NCBI GenBank assembly: GCA_903871875.1
Contig: CAIQIR010000137.1
Coordinates: 62,001-126,000 of the forward strand
Length of the DNA stretch: 64,000 bases
Source of the DNA: an uncultured Schlesneria sp.
GTDB lineage: Bacteria; Planctomycetota; Planctomycetia; Planctomycetales; Planctomycetaceae
Direction: 5' to 3'
This document shows positions 1 to 64,000 of this stretch, piece by piece. Under the pieces are notes generated by a model that saw only the letters and a program-made list of their open reading frames with translations, did no database searches and was not told the origin of the DNA. The first letter of the stretch is position 1; the number at the start of each line of letters is the position of its first letter. A program made the position numbers and the translations under genes.

Positions 1-822
1 CAGGGCACTGTAATCAAATGTATCAGCTTTGAGCGTGGCGTCGATGGTTCCCTTGACGATATCGACTTTTGATACCAGGTCGTGTTTCTCTAATAACGCT
101 GCCGCCTTTTCCATTCGATCTTTCACGCGGATCTGCAACATGATCTGCTGCCTCGCTTTCCGCATGACTTCGTCCACATAACCGTCGACGATCAGATTGC
201 CTTTTTCAATCATCCCCACGCGCGTGCAAACATCGGCCAGTTCGGGCAGGATGTGACTGGAAACAATGACTGTTTTCTTAAGTTCTCCAAGTTTCTTCAA
301 GAGATTGCGAATTTCGATACGAGCACGGGGATCGAGGCCACTCGCAGGTTCGTCGAGCAGCAAGACCTGAGGTTCATGAAGGAGCGTTCGGGCCAGTCCA
401 ATTCGCTGAGTCTGTCCACGCGACAACTGATTGACCATCGCATCGCGTTTGAAGGCCATGTCGACCAGTTCCAGTTTGTCTTCGCAAACCTTCCGTCGCC
501 CCGGACCGTTGATCCGATAAGTCGAGGCGAAAAACTCAAGATATTCAATGACAGTCATGTCATCATAAACGCCAAAAAAGTCCGGCATATAGCCGACTAG
601 CCGCCGGATTTCGCGAGGGTCGTTATAAATCGACTTGCCGCAGACATAGGCTTCGCCGTAGTCCGGTGCCAGCAAGGTTGCAATCATTCGCATGGTGGTG
701 GTTTTTCCGGAACCGTTCGGACCGATAAATCCAAACACATCCCCTTCCTTCAACGAGAGATTGATCTCGTTGACGGCAATGAGATGCCCATAGCGTTTCG
801 TCAGTTGTCGTGTTTCGATCAT
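1..822 (-). CDS. ABC transporter ATP-binding protein (3' end cut by window)
   Basis: This is the ATPase subunit of an ABC transporter, energising an unidentified membrane partner. The reading frame begins at the ATG at 822 (MIETRQLTKRYGH...) and runs off the left edge, so about 274 residues are visible. Walker A is GPNGSGKTT near residue 37, the signature is LSRGQ near 135, and Walker B is LLLDEPASGLDP near 157. This order and the 'bacitracin/Nod/gliding' style of sequence fit ABC-2 type exporters. It lies 59 bp downstream of the membrane protein at 882-3056 on the same strand, so the two are probably one operon. The C-terminal domain continues outside the window and the substrate is unknown. 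Confidence 0.93.
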   Translation of the reverse strand, partial: MIETRQLTKRYGHLIAVNEINLSLKEGDVFGFIGPNGSGKTTTMRMIATLLAPDYGEAYVCGKSIYNDPREIRRLVGYMPDFFGVYDDMTVIEYLEFFASTYRINGPGRRKVCEDKLELVDMAFKRDAMVNQLSRGQTQRIGLARTLLHEPQVLLLDEPASGLDPRARIEIRNLLKKLGELKKTVIVSSHILPELADVCTRVGMIEKGNLIVDGYVDEVMRKARQQIMLQIRVKDRMEKAAALLEKHDLVSKVDIVKGTIDATLKADTFDYSAL

Positions 823-881
823 GGGACATTCGCCAGCGCGGAATGGAAAGCAGATTCAAGAATAAAGGTCGAAAACCTGAG

Positions 882-3056
882 TTAGTTTGAAATAAACCGT
901 GGCAATTCCCTGATAACCTCGTTGGGTTGTGCGACAGGTAAGATCAAACGAACAAAAGAAACTTGATGGTCCGGCTCAACCGTCGTTTGATCCAGTTGTA
1001 TCTTGGCGACAGATTGGTTGAGACGTCCGAAAAGAATCGCTCGCCCGAGCTTCAGCAGGTGCGAACAGTCTTCGTTGTCCAAAATCTGATTGGTCAGCCC
1101 CGTGTATCGTTCCCCACCCACGTGCTGGTGAAAGGTCAGAATTCGCACCGTATAGGCCGGATCGAGTGACAGCGGGTCGTATGTGGACTGATGGTTGGTG
1201 AAATCGGTGGCTTGCGGCTCACCGAAACGTGGCGTGGCCATCGTAATCATTCCGGTCAGGTACGGACGCAGTTCACGTGAATGAACACTCGGCTGATCAA
1301 CTCGCCAGACTTGTTTGGGTGGCAGCGGAAGCGATAGGGGATCGTCCTTTTTCTTCAGATGTCGATAGACGACGTTCCGGTGAACGACCATCCAATCGTC
1401 GATCGCCGCGGAAAAATTGTGCGAAATCGTACCCGTCAGTCGCCCCGTCGGAGATGCACGCAGATCACAGTCGACAAGCCCTGGCACCGATTGCTGACTA
1501 TTGGCCACCAGCGCCTTGGAACTCCACTGCATGACCGGAAGCTGCGTCAGATGTCCGTCAGGTTGCTGCTGGTACGCGGCCCCCTGTTCGATACCGGTTT
1601 GACGAAGCATGCCGCCGAACGACGATTCGGGAACCCCCTGCCAACTCACTCGCACGGTCGCGTTATTCTCGGAAGATTTGACGAGCGGCAGTGTTTCAAT
1701 CGCGACAGTCGTCTGCGACGTTACGGGGCTGTAGAGCGTGAAGAAGTGGCGGCCCGACGCGGTCGCCGTCGCCACATCCACGTTCACGATGTCCAGTTGA
1801 TTCACTCGACGCGAATTGCCATTGGACGAGATCGCCCAAGTTGAGGCCAGCAAGGCACAAACGGCAATCAAAATCGGATAGGAAACCCACGTCAGGTGAG
1901 GCTTGTTGAGAATTCGATGGACAAAAAAATAATCCAGAGGTCCCACCACAACCAACAGGGCCGCCAACATTCCCATGACGAACCAGGGCGATGCGCGAGA
2001 AACGCCTTCAAAATTTTCCTGGGTAGCGTTCAATTGTGTCGCCAAGTCGGTGATGCCCGTTGAGCTGAGTTGCGCACCTTTGATCGTGGCTTTCTCTTGG
2101 GGATCGATGTTCGTGCTGACACCCGTTAATCGCGCACAGAAAGCCGGCAACGCCTTCCAGTCACTCAACGGAGCGGACGTCAGGTCCATTGCAAGCACCG
2201 TCACTGCACCCATGCCATAGGGAGCCTGGACCAGAAACGCGTCCGAGCGACTTGCCGCCAGAGTTTCACCCGAATCCATCTTTAAACTGGGTATCGACAA
2301 CGTCGAAGCTTGCGGAATCCGAATATTTTTGCCCGCAAAAACTTCTAATCCACCGAATTCACGAACCACCACAGGTTCATCCGCAACTCGTACTGGGAGC
2401 CAGTCCGCCAGTCCTTGAATTGAATCACGAGCCACCAGATGGTCGTGCCGCAACGAAATCACCAACCGACCACCGCCAGCAACCCAATCGCGAAGCGTAG
2501 CCGACTGAACGGGCGACAGTCCCGATGCACCGGCCAGGACAAGCGACGAAACACCGTCGAACGCCAACGCATTGGTCGGCAGATCGTCGGCCTTCACGTT
2601 CGTCACTTTGACCACGACGTTTTGCTTGGCGGGATCCGCGGCGAATTCAAAACCCTTCGGCTCCCCCACCAAAACGATCAGCCGAGCCGATGGTTTCAGC
2701 GGCTCATTCACCCAGTCCGCGCGGCCCGGTGTTCCACGAAGTTCTCGATCTTGATTGATGCGAATACCAATTTCGCCATCAAGACGACCGACTTTGATCA
2801 ATCCGGTCAAGCGATGCTCGCCGGGTTCCAATACAACCTGTGGAGACAGAAAACTGGTTCGGTTTCCGTCAGAATCCACGGCCGTTATTTCCAACTGGAT
2901 CGGCCCTGATTCCGTGACCGTCACGGGAACGGCCACGGGCGTCCATCGACCGACAACGAAATTTCCGTTCCAACCGACTGTCGGCCTTCCGACAACAGTC
3001 GCCGCGGCGAACAGTGGAGTCGCCCCCGACAGGAGCCAAGCCGCCAGCAGGGCCAT
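882..3056 (-). CDS. Large exported membrane protein, ABC-associated
   Basis: Function not recognised. I start it at the ATG at 3056 rather than the frame's first ATG at 3212, because a signal peptide (MALLAAWLLSGATPLFAA) begins there; this gives 724 residues. A long extracytoplasmic region follows. A stretch near residues 160-210, including a GASGLSPVQ...GGGRLVISL segment, resembles the glutamine-amidotransferase-like fold of ABC auxiliary proteins. Two membrane helices lie near residues 357-378 and 391-411, and a second soluble region completes the chain. The ABC ATPase at 1-822 follows directly. By analogy with GldG-type and DUF4350-type partners it may be part of an ABC-2 system, but that is inference. 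Confidence 0.8.
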   Translation of the reverse strand: MALLAAWLLSGATPLFAAATVVGRPTVGWNGNFVVGRWTPVAVPVTVTESGPIQLEITAVDSDGNRTSFLSPQVVLEPGEHRLTGLIKVGRLDGEIGIRINQDRELRGTPGRADWVNEPLKPSARLIVLVGEPKGFEFAADPAKQNVVVKVTNVKADDLPTNALAFDGVSSLVLAGASGLSPVQSATLRDWVAGGGRLVISLRHDHLVARDSIQGLADWLPVRVADEPVVVREFGGLEVFAGKNIRIPQASTLSIPSLKMDSGETLAASRSDAFLVQAPYGMGAVTVLAMDLTSAPLSDWKALPAFCARLTGVSTNIDPQEKATIKGAQLSSTGITDLATQLNATQENFEGVSRASPWFVMGMLAALLVVVGPLDYFFVHRILNKPHLTWVSYPILIAVCALLASTWAISSNGNSRRVNQLDIVNVDVATATASGRHFFTLYSPVTSQTTVAIETLPLVKSSENNATVRVSWQGVPESSFGGMLRQTGIEQGAAYQQQPDGHLTQLPVMQWSSKALVANSQQSVPGLVDCDLRASPTGRLTGTISHNFSAAIDDWMVVHRNVVYRHLKKKDDPLSLPLPPKQVWRVDQPSVHSRELRPYLTGMITMATPRFGEPQATDFTNHQSTYDPLSLDPAYTVRILTFHQHVGGERYTGLTNQILDNEDCSHLLKLGRAILFGRLNQSVAKIQLDQTTVEPDHQVSFVRLILPVAQPNEVIRELPRFISN

Positions 3057-3598
3057 CACGACAGATCGAAGTGTTCTTGAGGCGGAACAAACGTAGCGGC
3101 CCGCAACCACACAGAACAAAAATTCCTGGACCGCTGCATCCGGTTTGCGCAGGTGATCAATCGGGAAGAAAGACAATCGAAACACCGAATTTCTGAAGTT
3201 GATTGAAAACATCGCCGCAACCGGTTCGCGACAGGCCGCTTATGATACGCTCCGCCCTGCAGAAACGTGAGCGCACTGACCAGATTCTTCTCGAGAAGAA
3301 TTCACGGCAACGAATATGGCAGTCTCAACAATTTCCGCCCTCGGCCATCAAAACCATTTGAACCAGGCCACAAATAACGGAATCCCGCTGCGGTATTCCT
3401 CGTCGAAAAACAGCCAAGCTTGACGGCGACAAGCTTCGGGGGGGATTTTCCATTTCGGACCCGACCGATTTGGCCAGATTCGACTGAGTACATCAATTTG
3501 TAATCGCAGATTTCGCGTCCACCAACGGCAAAACCGGAACTGGCGAAGCCCACCACAATCGACGGCGGAAATCAAGGCGTGTAACAATGAAACGAACA
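3057..3598. other. Intergenic region, no convincing gene
   Basis: This stretch separates the exported membrane protein (start 3056) from the terminator behind the DUF1559 gene. Short open frames on the minus strand between about 3302 and 3614 overlap one another and have no recognisable domain or ribosome-binding site. It should hold the promoter of the membrane-protein/ABC operon, but I cannot point to clear -35 and -10 boxes. Confidence 0.5.
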
Positions 3599-3627
3599 GG
3601 GTCGTGCAACACAAAGCTGCACGACCC
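3599..3627 (-). terminator. Rho-independent-like terminator of the DUF1559 gene
   Basis: A perfect 10-bp inverted repeat (GGGTCGTGCA / TGCACGACCC) with a 9-nt loop lies 59 bp past the stop codon of the DUF1559 gene at 3686. Read on the minus strand, the stem is followed by a T-rich run (TGTTCGTTTC). Confidence 0.75.
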
Positions 3628-3685
3628 TGAACGAAGAACTAATTGACGTACGAGTCAGCAAGCGACTCTCACGACAGTGTTAGGA

Positions 3686-4789
3686 TTAGAATTCGCCAAC
3701 AACGTTACCGTCAGCGATGCGGGACAGGTTCTGGAAGGTAATCAAGCTGACCGTGGCGCTGATGAAACGGACGGTGCCGTCACCCATCAGGAAGTGAGCA
3801 CCACCGGTGTGGTAGCTACCGAAGCCCGTGGTATCAGGGGCTGGCAACGCGCTGGTCCAGGCATAGTTGATACCGTTGGTGGCTTCACCGAGAACAGCCG
3901 CTTGTCCAGCAACACCGTAGCTGGTTGGGCTCGTGCCCGTGCCGCTGCCGCCGTTGTCCAGAGCACCCACCCATGTGGCTTCACCGGCACACTTGAGGTC
4001 GGATGAAGAAGACTTGAAGGGGGTGTAACGTTCACCAACAACGATGATGTTGCTGGAACCGTCGGTCATGTCGCGGTAACCGCGCTTGCTTTGACCACCG
4101 AACGTACCACCGAATTGACCAACGTCAACCGAAAGACCGACCAAACCCGTTTGAGGAGTGGCGTTGACGTAGGTACCAATACCACCGGCCACAGTTTGAC
4201 CGTTCAAGTCTGCGAGCGAATTGGTGGAAACCGAACCCAACACAGCGCTTGGATCGTAACCACAAACACCGACGTAGTTCGAACGACCATAACCTTGAGG
4301 AGCAGAAGTGGCCGTTCCACCATTGATCTTGGTGTCAAACATTTGGTTAATACCAACGTCAGTTGGGCAACGGAAAGCCGTAATCTTGGACGTGATGACG
4401 ACTGGAGTAGTCAGCGTTCCGGTCAGACCAGCCAACCCCGTGCTGAAACTAGGAACGTTGTTTCCACCGAATTGATTGAAGATGTTCGCTTGATCAATTT
4501 GTGGGAGGAGCATCGTCATCCAGCCCCAGCCGCTGAATGGAAGAGACGCAAGGTTCGCGTTCGAACCAACATAACCCGCAGGGAATGTGTTCACGGTGAT
4601 GTCATGGTAGTTGGCCAGAGCAAGACCCAACTGCTTCAAGTTGTTCTTGCACTGGGTTCGGCGAGCTGCTTCACGAGCTTGCTGAACGGCAGGCAGCAGC
4701 AATGCGATCAAAACTGCAATGATGGCGATGACCACCAGCAGCTCGATCAAAGTGAATCCGCGACGTGGTTTTTGATTCTTGATGAGCAT
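3686..4789 (-). CDS. DUF1559 prepilin-like protein (H-X9-DG family)
   Basis: This is a type IV pilin-like secreted or surface protein of the family greatly expanded in planctomycetes; its molecular role is unknown. I chose the ATG at 4789 because AAGGA lies 9 nt upstream; the TTG at 4798 sits on top of that site. The product has 367 residues. It has a prepilin cleavage motif ([12 protein letters not shown]) with the usual glutamate, one hydrophobic N-terminal helix, the conserved [17 protein letters not shown] segment, and near the C-terminus an H-x9-DG motif (HTGGAHFLMGDG). Codon choice leans to a restricted set (many AAC, AAG, GTC), unlike the paralogue at 10751, and a strong terminator follows. 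Both suggest high expression. Confidence 0.92.
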   Translation of the reverse strand: MLIKNQKPRRGFTLIELLVVIAIIAVLIALLLPAVQQAREAARRTQCKNNLKQLGLALANYHDITVNTFPAGYVGSNANLASLPFSGWGWMTMLLPQIDQANIFNQFGGNNVPSFSTGLAGLTGTLTTPVVITSKITAFRCPTDVGINQMFDTKINGGTATSAPQGYGRSNYVGVCGYDPSAVLGSVSTNSLADLNGQTVAGGIGTYVNATPQTGLVGLSVDVGQFGGTFGGQSKRGYRDMTDGSSNIIVVGERYTPFKSSSSDLKCAGEATWVGALDNGGSGTGTSPTSYGVAGQAAVLGEATNGINYAWTSALPAPDTTGFGSYHTGGAHFLMGDGTVRFISATVSLITFQNLSRIADGNVVGEF

Positions 4790-5269
4790 ACGACGCAATC
4801 CTTAAAAGAAACCGAGAACATGATCGACGACGAAACAATCGACGCCACAACGCTAAAGGGGGCAAACGCCCCGATAAAACCCTGGGCTACATGAGGCAAT
4901 AAGAATACTTGACGTCCACCTCACTTTCTGATTTGGACATGGTACATCTTAAAGCAACCTATGAACGGCATAAAATTGCTTTGAGTTCTCGAAAGCTCAC
5001 AAAACGACGCATTGCTCGGGATAAATAGATAGGATAGGGGCGAGTATATCCCGCGACTTGAGATTTTGAAGTCAATAATCCCTAACAATTTATTAATTTT
5101 TCGAAAATTATTCCTTGAAACGGGCAAGTCCTCAGATCGTAGTACCGAAGGGGTGATTGACGCTGCAACGGGGTTAAGACACAATCATCTAGCCGAACTC
5201 GGGCACGCCCTTCCGGGCCTGTCCTCTGCTCGCAATGGGCGAAAGAGCCTTGTTTCTAAGGGATTTTCC
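4790..5269. promoter_or_regulatory. Divergent promoter region with AT-rich palindrome
   Basis: This 480-bp divergent region lies between the DUF1559 gene (minus) and a lipoprotein gene (plus). The minus-strand Shine-Dalgarno AAGGA lies just upstream of 4789. Around 5060-5115 the DNA is markedly AT-rich and holds a 17-bp inverted repeat at 5094-5110 (TAATTTT-TCG-AAAATTA). The repeat could be a regulator site or a small hairpin. I see no credible gene here. Confidence 0.45.
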
Positions 5270-6091
5270 ATGATGAATTGGCCGAGAACGGCGACGAAAT
5301 TCACGCAAGCACGATTCCTACTGATCCTGCTGTTACTGGCGGGCGGCTGTGGCTATGCCGAGTACGAGTTCCGGCTGAACGAATCGAAGAAGTACTATTC
5401 TTATCTTGACAGAATTGAGCAATCGCTGTCGCCAAAGTGGGCCGCAGCAGGCAATCTGATGGAGTTGCGGGTACCGCGTCAATTTATCCTGATTCAGCCG
5501 CCCCAGCCTGTCCAGAAAGAGGATGGTAGCGTTGAAGCATCCACAATTGATCCCCGTCAGCCAGACTATCTGAACCTGACGTTTCCCGAACTTTTCGGTG
5601 CTTGGGAAACAAAACTCCGGGTGACAAAAACCGACGGCACCAGCGAAGAACGCAAGGGCTACCTCTATGCGCTCAGCAACTACTGGCAACTCGCCGGAGA
5701 TCAGGCCTCTGAGGCGGGACAGTTTGTCAGCAATTTCAAAACTTATCTGAGTGAAAAACTGCAAACACCGGTTTCGGATGAGCGAAGTGAGATCCAGCCC
5801 GGCGGGCCACCTGGCTATCAGCCACAATCTGCCTACGATGTCTGCAGTTTCAAAGGCAAGGAGATCGACGGCGTCAATTATTCCTTCGAAGTCTATGCCA
5901 AGACTCAAGGCAGCGTCATTGGAGTCCTCGTGATCGTGCTTCCCGAAGGCATGGAAATGCCTCAAAAGGTTTCGGAACGAATTCCACTGATGCTGGGCGC
6001 TTTTAGTTTCACCAAAGAGCCGCCCAGACAGGGAGCCGAAAAAAATGCGACGGCACCTGCGCAGGCCGCCCAAAAAAACACGGGATTCTAA
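5270..6091 (+). CDS. Predicted lipoprotein, function unknown
   Basis: A 273-residue lipoprotein. The start is the ATG at 5270, with AAGGGA 6 nt upstream; the frame is open further upstream but lacks a start with a binding site. The N-terminus is a signal peptide ending in a lipobox (LLLLAGGC), so the mature protein is probably anchored by Cys to a membrane. The rest is soluble with no motif I recognise; the last 20 residues are rich in Ala, Gln and Lys. The isochorismatase-family gene follows after 36 bp, so co-transcription is likely. Confidence 0.82.
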   Translation: MMNWPRTATKFTQARFLLILLLLAGGCGYAEYEFRLNESKKYYSYLDRIEQSLSPKWAAAGNLMELRVPRQFILIQPPQPVQKEDGSVEASTIDPRQPDYLNLTFPELFGAWETKLRVTKTDGTSEERKGYLYALSNYWQLAGDQASEAGQFVSNFKTYLSEKLQTPVSDERSEIQPGGPPGYQPQSAYDVCSFKGKEIDGVNYSFEVYAKTQGSVIGVLVIVLPEGMEMPQKVSERIPLMLGAFSFTKEPPRQGAEKNATAPAQAAQKNTGF

Positions 6092-6127
6092 TCTGAACGC
6101 CTAGTTCGTTCCTCAAGGTTTATACCG

Positions 6128-6709
6128 ATGAATGTTCCGCGGAGTCACGAGTTGCTCAATCGCCGCACCAGCCGCCTGCTGATCATTGACGTTCAGGAAA
6201 AATTCGTCGGCACCTTGCCCCACGAAATCCAGCGACGACTGATTGAATCATGTCGCTTCATTTGCGAGGGCGCGAAACTACTGGATGTCCCCATCACGGC
6301 CACGGAACAATATCCAGAACGCATGGGCTCGACGGTCACGCCGCTGATCGATTTTGCGGACAAACGACCATCAAAACGACGATTCAGCGCCTTGGAGTGT
6401 ACTGGCTGGCCGCCAGCCGCCGATGCGGCCGACGATCGTTTCCAAATTGTCGTCGCCGGCATGGAAACGCATGTGTGCGTCCTGCAAACCGTGCTCGACC
6501 TGCTGGCCGCCGGTTATCAGACTTATGTAGTCGTCGACGCCGTGGCCGGTCGGGGAATGATCAATCACAACGTCGCCCTCGAGCGCATAGCCAATTCGGG
6601 AGCAGTCATCACCACCACCGAAGGCGTGCTGTTTGAATGGTGCGAGAGTTCTGACGCCGCGGAATTCAAGCAGTTCAGCTCGCTCATCAAGAGCCGAGAA
6701 CCGGCTTGA
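6128..6709 (+). CDS. Isochorismatase-family cysteine hydrolase
   Basis: A 193-residue cytoplasmic hydrolase of the isochorismatase/nicotinamidase superfamily, full length for the family. The expected catalytic triad is visible: Asp21 in LLIIDVQ, Lys83 in the KRRFSAL segment and Cys117 in GMETHVCVLQT, the last within the typical cis-peptide region. The substrate cannot be told from sequence; YcaC-like members are often of unknown substrate. It lies between a lipoprotein gene and a Dabb-domain gene on the same strand with short gaps. Confidence 0.9.
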   Translation: MNVPRSHELLNRRTSRLLIIDVQEKFVGTLPHEIQRRLIESCRFICEGAKLLDVPITATEQYPERMGSTVTPLIDFADKRPSKRRFSALECTGWPPAADAADDRFQIVVAGMETHVCVLQTVLDLLAAGYQTYVVVDAVAGRGMINHNVALERIANSGAVITTTEGVLFEWCESSDAAEFKQFSSLIKSREPA

Positions 6710-6782
6710 TCACTTTCACGACCTCACCGCTTTCACAACGGAACGAACCACTTTTCCAACCACAACGAGAGGATGCTTTTCG

Positions 6783-7109
6783 ATGGCCGCCGATTCCCAG
6801 CTACTGGTCCATAACGTTTTTTTCACGTTGAAAGAGGGCACCCCCGCCAACATCCAGAAATTGACGGACGCTTGCTTCAAATATTTGAAAGATCATCCGG
6901 GCGTCGCCTTCTTTGCCGCGGGGCCGCTCGTCGCGGAATTGGAACGACCAGTGAACGTGCGTGATTTTCATGTGGCCCTGTTGGTCGTCTTCAAATCGAA
7001 GGCCGACCACGATGTCTACCAGACCGCTCCGGACCACCTGAAATTTATCGAAGAGAACAAACCGACGTGGGACAAAGTCCGTGTGTTCGATAATTATTCG
7101 AACACATAA
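6783..7109 (+). CDS. Dabb (stress-responsive alpha/beta barrel) domain protein
   Basis: A 108-residue protein. The ATG at 6783 follows AGAGGA and gives the normal length for a single Dabb domain (dimeric ferredoxin-like alpha/beta barrel). Recognisable features are the N-terminal LVHNVFFTLK strand, the central FHVALLVVFKSKADHDVYQ segment and the C-terminal tail. Members bind small hydrophobic ligands or act as small cyclases or lyases; no specific activity can be assigned. It probably belongs to the same transcription unit as the two preceding genes. Confidence 0.85.
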   Translation: MAADSQLLVHNVFFTLKEGTPANIQKLTDACFKYLKDHPGVAFFAAGPLVAELERPVNVRDFHVALLVVFKSKADHDVYQTAPDHLKFIEENKPTWDKVRVFDNYSNT

Positions 7110-7323
7110 TCCGCACGTCCACTGCGGGTGGATTCGCAAAAAATAGAATGGATTTCAGGACGCCGTCTGCCGAGTCAATCCGTGATCGGGTAATATCATT
7201 CTTGAATCACCCCATGCGGAGCGTTTCCGATTATTCGGAAGAATCTGACGGATAGGCCGGGGCAGGATGTTCAGACGGCCAAAAGTTTGCGAGTAACGTC
7301 TTGATGACCGAACTCGCCCAGCG

Positions 7324-8802
7324 ATGAATCGATATCGCATGCGACAGCCAACCACCCTGATGCTTTATGCGGGAACGATGGCTGTCGGCGTTTTGATCGG
7401 AGCCGGAATCGTCTCGCTGCCGGTCAATCGCTCCTTGCATGCCGACAATCTGGATGGGGTGACTTCCGAACGAGTTTATCGCGAACTGAGTACCGAAGGA
7501 TCGTCGCTGCAAGAAGGCAGCATGCTGCTCGCGAAGATCGCCACGCTGACCACCCCCAGCGTTGTGCATATCCAGAGCGAACGACGCGTGCAGGGACGGG
7601 CTAAAGAAGAAGAAACCGGCTCAGGCGTGATCCTGACCAGCTCCAAAGCCAGCGGCTTCTTCGTCGTGACCAACGGCCACGTCATCGATCGAACACCACT
7701 CGAATCCATTTCGATTCATCTTCACGACGGACGAGTCCTGCAACCAGAACGAGTCTGGTCAGATGCCGAATCGGACATCGCCGTACTGAAAATTGACGGC
7801 CCCAACCTGACCGCGGCGAAATGGGGCGACAGCCGTAAGATTGATATCGGCCACATGGTACTGGCCATGGGTAGCCCGTTCGGACTCAGCCGGTCGGTCA
7901 CCTTTGGAATCATCAGCGCACGCGGCCGCCGACAACTGAAGCTGGGAAAGTCCGAAGTCATCAATCAAGACTTCCTCCAGACCGATGCGGCCATCAATCC
8001 GGGAAACAGCGGCGGCCCGCTGATCGATCTGCAAGGCCGAGTCATCGGCATCAACACGGCGATCGCCTCGTCCAGCGGCGGCAACGAGGGAATCGGCTTC
8101 AGCATTCCCAGCCACTTGGCCCAACGGGTCATGGACCAACTGCTGGAACTGGGCGTCGTGCCTCGGGCGTGGATTGGCGTGAAACTGGACGAGAACTTCG
8201 ATGTGAAAGTGGCGACCAAGCTGAAGCTGGATCGCCTGCACGGCGCGCATGTCAACGAAGTGTTCCCAAACTCGCCCGCCTCGCGAGCCGGATTGCAGTT
8301 TGACGATGTCGTGCTGACGTTTGACGGCATCGACGTGCAAGATCACGATCACCTGATCAACCTGGTCAGCCTTTCGCCCATCGGAAAGCAAATCCGCATG
8401 ACCGTCTGGCGTGGCCAAAAGAAGATTCCGCTGTCGATCATTCTCGCCGATCGAAGTGAATTGCGAAAAACCAGCGAAGCGCCGACCAAACCCAACCTGG
8501 GTTCGCCAATCCGGCCGATGGGCTTGATTGTGCACCCACTGAATGGCGATCTGGCCGAGCAACTGGGCTACCAGCGGACAGCTCGCGGGCTGTTGATCTT
8601 GCGAATTGATCAGGAAAGCCCCCTAAAAAGCGACCTTCAAGTCTACGACATTCTGGAAGCCGTCGGTCGCACACCGGTAGCAAGTCTTGATGACTTGAAT
8701 TCCGCTCTGGACGCGAATTCTCGCAACGGATCAGTGATCCTCAAGATCCAGCGAACGGCTCAGCCAGAAGCACGCAATCAGTTGGTCGTCTGGCACCGAT
8801 GA
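7324..8802 (+). CDS. HtrA/DegP-family serine protease with two PDZ domains
   Basis: A 492-residue envelope protease for quality control of exported proteins. An N-terminal hydrophobic segment (residues about 11-32) acts as membrane anchor or uncleaved signal. The trypsin-like domain carries the triad His119 (TNGHV), Asp151 (SDIAVLKI) and Ser229 (NPGNSGGPL). A PDZ domain covers about 262-360 and a second about 395-490. Length and order match the DegP/DegQ/DegS group. It stands alone on the plus strand, tail-to-tail with the FHA gene, whose end is only 25 bp away. Confidence 0.94.
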   Translation: MNRYRMRQPTTLMLYAGTMAVGVLIGAGIVSLPVNRSLHADNLDGVTSERVYRELSTEGSSLQEGSMLLAKIATLTTPSVVHIQSERRVQGRAKEEETGSGVILTSSKASGFFVVTNGHVIDRTPLESISIHLHDGRVLQPERVWSDAESDIAVLKIDGPNLTAAKWGDSRKIDIGHMVLAMGSPFGLSRSVTFGIISARGRRQLKLGKSEVINQDFLQTDAAINPGNSGGPLIDLQGRVIGINTAIASSSGGNEGIGFSIPSHLAQRVMDQLLELGVVPRAWIGVKLDENFDVKVATKLKLDRLHGAHVNEVFPNSPASRAGLQFDDVVLTFDGIDVQDHDHLINLVSLSPIGKQIRMTVWRGQKKIPLSIILADRSELRKTSEAPTKPNLGSPIRPMGLIVHPLNGDLAEQLGYQRTARGLLILRIDQESPLKSDLQVYDILEAVGRTPVASLDDLNSALDANSRNGSVILKIQRTAQPEARNQLVVWHR

Positions 8803-8827
8803 TCAGTCCGCTCGACAGAACGAGTTG

Positions 8828-10186
8828 TCATTCCGATTGACGGTCGATCAACTGAATGAATTGGTTCAGTGATTCTTGCATCTCGTCGTGGCATTGCAGC
8901 GTCTCGATGACCGGTGCCTCTAACGAATCTCGCATCCGTTTCGAGATCAGATTCTGAGCCGCAGTTTCATAAATCTGCTTGAGCTCGTTCAACCGCTGCT
9001 TCAGCGTGTCCAGTTGCGATTGCTGTTGCTGAGCAAATTGCGAGAGTGATTCTGTCAGTGCGACAGAATCGACACGCGGATACGTCGCCACTCCACCCGA
9101 GTCGGACGCCGAAACACGTTCTTCAACCGCCATGTTGGGCGCAGAACTTCCGTTGGATTCCACCAACTCTGCCGGGAAGCCTTTGACCAATCGCGAGTCA
9201 ATCGTGACCTGCAGCGGATGCGGCAAATCAGGGGCGACCGGCGCCGGTAATTCTGCCGCCGGTTCCACATGAGGGACTGGCGAGCGAGCGAATCTCAGCG
9301 GCGGCAAATCCGCAGCAAGCGAGCGGCCGGGTACGATTCCGGATCCGGGAGTCGGAATCACAGGCTGAAACGCCGTCGTGACGACATCAACCTGAAACGA
9401 TCCTAATTGCAGCGTATCGCCAATATCCACGGACGACAGACGAATCGCTTGCCCGTTCACCCCGGTGGTACCGTCGTTGACCAGATCAATCAACCAGCAG
9501 GCCACTGGCGTCCGAACAAGGCACGCCTGAACGTGAGCGATACTCTTGTGATTCAAACGCAGCTTGCACTGCGAACCGCGACCAATCAGCGTCAGCATTC
9601 GATTGACGGGCCAGATGTTGTTTGCCTGTTCGACCCCGGTAAATTGAAGACCCAAATGGGGATACTCGGCAGCGAGCAGCGGTGAACGATCCAGAGGCGA
9701 ATAATGATGTGGCACTGCGGCGACGTCGTCCGTCAGCAACAGCCGACAGGGACCAATCGCAATCGGCTGATGACCATCCACCCAGCGACCGCCCGGTTGT
9801 CCCTGACGATCCGGAAATAGACTCGTGCGTTGTGCGACATCGCCGCAGAAAAGTTGACCATCAACCCACTGCAGCAGGCAATGTCGGGGTTTGATTTCGT
9901 CATAATCGAGCGACACGTCGCAGTCGGCGTCGCGTCCGATCAACAGAAAAGGGCGATCCATCACGACGGAAATTGGCGGTTCGTCTGGACGTTCGATTCG
10001 CAATAAGGCGGCGGGATTTCCTGCACACTCGGCAAACAGCTGTCGACGGAGTTCTTCCATCTCAGATCGGGATTCTGCGGTCTCAGCCGCGATCGCCAAT
10101 ACCGCGGCACGACATTGCTGCTTTTCAGACCGGTCTTGAACCGTTTTGATCACACGCAGCCGCCGCCGCCGATAGTCTGACTTCAC
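8828..10186 (-). CDS. Protein with two FHA domains and C-terminal coiled coil
   Basis: A 452-residue protein with two forkhead-associated (phosphothreonine-binding) domains. The first spans about residues 75-145 (LLIGRDADCDVSL...KPRHCLLQW) and the second about 195-265 (TLIGRGSQCKLRL...SIAHVQACLV). A Pro/Ala-rich linker follows, then a Gln-rich coiled coil (about 385-450). The conserved Gly-Arg pair of FHA domains is present in both; in the second the usual Ser-x-x-His reads SIAH. The start is a GTG at 10186; no ATG in frame is nearby. No membrane segment or kinase is fused. It is probably a scaffold in Ser/Thr-kinase signalling, but the partner is not in this window. Confidence 0.88.
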   Translation of the reverse strand: MKSDYRRRRLRVIKTVQDRSEKQQCRAAVLAIAAETAESRSEMEELRRQLFAECAGNPAALLRIERPDEPPISVVMDRPFLLIGRDADCDVSLDYDEIKPRHCLLQWVDGQLFCGDVAQRTSLFPDRQGQPGGRWVDGHQPIAIGPCRLLLTDDVAAVPHHYSPLDRSPLLAAEYPHLGLQFTGVEQANNIWPVNRMLTLIGRGSQCKLRLNHKSIAHVQACLVRTPVACWLIDLVNDGTTGVNGQAIRLSSVDIGDTLQLGSFQVDVVTTAFQPVIPTPGSGIVPGRSLAADLPPLRFARSPVPHVEPAAELPAPVAPDLPHPLQVTIDSRLVKGFPAELVESNGSSAPNMAVEERVSASDSGGVATYPRVDSVALTESLSQFAQQQQSQLDTLKQRLNELKQIYETAAQNLISKRMRDSLEAPVIETLQCHDEMQESLNQFIQLIDRQSE

Positions 10187-10750
10187 GTCGCATACCTTGG
10201 AGGGGGGATCTCGTCGGGGTCATGCTCGGCCTGAACGGGCTTCGCACACGGTCAATCTGAGATAACAGGACAATCGAACATCCAAAACCATTGGCCAATC
10301 AGGGATTGCAGAACCAACAATCACCCTGCCCGCCGCAATAATCGCGCCAATAATGACGAACAAAAGCGGTCGACAGACGTGAAAATCTGAACATGCCCGC
10401 ACTCTATTTTAGCTCGAATTCCAGGCCCTGGCACGAATTAAAGCGATCGTCAGGCCCATTTTTGACCTTTCCGATCCGCATTCGCAAAAAATTTCCGTTA
10501 AATTCCCAATAAAATGCATTTGCATATCGTATGCACACGCATTGTGAGCGTAGAATCTCGCCGATACACTTCTGCCTGAATCTGGATCGACTGACGTCTT
10601 GGAGACGGTTTCCCCCGTTTGCGGCGGAAGAAAAGATTGCTTCGCCATCATTCATCCGATTTTGCGAGTCGCCTTTCCCCGAGGCTTTTTTCCGGGGAGG
10701 TGAGTCCATTTTTTGTTGTGATTGTCTGTTATTCAACCGGGGAGCGTCCC
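10187..10750. promoter_or_regulatory. Intergenic region with palindromes upstream of second DUF1559 gene
   Basis: This 564-bp divergent region has no convincing gene; a 110-codon minus-strand frame here lacks a domain and a good start. An AT-rich block at about 10495-10540 holds two palindromes, AAATGCATTT (10512-10521) and TGCATA-TCG-TATGCA (10521-10535), which look like a regulator site. A small C/G-rich hairpin (CCCCG 10677-10681 with CGGGG 10693-10697) lies in the probable leader. GGGGAG precedes the ATG at 10751. Confidence 0.45.
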
Positions 10751-11743
10751 ATGTCGTCGAGTCGTTTCAAACGCGGGTTTACGCTGATCGAACTCTTGGT
10801 GGTGATCGCGATCATCGCCGTATTGATTGCCCTGTTGCTGCCAGCCGTGCAGCAAGCACGCGAAGCCGCCCGGCGAACGCAGTGCAAAAACAATCTCAAA
10901 CAACTGGGCCTCGCTTTGCACAATTACCACGACATTTTCCTCGCCTTCCCACCGGCATATCAGATTACGCCCGGTGCAAGCGCTCCCCCGATGGGGCCAG
11001 CTTCGACCACAACAGGAGATGCAGGTCCCGGTTGGACGGGACTTGTCGCGATTCTGCCGCAGATTGAACAAGCCAATCTTTACAACTCGTTCAACATCAA
11101 TCTTCCCTGCTGGGATACTTCGAATGCGAAGGCCGCCACAACGGTCATTCCGGCCTACCTGTGCCCCTCGGCCACCAATAGTTCCAACACCTATCAAGTC
11201 GTGAATGCGGGCGGAACGGTACTCGCACCGGCATTTTCTCGAAGCAACTATGTCGCCAATGCGGGGCGGGTTGAAGTCTGGGATGGTGCCGCCGTCCTCG
11301 CCGCGGGAGCGGATCTGTCGTCACTGGCCGATGGTCCCTTCTACCGCAACAGTCACACTCAGATTCGTGACGTGACCGATGGACTGTCGAATACGGTCTT
11401 CTTCGGCGAACAGACGCCGTATCACAGCAATTCCACCTGGGTCGGCATCGTGCCCGACTCTGTCACCTGTCCGTCATCGCATTTCCCCTTGCCCCCATGC
11501 GATGCGGCCGCTCCGCAGATTAATGTGCATTCCGGACCGGGTGGCCCAGACGAAACAACGCCGATCATTCATCCGCCGAATAATAGTGCGGGTAACGTCG
11601 ACGAAATGTATTCTCAGCACGATTCGGGCTGTAACATCCTTTTAGGCGACGGAACTGTGCGTTTCGCGTCCAAATTCATGGACACTCAAATCTGGGCCAA
11701 TTTGGCCACACGAGCCAACGGGGAAGTCGTCAGCGATTGGTAA
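10751..11743 (+). CDS. DUF1559 prepilin-like protein (H-X9-DG family)
   Basis: A 330-residue paralogue of the product of 3686-4789. The ATG at 10751 is preceded by GGGGAG at proper spacing; the frame extends upstream without a good site. Prepilin motif [12 protein letters not shown], a single N-terminal helix, the invariant [17 protein letters not shown] block, and a C-terminal H-x9-DG ([12 protein letters not shown]) define the family. About 45 N-terminal residues are nearly identical to the other copy, although the codons differ widely, and the remaining parts have diverged. A small lipoprotein gene follows 155 bp downstream, a frequent planctomycete arrangement. Confidence 0.92.
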
Positions 11744-11898
11744 TCCCATCGCATGATCCACGGGCCTGATCCCTGAGCGACGCCGAAGTTTTCGTTCCGA
11801 CTGACTTTTATTGTTCCTAAGACTGCGACCTGAGTCAGGTCACCGCCGTTTCAAATGATCCGGGCAACTACCCGTCATTGATCAGGAGTTATTCGATC

Positions 11899-12267
11899 AT
11901 GCGATCAAAATTCTTCACCGCCTGCTGCCTGCTCTCGACGATTGGTTTCTCGATCGGCTGTGGACGTGCCCCGCAAATCAGTGCGCCGAATCGCAAATTG
12001 CTGGAAGCGTTACAAACAGCCGTTTCTTCGAAAAATCCCCAATGGCTGGAAGCCGTCACCACAAAAATCGGCGAGAAACGCACTCAAAAAGAACTGTCAG
12101 ACGCCGAATTCCGGGCCATCGACGCCATTGTCAAAAAGGCTCAATCGGGTGAATGGAAACAGGCTCAGAAAGATTCCTTTCAGCTCAGTGAAGGGCAGCG
12201 ACCGACATCCGCCGATCTGGCGATGGTCAAAAACCGTCAATCGGCCAGGGAAGTGTCTCAAAACTGA
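11899..12267 (+). CDS. Small lipoprotein downstream of DUF1559 gene
   Basis: A 122-residue protein. AGGAG lies 10 nt before the ATG at 11899. The signal peptide ends in a lipobox (FSIGC), leaving a short, charged, probably helical mature domain. No known domain is recognised. Small lipoproteins of this kind commonly follow DUF1559 genes in planctomycetes, so it may serve the same surface structure; that is inference from position. A 15-bp palindrome (GACCTGA-G-TCAGGTC) lies at 11827-11841 between the two genes. Confidence 0.78.
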   Translation: MRSKFFTACCLLSTIGFSIGCGRAPQISAPNRKLLEALQTAVSSKNPQWLEAVTTKIGEKRTQKELSDAEFRAIDAIVKKAQSGEWKQAQKDSFQLSEGQRPTSADLAMVKNRQSAREVSQN

Positions 12268-12482
12268 ATGGAATCGCCGTGTGACAGCCGGATGGCTTCC
12301 ACTGAATTGCCAGCCATGGATCAACGAAGGTATGCTCGTCGGGGTGGAGTGGCGGGTGCAACGCCCCTCGAACAAAGCGGAACGATTGGCTGGCTATCCG
12401 GATGAAACCGCTGTCGCTGGTGCGTATCATCATCCACAGTGGCTCGGAAACAACGGATAGGCGATTGCACGAACGGTTGAAT

Positions 12483-12920
12483 ATGTCACAAAAATCAGAC
12501 GCCAATGCCGTCGCGCAAACGCGAGAGCTCTTGTCGAGTTGCGGACTCAGGACGACTGCGGCTCGCTTGGCCGTGATGCATTGGTTGCAGCGGGCCAGTT
12601 CTCCCGCGACGCATGCGGACATTGCGGCGAGCCTCGTGCCACTGGGATTCGACAAGGCGACCGTCTTGCGAAACCTGACGGATCTGGTCGAAGCAGGCTT
12701 GGTGATACGCAAAGAATTGGGTGATCATGTCTGGAGGTTCGAATTGCGTGACCCGTCTCATGCCGACGGCTGCGAACATCCGCACTTCATCTGTGTCGAC
12801 TGTGGTAGCGTGACCTGCCTCCACAAATTTGAAATTCCCAAGGCGGCGATGAAATCGGTGGCCGAGATTGGCCGAATGACCGAAGTCCTCATTCGTGGCC
12901 ATTGTCTGTTGTGCCATTAG
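12483..12920 (+). CDS. Fur-family transcriptional regulator
   Basis: A 145-residue metal-responsive repressor of the Fur/PerR/Zur family. The winged-helix DNA-binding domain occupies about residues 10-85 (GLRTTAARLAVMHWL and the recognition region DKATVLRNLTDLVEAGLV). The dimerisation/metal domain has the HPHFICVDCG motif and a C-terminal CLLC pair, the two CxxC pairs of the structural zinc site. The ATG at 12483 fits the family length. mnmA follows by 61 bp on the same strand. Whether it senses iron, zinc or peroxide cannot be decided from the sequence. Confidence 0.9.
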   Translation: MSQKSDANAVAQTRELLSSCGLRTTAARLAVMHWLQRASSPATHADIAASLVPLGFDKATVLRNLTDLVEAGLVIRKELGDHVWRFELRDPSHADGCEHPHFICVDCGSVTCLHKFEIPKAAMKSVAEIGRMTEVLIRGHCLLCH

Positions 12921-12981
12921 TCGACTCGCGTGAATCAACTGCGACCACGGGTGTCGCTCAGACTTGTAAGGATCATGCGTT

Positions 12982-14163
12982 ATGTCGAGGCGTGTCGTGC
13001 TGGCGATGAGTGGCGGAGTGGATAGCTCTGCCGCCGCCGTGCTGCTCAAACAACAAGGATACGAGGTCATCGGTCTGTTCATGCGTTCGGGAGCGGTTGA
13101 GGAAACGGCCTGCCGAGTCGACCTGAAGACGAACTCACCGTCGGGTCCACCTGGCTCGACCTCCGAAGTTCGGCCGGCATCACTGCCCTCGCTGCCGATT
13201 CTGGGCGCGAAAGCCAACAAGCAAGGATGTTGCAGCGCCTCGGACGCGGCCGACGCGCGGCGCGTGGCCGACATGCTGGATATTCCGTTCCATGCATTGA
13301 ACTTCGCGGATGCCTTTGGACGCATCAAGGATTATTTCGTCGACGAATATCTCGCCGGGCGAACTCCCAATCCCTGCGTGATGTGCAACAACTGGCTGAA
13401 ATTCGGCAAGCTGTGGGATTTCGCCGTCAGCGTGGGCGCCCATCAAATCGCCACCGGACACTATGCACAGATTCAGCAAATCGATGGCCAACCCGCTCTC
13501 GTGCGAGGCCGCGATCCAGGCAAGGATCAGTCGTACGTGCTGGCCGGAATCAATCGCACTATTCTCGATCGAATTCTCTTCCCGGTGGGAAGCTACAACA
13601 AGCCCGAGATCCGTGAACTGGCCGCCCAAGCCGGCCTTCGCGTCGCGACGAAACCCGACAGCCAGGAAATTTGTTTCATTCCCGACAACGACTATGTCGG
13701 TTTTCTGGAACGATACCGAGGCCGTCCGGACATGGCCGGCGATTTCGTCGATCCGACCGGTCGCGTTCTGGGAAAGCATTCAGGATACGATCAGTTCACG
13801 ATCGGCCAGCGTCGCGGCCTGGGCATCACGTTTGGCGAACCACGATTCGTGATTCGGATCGAACCCGAGTCACGTCGCGTCGTACTCGGTACTCACAACG
13901 ATCTGGCCTGTCACGAACTTGAAGCCGACGGCGTCAGTTGGCTGGTCGATCCTCCCGCCGACGAGTGGGAATGCCTGGCCCAGATCCGTTACCAGCACAC
14001 GGCCGCGCCGGCTCGCATCGAACGGGTCGGCGCCGATCACGTTCGCGTGCGATTCACCGAACCGCAATTCGGTGTGGCCCCCGGTCAGGCCCTGGTGCTG
14101 TACGACGGCGATCGAGTCCTCGGCGGCGGCTGGATTCGGCAGGGCGCGGCGGTCACGGTCTAG
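12982..14163 (+). CDS. mnmA: tRNA-specific 2-thiouridylase MnmA
   Basis: MnmA thiolates the wobble uridine (U34) of tRNAs for Lys, Glu and Gln, using ATP and a sulphur relay. The product has 393 residues. The PP-loop SGGVDSS is at 10-16, the catalytic cysteines are Cys132 (NPCVMC) and Cys231 (QEICFIPD), and the C-terminal part is the usual beta-barrel region. A segment at about residues 40-78, rich in Pro, Ser and Gly and reading into KQGCCSASDAADARRVAD, is longer than in E. coli MnmA. The stop codon TAG lies within CTAG (14160-14163), which also supplies the stop of the convergent cytochrome gene. Confidence 0.95.
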   Translation: MSRRVVLAMSGGVDSSAAAVLLKQQGYEVIGLFMRSGAVEETACRVDLKTNSPSGPPGSTSEVRPASLPSLPILGAKANKQGCCSASDAADARRVADMLDIPFHALNFADAFGRIKDYFVDEYLAGRTPNPCVMCNNWLKFGKLWDFAVSVGAHQIATGHYAQIQQIDGQPALVRGRDPGKDQSYVLAGINRTILDRILFPVGSYNKPEIRELAAQAGLRVATKPDSQEICFIPDNDYVGFLERYRGRPDMAGDFVDPTGRVLGKHSGYDQFTIGQRRGLGITFGEPRFVIRIEPESRRVVLGTHNDLACHELEADGVSWLVDPPADEWECLAQIRYQHTAAPARIERVGADHVRVRFTEPQFGVAPGQALVLYDGDRVLGGGWIRQGAAVTV

Positions 14164-16037
14164 TGAGTCGACTTCTTTGAGCGGAAGTAGTCGCCCACCA
14201 GCCAATCAACGATTTGGTCCAGTTCCTGTTTGCTAATATTCGATTCAAATGCCGGCATCAGATTGTTACTCGGGCCGTAAAACGAATCATGCGCCGGGTT
14301 GCTGACAAACGCCTTCAGCCACGCCTCACCGCCATAGCCGGTCAGCGTCGGATAACCGGGTCCCGCACCTTCACTTAGTAAGTCAGCGGCACCGACAGGC
14401 TTAAGAGTGTGACAGTCTGAACAGTTGGTCGTCAGTGCACCATTGGCCAGTTTGCCGCTGGTGAAGATCTCCTTCCCAGTCGCGACCAACAAAGGATCGA
14501 ACGGTTCAAAATCCTTCCGTTCACCTTGAGCCACAACGAATTCAACCAGCGCCTTCAAACCGCCGGCATTTTCTGGTTTCTTCAACACCTCGGCATTGTC
14601 CTTGGACCAACCGGTCATCTCGCCACTCAGGAACCGCTCGCCTTTTTCCCCGGCATTTTTCAGCGGTGCAAAGACCATGTGGTAGTCGGTCAGGATCTGG
14701 GTCACCCATTCTCGCGAGCCGAAATGGCCGAGATCGGCCGCCGTTGCCGGCTCTTCGATCTGCATCTTCTGGCCATTTTCTTCGATTTCTTTGACAGGAA
14801 CCTGCCCCAGCCCATCTTGACCGTTATACCGATGGCAACTGGCGCAGTGTCGTTTGAACAGCTTGGGACCTTGAACACGGGCGTCCTCCTTCAGCAGACT
14901 GAGTGCCCCCGTCGGTGGAATCCCAAACTCGTTCGCCAGTTCCACAGCGCGGTGCCCTTCGAACTCCGCCGCTTTCACCGCCGCCTGATACTTCTTGTCC
15001 GCACCGTCTTCTTTGAGTGCCAACACGGTCAGATATCCCGCTCCGCCCAGCAGAGCGAAGGTGAAGGCAATGTTGAACCGATGTCCCAGTTTCCAGCGGC
15101 CGATCAACGGCATCAGGGCGATGACACCCATGATGGCGCCGGGAACATACAGAGCCCCGAATTCCAAGCCCAGTTTGTCGACGGCTTCAAATTTCAGGAA
15201 GCGAAACAGAAATAGAAAATACCACTCGGGCCGCGCCGCGGCGTACGCCTCGGAAGGATCGGCCGGTCCAGTCAGCTCGGCACCTTTCCAGACGGTAAAG
15301 AACAGAATGGTGACCAGCACGCCCAAACAGGCCACGGCATCCATCAGCACTTGATCGGGCCAGAATGTCCCGACCGGCTTCTTTTCGTCCACTTTGGCAA
15401 CCGTGATGCCATGTCGGCGGAAGACGTAGATATGCAGTCCTAGAAATCCCACCAGCAAGGCCGGCAGAATACCCGCGTGCAGGGCGAAGAATCGCGTCAG
15501 CGTGTGATGCCCGTACGTCGTCCCGCCTTGAGCCAATTGCTGCAACTGAGGTCCCACCAGCGGAGTCACCCCCACGATGTTCGTCGCCACTTTTGTGGCG
15601 TAGTAGCCCTTCTGATCCCAGGGCAGCAGATACCCGGTCAGCGACAGGCCCAGCACGATCTGCATCAGCACCAAACCCAGCCAGAAATTGACCTCGCGCG
15701 GCGCTTTATAAGCTCCGCAAATGACGACCTGCATGAAATGCAGCCCCAACAGAATCATCATTGCCTGCGCGGCAAAGTGATGAATCCCGCGGACCAGCCA
15801 GCCATATTGCATCACATTCTGGATGTAGTAGACGCTTTCCCACGCGGTCGATGTGCTGGGGCTGTAGGCCGCCCACAAAAAGAACCCCGTGATCACCTGC
15901 ACGACAAAAACGTACGTCAGCGTGCTGCCCCAGACATATTTCCACTTCGCTCCACCTGGAATCGGTTCATTCAAAGCCTCGTGCACCAAAGCGCGGTAAC
16001 CGGTTCGGTCGTCCAGCCAATTCAAAAGCGAGTTCAT
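14160..16037 (-). CDS. Cytochrome b fused to c-type haem domains (bc complex)
   Basis: This is the membrane core of a quinol:cytochrome c oxidoreductase, 625 residues from the ATG at 16037. Residues 1-345 are a complete b6/IV-like cytochrome b. Haem ligands are His86/His100 (H-x13-H) and His187/His202 (H-x14-H, the b6 spacing), and the quinol-oxidation PEWY motif is at 270-273. The C-terminal 270 residues carry two CxxCH motifs (CASCH at about 398, CSDCH at about 539), so electrons can pass within one chain to c haems. The gene starts inside the stop codon of the Rieske gene (TAATG), so translation is coupled. No separate cytochrome c1 is present nearby, consistent with the fused domains replacing it. 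Confidence 0.93.
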   Translation of the reverse strand: MNSLLNWLDDRTGYRALVHEALNEPIPGGAKWKYVWGSTLTYVFVVQVITGFFLWAAYSPSTSTAWESVYYIQNVMQYGWLVRGIHHFAAQAMMILLGLHFMQVVICGAYKAPREVNFWLGLVLMQIVLGLSLTGYLLPWDQKGYYATKVATNIVGVTPLVGPQLQQLAQGGTTYGHHTLTRFFALHAGILPALLVGFLGLHIYVFRRHGITVAKVDEKKPVGTFWPDQVLMDAVACLGVLVTILFFTVWKGAELTGPADPSEAYAAARPEWYFLFLFRFLKFEAVDKLGLEFGALYVPGAIMGVIALMPLIGRWKLGHRFNIAFTFALLGGAGYLTVLALKEDGADKKYQAAVKAAEFEGHRAVELANEFGIPPTGALSLLKEDARVQGPKLFKRHCASCHRYNGQDGLGQVPVKEIEENGQKMQIEEPATAADLGHFGSREWVTQILTDYHMVFAPLKNAGEKGERFLSGEMTGWSKDNAEVLKKPENAGGLKALVEFVVAQGERKDFEPFDPLLVATGKEIFTSGKLANGALTTNCSDCHTLKPVGAADLLSEGAGPGYPTLTGYGGEAWLKAFVSNPAHDSFYGPSNNLMPAFESNISKQELDQIVDWLVGDYFRSKKSTH

Positions 16038-16651
16038 TACACGGCCTCCTGCTTCGCGACGCCGCATTGAAATTCCTGGTACTTCACCCAGACTTGTCCC
16101 TGAGAATCGGTTTTACATTCCAGGTGATCCAGTCCCCGTGGCGGAATTTTGTTGGTGGGCTCGCCATCGAGCTTGAAGGCACTGGCGTGACAAGGGCAGA
16201 GAAACGATTGATGCCCTTCCTGATATTCTACTTTGCAACCCAGGTGCGGGCAGGTGTCATTAAATGCGATGACCTGATCACCGGGCATTTTGCGGAGATA
16301 GACGGTTCCAATCGTCTGGTCTTTGAATTCATTCCAGGCATCGACCTTGTCGGCCCGCAACACAAATCGCAACGGTGTTCCGTCATCCGGCAGATCGCTC
16401 AGCTTTGCGATGTCAAAAAAGCCCTCACCGTCGCTGCCTTTGAAGTTTGCCCTTCGTTTCAGTAGCGGATTCAGGAAAAATGCGATCCCCGTGACAAGTG
16501 GAGTCAATGCGACAAAACTACCAATTAAGACCGAACTCGCGGCGGCCATGAAGTTTCGGCGAGGAAGAGATTCCGAGTCGGATGACGGTGCGGCAGGTTC
16601 CACGGTTTTGTCCTCCAAGGGGAGCGAGAATGGATTACTCGTAACGGACAT
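16037..16651 (-). CDS. Rieske iron-sulphur protein of the bc complex
   Basis: This 204-residue [2Fe-2S] subunit passes electrons from quinol to the c-type haems. The N-terminus has PRRNF followed by a hydrophobic helix (about 37-60), a Tat-like signal anchor. The cluster ligands are Cys134/His136 (CPHLGC) and Cys152/His155 (CPCHAS), with Cys139 and Cys154 as the stabilising disulphide pair. The ATG is at 16651. It overlaps the cytochrome b-c gene by one base, making a two-gene operon. Confidence 0.95.
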   Translation of the reverse strand: MSVTSNPFSLPLEDKTVEPAAPSSDSESLPRRNFMAAASSVLIGSFVALTPLVTGIAFFLNPLLKRRANFKGSDGEGFFDIAKLSDLPDDGTPLRFVLRADKVDAWNEFKDQTIGTVYLRKMPGDQVIAFNDTCPHLGCKVEYQEGHQSFLCPCHASAFKLDGEPTNKIPPRGLDHLECKTDSQGQVWVKYQEFQCGVAKQEAV

Positions 16652-16887
16652 CGATTCACGGGCAGGTCAGTCATTGTTCCGACGCGGCGTACAAAGAACT
16701 ATTGATTGTCGCGTCGCTGGCGGTAATCGGTCTCGGGCAGGTTACTGGTCGGCGGGAAGTCGGGCGGATAAACGGCAGGCAACAACTTTTCTCATGCCTT
16801 CAGCAGCGTAGAGTCGTGATCGTCAAGATTCAACGACAACTTACTCCAGTCAAGATTTCACAGGCAAGCGTTTTCGACGGATTCCTT

Positions 16888-17922
16888 TCAAACAACGGGC
16901 TTTGAGGCGGTCGATGCGGGAGAAGCACCTCGTGCCGCATAGACCGCTTCCTTCATCGCTTCCAAAGCCTTTCCGACAGCCACGGGAAAGGGACCGGCCA
17001 GCGTGGCCCCCGAGGCGACGCGATGTCCGCCGCCGGTGAATTTTTCGGCCACTGCCGCCACGTTGAGCGCCTCGACCCGGCTGCGAAAACTGACTTTGAC
17101 CTGTTTATTCTGTTGTTCGATGGCGATGAAGGCGCCCTTGGTTCCTGCGACCTTCAAACATTCGTTGACCAGGTCTTCCGTGTCGGCCGACACGGCGCCC
17201 GATTCAACGAACTCGCTCCATTCAATCGTTGTGTAAGCCAGTTCCCCGTCGCAATCGATCTTCATCCGATTGAGCGCTCGCCCGACCAGATGCATTTTCG
17301 CCAGCGTTCCCTGTTCATACAGTTCGCGATAGATGGCGGGAGGGGAAGCACCGCATTCAATCAGCCGACCGGCAATCCGCATCGTCTCGGCCGAGACAGC
17401 GGAAAAACGGAACCATCCCGTATCGGTGGCGATCGCGGCAAACAGGGCTGTCGCCGCTTCCGCACCCACGGTCACCCCCAAGGCTTCCGATAATTGAAAG
17501 ATCAGCGACCCAGTGGCTTCGCTGGAAGTGTTCTTGAATTCGACGGCTCCCAGATCATCGCAACTGACGTGGTGATCGATGACGACCCGTTTGGCCGACG
17601 ATTCTCGCATCAATTTGCCAACATCGGACAATTGAGCCCAGGAACTGGTATCAACAATGATATGTACTTCGGCCTGCAAAACGTCTTCTGGCTTTGCTGC
17701 CGTCCCCAGTTGCTGCGCCTGGCGCGTCGGGTCGAGAAACAAAATATTGGCGGGCGTAGCCGAAGTGTTGACAATCCGCACCGTTTTGCCGAGCGTTTCT
17801 AGCACACGAGCCAGCCCGATTTCCGAACCGATCGCATCCGCATCCGGCCGAACATGACTCGAAATGACGAAGCGCTGATGAGCTTGAATAATCTGTCGCA
17901 GTGGTTCCCAATTGATGTTCAT
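16888..17922 (-). CDS. DHH-family phosphoesterase, NrnA-like
   Basis: A 344-residue DHH/DHHA1 phosphoesterase, probably a nanoRNase/pAp phosphatase (degrades 2-5 nt RNA and 3'-phosphoadenosine phosphate) or a cyclic-dinucleotide/linear-dinucleotide hydrolase. Metal-binding motifs are HVRPDADAIGS near residue 23, VDTSSW near 90, and DHH in VVIDHHVSCDD near 115. The DHHA1 substrate motif GGGHRVASGA lies near 305. I use the ATG at 17922; a TTG at 17958 would add 12 residues. The gene is divergent from the COG2509 flavoprotein, with 118 bp between. Confidence 0.88.
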   Translation of the reverse strand: MNINWEPLRQIIQAHQRFVISSHVRPDADAIGSEIGLARVLETLGKTVRIVNTSATPANILFLDPTRQAQQLGTAAKPEDVLQAEVHIIVDTSSWAQLSDVGKLMRESSAKRVVIDHHVSCDDLGAVEFKNTSSEATGSLIFQLSEALGVTVGAEAATALFAAIATDTGWFRFSAVSAETMRIAGRLIECGASPPAIYRELYEQGTLAKMHLVGRALNRMKIDCDGELAYTTIEWSEFVESGAVSADTEDLVNECLKVAGTKGAFIAIEQQNKQVKVSFRSRVEALNVAAVAEKFTGGGHRVASGATLAGPFPVAVGKALEAMKEAVYAARGASPASTASKPVV

Positions 17923-18040
17923 ACAACCATCGTAAGTTTTAGGAATACCACTTGGCAAGGCGACGGGCCTCGAGACAGGCTTGTCTTCACGAGACAGGCA
18001 TGCTATCGAGCGGATTTCGATTTGTTGTTGGTGAAACTGT

Positions 18041-19651
18041 ATGCCGATTCGCGTTTCTAATCTTCGTCTTTCCGTAAACGTGCCCGAGACGGCTCTGCCC
18101 GCGCATCTGGCGCGGCGGCTGGGTATTTTGATCGGCGATCTGGGCTCCTGGCGGATCCTGAAAAAAAGTCTCGACGCCCGATCATCAACCGACCTGCAAT
18201 TCGTCTATACGACGCTGGTCGAAATCGCCGATGGCAAGGCCGGACAGTTGAAATTGGGCTCGGACGGACGCGGCGATCTGCAGTTCTACGAGCCGCCTCA
18301 ATTCGAAGACGCCTCGCCCGGATCAGAACCTCTCTCCGAACGGCCCATTGTCGTCGGTTCGGGGCCGGCCGGACTTCTGGCCGGCTACTACTTGGCGCGG
18401 AAGGGATATCGGCCCCTGATTATCGAGCGGGGTGCGGCGGTCAAAACCCGCGTGCCCGTTGTCCGGCAATTCGATCGTGGCGGTGAATTCGATCGCGAAA
18501 ACAACTATCTGTTCGGCGAAGGAGGAGCGGGCTGTTTCAGTGATGGAAAACTGACCTGCCGTCTGGAAGGGCCGGACGTCGATTGGGTATTGCAAAGTTT
18601 CGTGGAATGCGGCGGCCGACCGTCACTGGTCTACGAAAATCGACCTCACCTAGGCAGCAATAAATTACCCATGATTTGCCGTAACTATCGACGCAAAATC
18701 GAGGCACTGGGTGGCGAGTACAAATTCGGCTGTCGCTTGGAAGGCATCCAGATCCGCGACGGTCGCGTCGTCGGCATCCAGACGTCGTCAGGCGACATAC
18801 CCTGCGGACAGTTGATCCTGGGCATCGGCCACAGCGCCCGCGACACGTACCAGATGCTGTACGAGTTAGGCGTGCCGATGGTGCAAAAAGCCTTTCAACT
18901 GGGACTTCGCATCGAGCAACCGCAATCCCAGATCAACCACCACAAATACGGTCGGCCGGAATACGAAACGCTACTGGGCGCGGCGGACTACACGTTACAG
19001 GCGCGAGGAGCCAAAGACGTCTTCACGTTCTGCATGTGTGCCGGGGGCATCATCATGCCCAGCATCAGCGAACCGAACATGTTTTGTTCCAACGGGATGA
19101 GTAACTCACGCCACGATTCGCCGTTCGCGAATAGCGGCATCATGGCCACGCTGCAGCCAAGCGAATTCGGTGATTCGCATCCGCTGGCGGGAATGCATTT
19201 GCAACAGCACTATGAAGCGATCGCCTTCCAGTTGGGACAAGCAAACTATCTCGCCCCGATCCAGACCGCGCAAGACTTTCTGAAGGGCCGGGCTACGGCC
19301 CCGGCAACCAAACTGGACTGCTCGTACGAACGCGGAGTTCACCCCGCGCAGCTCGATCAACTGCTACCAGCGGTGGTCACTCAGGCCATTCGACAAAGTT
19401 TGCCAATCATGGACAAAAAACTGCGCGGCGATTTTCTAAAGAACGCGATTCTGGTCGGCCCCGAAATGCGCGGCAGTTCTCCGATTCGTATCGATCGTGA
19501 TCTGACGTCCCGCCAATGCCCGAACATCGAGGGACTGTACCCCGTGGGAGAAGGCGCCGGCTATGCCGGAGGCATCATCAGTGCCGCCGTGGATGGCTTA
19601 CGTTCCGCCCGCGTGATCGTCCGTCAATTTCAATCACTGCAGCCGTCATAA
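18041..19651 (+). CDS. FAD-dependent dehydrogenase, COG2509 type
   Basis: A 536-residue cytoplasmic flavoprotein of an uncharacterised but widely conserved family. The N-terminal 95 residues form a small basic domain (IRVSNLRLSV...RRLGI). The FAD-binding dinucleotide fold starts at about 104 with VVGSGPAGLLAGYYLA, followed by the family-typical FGEGGAGCFSDGKL. The C-terminal GEGAGYAGGI is the second FAD contact. No biochemical substrate is established for the family. The stop is followed at once by a hairpin. Confidence 0.87.
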   Translation: MPIRVSNLRLSVNVPETALPAHLARRLGILIGDLGSWRILKKSLDARSSTDLQFVYTTLVEIADGKAGQLKLGSDGRGDLQFYEPPQFEDASPGSEPLSERPIVVGSGPAGLLAGYYLARKGYRPLIIERGAAVKTRVPVVRQFDRGGEFDRENNYLFGEGGAGCFSDGKLTCRLEGPDVDWVLQSFVECGGRPSLVYENRPHLGSNKLPMICRNYRRKIEALGGEYKFGCRLEGIQIRDGRVVGIQTSSGDIPCGQLILGIGHSARDTYQMLYELGVPMVQKAFQLGLRIEQPQSQINHHKYGRPEYETLLGAADYTLQARGAKDVFTFCMCAGGIIMPSISEPNMFCSNGMSNSRHDSPFANSGIMATLQPSEFGDSHPLAGMHLQQHYEAIAFQLGQANYLAPIQTAQDFLKGRATAPATKLDCSYERGVHPAQLDQLLPAVVTQAIRQSLPIMDKKLRGDFLKNAILVGPEMRGSSPIRIDRDLTSRQCPNIEGLYPVGEGAGYAGGIISAAVDGLRSARVIVRQFQSLQPS

Positions 19652-19679
19652 CGGCAATGGTCATGCGTTCACATTGCCG
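19652..19679. terminator. Bidirectional terminator-like hairpin
   Basis: An 8-bp inverted repeat (CGGCAATG / CATTGCCG, 12-nt loop) starts directly after the flavoprotein stop codon and lies 27 bp from the stop of convergent moaA, so it can serve both. There is no long T-run on either side. Confidence 0.55.
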
Positions 19680-19705
19680 CATCAGCCCGTTCCCGCGATT
19701 CGGAA

Positions 19706-20743
19706 TCAACCACCGATTGAATACATCGGGCGAGCCGGCTGAATAAAGCGAGCCGTATTGACTTCGTGCCCCTCCTTTTTCGCGGCCACGCTGGTCCGAA
19801 TGGCGTCGGCAATTTGATCATCAGAGCCGTCGCCGCGCAGCAAACTACGGACATCGGTCTCTTCCAGGCTGAACAGACAATTGCGCAGTTTTCCGTCGGC
19901 CGTGATGCGAATCCGATTGCAACTGGCGCAAAAGGGCTGGCTGATCGACGCAATAAATCCAATGCGCCCAATCCCATCCGCGAAAGCAAAATCTTCCGCG
20001 GGCCCCCCGTGACCTGCAGCCGTGGTCGTCGCAGGTAAACCCGCTGATTCGGCCAGGTTAACGGGAACCAGCGGCATGATCGCCGACGACAGCGTTTCGA
20101 TGATCTCGTGAGCGAACAGAACTTTGCCGCGTTCCCACGCGTTGTCGGCGTCCAGCGGCATATATTCGATAAACCGGACTTCGACACCCGTCTCTCGAGC
20201 AAAACGGCCAAACGGAATGATCTCGTCCTCGGTCAATCCACGGACCGAAACCGCGTTGATTTTCACCGGGTCGAAGCCCGCTCGTTGAGCCGCGTGAATC
20301 CCCTCAATCACCTGTTCGAATCCGTCTCGACGAGTGAACTGTTTGAATTTTTCGGGCGTCAGTGCGTCCAGACTGATATTGATGCGCCGTAATCCGGCGG
20401 CATACAGATCCGCGGCCTGATTCGCCAGCAAAATGCCATTGGTCGTGACGCCAATATCCTGAATGCCCGGCACGGCCGCCAATCGAGCGACCAGTTGATC
20501 GAGGTCACGCCGAACCAGCGGTTCGCCGCCCGTCAGCCGTAGTTTGTCGATTCCCAGACGAACGGCCACTCGCACAAATCGTTCGATCTCATCGAACGAC
20601 AACAGCTCTGACGATTCCATGAACTGAACGTTTTCCGCCGGCATGCAATAGAAGCAGCGAATATTGCAGCGATCGGTCACGCTGATGCGCAGGTTGTTGT
20701 GCAGCCGTCCGAAAGAATCGATAAGTGGCAACGTCGGGAGCAT
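19706..20743 (-). CDS. moaA: GTP 3',8-cyclase MoaA
   Basis: This radical-SAM enzyme starts molybdopterin synthesis by converting GTP to 3',8-cH2GTP. It has 345 residues from the ATG at 20743. The N-terminal [4Fe-4S] cluster motif is CNIRCFYC (Cys-x3-Cys-x2-Cys). The C-terminal cluster that binds GTP uses CASC and a third Cys in KLRNCLF. The C-terminus ends in Gly-Gly, as is typical for MoaA and needed for activity. moaE and moaD lie upstream on the same strand, with a 160-bp gap to moaE. moaC, the next step, is not in the window. Confidence 0.95.
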   Translation of the reverse strand: MLPTLPLIDSFGRLHNNLRISVTDRCNIRCFYCMPAENVQFMESSELLSFDEIERFVRVAVRLGIDKLRLTGGEPLVRRDLDQLVARLAAVPGIQDIGVTTNGILLANQAADLYAAGLRRINISLDALTPEKFKQFTRRDGFEQVIEGIHAAQRAGFDPVKINAVSVRGLTEDEIIPFGRFARETGVEVRFIEYMPLDADNAWERGKVLFAHEIIETLSSAIMPLVPVNLAESAGLPATTTAAGHGGPAEDFAFADGIGRIGFIASISQPFCASCNRIRITADGKLRNCLFSLEETDVRSLLRGDGSDDQIADAIRTSVAAKKEGHEVNTARFIQPARPMYSIGG

Positions 20744-20903
20744 GAAATTCACAGAACTCGAAACTCGGATGTCGAAATCGTCGGTCACAACTTGAATGAT
20801 GTAGTGGGGAAATTCTCGCGACCATGGTTTACTCGCGTTTACCTCGACATCAATTCCAATCAATCACGGATCAGCTAATTCTATACTTGCGAGTTCCAAT
20901 TTC

Positions 20904-21353
20904 TCACCCATTTGACGAAGGAGCAGGCGGTTTCGCAATTTCGACGCCCGGATGGACCCATTCTGTCGAACCATCGTCCCAATTTTCCTGCTTCCAGATC
21001 GGGACCGAAACCTTTAATTCATCGATCAGAAACTGCCCTGCCTCAAACGCTTGCTGACGATGCGGACAACTGACCGCGATTGCCACGCTGATTTCACCCA
21101 GTTCCAGATGCCCCAGCCGGTGCACGATGCCAACCTGATCGACGGGCCAGCGCAATCGCGCTTGTGCTTCTAATTCAGCCAACTTCGCTTCGGCCATCTG
21201 CGGATAGCCTTCGTAATCCAGCGCGACCGTCCGACGTCCAGCCGTCAGCTCACGCACCGTCCCCAGAAAGAGTACGACCGCCCCCGACTTGGTCGATCGC
21301 ACCGATTCGGTCAATGCCTGGTAGTCGATGGGTGTGTAGGTCAAAGAAATCAT
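20904..21353 (-). CDS. moaE: Molybdopterin synthase catalytic subunit MoaE
   Basis: The large subunit of molybdopterin synthase, which inserts sulphur from MoaD thiocarboxylate into cPMP. It has 149 residues. Family motifs are GAVVLFLGTVR near residue 24, the RLGHLELGE block near 79 and the catalytic KVSVPIWKQE near 113, with both conserved lysines. The start ATG lies 3 nt after the moaD stop, so the two are translated together, as fits their heterotetramer. Confidence 0.94.
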   Translation of the reverse strand: MISLTYTPIDYQALTESVRSTKSGAVVLFLGTVRELTAGRRTVALDYEGYPQMAEAKLAELEAQARLRWPVDQVGIVHRLGHLELGEISVAIAVSCPHRQQAFEAGQFLIDELKVSVPIWKQENWDDGSTEWVHPGVEIAKPPAPSSNG

Positions 21354-21356
21354 CGT

Positions 21357-21599
21357 TCAACCACCACTGACAGGGGGAAAACAGGCCACTTCATCAGAGC
21401 GTTGAATCGAGACATCGTCGTTCGCATACTGATTGTTCACCGCGACCAGCAACTTCGAAATCAACGGATGAAGCGAGGGATGCCGCTCCGTCAGCCGCTC
21501 TTTCAATTGCCCGACCGTCTCACCATCTGCCCAGGGAATCTCCACCTGCGGACTGCCAACCAACTGGCGGGCTTGAGCGAAAAACAGAACCTGTAACAT
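21357..21599 (-). CDS. moaD: Molybdopterin synthase sulphur carrier MoaD
   Basis: An 80-residue ubiquitin-fold sulphur carrier of the ThiS/MoaD family. It begins MLQVLFFAQARQLVG and ends in the essential Gly-Gly (PPVSGG) that is adenylated and thiocarboxylated. I chose the ATG at 21599, which gives the family's usual size; the frame is open further upstream. It immediately precedes moaE and follows the Hsp70-like gene by 58 bp. Confidence 0.92.
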   Translation of the reverse strand: MLQVLFFAQARQLVGSPQVEIPWADGETVGQLKERLTERHPSLHPLISKLLVAVNNQYANDDVSIQRSDEVACFPPVSGG

Positions 21600-21657
21600 C
21601 ACGACCTCGACACGGAAGCCGGCCAACCCACCGGCCGACCGGGCGAACAAATTCACT

Positions 21658-24510
21658 CTACAGGATTCGGAGCCCCTTCGGCAGCGATTCGCCAAAGATC
21701 AACGACTGGTCTTCCGATTCCAGACTCGTCACCTCGGCGACGAGTTGCCGGTAGTGCACAGGAGCCGAGGTTCGCTCCAAAGTCTTCAAGACACTCTCAC
21801 GTGTCGATTCGTCAATATCCCGGTAGCGATCACCCGTCTTACGCCCCAGTTGCATCAATGCCAACGCCGCGAAACTGCCGGTCATTTTGAGATTCGTCAA
21901 ACGGCCCAACCAGACGGCCGCGAGATCCGGAGGAATCACCACATTCAGCGGCCCATAGACGGGACGTCGTGCCCCCACCCGACCAAAGGCCCAGAGCGCC
22001 GCATCGCGCAAGCCGGAAAAACGAGACTTCCCCAGGATTTCCAGCAAGATCTCTCCCAGCTCGTGCTTCGCTGGAATCGGCAACAACTCGCACGAACCCA
22101 GCAGTCGCAACAGCTCCGACGATTCGTGCGTGTTGCCACCGAAATCGAGCCCCTTGCCTTTGGAACCGATCTGTCGCACCGCCTGTTTCAATTGACTGAT
22201 CAACGGCGCTGCCAGTGCCTGCTGCTGTCCCATCGTCAATCCGCCAGCGATGCGACGCCACAGGATATACCATTCCGCCCGGCCTGCGGTGGTCGAAAAC
22301 ACCAACGTGCCTTGCAGTCGTTTCCAGGTCTCGTTGCAACGCCAGTCATCAACGGCTAATCCGTACCCAGGACGCAAGGAAAAACCAGTCAGGTTGAGCC
22401 ACCGGGCCTCATGCGCGGCACTGATCGAACGCCCCGATTCACATTCGATCAGTGCTTCCCACAACTGACGCAACAGTGATGTCGGCCATTCGCTGCGCCC
22501 CATGGCCAGCACTTCTTCCAATCGCTTCACGACCGTCAGGGGTCGATCACGTACTGTCGCGTCGGGATCACCAGCAGCGCTGGACGTCGCAGCGGCCCCG
22601 AAGGTTTCGACGATCACCGTACGAGCAGCATCTAGTACGGCCTGATCGAACAACCCCTGTTGTTCACCCACCGCGTCGTGCGCAGCGATGTCCGTTTGTG
22701 TCGCCGACCGCACATCGAACAAGAGCTTCCACGACCGCTTGCCATCGACTTCGCTACACCATAAATCCAACGTCCCAATCTCGGTCAATCGGGCTTTCAG
22801 AATCACGGCGACCGTCGCCGCCTCTTTCGATTTCCCCGCCTTGATGACTGTACGTATCGGCGGCAACGCCTTGATCTGCTCTGGGTCAATGTTGATCAAT
22901 TCGCCCGGTCGATCTGTTAATCGAGTGCTCGAAACGAACAGCGGAAATTCAATCGGCTGCGAAATCAGCAGTTGAAACTGGTGCTGCGACAAATCCACTT
23001 CCTGCCCCGGCTCGATTCCTGCTGGAAGCAGGCAGAGCGCTGACAGCGTCGAATCGCCCGCACCTGACGTATTCTCGATCCCAATGTAGTAGGTTCGCGC
23101 TAAACCCGCGGCAATCCGCACCCCTTCGCCGCGGCGGACCATACCGTAGTAGGCCGCCCCCCGTGCCACCGCCAGATCCAATCGTTCGTTCTCGAAGACA
23201 ATCGGCGACCAATCCGAGCCCGGCGGACGGAACCAGCGTTCGAGCGTTCGGATAATCCGCTCGCGCAGGACCGGCGAAGCAAACACGCCTCCGTTGAACA
23301 ACACCGCGGCCGGTGCAGCGTCAGGCAAATCCAACTCGTTCGTCATCCCCGCGCGATGTGCGGTCAAAAAAGCGGCCAGGTATTTCGTGACCGCGGGATC
23401 GGACGAATAGGGCAGACCGAATTCCTGAAAGCCCGATTTCGACGACTGAGGTTTGGAGTCCAGCGAGACCTCGGGGAAAAAGCCTTCAGCCAGGACCGAT
23501 TCCACTTCTTCCCGCGTCACCGGAACCTGGATCGATCCACCGATCAGCTTCGAACCGCTGCCCGGTAAGGTCAACGTCCATTTCTCCGGCGCGTTGGCCG
23601 CCATCAGAATTTCTTTGAGCTGCCGACAGCTGCGCACCAACACGCTCCATTGTCGTGGCTCCAACTGCCCACCTGGCTTGACCCGCTGCTCCAGATGATG
23701 GGCCAATGCCAAGTCCAGATTGTCGCCCCCCAGGATCAGATGTTCACCGACGGCCACGCGGTGAAACTGAACTGCGCCGTCGGTCGCGCGGCGCACGCGG
23801 ATCAGCGTAAAGTCCGTCGTTCCACCACCGACATCGCACACCAGAATCGTCTGACCGGGTGAGACGAGTTGATCCCAGTGATCGGCATGCTTGTCGATCC
23901 AGGCATAAAACGCCGCTTGTGGTTCTTCAATCAAGACCACCCGAGTGAGCCCGGCCTGCTTCGCCGCTTTGATCGTCAGTTCGCGAGCCACTTCGTCGAA
24001 CGACGCGGGAATGGTCAGGATGAAATCCTGCTGGGCCAGAGGAAAATCGGGAAATCGGTGATCCCAGGCTTCGCGGAAATGCTCCAGATAACGGGCGCTA
24101 ACAGTCACCGGCGACAGTCGTTTGACGTCGTCGGCGCCCTGCCACGGCAACAGGTCGGCGGTCCGGTCCACTCCCGGATGACAGAGCCACGACTTGGCCG
24201 ACGCAATCAGGCGGCCGGGAACCAGCGTGCCATGATCGCGAGCGAAATGACCGACGATGTCGGTCGGCTGGGACTGCCATGGTAGCTTCAACGAATCGGG
24301 GGGAAACTCGCCTGTGGCCGGTTGATAGTGAAATGACGGAAGGGTGTCACGAGACTCCAGCTGTCCCGGGACAACAATCTGCGGCACGGCGAACGTCTGA
24401 ATTTGACGACGTCGTTCGGCTGTATCGACAAATGCCATGGCCGAATTGGTCGTCCCCAAGTCCAGGCCGACCACAAAACGACTGGGAAGAGATTGATCTG
24501 CTACGGTCAC
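21658..24510 (-). CDS. Hsp70-family protein with long C-terminal domain (DUF3731-like)
   Basis: A 950-residue protein with an N-terminal Hsp70/actin-like ATPase and a C-terminal region that is not a DnaK substrate domain. ATPase motifs are DLGTTNS near residue 17, CDVGGGTTDF near 223 and FNGGVFASP near 405. The C-terminal 260 residues look like the helical DUF3731 module of the 'Hsp70 plus DUF2760' families; that match is by recollection. The start is a GTG at 24510. The usual DUF2760 neighbour is not seen; moaD-moaE-moaA follow on the same strand. The client is unknown. Confidence 0.87.
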   Translation of the reverse strand: MTVADQSLPSRFVVGLDLGTTNSAMAFVDTAERRRQIQTFAVPQIVVPGQLESRDTLPSFHYQPATGEFPPDSLKLPWQSQPTDIVGHFARDHGTLVPGRLIASAKSWLCHPGVDRTADLLPWQGADDVKRLSPVTVSARYLEHFREAWDHRFPDFPLAQQDFILTIPASFDEVARELTIKAAKQAGLTRVVLIEEPQAAFYAWIDKHADHWDQLVSPGQTILVCDVGGGTTDFTLIRVRRATDGAVQFHRVAVGEHLILGGDNLDLALAHHLEQRVKPGGQLEPRQWSVLVRSCRQLKEILMAANAPEKWTLTLPGSGSKLIGGSIQVPVTREEVESVLAEGFFPEVSLDSKPQSSKSGFQEFGLPYSSDPAVTKYLAAFLTAHRAGMTNELDLPDAAPAAVLFNGGVFASPVLRERIIRTLERWFRPPGSDWSPIVFENERLDLAVARGAAYYGMVRRGEGVRIAAGLARTYYIGIENTSGAGDSTLSALCLLPAGIEPGQEVDLSQHQFQLLISQPIEFPLFVSSTRLTDRPGELINIDPEQIKALPPIRTVIKAGKSKEAATVAVILKARLTEIGTLDLWCSEVDGKRSWKLLFDVRSATQTDIAAHDAVGEQQGLFDQAVLDAARTVIVETFGAAATSSAAGDPDATVRDRPLTVVKRLEEVLAMGRSEWPTSLLRQLWEALIECESGRSISAAHEARWLNLTGFSLRPGYGLAVDDWRCNETWKRLQGTLVFSTTAGRAEWYILWRRIAGGLTMGQQQALAAPLISQLKQAVRQIGSKGKGLDFGGNTHESSELLRLLGSCELLPIPAKHELGEILLEILGKSRFSGLRDAALWAFGRVGARRPVYGPLNVVIPPDLAAVWLGRLTNLKMTGSFAALALMQLGRKTGDRYRDIDESTRESVLKTLERTSAPVHYRQLVAEVTSLESEDQSLIFGESLPKGLRIL

Positions 24511-24613
24511 TCAGGTGCTCATCACGCGACAGTCCAGGTTAGCCATTTTCGACCACGTGGACTGTGCTTTATCAAGAAGGCGAATTGACGGCCGAAGCCG
24601 CCTCCCAACAAAC

Positions 24614-24648
24614 ATCAGGTTGCCGAGGGGAAACCACGGCAACCTGAT
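24614..24648 (-). terminator. Hairpin downstream of the enolase-superfamily gene
   Basis: A perfect 12-bp inverted repeat (ATCAGGTTGCCG / CGGCAACCTGAT) with an 11-nt loop lies 137 bp past the stop of the gene at 24785 and 100 bp before the Hsp70-like start. Read on the minus strand it is followed by GTTTGTTGG, only weakly T-rich, so it could be a terminator or a structured leader. Confidence 0.55.
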
Positions 24649-24704
24649 TCTCGCGAATTCTGTCTCAGATCGCCAGAAGCTTTCGGGGAACAGTACGGGA
24701 CAAC

Positions 24705-24740
24705 AAGATCGCCGTTGACCAAAAGATCGCCGTTGACCAA
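24705..24740. repeat. 18-bp tandem duplication
   Basis: Two adjacent 18-bp units beginning AAGATCGCCGTTGACCAA lie in the spacer between the enolase-superfamily and Hsp70-like genes. A degenerate third unit may follow. Confidence 0.7.
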
Positions 24741-24784
24741 CAACAGATCCCCATTCACCAGAATCGATATTGGCACGGCTCTGA

Positions 24785-25912
24785 TTAGGACATCCGCCCG
24801 GATTCGGCAATCAAATACGAAGCGACAAAATCTTCGTCCAGCGTCACCCCCAGCCCCGGCCCGTCGGGCGGTGATATCCAGCCATCGACGGCTTGCACGC
24901 GTTCGTGCGTCAATTGGTGCCGTAACGGCGAATCATCGACGCAGTCTTCAAACACGAAGGCGTCACGGCATGTCGTCAACCAATGCAGACTGGCGGCAAC
25001 GGTCACAGGACTGGTGTAACAATGATTGCACAGCCGAGCCCCGATCTCTTGCACGCGTTGTTTGACGTAGTCGGCGTCCGTGAACCCGTTACGGGCCAAA
25101 TCGACCTGATAAATATCCAGAGCGCGGGCTTCGATCAAGGGTCGCCAGGCCTCTCGCCCACATTCTTCTTCACCACCGGCAATCGGGATTGGCGACCGAT
25201 CGCGCAGCCAGCGATAACCTTCCACATCATCGGGCCGTAATGGCTCTTCCAGCCAGCCCAGTTGATATTCCTCGAACGAGTGGGCACGTTTGAGTGCCGT
25301 TCTCGCGTCCCAGACGCAGCCAGCGTCGATTAGCAGCAGACCATCACCAATCCCTGCACGAGCGGATTTGACCAATTCGAGATCCAGCGATTCGGATTGT
25401 CCCATTGGTTCCCAGCCAAACTTGATAGCGCGGTAGCCCGCTTCGCGCCAACGCTGGGCGATCGCTTTGGTCTCGGCCCCGTCACGACCAAACAGGATCG
25501 ACGCATAGGCCTGGATCCGGTCATGTTGTTTGCCGCCCAATAGCCGATGAATGGGCTGACCGAATAACTTCCCCTTCAAATCCCAGAGAGCCATATCCAC
25601 GGCTGCCATCGCGGTGATCGTGACGGACGACCGCCCAAAATACATGGTGCGGCGATACATCTTCTGCCAGAGACGCTCGGTTTCGAGCGGGTTCTCGCCC
25701 ACCAGCAACTGCCTCAGTCCACAGGCAATGTTGTGGCTGAACGGAGCATCGATAATCGCTTTGACAACTTCCGGCTGAGAATCGGCTTCGCCAATTCCTT
25801 CCAGTCCCGTATCGGTCCGAATCCGGACCAACACGGCGTCCTGACTACTGGCCGTCTTTTGTTCGACACTGGGCACACGCAATAACTGGCAAATGACTTC
25901 GGTAATCTTCAC
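24785..25912 (-). CDS. Mandelate racemase/muconate-lactonizing enzyme family protein
   Basis: An enolase-superfamily enzyme (375 residues) that abstracts a proton alpha to a carboxylate, probably on a sugar acid. I start it at the GTG at 25912 (VKITEVIC...), with AGGA 9 nt upstream. Metal ligands fall at Asp196, Glu222 (LEEP) and Glu248 (GGEE), with the spacing of mandelate racemase. A basic residue Lys164 is present, but the second lysine of the K-x-K motif reads Gly (KFG). A histidine near 297 (NHC) could be the other acid/base. Substrate unknown. Confidence 0.88.
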   Translation of the reverse strand: MKITEVICQLLRVPSVEQKTASSQDAVLVRIRTDTGLEGIGEADSQPEVVKAIIDAPFSHNIACGLRQLLVGENPLETERLWQKMYRRTMYFGRSSVTITAMAAVDMALWDLKGKLFGQPIHRLLGGKQHDRIQAYASILFGRDGAETKAIAQRWREAGYRAIKFGWEPMGQSESLDLELVKSARAGIGDGLLLIDAGCVWDARTALKRAHSFEEYQLGWLEEPLRPDDVEGYRWLRDRSPIPIAGGEEECGREAWRPLIEARALDIYQVDLARNGFTDADYVKQRVQEIGARLCNHCYTSPVTVAASLHWLTTCRDAFVFEDCVDDSPLRHQLTHERVQAVDGWISPPDGPGLGVTLDEDFVASYLIAESGRMS

Positions 25913-26157
25913 GAAACACAGTCCTGTCGCTAAGGGTCCCCAAAGGGCTACGTTACAAAACAAACATGCTCATTCTTCTGCAGCGCTGGGCGAGATTTTA
26001 AGGCATTCGGTGACGTTTCCCCAATGGCTGGGGTCCAATTCCCGCATCGAATTCTTTACCGGTCTGCACGAGACTTCCTCGCGACCGGATTGGTCGATGA
26101 TTGCACTCCAATCGCTTTCCACGCGACAAAAACGGCCACGCCAGATCGCGACCACAA

Positions 26158-27072
26158 TCATTCTGGTCGATTCAAATAGCGATCAAACCAGTCTGCGAAC
26201 GCATTGATATCTTCGGCGGATTTCCAGAAATCGCCCCAGCCATGCCCTTTGCCGGGACGGACAATCAGCTCGATGTGCGGCACACCCGCCTGACGCGCTT
26301 TGGCAACAAAGCTCTCTGACTGCTGTAACGGTACCACTTCATCTTGATCACCATGAATGATCAAAGTGGGCGGCAATTTGGCACTGATGTAATTAATCGG
26401 CGAGATGTCACGCCCCAGTTGCTCACGTCCCTCGGCCGTGAGAGCCAGCGGTCCGAACGCCACCTGCAAGGGGGCGAGTGGCCCCATCCCTACGCCACTT
26501 AGACCGGGACCTCCATAGTTCAAAAAATCGGTCGGCGGAAAAAAACAGGCAGCCGCTTGAACGGCACTGCTTTCGCGATCGACCGGATCAGCGGCATCCG
26601 CTTTCCCAGGACCGCCCCGCGTGGCAATCGACAGGGTCAGATGACCTCCGGCGCTGGAACCCAACACCCCCAGCCGATCGGGCCGCACTCCATATTGAGC
26701 AGCTTGGGAGCGAACAAAACGGACGGCTCGCAGTACATCTTCAATCTCTTCGGGAATCGTGAACTTCGGCTGGGAACTGGTCACGATGGCAAACATCGTG
26801 TAACCCCGCTCCAGATACACGCGATAGTCTTCCGGCCGAACAGTAACCATCATGGGAGTGGACTTACTCGACAGCCAACCGCCATTCACCAGGAACAGCA
26901 GCCCACAACCATTCGGTTTCGCTGGCTGAAACACGTCCAGTGTCAACGCCATGCCGAACTTTCGTCCGTAGATCACATCTTCCGTCCGACGAACGACATC
27001 ATCGCCCCGCACCACAGCGGTGAGGCTCGTGCAACAAAGGGCCGCTATCACCAATCCAAATCTGATTGACAT
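26158..27072 (-). CDS. Secreted alpha/beta hydrolase (esterase/lipase-like)
   Basis: A 304-residue exported hydrolase. The ATG at 27072 starts a signal peptide (MSIRFGLVIAALCC...RGDD) and is preceded by GGGA; the longer frame upstream lacks a signal. The nucleophile Ser is in GSSAGG, the acid is probably Asp in HGDQDEVVP, and the base is His in GKGHGWGDF. The oxyanion region is VNGGW, where many esterases have HGGGW. Similar proteins in planctomycetes act on acylated polysaccharides, but no substrate is evident here. Divergent from the GntR operon. Confidence 0.88.
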   Translation of the reverse strand: MSIRFGLVIAALCCTSLTAVVRGDDVVRRTEDVIYGRKFGMALTLDVFQPAKPNGCGLLFLVNGGWLSSKSTPMMVTVRPEDYRVYLERGYTMFAIVTSSQPKFTIPEEIEDVLRAVRFVRSQAAQYGVRPDRLGVLGSSAGGHLTLSIATRGGPGKADAADPVDRESSAVQAAACFFPPTDFLNYGGPGLSGVGMGPLAPLQVAFGPLALTAEGREQLGRDISPINYISAKLPPTLIIHGDQDEVVPLQQSESFVAKARQAGVPHIELIVRPGKGHGWGDFWKSAEDINAFADWFDRYLNRPE

Positions 27073-27321
27073 CAAAACATTCCCGCAGCAAGTGTTGATC
27101 AACCCAACAACGAATCGATCCTGGCCCAAAAACGAGAAACTTACAACCGACCGGTGGCCCATCGGAAATGTCGAGCAATCGATGGTTGAAACAACACGCC
27201 AGGAAACAACCGCATTTTCGGCCCAAACTAGCCGCCTCGCTCCACGACAGGAAAGCCGAGCTACCCACGGCATCACTGGCGTCCTCCCGCACCCAAAACC
27301 GACGCCCTTCCAAAATTCCTT

Positions 27322-27364
27322 TTGACAACCACCTGCATCAACTGTACTATTTGTGTTAGTACAG
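27322..27364 (+). promoter_or_regulatory. Promoter and overlapping operator of the GntR/ABC operon
   Basis: A consensus -35 (TTGACA, 27322-27327) is followed after 17 bp by a -10-like TACTAT (27345-27350). Covering the -10 is a perfect 8-bp inverted repeat with a 7-bp spacer, CTGTACTA-n7-TAGTACAG (27342-27364), 13 bp before the ATG of the GntR gene. GntR/YtrA repressors bind such palindromes, so autorepression by the adjacent gene product is likely. Confidence 0.75.
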
Positions 27365-27377
27365 AAGGACGCGTGCT

Positions 27378-27770
27378 ATGGATTTCAACATTGATGTCGC
27401 CAGTCGAACGCCAATCTATCGGCAGCTTGCCGAGCAGATCCGGTCGGCCATTGCCCGTGGGCGGTTGCAAGAGAATTCTCGACTGCCCTCGGTGCGCGAT
27501 CTGTCGCGACGGCTGGTGATCAATCCGAACACGGTGGCTCGGGTCTACACGGAACTGGAACGCGATGGATTACTGGTGACGCGGCACGGCTTGGGTGTGT
27601 TCGTCGCTTCGCCCGGTTCCGATCTGACCCGAAAGGCTCGCCGCGAGCGGTTGATGTTATTGCTGGACAGCTTTTTTACCGAAGCGGTGCTACTCGGCTT
27701 TACGGCTGAGGAAGTCCGTGAGTTCGTACAGGATCGATCCGCCCAGTTTCAGTGGCAGGCCGGGGTGTAG
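27378..27770 (+). CDS. GntR-family (YtrA subfamily) transcriptional regulator
   Basis: A 130-residue regulator. A winged helix-turn-helix covers residues about 8-75 (PIYRQLAEQIRSAIARG, LPSVRDLSRRLVINPNTVARVY), followed only by a short helical dimerisation tail with no ligand-binding domain. That short form and its position directly before an ABC ATPase gene are typical of the YtrA subfamily, which represses ABC transporter operons, often induced by cell-wall stress. The palindrome in its own promoter is the likely operator. Confidence 0.93.
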   Translation: MDFNIDVASRTPIYRQLAEQIRSAIARGRLQENSRLPSVRDLSRRLVINPNTVARVYTELERDGLLVTRHGLGVFVASPGSDLTRKARRERLMLLLDSFFTEAVLLGFTAEEVREFVQDRSAQFQWQAGV

Positions 27771-27850
27771 CCGTTCGGCAATTAACTCGACCTTTACCGT
27801 TCAATCGACACGTCATCCATCAGCTTTGTTCCCCTTGTGAGACACTCGTT

Positions 27851-28816
27851 ATGTCTGACGAAACCCTGCCCGATGCGATCGTCGTTGAGCATCTATCCAA
27901 GGCCTATGGTCCGAAATGGGTCGTGCGGGACCTGAACCTGCGAGTGCCGACCGGGTGCGTGTACGGCTTTTTGGGGCGCAATGGGGCGGGGAAGTCAACA
28001 ACCATTAAGATGCTGACCGGAATGGCTCCCGCCGATGCCGGACGAGTCACGTTACTGGGACAGGACGTCGCCACGCTCACTCCCTTGGTGCGATCCCGAA
28101 TCGCCTATATGGCGGAAGGGCATCCACTGTATTCGTGGATGACGATCGGCCAGATCGTGCAGTTCACGCGGCCATTCTATGAGAATTGGGATCAGACACT
28201 GGTCGATCAGATCCTCGATCATTTTGAACTGTCACGCAAGCAGAAATGTGGGCGGCTGTCACGCGGCCAGCAGGCACAGGTGTCACTGGCATTGGCGATG
28301 GCTCCCGATCCCGAACTGTTGATTCTCGATGATCCCACATTAGGGCTCGACACGGTCGTTCGCCGAGATTTTCTGGAAGCGTTGATCCAATTAATCCAAA
28401 GCCGCGGTCGCACGATCTTTTTCAGTTCACACGTGTTGGGCGATGTCGAGCGTGTGGCGACGCGGATCGGCGTGATGATCGACGGTGTCCTTCGGGTCGA
28501 TTGCCCCACGGAAACATTCCGGGATTCGGTCCGCAAAGTCGTCTTGGGATTCAACGGCGAACCACCCGATTTCCCCGGCTGCGAAGGGCTGGTGACCTGG
28601 CGCCGCGTTGGGCTGGAACTGGAACTGGTCATCGTCAATTGGGGGCCGGCGCAACAAGCGGTGGTAGAGGCCCTGGAACCGCGCTGGACCGATGTGATGA
28701 CCCTCAATCTGGAAGATGCGTTCATCGAATACACCCGTGGATCGAAGCGATCCCTACCTCTCTTTACCCGGGGGACGAAACGTGCGGATAGCACTGTTAT
28801 CGAAAGAACTGCGTGA
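27851..28816 (+). CDS. ABC transporter ATP-binding protein
   Basis: A 321-residue ATPase from the ATG at 27851. Walker A is GRNGAGKST (about 41-49), the signature reads LSRGQQAQVSLA, and Walker B is LLILDDPTLGLD with Asp in place of the usual catalytic Glu (DDP instead of DEP), which may slow hydrolysis. The H-loop is SSHVLGD. The C-terminal 90 residues form an accessory domain. Its 3' end overlaps the permease start by 35 bp. It belongs to the operon opened by the GntR regulator. Confidence 0.92.
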   Translation: MSDETLPDAIVVEHLSKAYGPKWVVRDLNLRVPTGCVYGFLGRNGAGKSTTIKMLTGMAPADAGRVTLLGQDVATLTPLVRSRIAYMAEGHPLYSWMTIGQIVQFTRPFYENWDQTLVDQILDHFELSRKQKCGRLSRGQQAQVSLALAMAPDPELLILDDPTLGLDTVVRRDFLEALIQLIQSRGRTIFFSSHVLGDVERVATRIGVMIDGVLRVDCPTETFRDSVRKVVLGFNGEPPDFPGCEGLVTWRRVGLELELVIVNWGPAQQAVVEALEPRWTDVMTLNLEDAFIEYTRGSKRSLPLFTRGTKRADSTVIERTA

Positions 28817-29450
28817 GTGCGCTCTCTACGCCTGTTTGGCTTTGCTGGTACAGATCCATTACCTCGGCGCGGGCATGGGCCTGCCGCTGATTCCGTTCTT
28901 GGATGCGGGCCGAGGGTTTGAGATTCCGTTTCTCGCCAACAACAACTCGGGTCGTGAGACGACGTTTACCATGATTGTCATCGTCGCCGCGATTGCCTTC
29001 GGATTGCATCAATCGGTCTGGGAATCATGGCGACAGACCGCGTTATTCCTATTGCATCGTCCGTTGCCGCAATCGCAGATTTTTCTCACGAAACTAGCAG
29101 CGGGCGGCCTGCTGTTGTTGGGTGTGTCGGCGTTGCCTCTGCTGGTCTACAGCCTGTGGGCTGCCACTCCGGGAACGCATGCCAGCCCCTTTTTCTGGGG
29201 CATGACCGATTCGTGGTGGCGCAGTGTCGGAATCGCCGTCATCTGTTATCTGGGTGCATTTTTAACCGGCATTCGGCCAGCTCGTTGGCTGGGCTCACGA
29301 ACGTGGCCGTTGATCGCGTCCGTCGTGCTCGCCTTGGGACTGAAGTACGCACCAATCTGGCCAGCCCTGATCTATGTTGGTTTTGCCGGACTAGCGGCAG
29401 GTTTGATTGGATTGATTATCGACACCGCTCAGCGGCGTGAATACCCCTGA
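28782..29450 (+). CDS. ABC transporter permease-like membrane protein
   Basis: A 222-residue integral membrane protein with about six hydrophobic helices. I start it at the GTG at 28782 (VRIALLSKELREC), with GGGGGA 6 nt upstream; this lies inside the preceding ATPase gene. The N-terminal amphipathic SKELRE segment before the first helix is typical of ABC-2 permeases. With the ATPase it should form an exporter or a membrane-stress transporter. Substrate unknown. Confidence 0.83.
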   Translation: MRIALLSKELRECALYACLALLVQIHYLGAGMGLPLIPFLDAGRGFEIPFLANNNSGRETTFTMIVIVAAIAFGLHQSVWESWRQTALFLLHRPLPQSQIFLTKLAAGGLLLLGVSALPLLVYSLWAATPGTHASPFFWGMTDSWWRSVGIAVICYLGAFLTGIRPARWLGSRTWPLIASVVLALGLKYAPIWPALIYVGFAGLAAGLIGLIIDTAQRREYP

Positions 29451-29503
29451 CAGTCCCGCGAATTCGAGCCACGTCGATCCTCTGTTTTGAAAAAGGCCTC
29501 ACC

Positions 29504-30943
29504 ATGAATCGCACGGGGTTATTCTCCTGGCTGATGTTCGCCTTGCTGACAATCGGCTACGCCGTCGTGCATGTTGTGATCGCGGGCTGGGGAACCAGTG
29601 TCTTACAAGCGATTTGGCCCGCTGGGGCCACGCCGGAAAATCTCGTGATCACCAAGACGGGTGAAGCCTTGATTCAAAGTTACACAAACAACTACTCGCG
29701 AGTTTCTTATCGCCGTTTTGATGGCACGTTGATTCCGGACACGCTGGGACTGCAAAAAACGTTTGTCACAGAGTCGATTAGTCTGAGTTCAAAGGATTTA
29801 GACGAGCACAAAAGCTTCGAGCCAGAATCTTGGGCACATCGATTGAATTCGTTTCATGATTTCCAAAAGCCGGCGACCGCCTGGTATCTGATCGCGCCAC
29901 CTGATCACGCGAGTACGGCCTATTTCGTTGGTTATGATCAACTCTCTCGCCAGTTGGTTGGCTATATCGGCATCGATGGCTTTTCGTCGCAGCAGCCCGC
30001 CGTTAACCAATCATTCCCGATATTGATGTCTCAGTACTCGGCGTTTGCCAGTAGCGTGGCAGCAGCTCAAAACCAGGATTACTTTCAGTCCAGCGAACCG
30101 AGTGGTGATTTCCTGGAGGCCAACTATGTCCCCATCGCGAATGCTGCTCCCGACAACGTCTGGATCTTGTCGGCGGGAACTCTTTACGAGATTCGGCTGG
30201 GTTCGCGGACGGTTCGGCCCGTACTCAAGAATCGGCCCGAATTGCGGCAACTATACAGTCGGAACGAGGAACGCGACGGAAAAACCTATCTACAATTGTT
30301 CATTCGCACCGATACGGGATTGCTCATCATGGATCCGGAAACGGCGAATTCCAAATCGATCTCCCTGGCCCCGATTCCTCGTCGCGTATTCGCTTCGTTT
30401 TATCGATTGCCCGATTCGCAACAAATATTGATCTACAAACCAATGCCCTCCTTGAAGGAACTATCGCCAGCTCAAACAGTTTTCTGGTTGGATGCGAACG
30501 GAAAAATTGAGCGTCATGCAGAAACCACGCTCTCGGGAGACTCTGGACAATCGTTCGTCCAATATCTTGGGACGGTGCTCTGTCTGCCGTCACCCCTCTT
30601 CCCGTTTTGTGGTTTGATTTTGGGGGCTTACTTGGATCCCGATCAATTCGGTGAATCGCCTTCTTTTTGGGATCGGTATCGGCGACTACTGTGGGAATTC
30701 AAGATCTGGCTGATCGTCAGCGTCGTGGTCGGATTAGGGACCGGTGTCGCCTGCTGGCGACGTGAACGAGAGGTGTTTGGAACGAAGAGCTGGGCTTGGC
30801 CGATTGTCGTGGGAATCTGTGGCTGGTTCGGTTGGATGGGGTACATCTGCACGCGCCCTCTACCGGCTCGCCTGCCCAATCGCCAATGGCTTCCTGACCA
30901 GCCGGAATCCGCTCGACCTCTCGGCACGGAAATCTTTGCCTGA
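29504..30943 (+). CDS. Membrane protein of the GntR/ABC operon, function unknown
   Basis: A 479-residue protein not recognised as a named family. An N-terminal hydrophobic helix (about 8-30) is followed by a large soluble region of about 310 residues that contains regularly spaced aromatic and strand-forming segments. Three hydrophobic stretches follow near 350-370, 397-415 and 428-446. It sits 53 bp after the permease on the same strand, so it probably belongs to the same operon and may be an extracytoplasmic sensor or subunit of the ABC system. Confidence 0.75.
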   Translation: MNRTGLFSWLMFALLTIGYAVVHVVIAGWGTSVLQAIWPAGATPENLVITKTGEALIQSYTNNYSRVSYRRFDGTLIPDTLGLQKTFVTESISLSSKDLDEHKSFEPESWAHRLNSFHDFQKPATAWYLIAPPDHASTAYFVGYDQLSRQLVGYIGIDGFSSQQPAVNQSFPILMSQYSAFASSVAAAQNQDYFQSSEPSGDFLEANYVPIANAAPDNVWILSAGTLYEIRLGSRTVRPVLKNRPELRQLYSRNEERDGKTYLQLFIRTDTGLLIMDPETANSKSISLAPIPRRVFASFYRLPDSQQILIYKPMPSLKELSPAQTVFWLDANGKIERHAETTLSGDSGQSFVQYLGTVLCLPSPLFPFCGLILGAYLDPDQFGESPSFWDRYRRLLWEFKIWLIVSVVVGLGTGVACWRREREVFGTKSWAWPIVVGICGWFGWMGYICTRPLPARLPNRQWLPDQPESARPLGTEIFA

Positions 30944-31084
30944 ATCACGCAAACGGAACGTGTAGCCCAAGCGACTCGCAATTCCGGCAGGGTCTCTTAA
31001 AATCACCGCGAAGAGATCCGCCACTTTCTTGGAAGGTTGGCGACGTTCTTGACGAGATTTTCCTGCGTGGTCGGAGTTGTGACA

Positions 31085-31603
31085 ATGGGGATGCCAGCGG
31101 ACGAAATCCCCCTTGGATTTCTCGCCCGACTCGGGCTGTTTCTGGCCCGAATCTGTCTTTCGGCCTGGATCGGTGCGGCCGCGTTGTTTGTCGTTGTCGG
31201 AGTGGCCGAAGTGACGCGCGGCGGGTTCGATTCGTCAACCAAAGATGCGCTCGTCGCCATTCGATTTCCGTCGTACTATCTGTTTGGAGTGGTACTCGTC
31301 AGTCTCGCCGGGATCGGTACTTGGCTGGCGAGAAATTCGGTGGCATTATCGCGTCGTCGCCGAGGCTATTCGCTGGTTTTGTTGACGCTGGTTTTGACGC
31401 TCATGGCGGTGGACTACGTCTGGATCTATCTGCCGCTGTTGCAAATGGTCACACCACCCGGTCAGGTCAAATCGGCCAGCTTCGGCACCTACCATCAAGC
31501 CTCGAAATGGATCAATCTGGCCGGATTGGTGCTGTGCTTAAGTGCCGCGTGGCTCGTGAACTGGCCATTCTCTCGAAGAGTTGATCAGAGCACTGATGCG
31601 TGA
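31085..31603 (+). CDS. Four-helix integral membrane protein (DUF4149-like)
   Basis: A 172-residue protein with four predicted membrane helices (about 15-40, 62-82, 93-113 and 139-156). The ATG at 31085 has CGGAG 8 nt upstream; another ATG follows 6 nt later. The pattern, including a conserved-looking FPSYY loop, resembles DUF4149/copper-resistance-D-like small membrane proteins. No function can be assigned. Convergent with murG. Confidence 0.7.
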   Translation: MGMPADEIPLGFLARLGLFLARICLSAWIGAAALFVVVGVAEVTRGGFDSSTKDALVAIRFPSYYLFGVVLVSLAGIGTWLARNSVALSRRRRGYSLVLLTLVLTLMAVDYVWIYLPLLQMVTPPGQVKSASFGTYHQASKWINLAGLVLCLSAAWLVNWPFSRRVDQSTDA

Positions 31604-31725
31604 TCATTTCAGCAACTTTTCGTAGCAACCCGGACGAACGAAAGAGCCTCGTCATTCCTCGAAATCGCCGGAATGATTGATTCGATCGATCGGGGTCACA
31701 TTCGAATTGTCGTTCACGTCGATTG

Positions 31726-32874
31726 TCACCGGCTTCGCTTTTGATCGATTGCCTCGGCGATCACGCTTACGATTTGCCGGGCGGCATCGGGGTAGGCCAG
31801 CTGTTTGGCGGCCAACCCCATCGCTCGTCTGCGTTCGACGTCTTCGGCCAGTTGTCTAATTGCGCCGGCCAGTTGATCGGCGGTTGCGTCAGCATTCGCC
31901 GCGTGCTGAATCATCAGAGCCGCCCGGCGATCGACGAATACCTGAGCGTTGGCTCGTTGATGATCGTCGGCCGCATGAGGAAACGGCAGCAGAATCATCG
32001 CCACACCCGCGCAAGCCAACTCGGCCAATGTGGTGGCTCCCGCCCGCGAAATCACGAGACTCGCTCGAGCATAGCGCTGCGGCATGTCGTGAAAGAAGGA
32101 CTCGACTTCCGCGCGATAGCCCTGTTCCTGGTACGTCTGTCGGACCTGATCGATCTGACGCGGACCCGTTTGATGTACGATGGTCCAATCTGAAACGTTC
32201 TGTCGTGTTTGCCGCAGAGCAGCCAGGACGGCGGCGTTCAACGAATCGGCGCCTTGGCTTCCACCCAGGATGAGCAATTCCCGCCGGAGCGGCGCCTGAC
32301 CGCTGCGACTCGATACTCCGGATTCAACGGAATACAGCGCCGCGATCTCTTCGCGAACGGGGTTCCCCGTGACGATCACGCCGGGCAAGCGACGTAACTG
32401 AGGACTGATTTCCGGGAACGACACGCAGATGCGATCGGCATAGCGGCCCAGCCACCGCGTGGTTCGACCGGGTATCACATTCTGTTCCAGCAGAACGACG
32501 GGCAGATGATGTCGATGTGCCGCAAAGACGACGGGAGCACTCGCGAAACCACCCAACCCGATCACCGCAGTGGGTTGCAGTTCATGAAGCAGTCGAGTGG
32601 CCGCGCGCCAGGATTGCCAGTTCCGCCAGGCGAACCGGAAAGGATTCCGCTTCAGCATGGTGAGCGATTCCACCGGCAGCATGCGATGTTCCAGTCCATG
32701 CTCGGTCACGATCGTTGATTCAATCACACGCGTCGAACCGACGAAGACCAGGCGGGCGGCGGGATCCATGCGTCGCAGTTCCTGCGCGACGGCAATGCCC
32801 GGGAACAAATGGCCCCCCGTTCCACCTCCGGCGAAGATGTATGTCGAAGGGGCCGTCATGTCTGAACGTCGCAT
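31726..32874 (-). CDS. murG: Lipid II synthase MurG (GlcNAc transferase)
   Basis: MurG adds GlcNAc from UDP-GlcNAc to undecaprenyl-diphospho-MurNAc-pentapeptide at the inner membrane, the last cytoplasmic step of peptidoglycan synthesis. The product has 382 residues, or 377 if the ATG at 32859 is used; neither start has a well-placed binding site. GGGTGGHLFPG near residue 16 and the UDP-GlcNAc signature ISRAGATTLAELACAG near 270 are present. It stands alone, not in a dcw cluster. Its presence bears on the long debate about planctomycete peptidoglycan. Confidence 0.93.
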   Translation of the reverse strand: MRRSDMTAPSTYIFAGGGTGGHLFPGIAVAQELRRMDPAARLVFVGSTRVIESTIVTEHGLEHRMLPVESLTMLKRNPFRFAWRNWQSWRAATRLLHELQPTAVIGLGGFASAPVVFAAHRHHLPVVLLEQNVIPGRTTRWLGRYADRICVSFPEISPQLRRLPGVIVTGNPVREEIAALYSVESGVSSRSGQAPLRRELLILGGSQGADSLNAAVLAALRQTRQNVSDWTIVHQTGPRQIDQVRQTYQEQGYRAEVESFFHDMPQRYARASLVISRAGATTLAELACAGVAMILLPFPHAADDHQRANAQVFVDRRAALMIQHAANADATADQLAGAIRQLAEDVERRRAMGLAAKQLAYPDAARQIVSVIAEAIDQKRSR

Positions 32875-33082
32875 CCTGGTTGCTGAAGAGAAGCCGATTG
32901 AACCAATCGACGTGTTGAGTGTTTTCTCTAGCCTGTTTCGCAGATTTCGATCGGTTGAACAAGGACCGCAGGCCGGTTTTCCCTGAGACTCCGGTCGCTT
33001 GAGTTGCGAGTCGCGACCGATGACGGCATTGTGTTGGTCTTTCCCACGTTCCCCCGGTCTTCGAATACGAGTTTATACGTCC

Positions 33083-33838
33083 ATGCGTCACGATCAACGA
33101 CAACCGAACGAATTGAGAACCATCCGAGTCCAGCGGCATTTCATTGGAGCCGCCCCCGGTAGTGTGCTGATTTCCGCCGGACGGACCACGGTCCTCTGCA
33201 CCGCCAGTATCGAAAATGCTTTGCCCAAGTGGAAAGCATCAAACGATCCGTCGACCGCGTCAGGGTGGCTCACCGCGGAATACTCAATGTTGCCCGGCAG
33301 CACGTCACCCCGCAAACGTCGTGAACGGGAAAAGCTGGACGGTCGATCGTCAGAGATCCAGCGTCTGATCGGCCGCAGCCTGCGGGCGGCCATCAATTTT
33401 GCCGCACTGGGAGCCCGCACGATCACCATCGATTGCGACGTACTCGAAGCCGATGGAGGCACTCGAACGCTCAGTATTACCGGCGGCTTCATCGCCTTGT
33501 GTGACGCCGTGGCGTCGATTCGCGGCGACTTGCCCGCCGACCTGAAAGTCATCGAACGCAGTATCGCCGCGGTAAGCGTGGGTATCGTCGACGGTTCTCC
33601 GGTGCTGGATCTGGACTATCAAGAAGACAGTACGGCCGAGGTCGACTTGAATGTAGTGATGTCGGGAACGGGCAGTTTCATCGAAGTCCAAGGGACGGCC
33701 GAAGGCAAGCCCTTTTCACGTGAGTTCCTGGACAAGCAACTCGATCTCGCCGCTCTGGGAATCGAGCAACTGACTCGTCTGCAGCGCGAAGCACTTGGCC
33801 CAGACTGGCCTTCGTTCGACTCGCCTGTGATCTGCTAA
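33083..33838 (+). CDS. rph: Ribonuclease PH
   Basis: A phosphorolytic 3'-5' exoribonuclease that trims the 3' end of tRNA precursors; 251 residues, the family's usual length. Motifs include [10 protein letters not shown] for the RNA-binding region, [20 protein letters not shown] for the phosphate/catalytic region and [18 protein letters not shown]. The ATG at 33083 starts [12 protein letters not shown], which matches the family N-terminus. Divergent from murG. Confidence 0.95.
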
Positions 33839-33899
33839 TCGCCAACGGGAAGCGCCCTTCAACGTAGCGCACGTCCAGCGGCATTACGATGGGCAACCG

Positions 33900-35507
33900 T
33901 CACTTCTCTTCGGGCGTTGCTTCCGGGGTGGTGGCTGCTGGAGTGGGCTCAACGTATACCTCGGTCGGCGACCAGCTTTCTTCGGGGACCAGATCCGGCA
34001 TGCCATATCCCTGGCAGGCATATTCCCACCCACCGCCGATCGCCTTATAGACCTGAATCAAATACAGAGCGATGTTGCCGCGAGCCGTTCCCAGTTGATC
34101 CTGCTGCGCCACCAGTTGCGACTGATTGGTATAGACCCGATTGAAATCAGTAATCCCGCCTTCGAATTGATCCTGGGCAATCTCGACGGCTCGCCGTGAT
34201 TCCGCCACGCTCTGTTCGAGGAAGCGCGTCTGCTGTTGAGCCTGAATAAACTGCACCAATGCGTCTTCCACTTCCCGACCGGCTCTTAAGACCGTTTGCT
34301 GGTATTGCAGGGTTGTCGATTGCAACAGGGCATCCTGGGCTTTGACGTTGTTGACGATGCGGCCATAGTTCAGGATGTTCCATTGCAAAGTCGGCAGCAC
34401 AAAGGCCGTCAGGCTGCTGCCTTTGAACAAGTCTTGGAAGTCCTGCGCGGCATAGCCGATGAAGCCATTGACCGCCAGCCGTGGGTAGAAATCGGCCTCG
34501 GCGATACCGATCTGGGCACTTTGAGCCGCAACCTGTCGTTCTGCCCGACGAACATCGGGACGCCGCCGCAACAGGTCGGCCGGAATTCCCACAGCCACTT
34601 CCGGTGGAGCAATAGGAATCGGGGCCTGTTTCAATTGCGTGGCCAAATCCGTTACGGGCATGCCGAGCAAAATCGACAGTTGGTTGGCGGCCAAACGTCG
34701 TCCCGCTTTCAGCGGAGGAATGGTCGCTTGAGTTTGAGCGAGACTCGCTTTGGACTGACGCAGATCCAATTCCGACGTCGTTCCGGCATCGAATCGAGCT
34801 TGCACGAGATCCGCGGATTTCTGCTGAATCTCCACGTTTTCCCGAGCATAGGTCAGCCGTTGTTCGAAGGTCCGCAGCTGCACGTAGTTGGTCGCAACTT
34901 CCGCCAGCAACTGAACCAGCGCATCGCCATAGCCTTCGACAGCCGCATCACGATTCGCGCTGGTCGATTCGATCGTGCGGCGATAACGGCCCCAGAAATC
35001 AGCCTCCCATGACGCGTTGAATCCGTCGGCATACAGATTCATCATGCTGGGAAACGGCAGCCCCAGATTTTCGCTGACTTGAGCATGCGCGTACGCGGCG
35101 ATGGCGCGTTGAGACTGCGGAAAGAGATTGCCCACCGCGATGCTGCGTCGAGCCCGCGCCTCGGCGATCCGTGCTGCCGCCGCCTGCAAATCGAGATTCT
35201 GCCGATAGGCCGAATCGATCAATCGGTTCAAAGTGGGGTCTTGGAAAACCGTCCACCAAGCTTGATCCTGGGCCGGCGCACTGACCACACTGGGGCTCTC
35301 GTGATCGACCCATTCGGTCGAAACCGGCGCGCCCGGATCGCAATAGTTCGGGCCGACCTTGAATCCGTTGTGCGCCCATTCCCTCAGGCTCGTACAGCCC
35401 GAGATGGACAACAGCACCAAGGCTGCGGCGAGAACGCCCAAAACATTTATGGCAAGCGGGTGACCGATTGAAAGTCTCGATCGCCACGCAGTCTGTGCGG
35501 TCCCCAC
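33900..35507 (-). CDS. NodT-family outer-membrane efflux lipoprotein
   Basis: A TolC-like outer-membrane channel protein of 535 residues. I start it at the GTG at 35507 because AGGAGGA lies 5 nt upstream and a signal peptide with lipobox (LLSISGC) follows; the longest frame starts at a TTG at 35621 without a site. Two repeated OEP domains follow with typical coiled helices (LAQTQATIPPLKAGRR, QAAARIAEARARRS). The C-terminus is Pro/Thr/Glu-rich. It ends the exporter operon after adaptor, ATPase/permease and permease genes, so it is the likely outer-membrane exit. Confidence 0.92.
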   Translation of the reverse strand: MGTAQTAWRSRLSIGHPLAINVLGVLAAALVLLSISGCTSLREWAHNGFKVGPNYCDPGAPVSTEWVDHESPSVVSAPAQDQAWWTVFQDPTLNRLIDSAYRQNLDLQAAAARIAEARARRSIAVGNLFPQSQRAIAAYAHAQVSENLGLPFPSMMNLYADGFNASWEADFWGRYRRTIESTSANRDAAVEGYGDALVQLLAEVATNYVQLRTFEQRLTYARENVEIQQKSADLVQARFDAGTTSELDLRQSKASLAQTQATIPPLKAGRRLAANQLSILLGMPVTDLATQLKQAPIPIAPPEVAVGIPADLLRRRPDVRRAERQVAAQSAQIGIAEADFYPRLAVNGFIGYAAQDFQDLFKGSSLTAFVLPTLQWNILNYGRIVNNVKAQDALLQSTTLQYQQTVLRAGREVEDALVQFIQAQQQTRFLEQSVAESRRAVEIAQDQFEGGITDFNRVYTNQSQLVAQQDQLGTARGNIALYLIQVYKAIGGGWEYACQGYGMPDLVPEESWSPTEVYVEPTPAATTPEATPEEK

Positions 35508-35685
35508 GGCTCCTCCTGATGACCGACCCTGACTGTGGCGACGGACAGGGGGCTGGTCGCATGGTTTTCCTGAGACGTACCGATTCCTTGATCCGTCTCT
35601 AGAAAAGAAATCGACCCTCAACCACGCCGTAAATTAGCGAATCTGCGGACTGTGGCAGTTTTCTGGAAGATAGGGATTTCTCGTT

Positions 35686-36795
35686 CTATTCCGCCCGTCG
35701 ACGAAACAAAAGCATTGATGCGGAAAGAGTTACAGCGGCGATCACAATCAGCGGCCCCAAATTACCCAAGACGTCGTAAACGGGCATCGATTTCAGAAAA
35801 ACGCCTTTGACGATCACGATGAAGTAACGATACGGATTGGCCAGCGTCATGTATTGCAACCATTCAGGCATATTCTCGATCGGGCTGGCGAACCCCGACA
35901 GCAGCGTCATCGGCACCATGCACGAGAAGGCTCCGAGGATCGCTTGCTGCTGTGTTTTCGACAGCGACGAGACAAACAATCCGACGCCAATTACGGCCAT
36001 CAGAAACGCGGCCATGCCGGTATACAGCAGCAGCAATGAACCTTGCAGCGGCACATGAAAAATGAAAACCGCGGCCAGCACCATGATTGTCCCTTCCGCC
36101 ATCCCAATAAAAAATGCGGGCACGGATTTTCCGATCACGATCTCGCCCGGACTGAGCGGCGACACCAGCAGTTGTGCGAACGTTCCCAACTCGCGTTCGC
36201 GAGCGACCGACAAGGCCGTGACCATCAACCCGCCCAACGCCGTCAGGACGACGACCAGGCTGGGCACGGTACTCCACTGGGCATCCAGGTTAGGGTTGAA
36301 CCAGATCCGCGTCGTGACCGTACTGGCCGGCGGGGGTATCGGATGGACTTGTGACAATTCGGCGTTGTACGCATTGATCATCTGTTCGGCATAACTGGCC
36401 AGGATCTGCGAGGCGTTCGATCGCCGGCCGTCAAGAATCAGCTGCACATCCGCAGGTTGACCGGCCGCCACCCGGCGCGAGAAGTCCTCGCCGATTCGCA
36501 CAACCATCAGCACCTCTCGCGAATCGATCACCGTCTGAATTTCCGGCTCGCCCCGAAGGTGACGCACTTCTCGAAAATTGGGCGACCCCTCAAATCGAGC
36601 CACCAGATCTCGCGCGTAGACGCCCAGATCCTGATTGAACACGGCAATCCGCACATTTTTCACTTCTTGTGTCGCGGCATTGGCGAAGACCAGCATTTCA
36701 ATGATCGGAGGCGCGACCAGCAGAAAGCGGCTCTTCGGATCGCGCCACACCGCCAGCAGTTCTTTGATGATCAAATATCCAATTCGCTGCCACAT
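35686..36795 (-). CDS. ABC-2 type permease, YhhJ-like
   Basis: A 369-residue permease. The N-terminal helix with the MWQRIGYLIIKELLAVWRDP motif is typical of ABC-2 permeases, followed by a periplasmic loop of about 150 residues and then five helices. The PSLVVVLTALGG and ERELGTFAQLLVSPL motifs are the family hallmarks. The ATG at 36795 lies 4 nt after the stop of the RbbA-like gene, so translation is coupled. It pairs with the permease half of RbbA. Confidence 0.92.
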   Translation of the reverse strand: MWQRIGYLIIKELLAVWRDPKSRFLLVAPPIIEMLVFANAATQEVKNVRIAVFNQDLGVYARDLVARFEGSPNFREVRHLRGEPEIQTVIDSREVLMVVRIGEDFSRRVAAGQPADVQLILDGRRSNASQILASYAEQMINAYNAELSQVHPIPPPASTVTTRIWFNPNLDAQWSTVPSLVVVLTALGGLMVTALSVARERELGTFAQLLVSPLSPGEIVIGKSVPAFFIGMAEGTIMVLAAVFIFHVPLQGSLLLLYTGMAAFLMAVIGVGLFVSSLSKTQQQAILGAFSCMVPMTLLSGFASPIENMPEWLQYMTLANPYRYFIVIVKGVFLKSMPVYDVLGNLGPLIVIAAVTLSASMLLFRRRAE

Positions 36796-36799
36796 GTTC

Positions 36800-39772
36800 T
36801 TACTCCAGCCTGACGTGCGTGGCCCGCGCCAGAACAACACCCAGAAACGACGCCATCGCACACAGCACCAGACCGCTGGGCACCAGCACGCTCAACACGT
36901 CGCCCGCCAGAAACAATGTCTGCAGGCTGGACACGAAATAACTCGGCGGCAACAGCGATGTTAACAGTCGTAGCGGGGCAGGCATGCTGTCGATTTCGAA
37001 GATGTAGCCCGAAAGCAGAAAGGCCGGCAAGAACCCCACCACCAAGGCCCCTTGGCCGGCTGCGAATTGATTCTTCGCCACGGTCGAGATCAACAGACCC
37101 AGCGCCAGCGTCACGCCGAGATAAGCCGACGAGACCAGATAGAGCGCCAGCAGCGATCCTCGATACGGAACCCCAAACCCAAACACGGTCACCGAGACCG
37201 ACAGCGCCAAGGCCATCAATCCCAGCAAATAGTACGGCACGATTTTGCCAACCAACAGATCCAATGGAGTCACCGGAGTTGTCAGCATCGCCTCCATCGT
37301 GCCGCGTTCCCATTCACGAGCCACCACCAGCGACGGCAACAAAGTGCCGATCAGAGTGAGAATGATCGCCACAGCGCCGGGAAGCAGCGCGTAATAACTG
37401 TTTCGTTCCGGGTTGAACCAGACGCGAGGTTCAGTGCTGATCAGTGGCACGGACTTGGGGCGGTTCACGAGGCTATCCTGTGAAACGGATTCCTGCTGAA
37501 TCCAATTGGCCCACAGCAACTGAACGTAACCCGCCACCAGTCCGGCGGTATTCGGATCGCTGCCGTCCACCAACACCTGAATCGGCGCGGTCTCGCCGCG
37601 TCCCATCCGTTCACTGAAATCCGCAGCCAGGACGACGACGCCGTTCACGCGTCCCGAAACCAGTTCCTCTTCGACCGCAGCACGATGATGTACCACGCGA
37701 ACATCGAAGTAGTGCGAGTCACGAAATGACGAAACGAAGCTATCGGCTTCCGGCGACGGTTGCTCGACAACCACTCCGATCGGCACATGCTGAAGATCGA
37801 GCGACACACCAAATCCGTACACGAACAGCAGCAGCACTGGCAGCACCCCGGCGATCAAAAACGCACTGGGATCACGCACGATCTGTTGCGATTCTTTCCG
37901 TACCAGGGCAACCATGCGGCGGAAACGGGGCCGACGGAAACCACTCGTCGGAGACTGATCATCGGGGGTTCGGCGATCGTGAATCCGCGGACCTGATACC
38001 GCAGGCGACGAGGGTTTCTCGCCCGGATCGCGATTCGGGGCCGTTTCGTCCTGGCGATCGAATTCTTCCACCAGTTCGATGAAGGCATCCTCCAGCGTCG
38101 GTTCGCCATTTTCCTGACTGCGAACGCGATCTTTCAATTCATCGGGCGATCCTTCGGCGATCACGCGACCCCGATACACCAGTCCGATCCGGTCGCAGTA
38201 TTCGGCTTCATCCAGGAAGTGTGTGGTCACCATGATCGTGACACCGCGTTCGACCATGGAATTGATATGAGCCCAGAATTCACGACGCGTCAGCGGATCA
38301 ACGCCCGAGGTAGGTTCGTCGAGAAATAGCACGGCCGGTTCGTGCATTACCGCACACGCCAGCGCCAGCCGCTGCTTAAAGCCGAGCGGCAATTCGCTGG
38401 AATTGACCTCGAGATACGGCTGCAGTTTAAACGCCGTAATCACGCGGTCCATGGCCTCGGTCCGCCGTGCTCCATTTAGGCCGTAGACGCCGGCGAAAAA
38501 GGCGAGATTCTGCCGCACGCTTAAATCCCCATACAGCGAGAATTTCTGGGCCATATAACCGACTCGCCCACGAGCCGCGCCTGCCGCCAGATACAGATCA
38601 AGCCCCGCCACGCTGGCGCGGCCCGACGTCGGCCGCGAAAGGCCGCACATCATTTTGAACGTCGTCGATTTCCCCGCGCCATTCGGCCCCAACAGGCCGA
38701 AGATTTCCCCTCGGGCAATCTGAAACGAAATGTTATTCGCGGCGATAAAGTCGCCAAACTTTTTCGTCAGACCTTCCGCTTTGACCGCCGCCTCGTCCTG
38801 TGACTGGTCACGTTGAAGTGGTGCACCGAACAACGTCGGATTGTCCTTGGGGGCTCCGCCCAACAGGTCGACAAAGGCGTCCTCGAAACGGGGAGGCGTC
38901 GGCTCGATACGAAGATTGTCCGCGCCCAATTCACTTGCCAGGGGTGCCGTAGCGTGCGGCTTCATCACCAGCCGCACGCTACGGCCCTGAATCACACCAT
39001 CCAAAACAGCGGGCAGTTTGAAGGCCCGTGCGAGCAATTTGCGACTGGCCTGCCCTGGTCCCGAAACGAGATAGCTGCGACCTGCAACACGATTGGTCAG
39101 TTCTTTCGGCGGACCGCTGTAAAGCAACTTGCCTTCCGACAACAGCAACACTTCGGTACATCGCTCGGCCTCATCGAGGTACGACGTGCTCCAGACGACG
39201 CCGATCCCTTGATCGACCAGATCGTAGATCATCTTCCATAGTTCGCGGCGCGAGATCGGATCAACGCCGACCGACGGCTCGTCCAGCAGCAATAGCCGCG
39301 GCTTGCGGATCAACGCACAGGCCAGCCCCAGTTTCTGCTTCATGCCGCCCGACAAATCACCGGCCAGCCGTTGGGTGAAGGGTTTCAGATCCGTAAACGC
39401 CAGCAGCCGTTCAAAGGCGTCTGCACGTTCGCGGCCCACCACGTTGAACAGATCGGCATACAGAATCAGGTTCTGCTCGACCGACAGGTCTTCGTACAGG
39501 CCAAACCGCTGCGGCATATAGCTGACGTCTTGTCGCAACCGCGGCAGTTCGGTCACGGGATCGGCGCCACAGACGGTCAGGTGGCCTTCGGTGGGTAACA
39601 GCAACCCGGCGAAGATCCGCAGCAGCGTGGTTTTGCCGGCCCCGTCCGGACCGATCAAACCCGTCACGCAACCGGGTTCAATCCGCGCGTCCAGATGATC
39701 GATCGCAGCGTCACCATCAGCGTTAAACCGCTTGGTCAATCCTTCGGCAATGACGAGAGATCCATCGCTCAC
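36800..39772 (-). CDS. RbbA-like fused ABC protein (two ATPases plus permease)
   Basis: A 990-residue protein in the order ATPase, ATPase, permease, as in E. coli RbbA. ATPase 1 has Walker A GPDGAGKTT near residue 41, signature LSGGMKQ and Walker B LLLDEPSVGVDP. ATPase 2 has GPNGAGKST near 363 and LFLDEPTSGVDP, but its signature reads LPLGFKQ, so it is degenerate in the first positions. The permease half starts near residue 630 and repeats the ABC-2 pattern (REWERGTMEAML). The start is a GTG at 39772. Its neighbours make an exporter rather than a ribosome factor the more likely role. Confidence 0.92.
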   Translation of the reverse strand: MSDGSLVIAEGLTKRFNADGDAAIDHLDARIEPGCVTGLIGPDGAGKTTLLRIFAGLLLPTEGHLTVCGADPVTELPRLRQDVSYMPQRFGLYEDLSVEQNLILYADLFNVVGRERADAFERLLAFTDLKPFTQRLAGDLSGGMKQKLGLACALIRKPRLLLLDEPSVGVDPISRRELWKMIYDLVDQGIGVVWSTSYLDEAERCTEVLLLSEGKLLYSGPPKELTNRVAGRSYLVSGPGQASRKLLARAFKLPAVLDGVIQGRSVRLVMKPHATAPLASELGADNLRIEPTPPRFEDAFVDLLGGAPKDNPTLFGAPLQRDQSQDEAAVKAEGLTKKFGDFIAANNISFQIARGEIFGLLGPNGAGKSTTFKMMCGLSRPTSGRASVAGLDLYLAAGAARGRVGYMAQKFSLYGDLSVRQNLAFFAGVYGLNGARRTEAMDRVITAFKLQPYLEVNSSELPLGFKQRLALACAVMHEPAVLFLDEPTSGVDPLTRREFWAHINSMVERGVTIMVTTHFLDEAEYCDRIGLVYRGRVIAEGSPDELKDRVRSQENGEPTLEDAFIELVEEFDRQDETAPNRDPGEKPSSPAVSGPRIHDRRTPDDQSPTSGFRRPRFRRMVALVRKESQQIVRDPSAFLIAGVLPVLLLFVYGFGVSLDLQHVPIGVVVEQPSPEADSFVSSFRDSHYFDVRVVHHRAAVEEELVSGRVNGVVVLAADFSERMGRGETAPIQVLVDGSDPNTAGLVAGYVQLLWANWIQQESVSQDSLVNRPKSVPLISTEPRVWFNPERNSYYALLPGAVAIILTLIGTLLPSLVVAREWERGTMEAMLTTPVTPLDLLVGKIVPYYLLGLMALALSVSVTVFGFGVPYRGSLLALYLVSSAYLGVTLALGLLISTVAKNQFAAGQGALVVGFLPAFLLSGYIFEIDSMPAPLRLLTSLLPPSYFVSSLQTLFLAGDVLSVLVPSGLVLCAMASFLGVVLARATHVRLE

Positions 39773-39785
39773 GTGAAGTGTCTCT

Positions 39786-40886
39786 TTAAGATCGCCGCTC
39801 GAACCGCGACCAGAACCGTTCCCAGGATGTCCGCTGTCGAGGTTTGGCTAATTGCACGCGGACCGTCACGGGCATCCCTTGTCGCAATCCTCCGTCTGGA
39901 TTGTCCACGATCACGCGCAGGCGATACACCAGATTGGTCCGCAGCTCGCGCGTTTCGACGGTCTTCGGAGTGAATTCAGCCGTCGGCGAGATAAAGCCGA
40001 TCTTGCCCGCATAGGGCTGATCAGGGGCCGAGTCGGTCATGACTGAGGCCGGCATGTCCGGTTGGATCAGACCCAAATCGCGTTCGTTCACATAGGTCCG
40101 GACCCAGACGGGCGAGGCCAAGGTCAACGTGAAAACAGACTCGCCCGGTTGTACGATCGCGCCTTTCTCTCTCGCCCGTGTCAGGATGATGCCATCGTTT
40201 GGTGCAATGAGATCGGCGTCCGCCAGTCGTCGTTCGCTTTGCACGATCGCCGCGTCCTGTTCGGCGAGTAGCGCCCGCCCCATGTCGATGTCTTCCTGAC
40301 GAGGCCCGATTTCAATCAGTCGCTGCGATTCCTGGGCTGACTTGAGCTGCGCTTCGGCCGAGTCGAGCGTCGATTGATAACGATCAAATTCCTGCCGCGA
40401 TACGCCCCCCTTTTCCACCAGTTGCTGCGCGCGTTGATAGTCTTCTTTTGCTTGGATCAAAGCTGCTTCCTTGTCAGCGCTCTGCGCACGGACCTGGGCG
40501 ATTTCTTCGGGACGCGAGCCCCGTTCCAGTTTCGCCACGCTGGCCGCCAGATTGTCGCGTCGCGCCCGCTGCACCTTCAATTCGTCATTGAAGTAACGTT
40601 TGTCGAGACTCGCGAGAACCTCGTTTGTCTTCACGGCGCTACCTTCGTCAACGGCGAGCGTGTTGATTCGCCCATCCACCTTGAATGCCAGATTGACCTG
40701 CCGGACATCAATGTTGCCCATCAAGTCGATGTACCCCTCGTTCTTTTCGGGGAACAGCAGCAAGATCGCAGTCACCCCGACGATGACGAGTAGCAATACG
40801 ACGGCAATCGCGATTCCGATCCGGTTTTTTGATCGGTTCGCGGTCGGATCGGGTTCTTTTTTTTCAGGGGGTGACTTTTGTTCCAC
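39786..40886 (-). CDS. HlyD-family membrane fusion protein (YhiI/EmrA-like)
   Basis: A 366-residue periplasmic adaptor. A short cytoplasmic tail and one membrane helix (about 23-45) lead to a biotinyl-lipoyl half-motif (KVDGRINTLAVDEGSAV), a long coiled-coil hairpin (about 105-195) and the second lipoyl half plus beta-barrel (APNDGIILTRAREKGAIV). The start is GTG at 40886 and the site upstream is weak. It is the first gene of the four-gene exporter operon, 13 bp before the RbbA-like gene. Confidence 0.93.
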   Translation of the reverse strand: MEQKSPPEKKEPDPTANRSKNRIGIAIAVVLLLVIVGVTAILLLFPEKNEGYIDLMGNIDVRQVNLAFKVDGRINTLAVDEGSAVKTNEVLASLDKRYFNDELKVQRARRDNLAASVAKLERGSRPEEIAQVRAQSADKEAALIQAKEDYQRAQQLVEKGGVSRQEFDRYQSTLDSAEAQLKSAQESQRLIEIGPRQEDIDMGRALLAEQDAAIVQSERRLADADLIAPNDGIILTRAREKGAIVQPGESVFTLTLASPVWVRTYVNERDLGLIQPDMPASVMTDSAPDQPYAGKIGFISPTAEFTPKTVETRELRTNLVYRLRVIVDNPDGGLRQGMPVTVRVQLAKPRQRTSWERFWSRFERRS

Positions 40887-41255
40887 TTCGGCTTTCGCAC
40901 TTCAGATGGTGAGGAGGCGGGCTGACGGTCGGATGGCCGAGGTCAACCGAACGAAGAATTTCCACTCGCTCGATACACTTGCCAAGTTAGCGTCGCAGGG
41001 GCAAGTTAAGTAGCGTGAACCAGACGATTCCGCTGTGGTAACGAGCCAGGTCAGAATCGCAATGCTGCGAGTCGATGAAGCCTTGGTCGACGCGGATCGA
41101 TCATGAAAACGTGGCCTCGATCTGGGTGTGCAGCGGTCCGTACAGGTGGGGCGAGGTTGGCGACGGTGGAACGCGACTGTTACGATTGCCAGCCGTGGCG
41201 GTCGCCGGACCGTCGTCGGCTTGAGTTCCGTGACGTCACGAGGGAGATTCTTTCG
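40887..41255. promoter_or_regulatory. Divergent intergenic region
   Basis: This 369-bp spacer lies between the exporter operon (minus) and the thioredoxin-NHL gene (plus). It holds a hairpin (ACTTGCC 40977-40983 with GGCAAGT 41000-41006). The plus-strand frame is open from an ATG at 41103, but the region has no protein-like composition. No clear promoter boxes can be named. Confidence 0.4.
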
Positions 41256-43367
41256 GTGAACTTCGCCCCTGCTCGGCAAAATCGATTGCGACGAATCCTT
41301 CGAACATTCGTCACGCTCGTGCTGGCCTTCGCCCTTTCTCGCCCCACTTTGCCGCTGTTCGGGCAAGAAGCCGGCGAGAGCCCCGCCAAAAAGCCGGCGG
41401 CGGAAGCGGTCGAAAATCCGTTCCCGAATCGACATCCCGCAGCCGATCTGGAGGGTGGTGTCGAATGGCTGAACTCCGCCGGCCCGATCTCGATCAAAGA
41501 TCTGCGCGGTAAAATTGTGCTGATCGACTTCTGGACCTTCTGCTGCATCAACTGCATGCATGTCCTGCCCGACCTGGCGTATCTCGAAAAGAAATATCCG
41601 AAGGAACTGGTCGTCATCGGAGTTCACTCGGCCAAATTCGACAACGAAAAAGAAACGGGCAATATCCGCAAAGCGATCCTGCGATATGAAATCGAGCATC
41701 CCGTCGTCAACGACGCCAATATGATTATCTGGCGCAAATTCGGCGTGAATTCGTGGCCGTCGCTGGTGGTGCTCGACCCGGAAGGACAGTACTGCGGTTA
41801 TGTCTCGGGCGAAGGAAATCGCGAACTGCTGGAAAACGTGATCGACCGGCTGGTCGCCTACCACAAGGCCAAGGGAACCCTGGACGAAACACCGGTGCGA
41901 TTCGATCTGGAACGGAACAAAGCCCAGGTCACTGCCCTGCGATTTCCTGGCAAGATCCTGGTCGACGAACCGCACAAGCGGCTGTTCATTTCCGACAGCA
42001 ACCACAATCGACTGGTGATCAGTTCGCTCGACGGCCAATTGATCGATGTGATCGGCAGCGGTGCGATCGGTCAAAAGGATGGCAGTTATGCCGCGGCGGA
42101 ATTCGACCGGCCTCAAGGCATGACCCTGGTCGACAACATGTTGTTTGTGGCAGATACGGAAAACCATCTGCTGCGCACCGTCGATCTGGCGAAGAAAACG
42201 GTTTCGACATTGGCGGGGATCGGCGAACAAAACCGAAATCGCGCCCCCGGCGGAACGCTGCGGGAAACGGCCTTGAACAGTCCCTGGGACCTGACCGTTG
42301 TCGACGGAGTGCTGTATATCGCCATGGCCGGACCGCATCAGATCTGGGCTCACAAGTTCGGCACCGACGTGATCAGTCAGTACGCGGGGTCGGGAAAAGA
42401 AGACATTCACAACGGTCCGCTGGATCAAGCTGCGTTCGCCCAACCGTCGGGTATCGTGCATGACAAGAAACAACTGTATGTCGTCGACAGCGAAGGTTCG
42501 GCCATTCGCCAGGTGACCACCACTCCTGAAAATGATCTGAGCAGCCCCACTGGCAGCGTCACTACGATCGCCGGACCTCACGATCTTCCCCGCGGTCGCA
42601 GTCTGTTCGAGTTTGGCGATGTCGATGCTTCGAGCAACAACGCCCGGTTCCAGCACCCGCTGGGTCTGGCCCTGCACGACGGAGCGATCTTTGTCGCCGA
42701 TAGTTACAACCATAAGATCCGCCGCGTCGATCCCAAAGCCCATCAAGTGACGACCTGGGTGGGAACGGGATCGCCGGGAACGGAACTGGCGCCGTTGCAA
42801 TTGTCCGAGCCGGCCGGATTGGCGATTGCAGGCGACAAGATGTACATCGCCGATACCAACAATCATCGCATCGTCCTTGTCGATCTGAAAACCAAAGCGG
42901 CGGAAGAACTGGTCATCACCGGACTGACCGCGCCCGCTCCACCTCAGGACCAATCGGCCACCCTGCCGACCGATACCGCAAAATCCGTTGATGTCGATCG
43001 CCAGGAACTGGCACCCGGCAGCGACCTGACCTTCGAAGTCGCGTTTGATCTTCCTGAAGGTTACAAATTGAACGAATTACTACCGGTGTCATATCGAGTC
43101 AAAGTCGACGGCGATCAAACACTGATTGCCGCGGACCAATTGAACGTCAAACGAGAGGCCACTTCCGAGAATAACACTGCGAAGTTCGCTGTACCGACAA
43201 CCGCCAAAACCGGTGAGGCCACGCTGCTGCTCGCCGTGACTTACGGCTACTGCCGCGACGGAAACGGGGGCGTCTGCAAAGTCGGGACGATCCAATGGAA
43301 GATCCCGGTCTGGCTCAAGCAGGGAGCCACCGTCGACGCGGTCAAATTAAAAGTCAAAGCCAAGTAA
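41256..43367 (+). CDS. Exported thioredoxin-like/NHL-repeat protein (NHLRC2-like)
   Basis: A 703-residue exported protein from a GTG at 41256, with AGGGAG upstream and a signal peptide (RRILRTFVTLVLAFAL) following. A thioredoxin-fold domain (about 50-195) has the double-cysteine motif FCCINC and the cis-proline-like NSWPSL. A six-bladed NHL beta-propeller (about 225-580) follows, with repeats such as LFISDSNHNRLV, LFVADTENHLL and IFVADSYNHKIRR. A C-terminal beta domain (about 590-700) has a Cys pair (YCRDGNGGVCKVG). Thioredoxin, then NHL, then C-terminal beta domain is the architecture of human NHLRC2. It may act in periplasmic disulphide handling; that is inference. Confidence 0.9.
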   Translation: MNFAPARQNRLRRILRTFVTLVLAFALSRPTLPLFGQEAGESPAKKPAAEAVENPFPNRHPAADLEGGVEWLNSAGPISIKDLRGKIVLIDFWTFCCINCMHVLPDLAYLEKKYPKELVVIGVHSAKFDNEKETGNIRKAILRYEIEHPVVNDANMIIWRKFGVNSWPSLVVLDPEGQYCGYVSGEGNRELLENVIDRLVAYHKAKGTLDETPVRFDLERNKAQVTALRFPGKILVDEPHKRLFISDSNHNRLVISSLDGQLIDVIGSGAIGQKDGSYAAAEFDRPQGMTLVDNMLFVADTENHLLRTVDLAKKTVSTLAGIGEQNRNRAPGGTLRETALNSPWDLTVVDGVLYIAMAGPHQIWAHKFGTDVISQYAGSGKEDIHNGPLDQAAFAQPSGIVHDKKQLYVVDSEGSAIRQVTTTPENDLSSPTGSVTTIAGPHDLPRGRSLFEFGDVDASSNNARFQHPLGLALHDGAIFVADSYNHKIRRVDPKAHQVTTWVGTGSPGTELAPLQLSEPAGLAIAGDKMYIADTNNHRIVLVDLKTKAAEELVITGLTAPAPPQDQSATLPTDTAKSVDVDRQELAPGSDLTFEVAFDLPEGYKLNELLPVSYRVKVDGDQTLIAADQLNVKREATSENNTAKFAVPTTAKTGEATLLLAVTYGYCRDGNGGVCKVGTIQWKIPVWLKQGATVDAVKLKVKAK

Positions 43368-43398
43368 TTAACCTGACACAAATCCGCTGCGCCAATCA

Positions 43399-44856
43399 TC
43401 AATCCGACAACCCGCTGACAATCGCGTCCGGGGGCAATTCTTGTCCGGTCAGCGATTTGAACAGCAGCCCGACATAATCGCCGAACACTTCTGACGGTTC
43501 CACGACTTTACAACCTCGCTCGCGGGCTTCTTGCGTCAGATCCGATTCACCGGGAAATTCACTGAGATCCATCACCGTCATCCCCGGTCGCAGCAACGAG
43601 GGATTGAGCGGTGATTTCTTCGAGCCGAAATCCAGCGTGTTAGCCGTCAGCGCGACCACATCCACCAGCGTCTCGTACAACTTGGCGACGGGCACATAGC
43701 GCAGCTCGCAAGACTGAGCGATCTTCTGAGCTTCGACTTCGTCCCCCGAACAAATACTCACCAGTCCCTGGCGGCGCTTGATGCCATGCGCGAGCGAAAT
43801 GGCCAGCCCATCGGAACCGATGATGATCGTGTTGCGTTTGTCGAGCGGCCGGTCCTCGCCGGATTGTTTACCTAGCTTGGCTTCGAGAGCCCTGAGCGTC
43901 GATTTCCAAACCAGGTTGTGTGCCTGCCAACCATCGGCTGATTTGATGATCACGTCAGAGAATCGCGACGCGGTCGACACGTCGTCGCCTTTGGTCGCCA
44001 GCGACATCACGCGACGTCCCGCCTGCGGCGTGGCGATCACCGCCGGAATTTTCAGGATGTCGAGCATCTTCGGTACTTGATCGAGCGACTTAAAATCGAG
44101 CGGCAGACAACGGGTATTCATGCCCGAAAGATCGAATGCCGCGTTGAGGATCTTTGAGATCGCCAGTTCGATCACCCCGCCGCCCACGACGCCAATGAAG
44201 CGAGTCTTCGAATCAACTTGCCGCCAACGATAGACATCGTCCAGTTCACCGACGGTCGGTTGTCCGGGAAACGCCTCCATGCCTCGTTCGAGCGCCGCAT
44301 AGATCCAGGGCGAACCGTATTTGCGGCCCAGTAGCGAGAACGTCAACCCGCAGCGTCCCAAGCCGAGGCCGACGACCGGCAACATCCGTTTCTGGCTGAC
44401 CACCGCCAACAGCGGCCAGGCCGATTCGAGCGTCTCTGTCGGCCAGGTAAACTTGATGATATCGGCCTGACAACGCGTGGCTTCTTCAAAAGCCTCTTCC
44501 ACATCGTTCAAGGGCCGCGTCATGCTGGCGAAACTGACCACGCGTTGCGTCTTACCAAACCGCGGAATCTTCTGCGCCGATTTGGGATCGAGTTCGATAT
44601 AGTCCGGCCCGGCCAGGATCGCCTGACGCATCAGCGCCAACCGCTCTTCTTCAGTGCCATCAAAATGGCCCCCTTCTGCCACCGGCCGGCAGGAAATCAA
44701 GACCGGCTTCTTACACCCGGAAATGATGTCTTTGACATCCGGTTCCTTGTGAAGTCGATCGAGACAGACTTCCACCAGATCGCATTGATTGGCCGCATTA
44801 TAAATATCGACTTTGGCGAGCTGCCGGGATTCCGGTGTCACAGAAATACAAATCAT
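43399..44856 (-). CDS. AroD-AroE-like fusion, probably catalytically altered
   Basis: A 485-residue protein with type I 3-dehydroquinate dehydratase (about 1-210) and shikimate dehydrogenase (about 218-485) folds fused, as in plant DHQ-SDH. The ATG at 44856 is preceded by GGGAGGT. The N-domain keeps CRPVAEGG, the Schiff-base Lys135 (ADIIKF) and AFPGQPTVGEL, but the catalytic His (S-H-x-F) reads SFASM. In the second domain the shikimate-binding S-x-S, the PHK lysine, the N-T-D aspartate and the NADP glycine motif (here GSDGLA) are all altered. It is likely a divergent relative with another role. Convergent with the preceding gene. Confidence 0.85.
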   Translation of the reverse strand: MICISVTPESRQLAKVDIYNAANQCDLVEVCLDRLHKEPDVKDIISGCKKPVLISCRPVAEGGHFDGTEEERLALMRQAILAGPDYIELDPKSAQKIPRFGKTQRVVSFASMTRPLNDVEEAFEEATRCQADIIKFTWPTETLESAWPLLAVVSQKRMLPVVGLGLGRCGLTFSLLGRKYGSPWIYAALERGMEAFPGQPTVGELDDVYRWRQVDSKTRFIGVVGGGVIELAISKILNAAFDLSGMNTRCLPLDFKSLDQVPKMLDILKIPAVIATPQAGRRVMSLATKGDDVSTASRFSDVIIKSADGWQAHNLVWKSTLRALEAKLGKQSGEDRPLDKRNTIIIGSDGLAISLAHGIKRRQGLVSICSGDEVEAQKIAQSCELRYVPVAKLYETLVDVVALTANTLDFGSKKSPLNPSLLRPGMTVMDLSEFPGESDLTQEARERGCKVVEPSEVFGDYVGLLFKSLTGQELPPDAIVSGLSD

Positions 44857-45077
44857 CTGCGCCTTACCTCCCTTGGAATGCGAATGAATCAGAAAAAACA
44901 GGCCCGGCGACGCAATCATAAGGAACCTGGACCATCGGATGCCACCGTGTTATTTCGACGTCCCCGCCCGCCCGTAACGCGGCAAAAACCGCGTTTGCGT
45001 CGTTCATCGCAGTCCTGGCCACAATTTGCCCCGGTTTGAGGTTTGTTTCGAGTCGGCGGCGGAATACGATCTGAGGC

Positions 45078-45686
45078 ATGAACTCGTCAGCCCCCCCCGC
45101 CTCGCGAACTCCTGAACGTTCGTTGAATCTGCCCAATGCGATTACCTTTTCGCGTTTGTTGTTGTCATTCGTCCTGTTTGCCTTAATCCAATCGAGTCAG
45201 GCCTGGTTGTGGTGTGCAGGCCTGTTCGTCTTTGCCGTGGCGACCGACGTTTTGGATGGCTATCTCGCTCGAAAATATCAGCTGATCACCCAACTGGGTC
45301 GGATCCTTGATCCGTTTGTCGACAAGTTCATCACCAGCGGCACTTTCCTGTTTCTATTGCCGCACCCCACTTCGGGCGTCACGCCCTGGATGGTGGTGAT
45401 CGTGTTGGGCCGAGAAATGCTGGTGACCAGTTTGCGGGGCTTTCTGGAAAAACAAGGAGCCGATTTTTCCGCCTCGGCTTCGGGCAAGTTAAAAATGTTT
45501 CTGCAATGTGTGGCGATCACCGCCAGTTTGCTGTCGCTGGATCCGTCGTTTGCCGGAGTGTCGTTGCTGGGAGTCAGTTTCGCACTCATTCGCGATCTGT
45601 TGCTCTGGTCCATGGTGGTTGTCACGGTCTGGAGTGGTGTCGACTATGTGCGACGCGCAATCCAGATGCTGCGCGTCACCGGGTGA
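45078..45686 (+). CDS. pgsA: CDP-diacylglycerol-glycerol-3-phosphate phosphatidyltransferase
   Basis: A 202-residue integral membrane enzyme that makes phosphatidylglycerol-phosphate, precursor of phosphatidylglycerol. The CDP-alcohol phosphotransferase motif D-x2-DG-x2-AR-x8-G-x3-D-x3-D is complete: TDVLDGYLAR...GRILDPFVDK at about residues 55-83. About five hydrophobic helices and the N-terminal LPNAITFSRLLL are typical. The exact alcohol substrate is inferred from overall similarity to PgsA; a related CDP-alcohol enzyme cannot be excluded. Confidence 0.88.
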   Translation: MNSSAPPASRTPERSLNLPNAITFSRLLLSFVLFALIQSSQAWLWCAGLFVFAVATDVLDGYLARKYQLITQLGRILDPFVDKFITSGTFLFLLPHPTSGVTPWMVVIVLGREMLVTSLRGFLEKQGADFSASASGKLKMFLQCVAITASLLSLDPSFAGVSLLGVSFALIRDLLLWSMVVVTVWSGVDYVRRAIQMLRVTG

Positions 45687-45730
45687 TATAACCCGCGCCG
45701 GGCCACATCGTCGTCTTCATCTTGATCGTG

Positions 45731-45945
45731 TGCCACTGCTTCTCCGAAGCAGTGTTCTTCTGTGTTGACGTGAGGCTCTTCTCTGTCGGGATTGACCTGT
45801 GTAGCCATCGGAATGCTCTGTCACAACTTCGTTTTGGTTTGTCCCACAGCCTCGGAGTCTTCGGCGATGCAGTGATCTTCTCGGTGGTATTCCTCTCTTT
45901 GGGACTTCGAAGAGAAGAGCACTGTTTCAGAGAAACAGTGGCACA
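45731..45945. repeat. Cluster of three related hairpin repeats
   Basis: The 320-bp spacer between pgsA and the aldo/keto reductase gene (45687-46006) contains no gene but holds related repeat copies. Copy 1 (45731-45761, plus) has a perfect 9-bp stem CACTGCTTC-TCC-GAAGCAGTG at 45734-45754. Copy 3 (about 45913-45945, minus) has stem CACTGTTTC-AGA-GAAACAGTG at 45920-45940. Flanks TGTGC and TCTTCT match. The stems differ at one base pair by a compensatory C-G to T-A change. Copy 2 (45840-45881, plus) is degenerate: TGTCCCACAGCCTC, an insert, then CGATGCAGTGATCTTCT. Confidence 0.75.
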
Positions 45946-46006
45946 GCTGAAAGAGGGATACTCTCGCTGCTGAGTAACATCCGCGTCGTTTCGTGATTCA
46001 TTCGTT

Positions 46007-46774
46007 TCAGGCCTGATCGCTTCTGGCCTTGAGCGCCGTATTCCAATTCTCTTGAAAGTGGTCCAGGTTCAGCCCCCCGACAATCAGGCTGGTGACGTCG
46101 GCGTTGCCCAGCACGAACCGGATCGATTCGTCTGCCGCCAGCTTGCCCGACGACAGGCCCTTCTTGACGAAGACCGCCACGCCGGCCGCAGCCGCCTGCG
46201 ACATGACCTGACTGTGACTGGTGTCTTGCAGGTGATATTCGACCATCAGTGCGTCGGCCCATTTCAGGCCCAGTTCCGCTCCTGCCACCGTTTTCCCTGA
46301 CAGGCCGATCGCTCGAATCAGGCCTCGTGCACGATAATCTTGCAGAATCGCTACGGTGTCCGTTTCCAGCAGAATCTGTTGGTCATGGCCGTTCGAGTGA
46401 ATGAAGACCAGATCCAGTACGTCGGTTTTCAGATTCCGCAAACTGCGTTCGAGACTGGTTCGCACCCCTTCGGCGGAAAAATCATAAGTCGATTGACCAT
46501 TTTCAAAGGTCTCGCCGACTTTCGTCGACAGAACGAATTCCGATCGTCGATGCCCGATCGCTTGCCCGATCCGCGCTTCGCTCAGTCCGTAAGCGGGAGC
46601 CGTATCAATCAAGGTACATCCCAGATCCAGAACGGAATTGAGTAACCGTCCGACCGCAGCCTCGTCGGGCAGGTCATAGGGAACGGGATATTTCACGCCT
46701 TGATTGCGACCAATCTTGAAGGCACCAAATCCCAAGGGGGGAACCGCTAATCCTGTTCGACCGATCGGTCGCAT
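46007..46774 (-). CDS. Aldo/keto reductase
   Basis: A 255-residue NAD(P)H-dependent oxidoreductase on a TIM barrel, smaller than the usual 280-330 residues. The catalytic tetrad is present: Asp in LIDTAPAYG, Tyr in the same motif, Lys in STKVG and His in FIHSNG. The ATG at 46774 has GGAG 7 nt upstream. Residues LGFGAF and [12 protein letters not shown] are family-typical, closest to fucose/aldose dehydrogenase-like members. Substrate unknown. It follows the DSD1-type enzyme gene by 105 bp on the same strand. Confidence 0.88.
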
Positions 46775-46879
46775 GTCGTCACTCCATTCCACCGGGAACA
46801 GCCCTCATCCGGGCCCGTTTCCGATCGTCCTGTCCATTGTCTTCGACTACTTGTGCTATCGAATGTTTGTCACCAAAGT

Positions 46880-48019
46880 TCAAATCAATTTGCCCCGCGC
46901 CAGAATCGGCCAGACCGTTTCCAGTCGATCGTCGCGAAAACAAAGATACTCGTCGTGCAGCATCGTCGTCAGGTCGGAATAACCGACAATCAACTCGACC
47001 TGATCGCCGATCCTCAATTCGCGCGAGGCCGGCCCCAGTTCCAACACCAGATGTTCGGCACTGTGACGGACGATTTTGGCATCGTCCCAGTCGCGAATCA
47101 CCGGGGGATGATGCTCGGCCGTGATCGATTTGCCGCCGGCATCCAGGACAGCTCGATCGTAGGCCGGTCGACTGACAACGGTGGTCAGCACGGTGAGTGC
47201 CGGCTCGAACCCATCGGAGTCCGGCATCCGTGCATAGTATGGATCGCCAAAAATGGCTCCGCCCGCCTGCAGTTCGGTCAGCGCCGCGCAATCAAGGCAC
47301 TGTCGTAGCGACCCCGTGCCACCGGCACTGACGATGTCACAGCAGAGCCCATTCCGGCCATAGAGAGTCTTCGCGTGCGACAAAATCCCCAGGGCCGCAT
47401 CGATCGCTGCGCGTTTCGCTTCGGGGTCGGTCAGGGCCATCACATGCCCTTCGTAGCCCATGATGCCTTTAAGCTCGAGACCCGGCAGCCGCACGATGCC
47501 TTTGGCGAGTTCCAACGCATCGCGACCAGGACGCACACCGGTCCGTTCCATGCCGACATTAATTTCCACCAGGGCCTGGCAGCGGACACCCTGCCGCAGG
47601 CATTCGTCGGACAGTGCTTCCGCCTGGACGTAGTGATCACAGGTGACGATCGGCTTGATGAACTGGCACAGCCGGGCCAATCGCCGCACCCGCCCCGGAC
47701 CGACGGGCAAATGAGCGATCAAAATGTTCTGGATCTCCGCTGCCGCAAACACTTCGGCTTCGGAAATCTTGGCACAAGTGATGCCCATCGCGCCGTGACG
47801 CAGCAAGCTGGCGGCGATGTCGGGTGACTTGTGGCACTTCGCGTGCGGTCGCCAACCCTTGCCGGCGGCAGAGGTCATGGCCACCGCTTTTTTTACGTTG
47901 GCTTCGAACCGAGACAAATCCAGGCACAGACAGGGCGTTTCCAGCTCGTGTTTGAGCTGGCCTGGTCTGTGGGCGAAGTCCGGTGTCATCGGCGGCGTCT
48001 CGGAACGATCAATCGTCAT
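46880..48019 (-). CDS. DSD1-family PLP enzyme (D-threonine aldolase/D-serine dehydratase-like)
   Basis: A 379-residue fold-type III PLP enzyme. The N-terminal alanine-racemase-like barrel carries the PLP lysine, about Lys61, in RPHAKCHKSP. The C-terminal beta domain has the divalent-metal site HHP...DWDDAKIVRHSAEHLVL. The ATG at 48019 is chosen; an earlier GTG at 48112 would add 31 residues without a clear site. These enzymes cleave D-threonine or dehydrate D-serine; the specific reaction is not decided by sequence. Confidence 0.88.
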   Translation of the reverse strand: MTIDRSETPPMTPDFAHRPGQLKHELETPCLCLDLSRFEANVKKAVAMTSAAGKGWRPHAKCHKSPDIAASLLRHGAMGITCAKISEAEVFAAAEIQNILIAHLPVGPGRVRRLARLCQFIKPIVTCDHYVQAEALSDECLRQGVRCQALVEINVGMERTGVRPGRDALELAKGIVRLPGLELKGIMGYEGHVMALTDPEAKRAAIDAALGILSHAKTLYGRNGLCCDIVSAGGTGSLRQCLDCAALTELQAGGAIFGDPYYARMPDSDGFEPALTVLTTVVSRPAYDRAVLDAGGKSITAEHHPPVIRDWDDAKIVRHSAEHLVLELGPASRELRIGDQVELIVGYSDLTTMLHDEYLCFRDDRLETVWPILARGKLI

Positions 48020-48170
48020 CAAGGGGTTCAATACAGAATGCGGGTGAATGAGCAGCGGTAATTTTGAGGCGTCTTGGCCTGCCCGATCGGCCTCAAGTTC
48101 GATTCGGGACACGGCACGTCGATCGACCTCTGGGTCGACTTGATCAGCCAGCGGACTTCCGCCAGGGCGG

Positions 48171-49673
48171 TTACGGTTTCGCCGGTCGCTCGTAAGTAAA
48201 AGGAAACGGACGCAGTTGGTCGGAACACAGAAATAATCGCACGGTCCGAAAGGGGCGACCGCCCCGCGTCATCTGAATCGGCGGCAGCGGCGTGATTTCG
48301 CGGAAATAGGGTTCATAGATCTGCGTCAGCCCTGCTTGCTGATCCGCGTCCAGCAAGATGCCATCTTGTCCCAGCCAGTCTTCGGGACGACTCCAGAACG
48401 CGAAGCCGCGGGCATCCCCCTGACGATAACAGGCCACGGGAATGTGATTGCGACACGCGAAGGCAATCTGGCCGCTGTCGAACCAATGATTGGTGAAGAG
48501 AAACGTCTTGGGGCGATCGACGAAGCCACGTGTTTGTAACTCGGCGGCAACCGATTCCCAGCCACTGATCTCGATGCAGGGATCTCGAAACGGAAGTGGG
48601 ACCAGACCGAATCGCGCTTGGACCAGAAACGCGCCGGCGACTGCAATCAGAAAGGTTGTCATGAAGACCAGCCAGCGTTTGACGATCAGCGGTTCGCGGA
48701 TCGACCGCTCGGCCCAATTCGCCCCCAGCAGTGGAAACAACGGCAGAAATCCGATCAACGGCCAATGAGGCAACAAGGGGCGAGTTAGCGACACGGCCGT
48801 AAACAGCCCCAGTGGCACCAGCGACTGGCACAACAGCAATCGATCATTACCGGTCGCGGTGCGGAACGAGCGCCCCCGGCTGACCAGGATGACCGCCAGC
48901 GAATACCAGATCCAGGGAAACAGCAGCGCCATCGGACCGAAGAACATGACGGCCAGTCCGCCCAGTTGAATTTTTCCACCCATCGCTCGTGCCGTCTGAA
49001 ATCCGAACGAGGCCCAATCGTGCTGTACGTTCCAGATCAGCACCGGGACCAGCCCCAGGAATCCAATCGCGGCCGCCAGATACGGACCGGGTGTCAGCAG
49101 CAGAAAGCGGGCCGACGGCGTCACAATGATGTAGGCCAGGGCGCCCAACGGCAGAAACACCGCGTGATACTTGCTTAGCATCGCTCCGGCACAGGCCAGT
49201 CCCACTCCGATCCAGGGAACGGTCCGACCGGGCGAAGCGATCAGCGCTTCACTGAGTCGCCACATCGTCAGCAAGGCGAAAAACAACAGCGGCCCATCGG
49301 GCAAGACGAATGCCCCGGCGGCCGCCGTGTAATAGGCACTGAGGTTCAGCGCCAGGGCGGCATAAAAACCGGCGGATTCACCGTACCAGCGGGACGTCCA
49401 GCGAAACAGGATCCAGGTCGAACCGGCAAACAGCAGCACAAATCCCAGCCGGATCGAGAGCGGATGCAGCCACCCGCCGCAGGCCGCGATCCCCAACTGA
49501 GTGATATACCGCAACATCGGTGGATGATCGAAGTAACTCCAATCGGGATGGACGGAGTACAAGAAGTGATACGCTTCGTCCTGACCGGTTTCGAGACTGG
49601 CCGCCCAGCCCAGACGCACCACCAGCGTCACCAGGATCAAGAGGATCAGATTGCGGCGGGGACGACTGAACAC
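48171..49673 (-). CDS. Family-39 glycosyltransferase (ArnT/PMT-like membrane protein)
   Basis: A 500-residue polytopic membrane protein with about ten helices. The first periplasmic loop has the GT39 signature, with acidic catalytic residues in GQDEAYHFLYS and the DWSYFDHPPMLRY motif. Family members move a sugar from a polyprenyl-phosphate donor to lipid or protein on the outer face of the membrane. The start is a GTG at 49673. It lies 47 bp after the phosphatase-barstar gene on the same strand. Acceptor and sugar are unknown. Confidence 0.88.
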   Translation of the reverse strand: MFSRPRRNLILLILVTLVVRLGWAASLETGQDEAYHFLYSVHPDWSYFDHPPMLRYITQLGIAACGGWLHPLSIRLGFVLLFAGSTWILFRWTSRWYGESAGFYAALALNLSAYYTAAAGAFVLPDGPLLFFALLTMWRLSEALIASPGRTVPWIGVGLACAGAMLSKYHAVFLPLGALAYIIVTPSARFLLLTPGPYLAAAIGFLGLVPVLIWNVQHDWASFGFQTARAMGGKIQLGGLAVMFFGPMALLFPWIWYSLAVILVSRGRSFRTATGNDRLLLCQSLVPLGLFTAVSLTRPLLPHWPLIGFLPLFPLLGANWAERSIREPLIVKRWLVFMTTFLIAVAGAFLVQARFGLVPLPFRDPCIEISGWESVAAELQTRGFVDRPKTFLFTNHWFDSGQIAFACRNHIPVACYRQGDARGFAFWSRPEDWLGQDGILLDADQQAGLTQIYEPYFREITPLPPIQMTRGGRPFRTVRLFLCSDQLRPFPFTYERPAKP

Positions 49674-49720
49674 GCGAAGATTCCATTCCTTGTCAGAAGA
49701 CGATTCCCAGTTCCCGGGGT

Positions 49721-50929
49721 TCAGTCCAAGACCAATTCCACTCCGTCGCTGGATTCGCAGCCGCCGGGACCATGCACCTGGATTAATTCCATCAACCAGT
49801 CAAAAATCGTCGAGCCACGACCGTGTTGGGCCAGGGTCAGATCATGCTCGATGGACGCGCGATTCGAGGGATGACAGCGATCCAGATTCTTTTCGAGCTG
49901 CCGCGCGGTCTCGGGATACCCAAACCGCTCGCGTGAGATCGCCGAATTCTTCCACCGCAGCAGAAAGCCGCCCTTCGGCGTGCCAAAACCACCTCGCAAC
50001 AGATCGTTGAAGGCGTTCATGTTGCGGCCCCAGTCGACACCGGGCACCAGCACGCGACTGATTTCCTCGAAGAACTCGTCCAGCGTACTGAAGTTGGCAC
50101 CGTCGATTTCGTAGGTCTTGCGCAGGATTCGCAGCACGACATCCTTCAAGCCGGGAACGACCGAGATGCCATTTCCGCCATAGATCGTTGGTTCGCCATT
50201 CCAATCGACGAACTGCCCGCCCGCTTCCTCGACGATCGGCAACAGGGCCGCGGCATCCCAGGCATTCATCGCCGGGTCGACCATCACATCGGCTCGGCCG
50301 GTGGCGACCAGCATATGTCCGTAACAGTCGCCCCAACCCCGCGCCAACTGCACCGAACTCAATAGCGTTTCAAAGGCCTCGCGATGGCCCATCGCAAACC
50401 AGCGCGCCGCATTTGTGGTACTGAAGGTCGCTTCGGCCAGAGTTGTGACTGACGACACCTGCACGCGACGCGGCTCCTGATCGCCGATTTGCCACCACGC
50501 GCCGCTACCGCGCGCCGCATAGACCACTTCGTGCAGCGCCGGAAAGCGAACGACGCCGATCACACATTTTGTGTCGTATTCGACGCCGATCAGCGTTCCG
50601 AACAGCGGCACGCCATGCACGAACGATTTTGTGCCGTCGATCGGGTCGATGATCCAGCGAAAGCCGGTCGTCCCCTCGTGATCGGGAAATTCTTCACCCA
50701 GGATCGCGTCTTGGGGAAATGACACGGATAACCGCTCGCGAATCATCAGCTCGGTTCGTTTGTCCGCTTCGGTGACAGGGCTCAGATCGCGTTTACGTTC
50801 CACGACAAGATCGGCCGTCTGGTAATAGCCCAGGATCAGTTCACTGGCCTCCCGCGCAACGGTCAGGGCGAAGTCCAGACGCGAAGACAGTTCTTCAGCG
50901 GGCAAGTCAGCAAGGGGTGTCGTCGTCAC
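49721..50929 (-). CDS. Inositol monophosphatase-family enzyme fused to a barstar domain
   Basis: A 402-residue fusion from a GTG at 50929 (a TTG start at 51055 would add residues without protein character). Residues 1-268 are a lithium-sensitive inositol-monophosphatase/histidinol-phosphatase domain: GEEF near 79, DPIDGT at 95-100 and NAWDAAAL with Asp225, all metal ligands. Residues 271-402 are a barstar-like RNase-inhibitor domain: YEIDGANFSTLDEFFEEI, GRNMNAFNDLLRGGFG and the C-terminal extension CHPSNRAS...FDWLMELI found in bacterial barstars. The two are in one frame with no stop. A possible internal start for barstar lies at 50137. The GT39 gene follows. Confidence 0.88.
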   Translation of the reverse strand: MTTTPLADLPAEELSSRLDFALTVAREASELILGYYQTADLVVERKRDLSPVTEADKRTELMIRERLSVSFPQDAILGEEFPDHEGTTGFRWIIDPIDGTKSFVHGVPLFGTLIGVEYDTKCVIGVVRFPALHEVVYAARGSGAWWQIGDQEPRRVQVSSVTTLAEATFSTTNAARWFAMGHREAFETLLSSVQLARGWGDCYGHMLVATGRADVMVDPAMNAWDAAALLPIVEEAGGQFVDWNGEPTIYGGNGISVVPGLKDVVLRILRKTYEIDGANFSTLDEFFEEISRVLVPGVDWGRNMNAFNDLLRGGFGTPKGGFLLRWKNSAISRERFGYPETARQLEKNLDRCHPSNRASIEHDLTLAQHGRGSTIFDWLMELIQVHGPGGCESSDGVELVLD

Positions 50930-51128
50930 AAGAAGATTCCGGTCGCGGTAAGAAAAAGAAGTCGACACAAGACTACCTTGGTAACGGATTTGAAGCGACC
51001 GTCCAATCCAGGTTTGCCCGGTCTGTGCCCACAAAGTTCGCGTTTCGGCGGACAAATCGCGGCCGTGCGCCGGGCAATGAGCCGAGTCAGATCCAGGTCA
51101 CCGATCGACCGGAAATTTTAAAAAAGTG

Positions 51129-51230
51129 TTGGCCAAGTTGGCCAAGTTGGCAAACATCCCTGTTTTGTAGCGTTTGGACCAGATTTGGGTTTGGCAAAGT
51201 TGGCCAAGTTCCCTGTTTCATGGCGTTTGG
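51129..51230. repeat. TTGGCCAAG short tandem repeats and diverged duplication
   Basis: A 9-bp unit TTGGCCAAG occurs twice in tandem with a third variant TTGGCAAAC (51129-51155). The following CCCTGTTTTGTAGCGTTTGG is repeated in altered form at 51211-51230 after another TTGGCCAAG. The whole looks like a roughly 45-bp unit duplicated once and then diverged. Confidence 0.7.
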
Positions 51231-51514
51231 CGGATCGGGTGGTCATTCGATTCATGATGAAGGCCTGAAGGAAAAGGGCGAAAGCGCACCGCGATCCCGG
51301 CAAGTCGGGAGACCGCAGTTCGCAAATTCCGTGACGACGGTCCTGATGAAACCGACAACGATTTCACGATTTCCTGGGGTGCGAAGAATTTCGAAGCGGA
51401 TCTTGATCGGTCAGCTGGAATCGTCGATGAGTGGTCTGTTTTTCATTTTTCTTTCTCCGAGAGGTTAGAACTTTTCGCATCTTACAGTTGTTTTGTCGCT
51501 TGATAATCGCAGTG

Positions 51515-51530
51515 TTCCAAACGTTTGGAA
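51515..51530. promoter_or_regulatory. 16-bp perfect palindrome
   Basis: TTCCAAACGTTTGGAA reads the same on both strands without a spacer. It lies about 315 bp before gspF and 585 bp before the phosphatase-barstar start. It resembles an operator for a dimeric regulator, but the binder is unknown. Confidence 0.45.
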
Positions 51531-51845
51531 ACAAGCGGACAAATAGTTGTCTGCGTCGCGAAAGGATCTGATGCAGACCTGAAATCGGCCGACAAATTGG
51601 TGGGTGACCGCCTTCGCACCCGCCGATCGGACTCGCCGGATCCAACGTGATTTCGATAGACTTCCCCCCGTCGTAAGGCTCAAATGAAAAAAGATGTCTC
51701 CGAGATTCGCTCGGGATCGTTGGTAATGGAAATTTCAGACGGCTCAAACAACCCTCTGCCGCCCCTGTTCCTTTCTGCCGGTTTTTCATTCCTGCCGTCA
51801 GCGGGAATTGATCGCACAATTCTTTTGGTGGTTTAAGTTCATTTC

Positions 51846-53087
51846 ATGGCCGAGTTTCACTACATCGCTCGTGAACTGTCCGGCCAGCAGGTCGAAGGGA
51901 CCGTGGCAGCGGCGTCGGAACGTGAAGCGCTGGGATCCTTGGCGGCAAAGAACTTATTCCCAGTCTCGATCAAAATGGCCGAATCGGCCAAGGCTCATCA
52001 GGCCAACAAACGGCGCCGCGTACCGGCCCGCATTCTGGCCGTGTTTTACACGCAATTGGCCGACCTGTTGCGGGCAGGGGTGCCGCTGCTGCGGGCGCTC
52101 GACCTGTTGGTCAGACAAACGCGACAGATGACGTTGAAGCTGGTGGTGCAGGAAGTTCGCGATCAGGTCGCCGACGGAACACGCCTGGCCGAGGCTTTGC
52201 GGCAACACCCGACGGTCTTTAATGAACTGACCGTCAGCATGGTTCGCGCGGGCGAAGAAGGCAGCTTTCTGGAAGAATCGCTGCAACGGATCGCCGACTT
52301 CACCGAACATCAAGAAGATTTGAAGGGCCGCGTGGTCGGAGCGATGGCCTATCCGGCCTTCCTGGTCGTGGTCGGCAGCATGGTCGTTGTCGGGATGCTG
52401 GTCTTTTTCGTACCGAAATTCGAACCGCTGTTTAACACGATGCGCAAGGAAGGAACGCTGCCCTGGGCAACGACCAGCTTGCTGGCGGTGAGCGGATTTT
52501 TGCAGAGTTATGGCTGGGTGTTGTTGATCGCCGCCGGCGGAGGGGTCTTTTTTGGACGGAACTATTTTGCCAACGAAGCCGGTCGCCGTCGTTTCGACGA
52601 AATGCGTTTGAAAATCGTGGGTGTCGGTCAAGTGGTTCGCAGCCTGGCCGTCGCCCGTTTCTGCCGGGTGCTGGGAACCTTGCTGCATAACGGCGTGCCG
52701 ATCCTCAGTTCGCTGCATATCGCCAAAGATGCGACAGGCAATCGCGTGATCAGTGATGCGATCGCCCAAGCGGCCGACCATGTCTCGTCAGGCCGATCGC
52801 TGGCCCAACCGTTGGCTCAATGCGGCCAATTCCCGGCCGACGTACTGGAAATGATCGCCGTCGGTGAAGAGGCCAACAATCTGGAACAGGTGCTGGTCGG
52901 AATAGCCGACAAGATGGAACGTCAAACCAATCGCCAACTGGATCTGGTCGTCCGGCTGCTGGAGCCACTCATGCTGGTGATCATGGCCGGCATTATTCTG
53001 TTCCTGTTGATTGCGCTGATGCTGCCCATCTTTAACAGTTCGTCCATGACGGCGGTGGGACGTTTGTTCACATCGGGATCCTGTTGA
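51846..53087 (+). CDS. Type II secretion/type IV pilus inner-membrane platform protein (GspF/PilC)
   Basis: A 413-residue polytopic platform protein of type II secretion or type IV pilus assembly. Two copies of the T2SSF domain occur at about 65-190 and 270-390. The first has FYTQLADLLRAGVPLLRALDLL and the second FCRVLGTLLHNGVPILSSL. Three hydrophobic helices are near 168-190, 215-235 and 380-400. It is the only secretion gene in this stretch; no GspE ATPase or pilin gene adjoins, although the DUF1559 prepilin-like proteins could be clients. A hairpin follows the stop. Confidence 0.92.
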   Translation: MAEFHYIARELSGQQVEGTVAAASEREALGSLAAKNLFPVSIKMAESAKAHQANKRRRVPARILAVFYTQLADLLRAGVPLLRALDLLVRQTRQMTLKLVVQEVRDQVADGTRLAEALRQHPTVFNELTVSMVRAGEEGSFLEESLQRIADFTEHQEDLKGRVVGAMAYPAFLVVVGSMVVVGMLVFFVPKFEPLFNTMRKEGTLPWATTSLLAVSGFLQSYGWVLLIAAGGGVFFGRNYFANEAGRRRFDEMRLKIVGVGQVVRSLAVARFCRVLGTLLHNGVPILSSLHIAKDATGNRVISDAIAQAADHVSSGRSLAQPLAQCGQFPADVLEMIAVGEEANNLEQVLVGIADKMERQTNRQLDLVVRLLEPLMLVIMAGIILFLLIALMLPIFNSSSMTAVGRLFTSGSC

Positions 53088-53091
53088 GGCG

Positions 53092-53114
53092 GCCGAGCGG
53101 CCTTTTCGCTCGGC
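53092..53114 (+). terminator. Hairpin after gspF
   Basis: GCCGAGCG and CGCTCGGC form an 8-bp stem with a 7-nt loop starting 5 nt after the stop. There is no T-run, so a terminator role is possible but not certain. Confidence 0.45.
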
Positions 53115-53303
53115 AAAAGTCGCCCGCTGTCTGCGAGAGGATGGCTGGTCGCAGGAAGGGCGTTCAATGGTCACTGGGCGAGGGGCGAACAGACGAGGTC
53201 TTGTGCGCGACCGGCTGTCCTCTCGCCGAGCGGGGGCGTGTTTTTTCAAAATTCGGACTGGCACGGCGAATGCATATCAGGCGCAGCCTGATCGCGGCGA
53301 GTG

Positions 53304-53322
53304 TGGCCAAAAGGCCATTTTT
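53304..53322 (+). terminator. Short terminator-like hairpin with T-tract
   Basis: TGGCC-AAAA-GGCCA is followed directly by five T. The stem is only 5 bp. It lies in the 359-bp spacer (53088-53446) between gspF and the hybrid kinase, which otherwise contains no convincing gene. Confidence 0.5.
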
Positions 53323-53446
53323 CAGCGGTTTTCCTCATTCCTCCCCCCGTTGTTGTGTCGCCGCCTGCCTCATAGAATTCCACCCTGTCAGATGAACGCT
53401 CAGTCAAAGAGCCAGGACGCTTCGAAGCTAGATCGCATTGGCCCCT

Positions 53447-56400
53447 ATGACTATGAATCGGATCTCGCCCACTGTCCTTAGTCTTCGTTCACGAACCAAT
53501 CTCGTTTTCGGAACCCTCGCCGCCCTGGCGTTGTTTGTGATCAGCGGGTTGATTTCGTACCTGAATATTCAAACACTCAATCGCAACGCACGCTTGATCG
53601 CGCAAACGCACGAGATCTTGCTGGCTCTGAACGACGTCCTGTCGCTGGCCAAAGATGCCGAAACGGGACAGCGCGGTTTCGTGATCACGGGCGACGAGAA
53701 GTATCTCGCCCCCTATTCAGCGGCAGTCGTCCGACTCGACTCGCGCGTGTCCGATCTGGAACTGCTCACACGTGACAGCCGCGACCAGCAGTCTCGCGTC
53801 GGGGCGCTCAAAACGGCCCTCGTCATCAAACTGCATGAACTGGCCGAGACCGTCGGGCTTCGGAGAACTCAAGGTTTTGAAGCCGCCCAGGCCGTGGTGA
53901 TCTCCGATCGTGGCCAGGCGGCGATGGATGCGATTCGAACCGAGATCCAGGACATGCACTCGGCGGAACGCCTTCGCCGGAACGAGCGCATCGCGGCGAT
54001 GGACAATGCGTATCAAATCGCACTGAGCAGCAGTATCTTGACCTGCCTGTTTGGAATGGCGGTCTCCGGGATCGTCGCCTACCTGTCCCGCCGAACGTTA
54101 CTCCTGCGGCACGAGCAGGACTGGATGCAAGAAGGGCAGATCGGCCTGAGCAAGGTCATGGTAGGAGACCAGCGGCTGGAACGGCTGGGTGAAAACATCT
54201 TGCGGTTTCTAGCGGATTATCTGGACGCGCATGCCGGGGCGTTCTTCGCCAGAAATGGCAATGACTTTCGTCGCGTGGCCACGTACGGAGTTCCCGCGTC
54301 GGGCCGCGTGCCGGAACGGTTTGATCTGAACGATGGACTATTGGGCCAGGCCGCAAAGGACGGCAAGACGTTTGTGCTGCAAGACGTCCCCGACGGCTAT
54401 CTGACGATCGGCAGCGGTTTTGGCGAACACGTTCCCCGCCATCTCCTGGTCGCACCGGTCTCGGCCGATGATGCCGTGAATGGGGTGATTGAATTGGGGT
54501 TTATCGAACCGCTGAGTCAATCGATGATCGAGTTCTTGGACCGCGCCACGGGATCAATTGGGATCGCGGTCCGAACGGCCAATGATCGCCTGCAACTGCA
54601 GAACCTGCTGGAAGAAACCCAGCGCCAGGCCGAAGAACTGCAGGTGCAAAGCGAAGAGCTGCGCGTGTCCAATGAAGAACTGGAAGAGCAAAGCCGGGCG
54701 TTGAAAGAATCGCAACAGCGTTTGGAACTTCAACAGTCGGAACTCGAACAGACCAACGGTCAACTCGAACTTCAAGCGCGGGCCCTGGAACAACAGCGCG
54801 ACGAGGCCGATCGCATCAGTGCGACCTTGCAGGTACAAGCCCGGGAACTGGAACTGGCCAGCCAATACAAATCGGACTTTTTGGCCAACATGTCGCATGA
54901 GTTGCGGACCCCGCTGAATTCATCGCTGATTCTGGCCAAGCTGCTGGCGGACAATCCCGCACAAAACTTGTCCGCCGAACAGGTGCGGTACGCCGAAACG
55001 ATCCAGTCCGCTGGCAACGATCTGTTGATGCTGATCAACGATATTCTCGATCTGTCGAAGATCGAGTCCGGTCATATGGAAATGCATCCCGAGCCGGTTC
55101 GCCTGTCCGAGTTGATGGACGACATGAGTCGGACATTCCAGCCGATTGCCGACGAGAAGGGATTGCAGTTCCGCATGCAGCTCCTGCCGGGCTGTCCCGA
55201 AAAGCTTACCACGGATCCGCAACGATTGGAACAGATCCTGAAGAATCTGCTTTCCAACGCGATGAAGTTCACGGAACAAGGCGAAGTGACGTTCCAGGTG
55301 AGCCATCCCGACGAAGGCCGCGTCGTGTTCGCCGTAACGGATACGGGGATTGGGATCCCTCAACATCAACAGCAACTGGTCTTCGAAGCGTTTCGTCAGG
55401 CCGACGGCACGACCAATCGCAAATACGGCGGGACGGGACTGGGGCTGTCGATTTCTCGCGAACTGGCGCGACGATTGGGCGGCGAGATTCAACTGGTCAG
55501 CGAACCGGGTCAGGGCAGCACGTTTACCGTGACGGTTCCCGAAATTTACGACGCCACTCTGATTCCGGCCCGCCTGCCGATCATTCGCCAGCAAGGGGTC
55601 GCCGCGCCGCTCGCCGCGACGGTCAAGGCGGATCTTCCGCAGCCGCCAGTGACGACACCGGCTGTGAATTCGGCCCCGGCCAGTGTCCGCCGCATGGATG
55701 ACGATCGCACCCGTCTGACCGGTCAACGGCGAGTGATTCTGGTGGTCGAAGATGACGAGAATTTTGCACGGATTTTGTATGACCTGGCGCACGAATTGAA
55801 TTTTCAATGCCTGATTGCCACCACGGCGGAAGAAGGGCTGGCGGTCGCGGCTCAATACCTGCCGAGTGCGGTGGTGCTGGATGTCGTGCTGCCGGATCAG
55901 TCGGGCCTGTCGGTGCTCGATCGATTGAAACATGACGCCCGCACGCGTCACATTCCCGTGCATGTGGTGTCGGCCGGCGATTATGCCGAAATGGCGATGG
56001 CGCTGGGGGCGGTGGGCTGTAACCTGAAACCGGTCAAACGCGAAGAATTGACCCAGGCCCTGCGGCAGCTGGAAACGCGGTTCGCCCAGCGCATGCGGCG
56101 GGTCTTGCTGGTCGAAGATGATCTCGTGCAGCTGGATAGCCTGGGAAAACTGCTGGGGACTCAAGATGTGCAAACGGTCGGCGCACGCAGCGCCGCAGAA
56201 TGTTTGCAGCATCTCAAAGCAGAAACGTTCGATTGCATGGTGCTCGATTTGTCGCTGCCCGATGCGTCGGGATATTCGCTGCTGGAAACACTCAGCCGCG
56301 AAGATAGCTATTCCTTTCCACCGGTGATCGTTTACACCGGACGTGAACTTTCGATCGACGAAGAACAACGGCTACGCAAGTATTCCAAGTCGATCATTAT

Positions 56401-56914
56401 CAAGGGGGCCAAGTCTCCCGAACGGCTGCTGGATGAAGTGACCCTGTTCCTGCATCAGGTGGTGTCCGATTTGCCCCCCGAACATCAACGGATGCTCGAG
56501 AAAGCCCGCAGCCGCGACGCGGCCATCGAAGGTCATCGCATTTTGATCGTCGAGGACGACGTGCGGAATGTGTTCGCGCTGACCAGCATTCTGGAATCGC
56601 ACGGAGCGATGCTGGAGATCGCTCGCAACGGCCGCGAAGCCTTGATCACCCTGGCAGAATGCGAACGGGAACCAGGACGAAAGATCGATCTGGTCTTGAT
56701 GGACGTCATGATGCCCGAGATGGATGGGATCACAGCGACGGCCGAAATCAGAAAACAACCGGAATGGAAGAAATTGCCGATCATCATCCTGACCGCGAAA
56801 GCCATGAGCGACGATCAGGAACGTTGCCTGGCCGCGGGCGCCAGCGACTATATGTCGAAACCGCTGGACGTGGAAAAACTGTTGTCACTGGTTCGCGTCT
56901 GGATGCCTCGCTAA
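53447..56914 (+). CDS. Hybrid sensor histidine kinase (CHASE3, GAF, HisKA, HATPase, three REC)
   Basis: A membrane-bound hybrid sensor kinase of 1155 residues. Order: TM helix (about 17-40), CHASE3-like sensory domain (about 45-185), second TM (about 195-215), GAF (about 235-375), a long Gln/Glu-rich coiled coil, HisKA with His484 (NMSHELRTPLN), HATPase, then three receiver domains starting near 762, 884 and 1030 (VVEDDE, LVEDDL, IVEDDV). ATG codons at 53447 and 53453 are both possible; the frame also has a TTG at 53438. CheR follows after 15 bp. Phosphate probably moves from His484 to one receiver, and the others may relay or tune it. Confidence 0.92.
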   Translation: MTMNRISPTVLSLRSRTNLVFGTLAALALFVISGLISYLNIQTLNRNARLIAQTHEILLALNDVLSLAKDAETGQRGFVITGDEKYLAPYSAAVVRLDSRVSDLELLTRDSRDQQSRVGALKTALVIKLHELAETVGLRRTQGFEAAQAVVISDRGQAAMDAIRTEIQDMHSAERLRRNERIAAMDNAYQIALSSSILTCLFGMAVSGIVAYLSRRTLLLRHEQDWMQEGQIGLSKVMVGDQRLERLGENILRFLADYLDAHAGAFFARNGNDFRRVATYGVPASGRVPERFDLNDGLLGQAAKDGKTFVLQDVPDGYLTIGSGFGEHVPRHLLVAPVSADDAVNGVIELGFIEPLSQSMIEFLDRATGSIGIAVRTANDRLQLQNLLEETQRQAEELQVQSEELRVSNEELEEQSRALKESQQRLELQQSELEQTNGQLELQARALEQQRDEADRISATLQVQARELELASQYKSDFLANMSHELRTPLNSSLILAKLLADNPAQNLSAEQVRYAETIQSAGNDLLMLINDILDLSKIESGHMEMHPEPVRLSELMDDMSRTFQPIADEKGLQFRMQLLPGCPEKLTTDPQRLEQILKNLLSNAMKFTEQGEVTFQVSHPDEGRVVFAVTDTGIGIPQHQQQLVFEAFRQADGTTNRKYGGTGLGLSISRELARRLGGEIQLVSEPGQGSTFTVTVPEIYDATLIPARLPIIRQQGVAAPLAATVKADLPQPPVTTPAVNSAPASVRRMDDDRTRLTGQRRVILVVEDDENFARILYDLAHELNFQCLIATTAEEGLAVAAQYLPSAVVLDVVLPDQSGLSVLDRLKHDARTRHIPVHVVSAGDYAEMAMALGAVGCNLKPVKREELTQALRQLETRFAQRMRRVLLVEDDLVQLDSLGKLLGTQDVQTVGARSAAECLQHLKAETFDCMVLDLSLPDASGYSLLETLSREDSYSFPPVIVYTGRELSIDEEQRLRKYSKSIIIKGAKSPERLLDEVTLFLHQVVSDLPPEHQRMLEKARSRDAAIEGHRILIVEDDVRNVFALTSILESHGAMLEIARNGREALITLAECEREPGRKIDLVLMDVMMPEMDGITATAEIRKQPEWKKLPIIILTAKAMSDDQERCLAAGASDYMSKPLDVEKLLSLVRVWMPR

Positions 56915-56929
56915 GGGAGGGTGGATCTG

Positions 56930-57757
56930 GTGTCTGAACTGACCCACGACATCGAATTGTCGCTATTGCTGGAAGCCATTTTCCGCAGGTACCACTACGA
57001 TTTTCGCGGATATTCGATGGCTTCGGTCAAACGCCGGGTGCATCAGGCGAAAGAGCATTTCCGCTGCCCCACCATTTCCAGCCTGCAAGATCGGGTGCTG
57101 CACGATCCGAGCGTGCTGCCGAAATTGTTGTCGTACCTGACGGTGCAGGTCAGCGACTTATTTCGTGACCCGGCCTATTTTCGTGCGCTCCGCGAACTGG
57201 TGATCCCGCATCTGAAAACGTATCCCTCACTGAAAGTCTGGGTGGCCGGTTGCAGTACAGGTGAGGAACTGTATTCGCTGGCGATCCTGTTCCGGGAAGA
57301 AGGCCTGGAAGAACGGACGATGTTCTACGGAACGGATATCAATCCGGATGCACTGCAGCAGGCCGACGCGGGAGTCTATTCGCTGAATCGGATTCCCCAG
57401 TTCACCGAGAACCATCGTCGGGCGGGCGGGAAATCGTCGTTATCCGACTACTACACGGCCAATTATGGCGCCGCCGTGTTTGACAAATCACTGCGGCAAC
57501 GGGCCGTCTTTTCGGATCATAGTCTGGTCTCGGATGAAGTCTTTGCCGAGGTGCAATTAGTGTCTTGCCGGAATGTACTGATTTATTTCGATCTGGAGAT
57601 TCAGAATCGAGCCCTGGGTCTGTTTCAGGATTCCCTGGTCCGCAAGGGGTTTCTCGGTTTGGGAGCGAAGGAAAGCTTGCGGTACTCGCAATATGCCGAA
57701 TCGTTCGTCGAATTGTCGCGTGAAGAACGTCTGTACCAAAAGCGAGGTGGCGCATGA
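56930..57757 (+). CDS. cheR: CheR-type methyltransferase
   Basis: A 275-residue SAM-dependent protein-glutamate methyltransferase. The N-terminal helical domain contains DFRGYSMASVKRRVH, and the SAM-binding motif is VWVAGCSTGEELYSLAI. The LVSCRNVLIYFD motif is family-typical. I use the GTG at 56930, 9 nt after GGGAGG; an earlier GTG at 56921 is too close to that site. It overlaps cheB by ATGA. No chemoreceptor gene is nearby, so its substrate may be a kinase or another protein. Confidence 0.92.
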   Translation: MSELTHDIELSLLLEAIFRRYHYDFRGYSMASVKRRVHQAKEHFRCPTISSLQDRVLHDPSVLPKLLSYLTVQVSDLFRDPAYFRALRELVIPHLKTYPSLKVWVAGCSTGEELYSLAILFREEGLEERTMFYGTDINPDALQQADAGVYSLNRIPQFTENHRRAGGKSSLSDYYTANYGAAVFDKSLRQRAVFSDHSLVSDEVFAEVQLVSCRNVLIYFDLEIQNRALGLFQDSLVRKGFLGLGAKESLRYSQYAESFVELSREERLYQKRGGA

Positions 57758-58359
57758 TTTCCTCGCGATCGACATCGCTGCCCGCGACGAAGAATGCTCG
57801 CGCCGCCGCGATCGCCATCGGGGTCTCGAGCGGTGCCGTGCGAGCCTTGTCCGAGATTTTACCGCTACTGCCACGTCACTTTCCCTTGCCCGTCTTGATC
57901 GTGGTGCATTTGCCGCCCGGCGAAAAGAGCGCCCTCGTGGATTGTTTTGAGGGAAAATGCCAGATCGCCATCCGCGAGGCAGAAGATAAGGATCCAATCG
58001 TCGACGGGACTATCTACTTTGCTCCGCCCGACTATCATCTGTTGGTGGAGGCGGATCGACGTTTGTCGCTTTCCAGCGAAGAGCCCGTTTTGTTTTCTCG
58101 ACCGTCGATTGATGTGCTGTTTGAATCCGCAGCCGATGTCTATGGTGCCGCGTTGATCGGTATCATTCTGACAGGCGCGAGTAACGACGGCGCTGGCGGG
58201 CTGAAGGCGATCGTCGCAGCGGGAGGAACGGCATTGGTGCAGCGGCCCGATCTGGCTCAGGCCAGTGAAATGCCGCAGGCGGCACTGGACGCTTGCCCGA
58301 ACGCTCTCGTCCTGACATTGCCACAGATCGCGAATTACCTTCAACAGACAGTGGCTTGA
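57754..58359 (+). CDS. cheB: CheB-type methylesterase catalytic domain
   Basis: A 201-residue methylesterase without the N-terminal receiver domain of classical CheB. The catalytic Ser is in IGVSSGAVRAL, the His in VVHLPPGE and the Asp in TGASNDGAGGL, so the triad is kept, although the usual GG after the nucleophile is altered. The ATG overlaps the cheR stop (ATGA), and a hybrid kinase starts 5 nt after its stop. A stand-alone domain suggests control by the flanking kinases. Confidence 0.9.
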   Translation: MISSRSTSLPATKNARAAAIAIGVSSGAVRALSEILPLLPRHFPLPVLIVVHLPPGEKSALVDCFEGKCQIAIREAEDKDPIVDGTIYFAPPDYHLLVEADRRLSLSSEEPVLFSRPSIDVLFESAADVYGAALIGIILTGASNDGAGGLKAIVAAGGTALVQRPDLAQASEMPQAALDACPNALVLTLPQIANYLQQTVA

Positions 58360-58363
58360 AAGC

Positions 58364-59986
58364 ATGACGACGCTGATGGATCCCGTTTACTTCCTGCTGG
58401 TTGACGATCTGGAGGAAAACCTTCTGGCACTCGAGGGATTGTTGCGCCGCGACGGATTGGTGCTGCTGAAAGCTCATTCGGGAATTGAAGCACTTGAGCA
58501 TCTGTTGAAGTACGACGTGGCACTGGCGCTGATCGATATCCAAATGCCGGCCATGGACGGGTTTGAACTGGCCGAACTGATGCGCGGCAGCGAACGGACT
58601 CGACGCGTACCGATTATCTTCCTCACCGCCGGCTCGACCGATCGCAACCGACGCTTCCGCGGATATGAGACGGGTGCCGTGGACTTCCTGCAGAAACCAC
58701 TCGAGCCGCATATTCTCCGCAGCAAGGCGGACGTGTTCTTCGAACTGTTCCGGCAACGGCAGGAAGTGGCCGCGCAGCGGGACGAACTGAAAGCAGCCAC
58801 CGAAGAGATCACCCGTCTGCTGCACGAAAGCCGCCAGTACTCGCAGGCATTGAAAGCGGCCGATCATCGCAAAGATGATTTCCTGGCGATGCTGGCCCAC
58901 GAGCTGCGCAATCCGCTGGCGCCGGTGACCAACGCGGTGGAAATCCTGAGAATGAGCGGATCCAGCCCGGCGATGGTTTCGCAAGCGCGGGAAATCATTT
59001 CGCGACAGATCGCTCACATGGCCCGGCTGGTGGACGACCTATTAGATGTCGCCCGGATTTCCCGCGGCAAGATTCAACTTCGCACCGAACCGTGCGACCT
59101 GGCCACGATCATCCGACAAACGGCCGAAGACTATCGACCGACGCTGACCGATGCCGGTGTTCAGCTGAACCTGTCCGTCGTCGACCAGCCGCTGCCGATC
59201 ATGGGCGATCCGATTCGACTGGCGCAGATCATCGGTAACCTGCTGCACAACGCGTCCAAGTTCACTCCCCGCGGGGGCTCCGTGGACGTTCGCACCTCGC
59301 GTGATGCCGCTCAAACCCACGCCGTCGTCACCGTCCATGACACGGGACAAGGGTTGAGTCATGTTGTCCAGTCGCGTCTGTTCGAACCCTTTTGTCAGGC
59401 CGATCAAAAGCTGGATCGCGACAAAGGCGGATTGGGTCTGGGATTGGCGCTGGTGAAAGGGTTGATCGAATTACACGGCGGCTCGGTCGAAGCGCACAGC
59501 GATGGCACCGGGACCGGATCGACATTCACCTTGCTCATTCCGTTGTCGACGGCCGGCAACAAAGTCTGCGGTTCCATTTCCGGTGCGGTGCTGTCGCCCG
59601 ACACCAAGGATTTGCGGATCTTACTGGTGGAAGACAACCGGGATGCGGCTGTGACCTTGAAACTAATGCTGGCGCTGATGGGGCACGACGTTGCGGTGGC
59701 GTACGATGGCGACGAAGGATTGGCAATGGCCCGGACGTTCTTGCCGGACGTCGTGATTTCCGATCTTGGTCTACCAGGCAAGCTCGACGGTTACGCGCTG
59801 GCCAACAAGTTGCGAGCCGAACCGACGCTGGCCGGCGTTTATCTGATCGCACTCAGCGGCTATGGTCAGGACGACGACCGAGTGCGAACTCAGGGCGTCG
59901 GTTTCGACAAGCACTTCGTCAAACCGATCGACCCCGATCAACTCCAAGCCGTCCTCAACATCGCCAAACAGAGATCGATCCGCTGA
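58364..59986 (+). CDS. Hybrid histidine kinase (REC, HisKA, HATPase, REC)
   Basis: A 540-residue cytoplasmic hybrid kinase. An N-terminal receiver domain (about 5-125; FLLVDDLEENLLAL, Asp in ALIDIQMP, Lys in FLQKPL) is followed by HisKA with His179 (LAHELRNPL), HATPase with GLGLGLALVKGL near 360, and a C-terminal receiver (LLVEDNRDAA near 417, Lys in HFVKPIDPDQ). With no sensor domain it may be driven by phosphate from the first kinase. It closes the kinase-cheR-cheB-kinase operon. Confidence 0.93.
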   Translation: MTTLMDPVYFLLVDDLEENLLALEGLLRRDGLVLLKAHSGIEALEHLLKYDVALALIDIQMPAMDGFELAELMRGSERTRRVPIIFLTAGSTDRNRRFRGYETGAVDFLQKPLEPHILRSKADVFFELFRQRQEVAAQRDELKAATEEITRLLHESRQYSQALKAADHRKDDFLAMLAHELRNPLAPVTNAVEILRMSGSSPAMVSQAREIISRQIAHMARLVDDLLDVARISRGKIQLRTEPCDLATIIRQTAEDYRPTLTDAGVQLNLSVVDQPLPIMGDPIRLAQIIGNLLHNASKFTPRGGSVDVRTSRDAAQTHAVVTVHDTGQGLSHVVQSRLFEPFCQADQKLDRDKGGLGLGLALVKGLIELHGGSVEAHSDGTGTGSTFTLLIPLSTAGNKVCGSISGAVLSPDTKDLRILLVEDNRDAAVTLKLMLALMGHDVAVAYDGDEGLAMARTFLPDVVISDLGLPGKLDGYALANKLRAEPTLAGVYLIALSGYGQDDDRVRTQGVGFDKHFVKPIDPDQLQAVLNIAKQRSIR

Positions 59987-60022
59987 ACGGGCTGCTGATC
60001 GGTACCGGAACCGCAGCCAGGT

Positions 60023-63000
60023 TTACTCACCGGAGAAACGGACATCCGATTCCCTCGCCCCGGTTCCGTAGCCGCCACCTCCGGGAGTCTCGACCGTCAG
60101 CAGATCGCCTGGCTGAACGAGGATCTGGACTTTGGCCCCCAGATTTTCGATCTGTTCCGAGTTCGCTCGCTGCAGCAAGTTTTTGCCGCACGCGCCAGGT
60201 TGGCCGCCGGCCAAACCGAAGGGGGGATAGGGACCGCGGCGTTCAGAAAGCAACGACAATCGAAGTGGCTTCAGAAATTCGAGCTGCCGAATCACTCCGT
60301 CGCCGCCTCGATGATGGCCAGCCCCGCCGGAGCCGCGGCGAATTGCGAACTGGCGCACTCGGACCGGATAGCGCCACTCCATGACCTCGGGATCGGTCAG
60401 CCGGGTATTGGTCATGTGGGTGTGAACGGCATCGGCTCCGTCGGCGTCACGCGTCGCTCCACTGCCGCCGCAGATCGTTTCATAGTAGCCGAACGATTCG
60501 TCGCCAAAGGTCAGATTGTTCATGGTTCCCTGACTGGCGGCGGCCAAGCCGAGTGCCCCCAATAGCGAATCGACAATCCGCTGGGACGTTTCGACATTTC
60601 CGCCGACCATCGCAGCGCATTGGGCCGGATCGGGATGTTCCGGCGGATTCAGAAAACATTCGGGCAGCTGAATTGTAATTGGCACGAGTACGCCGCTATT
60701 CAACGGAATCTCTTCGTCAATCACGCAGCGAAAGACATACAGCACGGCGGCCGTGACGATGGCTCGATTGGCATTCAGATTGCCCGGCAACACAGGGCCC
60801 GTTCCAGTGAAATCGACCACGGCCTGATCCCCCTCGATCATGATGGCGACGGCCAGCGGCGACCCGTCGTCCAGATGATCGAGCCACCGATAAGTGCCGG
60901 CAGGAATCTGCCGCAGAGCCCGACGTGTTTTTCGTTCGGCCGCAGTTTGAATGTGCCGCAGATAGGCCAGTACCACGGGTGAGGAATAACGGTGAATCAG
61001 TTGTCGCAACGCATCGGCACCGGACTGATTGGCCGCCACCTGGGCGGCGAGGTCGGCCAGATTGTCGCGGATGGCTCGCGTCGGAAAGGGGCCTGCGAGC
61101 AGCAGCTCACGCAGTTCTGCTTCGCGCGACTGTCCTTGATCGACCAGCTTGAAGTTGCGGATCAGCACCCCTTCTTCTCCCAGATGCGATGAGAAGGGCG
61201 GCATGCTGCCCGGCGAGATTCCGCCGATCTCGGCATGGTGAGCTCGGCTGGCGGTGAAGAAGAGCAGCGTGCTCGTTTGCGCAGCGTGAATCGGCGTGAC
61301 GACAGTCACGTCGGGCAGGTGTGAACCACCGCGATAAGGGTCGTTGGTGATGAAGACATCGCCGGGCGAAATCATAGAATTATCGAGCAGGATCCGCCGT
61401 ACAGTTTCGGCCATCGCGCCCAAATGTACGGGGACATGCGGCGCGTTGACGACCAATTCGCCCGTCGCGGAAAACAGGGCACAACTGAAATCGAGTCGCT
61501 CTTTGACGTTGGTCGAGAACGCCGTGCGCTGCAGCGTGATCCCCATTTGCTCGGCGATCGCCGCGAATTGATTGTTGAAAATCTCGAGCAGGATCGGATC
61601 GGCCGTTTCGAGATCTGCGCTGACGATGGAAACGCCGGTCGCCGGAGTCGCCTGATCGGTGATCAACATCTCGCCTCGCGACAGGATGACCGCGGTAAAA
61701 TCGGGTTCGATGATCAGCGTGGAACTGGGTTCGCAGACGATCGCGGGGCCACTCAGTTCGTCGCCGGGACGTAACTGTTCACGCAGATAAACATCCGTCC
61801 GGTGCGATTGGCCGTGAAACCAGGTGGTGGTTTTGAAAGCGGACTGGGGCCGGCGAGAAACGGTCGCGGCCGAGATTTCGGCTGCAGGCTGCAGCCGCGC
61901 GACGACTTCGACACGCGCAACGGTGATCTCGATCTCGCGATTTGCGTGCTGATAGCCATACCGCTGTTGATGAAGTTCCTGGTACCGCCGGGCATAGTCT
62001 CCGTCGGCAGGGCAGACCACGTTGATGGTCGCCTCGACGCCGCGATAGCGCAGGTCCAATGATCGGGTGGACGAGATCGATTCCGGCTCAAAATGACCTT
62101 CCGGTTCGATGGCGGCTCGACAACGCTGTTCCAACGATGCGAACAGCGGCTGAAGCTCTTGCACTTGAGCGGCGGAATAGATTTTAAGGACGGCCTGCTC
62201 GGCATGTCGACGGATGTCGGCCAGTCCGATCCCGTAAGCGCTTAACAGGCCCGCGAAAGGATGCGACAGAATCTGGCGGATTCCTAACTCGCGAGCGATG
62301 GCGCAGGCATGTTGGCCTGCCGCGCTGCCGAACGCGACCAGCAGATACTCACGCGGATCGTAGCCCTTCGCCACGGAGATCGATCGAATCGCTCGCACCA
62401 TATTGGCGTTGGCAATCCGTACGAAGCCTTCGGCCAGTTCCCGCGAGGAATAACGAACAGCATCAGTCGATTGAGCAATCTGATCGCACAATCGTCGCAG
62501 GTGCGATTCAACCGGACGAAGATCGAGCGGAAACGGAAACCGGTCGGGTAACAATTTTCCCAGAAACAAATTCAAATCAGTAACGGTCAACGGCCCGCCG
62601 CGTCCATAACAGGCAGGCCCCGGATCAGAGCCGGCACTGTCGGGCCCGACAGTCAGTTTGAGGCCATCGAAGCCACACAGACTGCCCCCTCCGGCGGCCA
62701 CCGTTTCGATCGCCAGCATCGGCGTCACGATCCGCACGCCGGCTTTGCGAGTTTCGTATTCGAGCTCGTACCGTCCGTCAAACCGCGAGACATCGGTACT
62801 GGTGCCTCCCATGTCGAAACCGATAGCCTTGGCGAAACCGGCGGCTTGTGCGACCTGCGAGAACCCAATGACTCCGCCGGCAGGACCGGACAGAATGCTG
62901 TCTTTGCCCGTGAACTGATCGGCAGTGACGAGTCCGCCGGACGACGTCATCAAACGCAGGCGACCAGGTTCAGACGTGGCGGCGAACGGTTCGAGCGTCG

Positions 63001-63889
63001 ATTGCAAGGACCGAATGTAGCGGCGCAACACGGGATTCAAGTAAGCGTCGACGACCGTGGTGTCACCGCGCGAGACGATTTTGATCAGCGGAGCGAGCTG
63101 ACCGGAGAGACTGACCTCGGCGAAACCGACCTCACGAGCGGCACTCGCGACAACTTGTTCGTGCTGAGGATAGGCAAAGGCGTGCAACAGGCAGATCGCC
63201 ACGGATTCGATACCTGCTTGCTTTAACGAAGTCAGCTGCTGACGAATTGCGTTTGGGTCGGGAACTTGAAGTACCTGGCCGTCGGCGGCGATGCGTTCGT
63301 CGATTTCAACCACCGCCTCGAACAGGGGTGTTGGTTTCTTGATGGCCAGATCAAACAACCGGGGACGATCCTGGTTGGCGATTCGCAGAATATCTCCAAA
63401 CCCTCGTGTGGTGATGAACGCCGTCCGAGCTCCACGTCGCGTGAGCAGAGCGTTCGTGCCGCGGGTGGTCCCTAATCGCACGGCGATGGCGGGAATCGGT
63501 TGGTCTCGACGCAGGCCCAGCAGCATGCGAATCGCGATCAACGGTGCTTCTTCGTCCGAGAAGATTTCGTAGCGAACGCATTCAGACAGCGTATCAGAGA
63601 TGGACTCGGCGGTGGTTACGGTCCCTGTTTGGCTGTCAAAGTCAACGATCTGGGTCGATCGCAGGACTTCGTTCGTCTCGTTGAGAAACCGGATGCCGTA
63701 GCCGACCCAGAACGCGGGGCTGGCGGGGATTCGGGCCGGATCGCGAAACCGATTCGCGTCCAGCACGCAATGAACTCGGCCCTTGGTGATTCCGCTGCTC
63801 AGGATCTTACACGGGATCAATCGACGGTCGGGGGCCTGTGCCAGGCAATCGGTGAAGGTTCCCCCGACATCGATCCAGAATTCCCACAT
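60023..63889 (-). CDS. 5-oxoprolinase/hydantoinase A+B fusion
   Basis: A 1288-residue ATP-dependent amidohydrolase that opens 5-oxoproline or a hydantoin ring. I use the ATG at 63889, with GGAG 8 nt upstream. HyuA-like part: DVGGTFTDC near residue 11, the LGTTRGTNALL region near 140 and the GFDMGGTSTDVSRF motif near 360. HyuB-like part from about 740: DPILLEIFNNQFAAIAEQMG, then DPYRGGSHLPD. Eukaryotic 5-oxoprolinase has this fused form of similar length; many bacteria have two separate genes. It follows hslU by 25 bp, so the two may be co-transcribed. Confidence 0.93.
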   Translation of the reverse strand: MWEFWIDVGGTFTDCLAQAPDRRLIPCKILSSGITKGRVHCVLDANRFRDPARIPASPAFWVGYGIRFLNETNEVLRSTQIVDFDSQTGTVTTAESISDTLSECVRYEIFSDEEAPLIAIRMLLGLRRDQPIPAIAVRLGTTRGTNALLTRRGARTAFITTRGFGDILRIANQDRPRLFDLAIKKPTPLFEAVVEIDERIAADGQVLQVPDPNAIRQQLTSLKQAGIESVAICLLHAFAYPQHEQVVASAAREVGFAEVSLSGQLAPLIKIVSRGDTTVVDAYLNPVLRRYIRSLQSTLEPFAATSEPGRLRLMTSSGGLVTADQFTGKDSILSGPAGGVIGFSQVAQAAGFAKAIGFDMGGTSTDVSRFDGRYELEYETRKAGVRIVTPMLAIETVAAGGGSLCGFDGLKLTVGPDSAGSDPGPACYGRGGPLTVTDLNLFLGKLLPDRFPFPLDLRPVESHLRRLCDQIAQSTDAVRYSSRELAEGFVRIANANMVRAIRSISVAKGYDPREYLLVAFGSAAGQHACAIARELGIRQILSHPFAGLLSAYGIGLADIRRHAEQAVLKIYSAAQVQELQPLFASLEQRCRAAIEPEGHFEPESISSTRSLDLRYRGVEATINVVCPADGDYARRYQELHQQRYGYQHANREIEITVARVEVVARLQPAAEISAATVSRRPQSAFKTTTWFHGQSHRTDVYLREQLRPGDELSGPAIVCEPSSTLIIEPDFTAVILSRGEMLITDQATPATGVSIVSADLETADPILLEIFNNQFAAIAEQMGITLQRTAFSTNVKERLDFSCALFSATGELVVNAPHVPVHLGAMAETVRRILLDNSMISPGDVFITNDPYRGGSHLPDVTVVTPIHAAQTSTLLFFTASRAHHAEIGGISPGSMPPFSSHLGEEGVLIRNFKLVDQGQSREAELRELLLAGPFPTRAIRDNLADLAAQVAANQSGADALRQLIHRYSSPVVLAYLRHIQTAAERKTRRALRQIPAGTYRWLDHLDDGSPLAVAIMIEGDQAVVDFTGTGPVLPGNLNANRAIVTAAVLYVFRCVIDEEIPLNSGVLVPITIQLPECFLNPPEHPDPAQCAAMVGGNVETSQRIVDSLLGALGLAAASQGTMNNLTFGDESFGYYETICGGSGATRDADGADAVHTHMTNTRLTDPEVMEWRYPVRVRQFAIRRGSGGAGHHRGGDGVIRQLEFLKPLRLSLLSERRGPYPPFGLAGGQPGACGKNLLQRANSEQIENLGAKVQILVQPGDLLTVETPGGGGYGTGARESDVRFSGE

Positions 63890-63914
63890 CGACAACGCTC
63901 CGCCCGGCAGTCGG

Positions 63915-64000
63915 CTAAAGAATAAATTTGCTCAGGTCTTCGTCGTGACTGATCTCTTCCAGCTGTTGCTTGACGAAGGCGCGATCGACATCGATCAGAG
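63915..64000 (-). CDS. hslU: HslU (ClpY) ATPase, C-terminal end only
   Basis: Only the last 28 codons are inside the window. They end in EDLSKFIL followed by TAG. The C-terminal octapeptide (EDLSRFIL in E. coli) docks into HslV and activates it, which supports identification as the ATPase of the HslUV protease rather than ClpX. Confidence 0.88.
   Translation of the reverse strand, partial: LIDVDRAFVKQQLEEISHDEDLSKFIL

What the first reader, a model, noticed from the sequence alone, without database searches (positions are those of the whole stretch)
49721..50929. Phosphatase fused in frame to a barstar RNase-inhibitor domain
One uninterrupted frame joins an inositol-monophosphatase/HisN domain with complete metal-binding motifs to a barstar-like domain, including the CHPSNRAS...FDWLMELI extension seen in bacterial barstars. 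Barstars normally stand alone beside a barnase-type nuclease; no nuclease gene is recognisable nearby. The fusion could tie a housekeeping or sugar-phosphate reaction to RNase control, or give a bifunctional immunity protein.
Basis: partly seen in the sequence, partly recalled or inferred. Interest (0 to 1): 0.72.

Follow-up and report, generated by a model that had tools for sequence, protein, structure and literature searches.

The report
RNase inhibitor fused to histidine-making enzyme
A group of planctomycete bacteria has welded the inhibitor of a potentially self-harming RNA-cutting enzyme onto a histidine-making enzyme, while the RNA cutter itself sits behind two other histidine genes elsewhere in the genome, so both halves of a normally side-by-side toxin and antidote pair now ride on one amino-acid pathway.

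Summary
The fusion is real: one 402-codon frame on the minus strand (49721-50929) carries a HisN-type histidinol-phosphatase and, joined without a linker, a barstar domain. Nine of 15 genomes of the genus (Schlesneria) share it. They form one clade, and both domains are under purifying selection. The likely nuclease is elsewhere: each of these nine genomes has exactly one RNase Sa-type enzyme, predicted membrane-anchored, with an intact catalytic triad. In all nine it lies directly behind hisI-hisG (in one the gene is split by a contig end). In none of the five non-fusion genomes that have the RNase does it lie there.

The distribution is complementary. Three genomes keep an ordinary barstar beside the RNase and lack this barstar type. 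Eleven lack the neighbouring barstar and all carry this type, nine fused to HisN and two free and unlinked. The one genome without the RNase has no barstar. Across 170 family genomes RNase and barstar co-occur (Fisher p about 1e-17, uncorrected for relatedness).

Best reading: the fused domain is the cytoplasmic inhibitor of the his-linked RNase. Binding, inhibition and co-regulation are inferred, not shown. No published description was found in the open-access library searched.

The parts
49721..50929 (-). HisN-barstar fusion gene, 402 aa, GTG start (possible upstream TTG at 51055)
   Evidence: eight orthologous fusions
50126..50929 (-). HisN-type histidinol-phosphatase domain (residues 1-268; Pfam 15-259)
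   Evidence: PF00459 E 3e-48; TIGR02067 above cut-off; best structural matches are M. tuberculosis histidinol-phosphate phosphatases 5yht/5zon at 36-38% identity, from a low-confidence model
49724..50125 (-). Barstar domain with the long C-terminal extension (residues 269-402), joined without a linker; residue D309 aligns with the key barstar Asp39
   Evidence: PF01337 above cut-off; profile match to solved barstars, E 0.001; alignment A1, D41 invariant in 12 of 12
48171..49673 (-). PMT_2-type glycosyltransferase gene 47 bp downstream on the same strand; neighbour of the fusion in all nine genomes, part of the syntenic context only
   Evidence: cluster C1; PF13231

Best explanation
The fused domain is a working barstar: the cytoplasmic inhibitor of the genome's single RNase Sa-type ribonuclease, which is predicted to be anchored in the membrane with its catalytic domain outside. 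In the ancestor the RNase had its own barstar gene next to it, as it still has in most relatives. In one Schlesneria clade that neighbour was lost, the RNase gene lies directly downstream of hisI-hisG, and a different, long-form barstar is fused to the C-terminus of the histidinol-phosphatase HisN. HisN supplies a steady cytosolic pool of inhibitor that neutralises RNase molecules before or during export. Because both genes now ride on histidine-biosynthesis genes, toxin and inhibitor are expected to be made together although their genes are far apart. Shown: the fusion, its conservation and single clade; the RNase, its catalytic residues and its position behind hisG; the absence of the neighbouring barstar; the complementary distribution. 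Inferred: the ancestral order of events, binding, inhibition, topology, phosphatase activity, shared regulation.
For: 1) Exactly one PF00545 RNase per genome in 14 of 15 genus members and a barstar in the same 14; the one genome without the RNase (G147) has no barstar. 2) Complementarity: G136, G138 and G139 have a barstar adjacent to the RNase and no long-form barstar; the nine fusion genomes and G141/G143 have no adjacent barstar and all have the long-form one. G139 and G141/G143 share RNase flanks, and the roughly 0.4-kb stretch holding the adjacent barstar is missing in the latter. 3) In the nine fusion genomes the RNase follows hisI-hisG on the same strand, 25-57 bp after the hisG stop in seven (gap -47 in G142 if its earliest start is used; G137 has the RNase split by a contig end right after hisG); in the five unfused RNase genomes hisG and RNase lie on different contigs. 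HisG and HisI confirmed by NCBIfam. 4) Family-wide co-occurrence 31/3/19/117, p 1.3e-17; outside the genus 17/3/19/116, p 3.3e-10. 5) The RNase keeps E128, R143 and H158 in all rows of A3 and matches RNase Sa in sequence (profile E 5e-21 to Sa3) and fold; an RNase Sa-barstar complex is solved (1ay7). 6) Purifying selection on the fused barstar; fusion genomes form one clade, support 99/96. 7) Eight of nine fusion genomes have no other recognisable barstar.
Against: No binding or inhibition data. The first Asp of the DxxxD pair (barstar Asp35) is Asn in the window protein and Ser in G135. The window genome has a second, unlinked barstar (G000:C104) that could serve instead. Fusion and his-linkage each map to the same single clade, so their coincidence is one evolutionary observation, not nine. 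No shared regulatory motif was found upstream of the two loci and no known RNA regulator. Long-form barstars occur without a PF00545 RNase elsewhere, for example in G038.
Confidence: 0.75

Rival explanations
1. Orphan immunity: the fused barstar protects against barnase-type toxins delivered by competitors rather than against the cell's own RNase, and fusion to HisN only guarantees expression.
For: Barstars are immunity proteins of polymorphic Tox-Barnase toxins (PMC3482391). Nineteen family genomes have a barstar without a PF00545 RNase. The window genome has a second barstar resembling an Rhs-linked one in G056. Long-form barstars lie near no obvious RNase on the Rhizobium and Streptomyces plasmids read here.
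Against: It does not explain why all 11 genus members with a long-form barstar lack the RNase-adjacent one while the three that keep it lack the long form, nor why the RNase-less genome has none.
Confidence: 0.13
2. Repurposed domain: the barstar fold now regulates or oligomerises HisN and no longer binds an RNase.
For: One of the two classical contact acids is not conserved; the barstar part evolves faster than HisN.
Against: The Asp39 equivalent and neighbouring W, N, A, ND positions are conserved across fused and free copies. Free copies in G141/G143 accompany the same RNase without fusion. Unfused HisN is the rule in the other 155 family genomes.
Confidence: 0.08
3. Neutral accident: a read-through fusion tolerated because it does no harm, with no functional barstar.
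For: The junction has no linker, as expected from loss of a stop codon between neighbouring genes.
Against: dN/dS about 0.08-0.14 on the barstar part among close pairs and no truncated copy among nine genomes.
Confidence: 0.04

Closest known systems
Barnase-barstar (Bacillus amyloliquefaciens) and RNase Sa bound to barstar (PDB 1ay7)
   Same: A small guanyl-type RNase with an E/R/H triad and a barstar-fold inhibitor; extracellular enzyme, intracellular inhibitor (PMC8625414)
   Different: Here enzyme and inhibitor genes are unlinked, the inhibitor is fused to a biosynthetic enzyme, and the RNase is predicted to be membrane-anchored and lies behind hisI-hisG
RNase-barstar neighbour pairs of other planctomycetes in this family (e.g. 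G008, G079, G092, G136, G138, G139)
   Same: Related anchored RNase with a barstar beside it
   Different: Their barstar is another subfamily, a separate gene beside the RNase
Barstar fused to a 610-aa protein in G003/G004, overlapping the RNase gene
   Same: A barstar fused to a larger, possibly enzymatic protein and accompanied by the same RNase type
   Different: Barstar is N-terminal, the partner is not HisN, and the RNase is adjacent
Immunity-domain fusions of polymorphic toxin systems
   Same: Immunity domains in composite proteins (PMC3482391)
   Different: In the passages read, those fusions join immunity domains or repeats to each other, not to an amino-acid biosynthesis enzyme

Membership tests
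Barstar (PF01337) | Score above the Pfam gathering cut-off | tested here: met
   30.4 against 23.4 bits, residues 271-350
Barstar (PF01337) | DxxxD contact acids (Asp35 and Asp39) | tested here: inconclusive
   Asp39 equivalent invariant (D309 of the protein); Asp35 equivalent is N in the window and G140, S in G135, D in six other fused copies
Barstar (PF01337) | Binds and inhibits a barnase-family RNase | not testable with these tools
   Only genomic co-occurrence and complementarity
Barnase-barstar neighbour gene pair (toxin then immunity gene) | Nuclease and inhibitor genes adjacent | tested here: not met
   RNase on contig C68, fusion on contig C137 of the window genome; unlinked in all nine fusion genomes
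HisN histidinol-phosphatase (TIGR02067) | Score above the curated equivalog cut-off | tested here: met
   287.5 against 275.15 bits
HisN histidinol-phosphatase (TIGR02067) | Metal-binding motifs of the inositol-phosphatase fold | tested here: met
   GEE, DPIDGT, WDAAA invariant in nine orthologues
HisN histidinol-phosphatase (TIGR02067) | Catalyses the histidinol-phosphate step | not testable with these tools
   Indirect: no HisJ or HisB-type phosphatase above cut-off in any of the 15 genomes
Guanyl RNase (PF00545, RNase Sa/barnase) for the partner | Pfam cut-off and catalytic Glu, Arg, His | tested here: met
   51.3 against 24 bits; E128, R143, H158 invariant in 13 rows; RNase Sa fold

The most novel reading that the evidence does not exclude
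Histidine biosynthesis has captured both halves of a ribonuclease-inhibitor system. RNase output is read through from hisI-hisG and inhibitor output is fixed to HisN, so balance between a self-harming enzyme and its antidote is kept by pathway co-expression instead of gene linkage, and histidine demand sets the level of the RNase.
Probability: 0.35. Interest if true: 0.85.

Novelty: new variant of a known kind. Interest (0 to 1): 0.72.

Why it matters
Toxin and inhibitor genes are usually kept side by side, because losing the inhibitor alone is expected to be harmful. Here one genus shows the linked state, the absence of the linked inhibitor, a free unlinked substitute, and a substitute welded to a housekeeping enzyme. 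That makes it testable how such a pair can be pulled apart and what then keeps it in balance. If confirmed, it is also a direct physical link between an amino-acid biosynthesis enzyme and RNase control.

Tried and rejected
Fusion as assembly artefact: rejected, nine genomes. A nuclease beside the fusion: none recognised in the fetched flanks. A nuclease beside the free long-form barstars (G141, G143, G038, Rhizobium and two Streptomyces plasmids): none recognised. Remnant barstar behind unfused hisN genes: none seen in three-frame translation. Fusions outside the genus: a scan of 392 phylum genomes with the barstar alignment found free or fragmentary copies and weak matches but no HisN fusion; the G084 match running to residue 336 has a stop and no barstar hit and was treated as chance extension. 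Internal start for a free barstar: no ATG at the junction in any of the nine. Shared upstream motif: none found, as in shuffles. Rfam: only a tRNA. Structure of the full fusion: low confidence (mean pLDDT 54.7), barstar part about 60-91 over most blocks; no domain arrangement is claimed. Barstar tree: fused copies not resolved as one clade (31/48), and one clade of fused plus free Schlesneria copies neither shown nor rejected (p-AU 0.18), so acquisition versus differential loss is open. HisN alone did not resolve the fusion clade; the concatenate and the RNase tree did. Single-sequence PDB search with the barstar part: nothing. Literature: no paper holding barstar with histidinol; one holding barstar with planctomycetes, PMC3482391, which does not describe this in the passages read.

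Full report
What is there. The window encodes on its minus strand (49721-50929) a 402-residue protein whose first 268 residues are a HisN-type histidinol-phosphatase and whose last 134 are a barstar domain. The junction has no linker: the last helix of HisN runs into the first strand of barstar (RILRKTYEIDG), exactly where free relatives begin. The barstar is a long form with a C-terminal extension (CHPSNRAS...FDWLMELI) that also exists as free genes in Rhizobium (55% identical), Streptomyces and a few other planctomycetes.

Conservation. Of 15 genomes in the genus, nine have the fusion. The fused proteins are 67-76% identical to the window protein. The fused gene is followed by the same PMT_2-type glycosyltransferase gene in all nine. 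Pairwise dN/dS among close pairs is about 0.08-0.14 for the barstar part and 0.04-0.06 for HisN. In a tree of concatenated HisN, HisG and HisI (HisI for the genomes where it was recovered) the nine fusion genomes are one side of a branch, support 99/96; the RNase tree agrees (95/94). Outside the genus HisN is present almost everywhere in the family (169 of 170 genomes have a match) but without barstar.

The missing nuclease. A PF00545 search of the genus found exactly one RNase in 14 of 15 genomes. The protein has one predicted hydrophobic helix near the N-terminus, a low-complexity linker and a C-terminal RNase Sa-like domain, with the catalytic Glu, Arg and His invariant. A barstar search found barstars in the same 14 genomes and none in G147, the one without the RNase.

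Three states in one genus. In G136, G138 and G139 an ordinary barstar lies next to the RNase, as in many other genera of the family; the adjacent barstars are related to each other, about 36-51% identical. In G141 and G143 the RNase locus is syntenic with that of G139, but the stretch with the barstar is missing, and a free long-form barstar sits on another contig. In the nine fusion genomes there is again no adjacent barstar, and the long-form barstar is on HisN. No genome of the genus has both kinds at once, and no RNase-bearing genome of the genus has neither.

The histidine link. In the fusion genomes the RNase gene lies directly behind hisI and hisG on the same strand. In G137 the contig ends inside the RNase gene just after hisG and another contig starts inside the RNase. 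In the five unfused RNase genomes hisG lies on a different contig from the RNase. No hisG lies within the fetched flanks of the RNase loci from other genera. So the RNase lies next to two histidine genes in exactly the clade where its putative inhibitor is fused to a third. Because all nine are one clade this is a single coincidence, and its functional meaning is inferred.

Wider support. Over 170 genomes of the family RNase and barstar co-occur strongly: 31 both, 3 RNase only, 19 barstar only, 117 neither; p 1.3e-17, and 3.3e-10 without the genus. These p-values ignore shared ancestry. One of the three RNase-only genomes (G010) is only 66% complete. In G003 and G004 a barstar domain is fused to a different protein (610 residues in G003) and its gene overlaps the RNase gene, an independent example of a barstar fusion that keeps company with this RNase type.

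Mechanism. By analogy with barnase-barstar, the inhibitor stays in the cytosol and protects cellular RNA from RNase molecules before export; the fusion makes HisN its carrier. I put this at 0.75. That histidine-pathway co-expression sets the balance is possible (0.35), but no common motif or RNA regulator was found. HisN is probably the only histidinol-phosphatase of these cells: HisJ- and HisB-type models stay below their cut-offs.

Known or new. Barstars, RNase Sa-type enzymes and HisN are known families. A barstar fused to a biosynthetic enzyme, with its likely target RNase behind other genes of the same pathway, was not found in the open-access literature searched; subscription papers were not searched. 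I class it as a new variant of the barnase-barstar kind.

Noticed in passing
L175:5191-7964 (G003) and L176:3957-6733 (G004): An anchored RNase gene overlaps a gene for a protein (610 aa in G003) with an N-terminal barstar domain and a weakly glycosyltransferase-like remainder: a second, independent barstar fusion with the RNase beside it.
   Followed up: partly
L208:965-5393 (Rhizobium leguminosarum plasmid CP050516.1): The closest non-planctomycete long-form barstar found follows genes annotated as a sigma-54 regulator, an RNA-binding protein and RtcB, which looks like an RNA-repair operon.
   Followed up: no
L074:7616-8017 (G000:C104): A second barstar in the window's genome with no RNase found beside it, similar to one next to an Rhs-type RNase toxin in G056 (L187).
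   Followed up: partly
L177:4818-5924 (G050): Ankyrin repeats fused to a C-terminal barstar domain, probably a composite immunity protein.
   Followed up: no
L119 (G141), about 100-500 bp after the RNase stop: Where G139 has the adjacent barstar, G141 carries a few hundred bases without a match to G139, possibly an inserted repeat.
   Followed up: no
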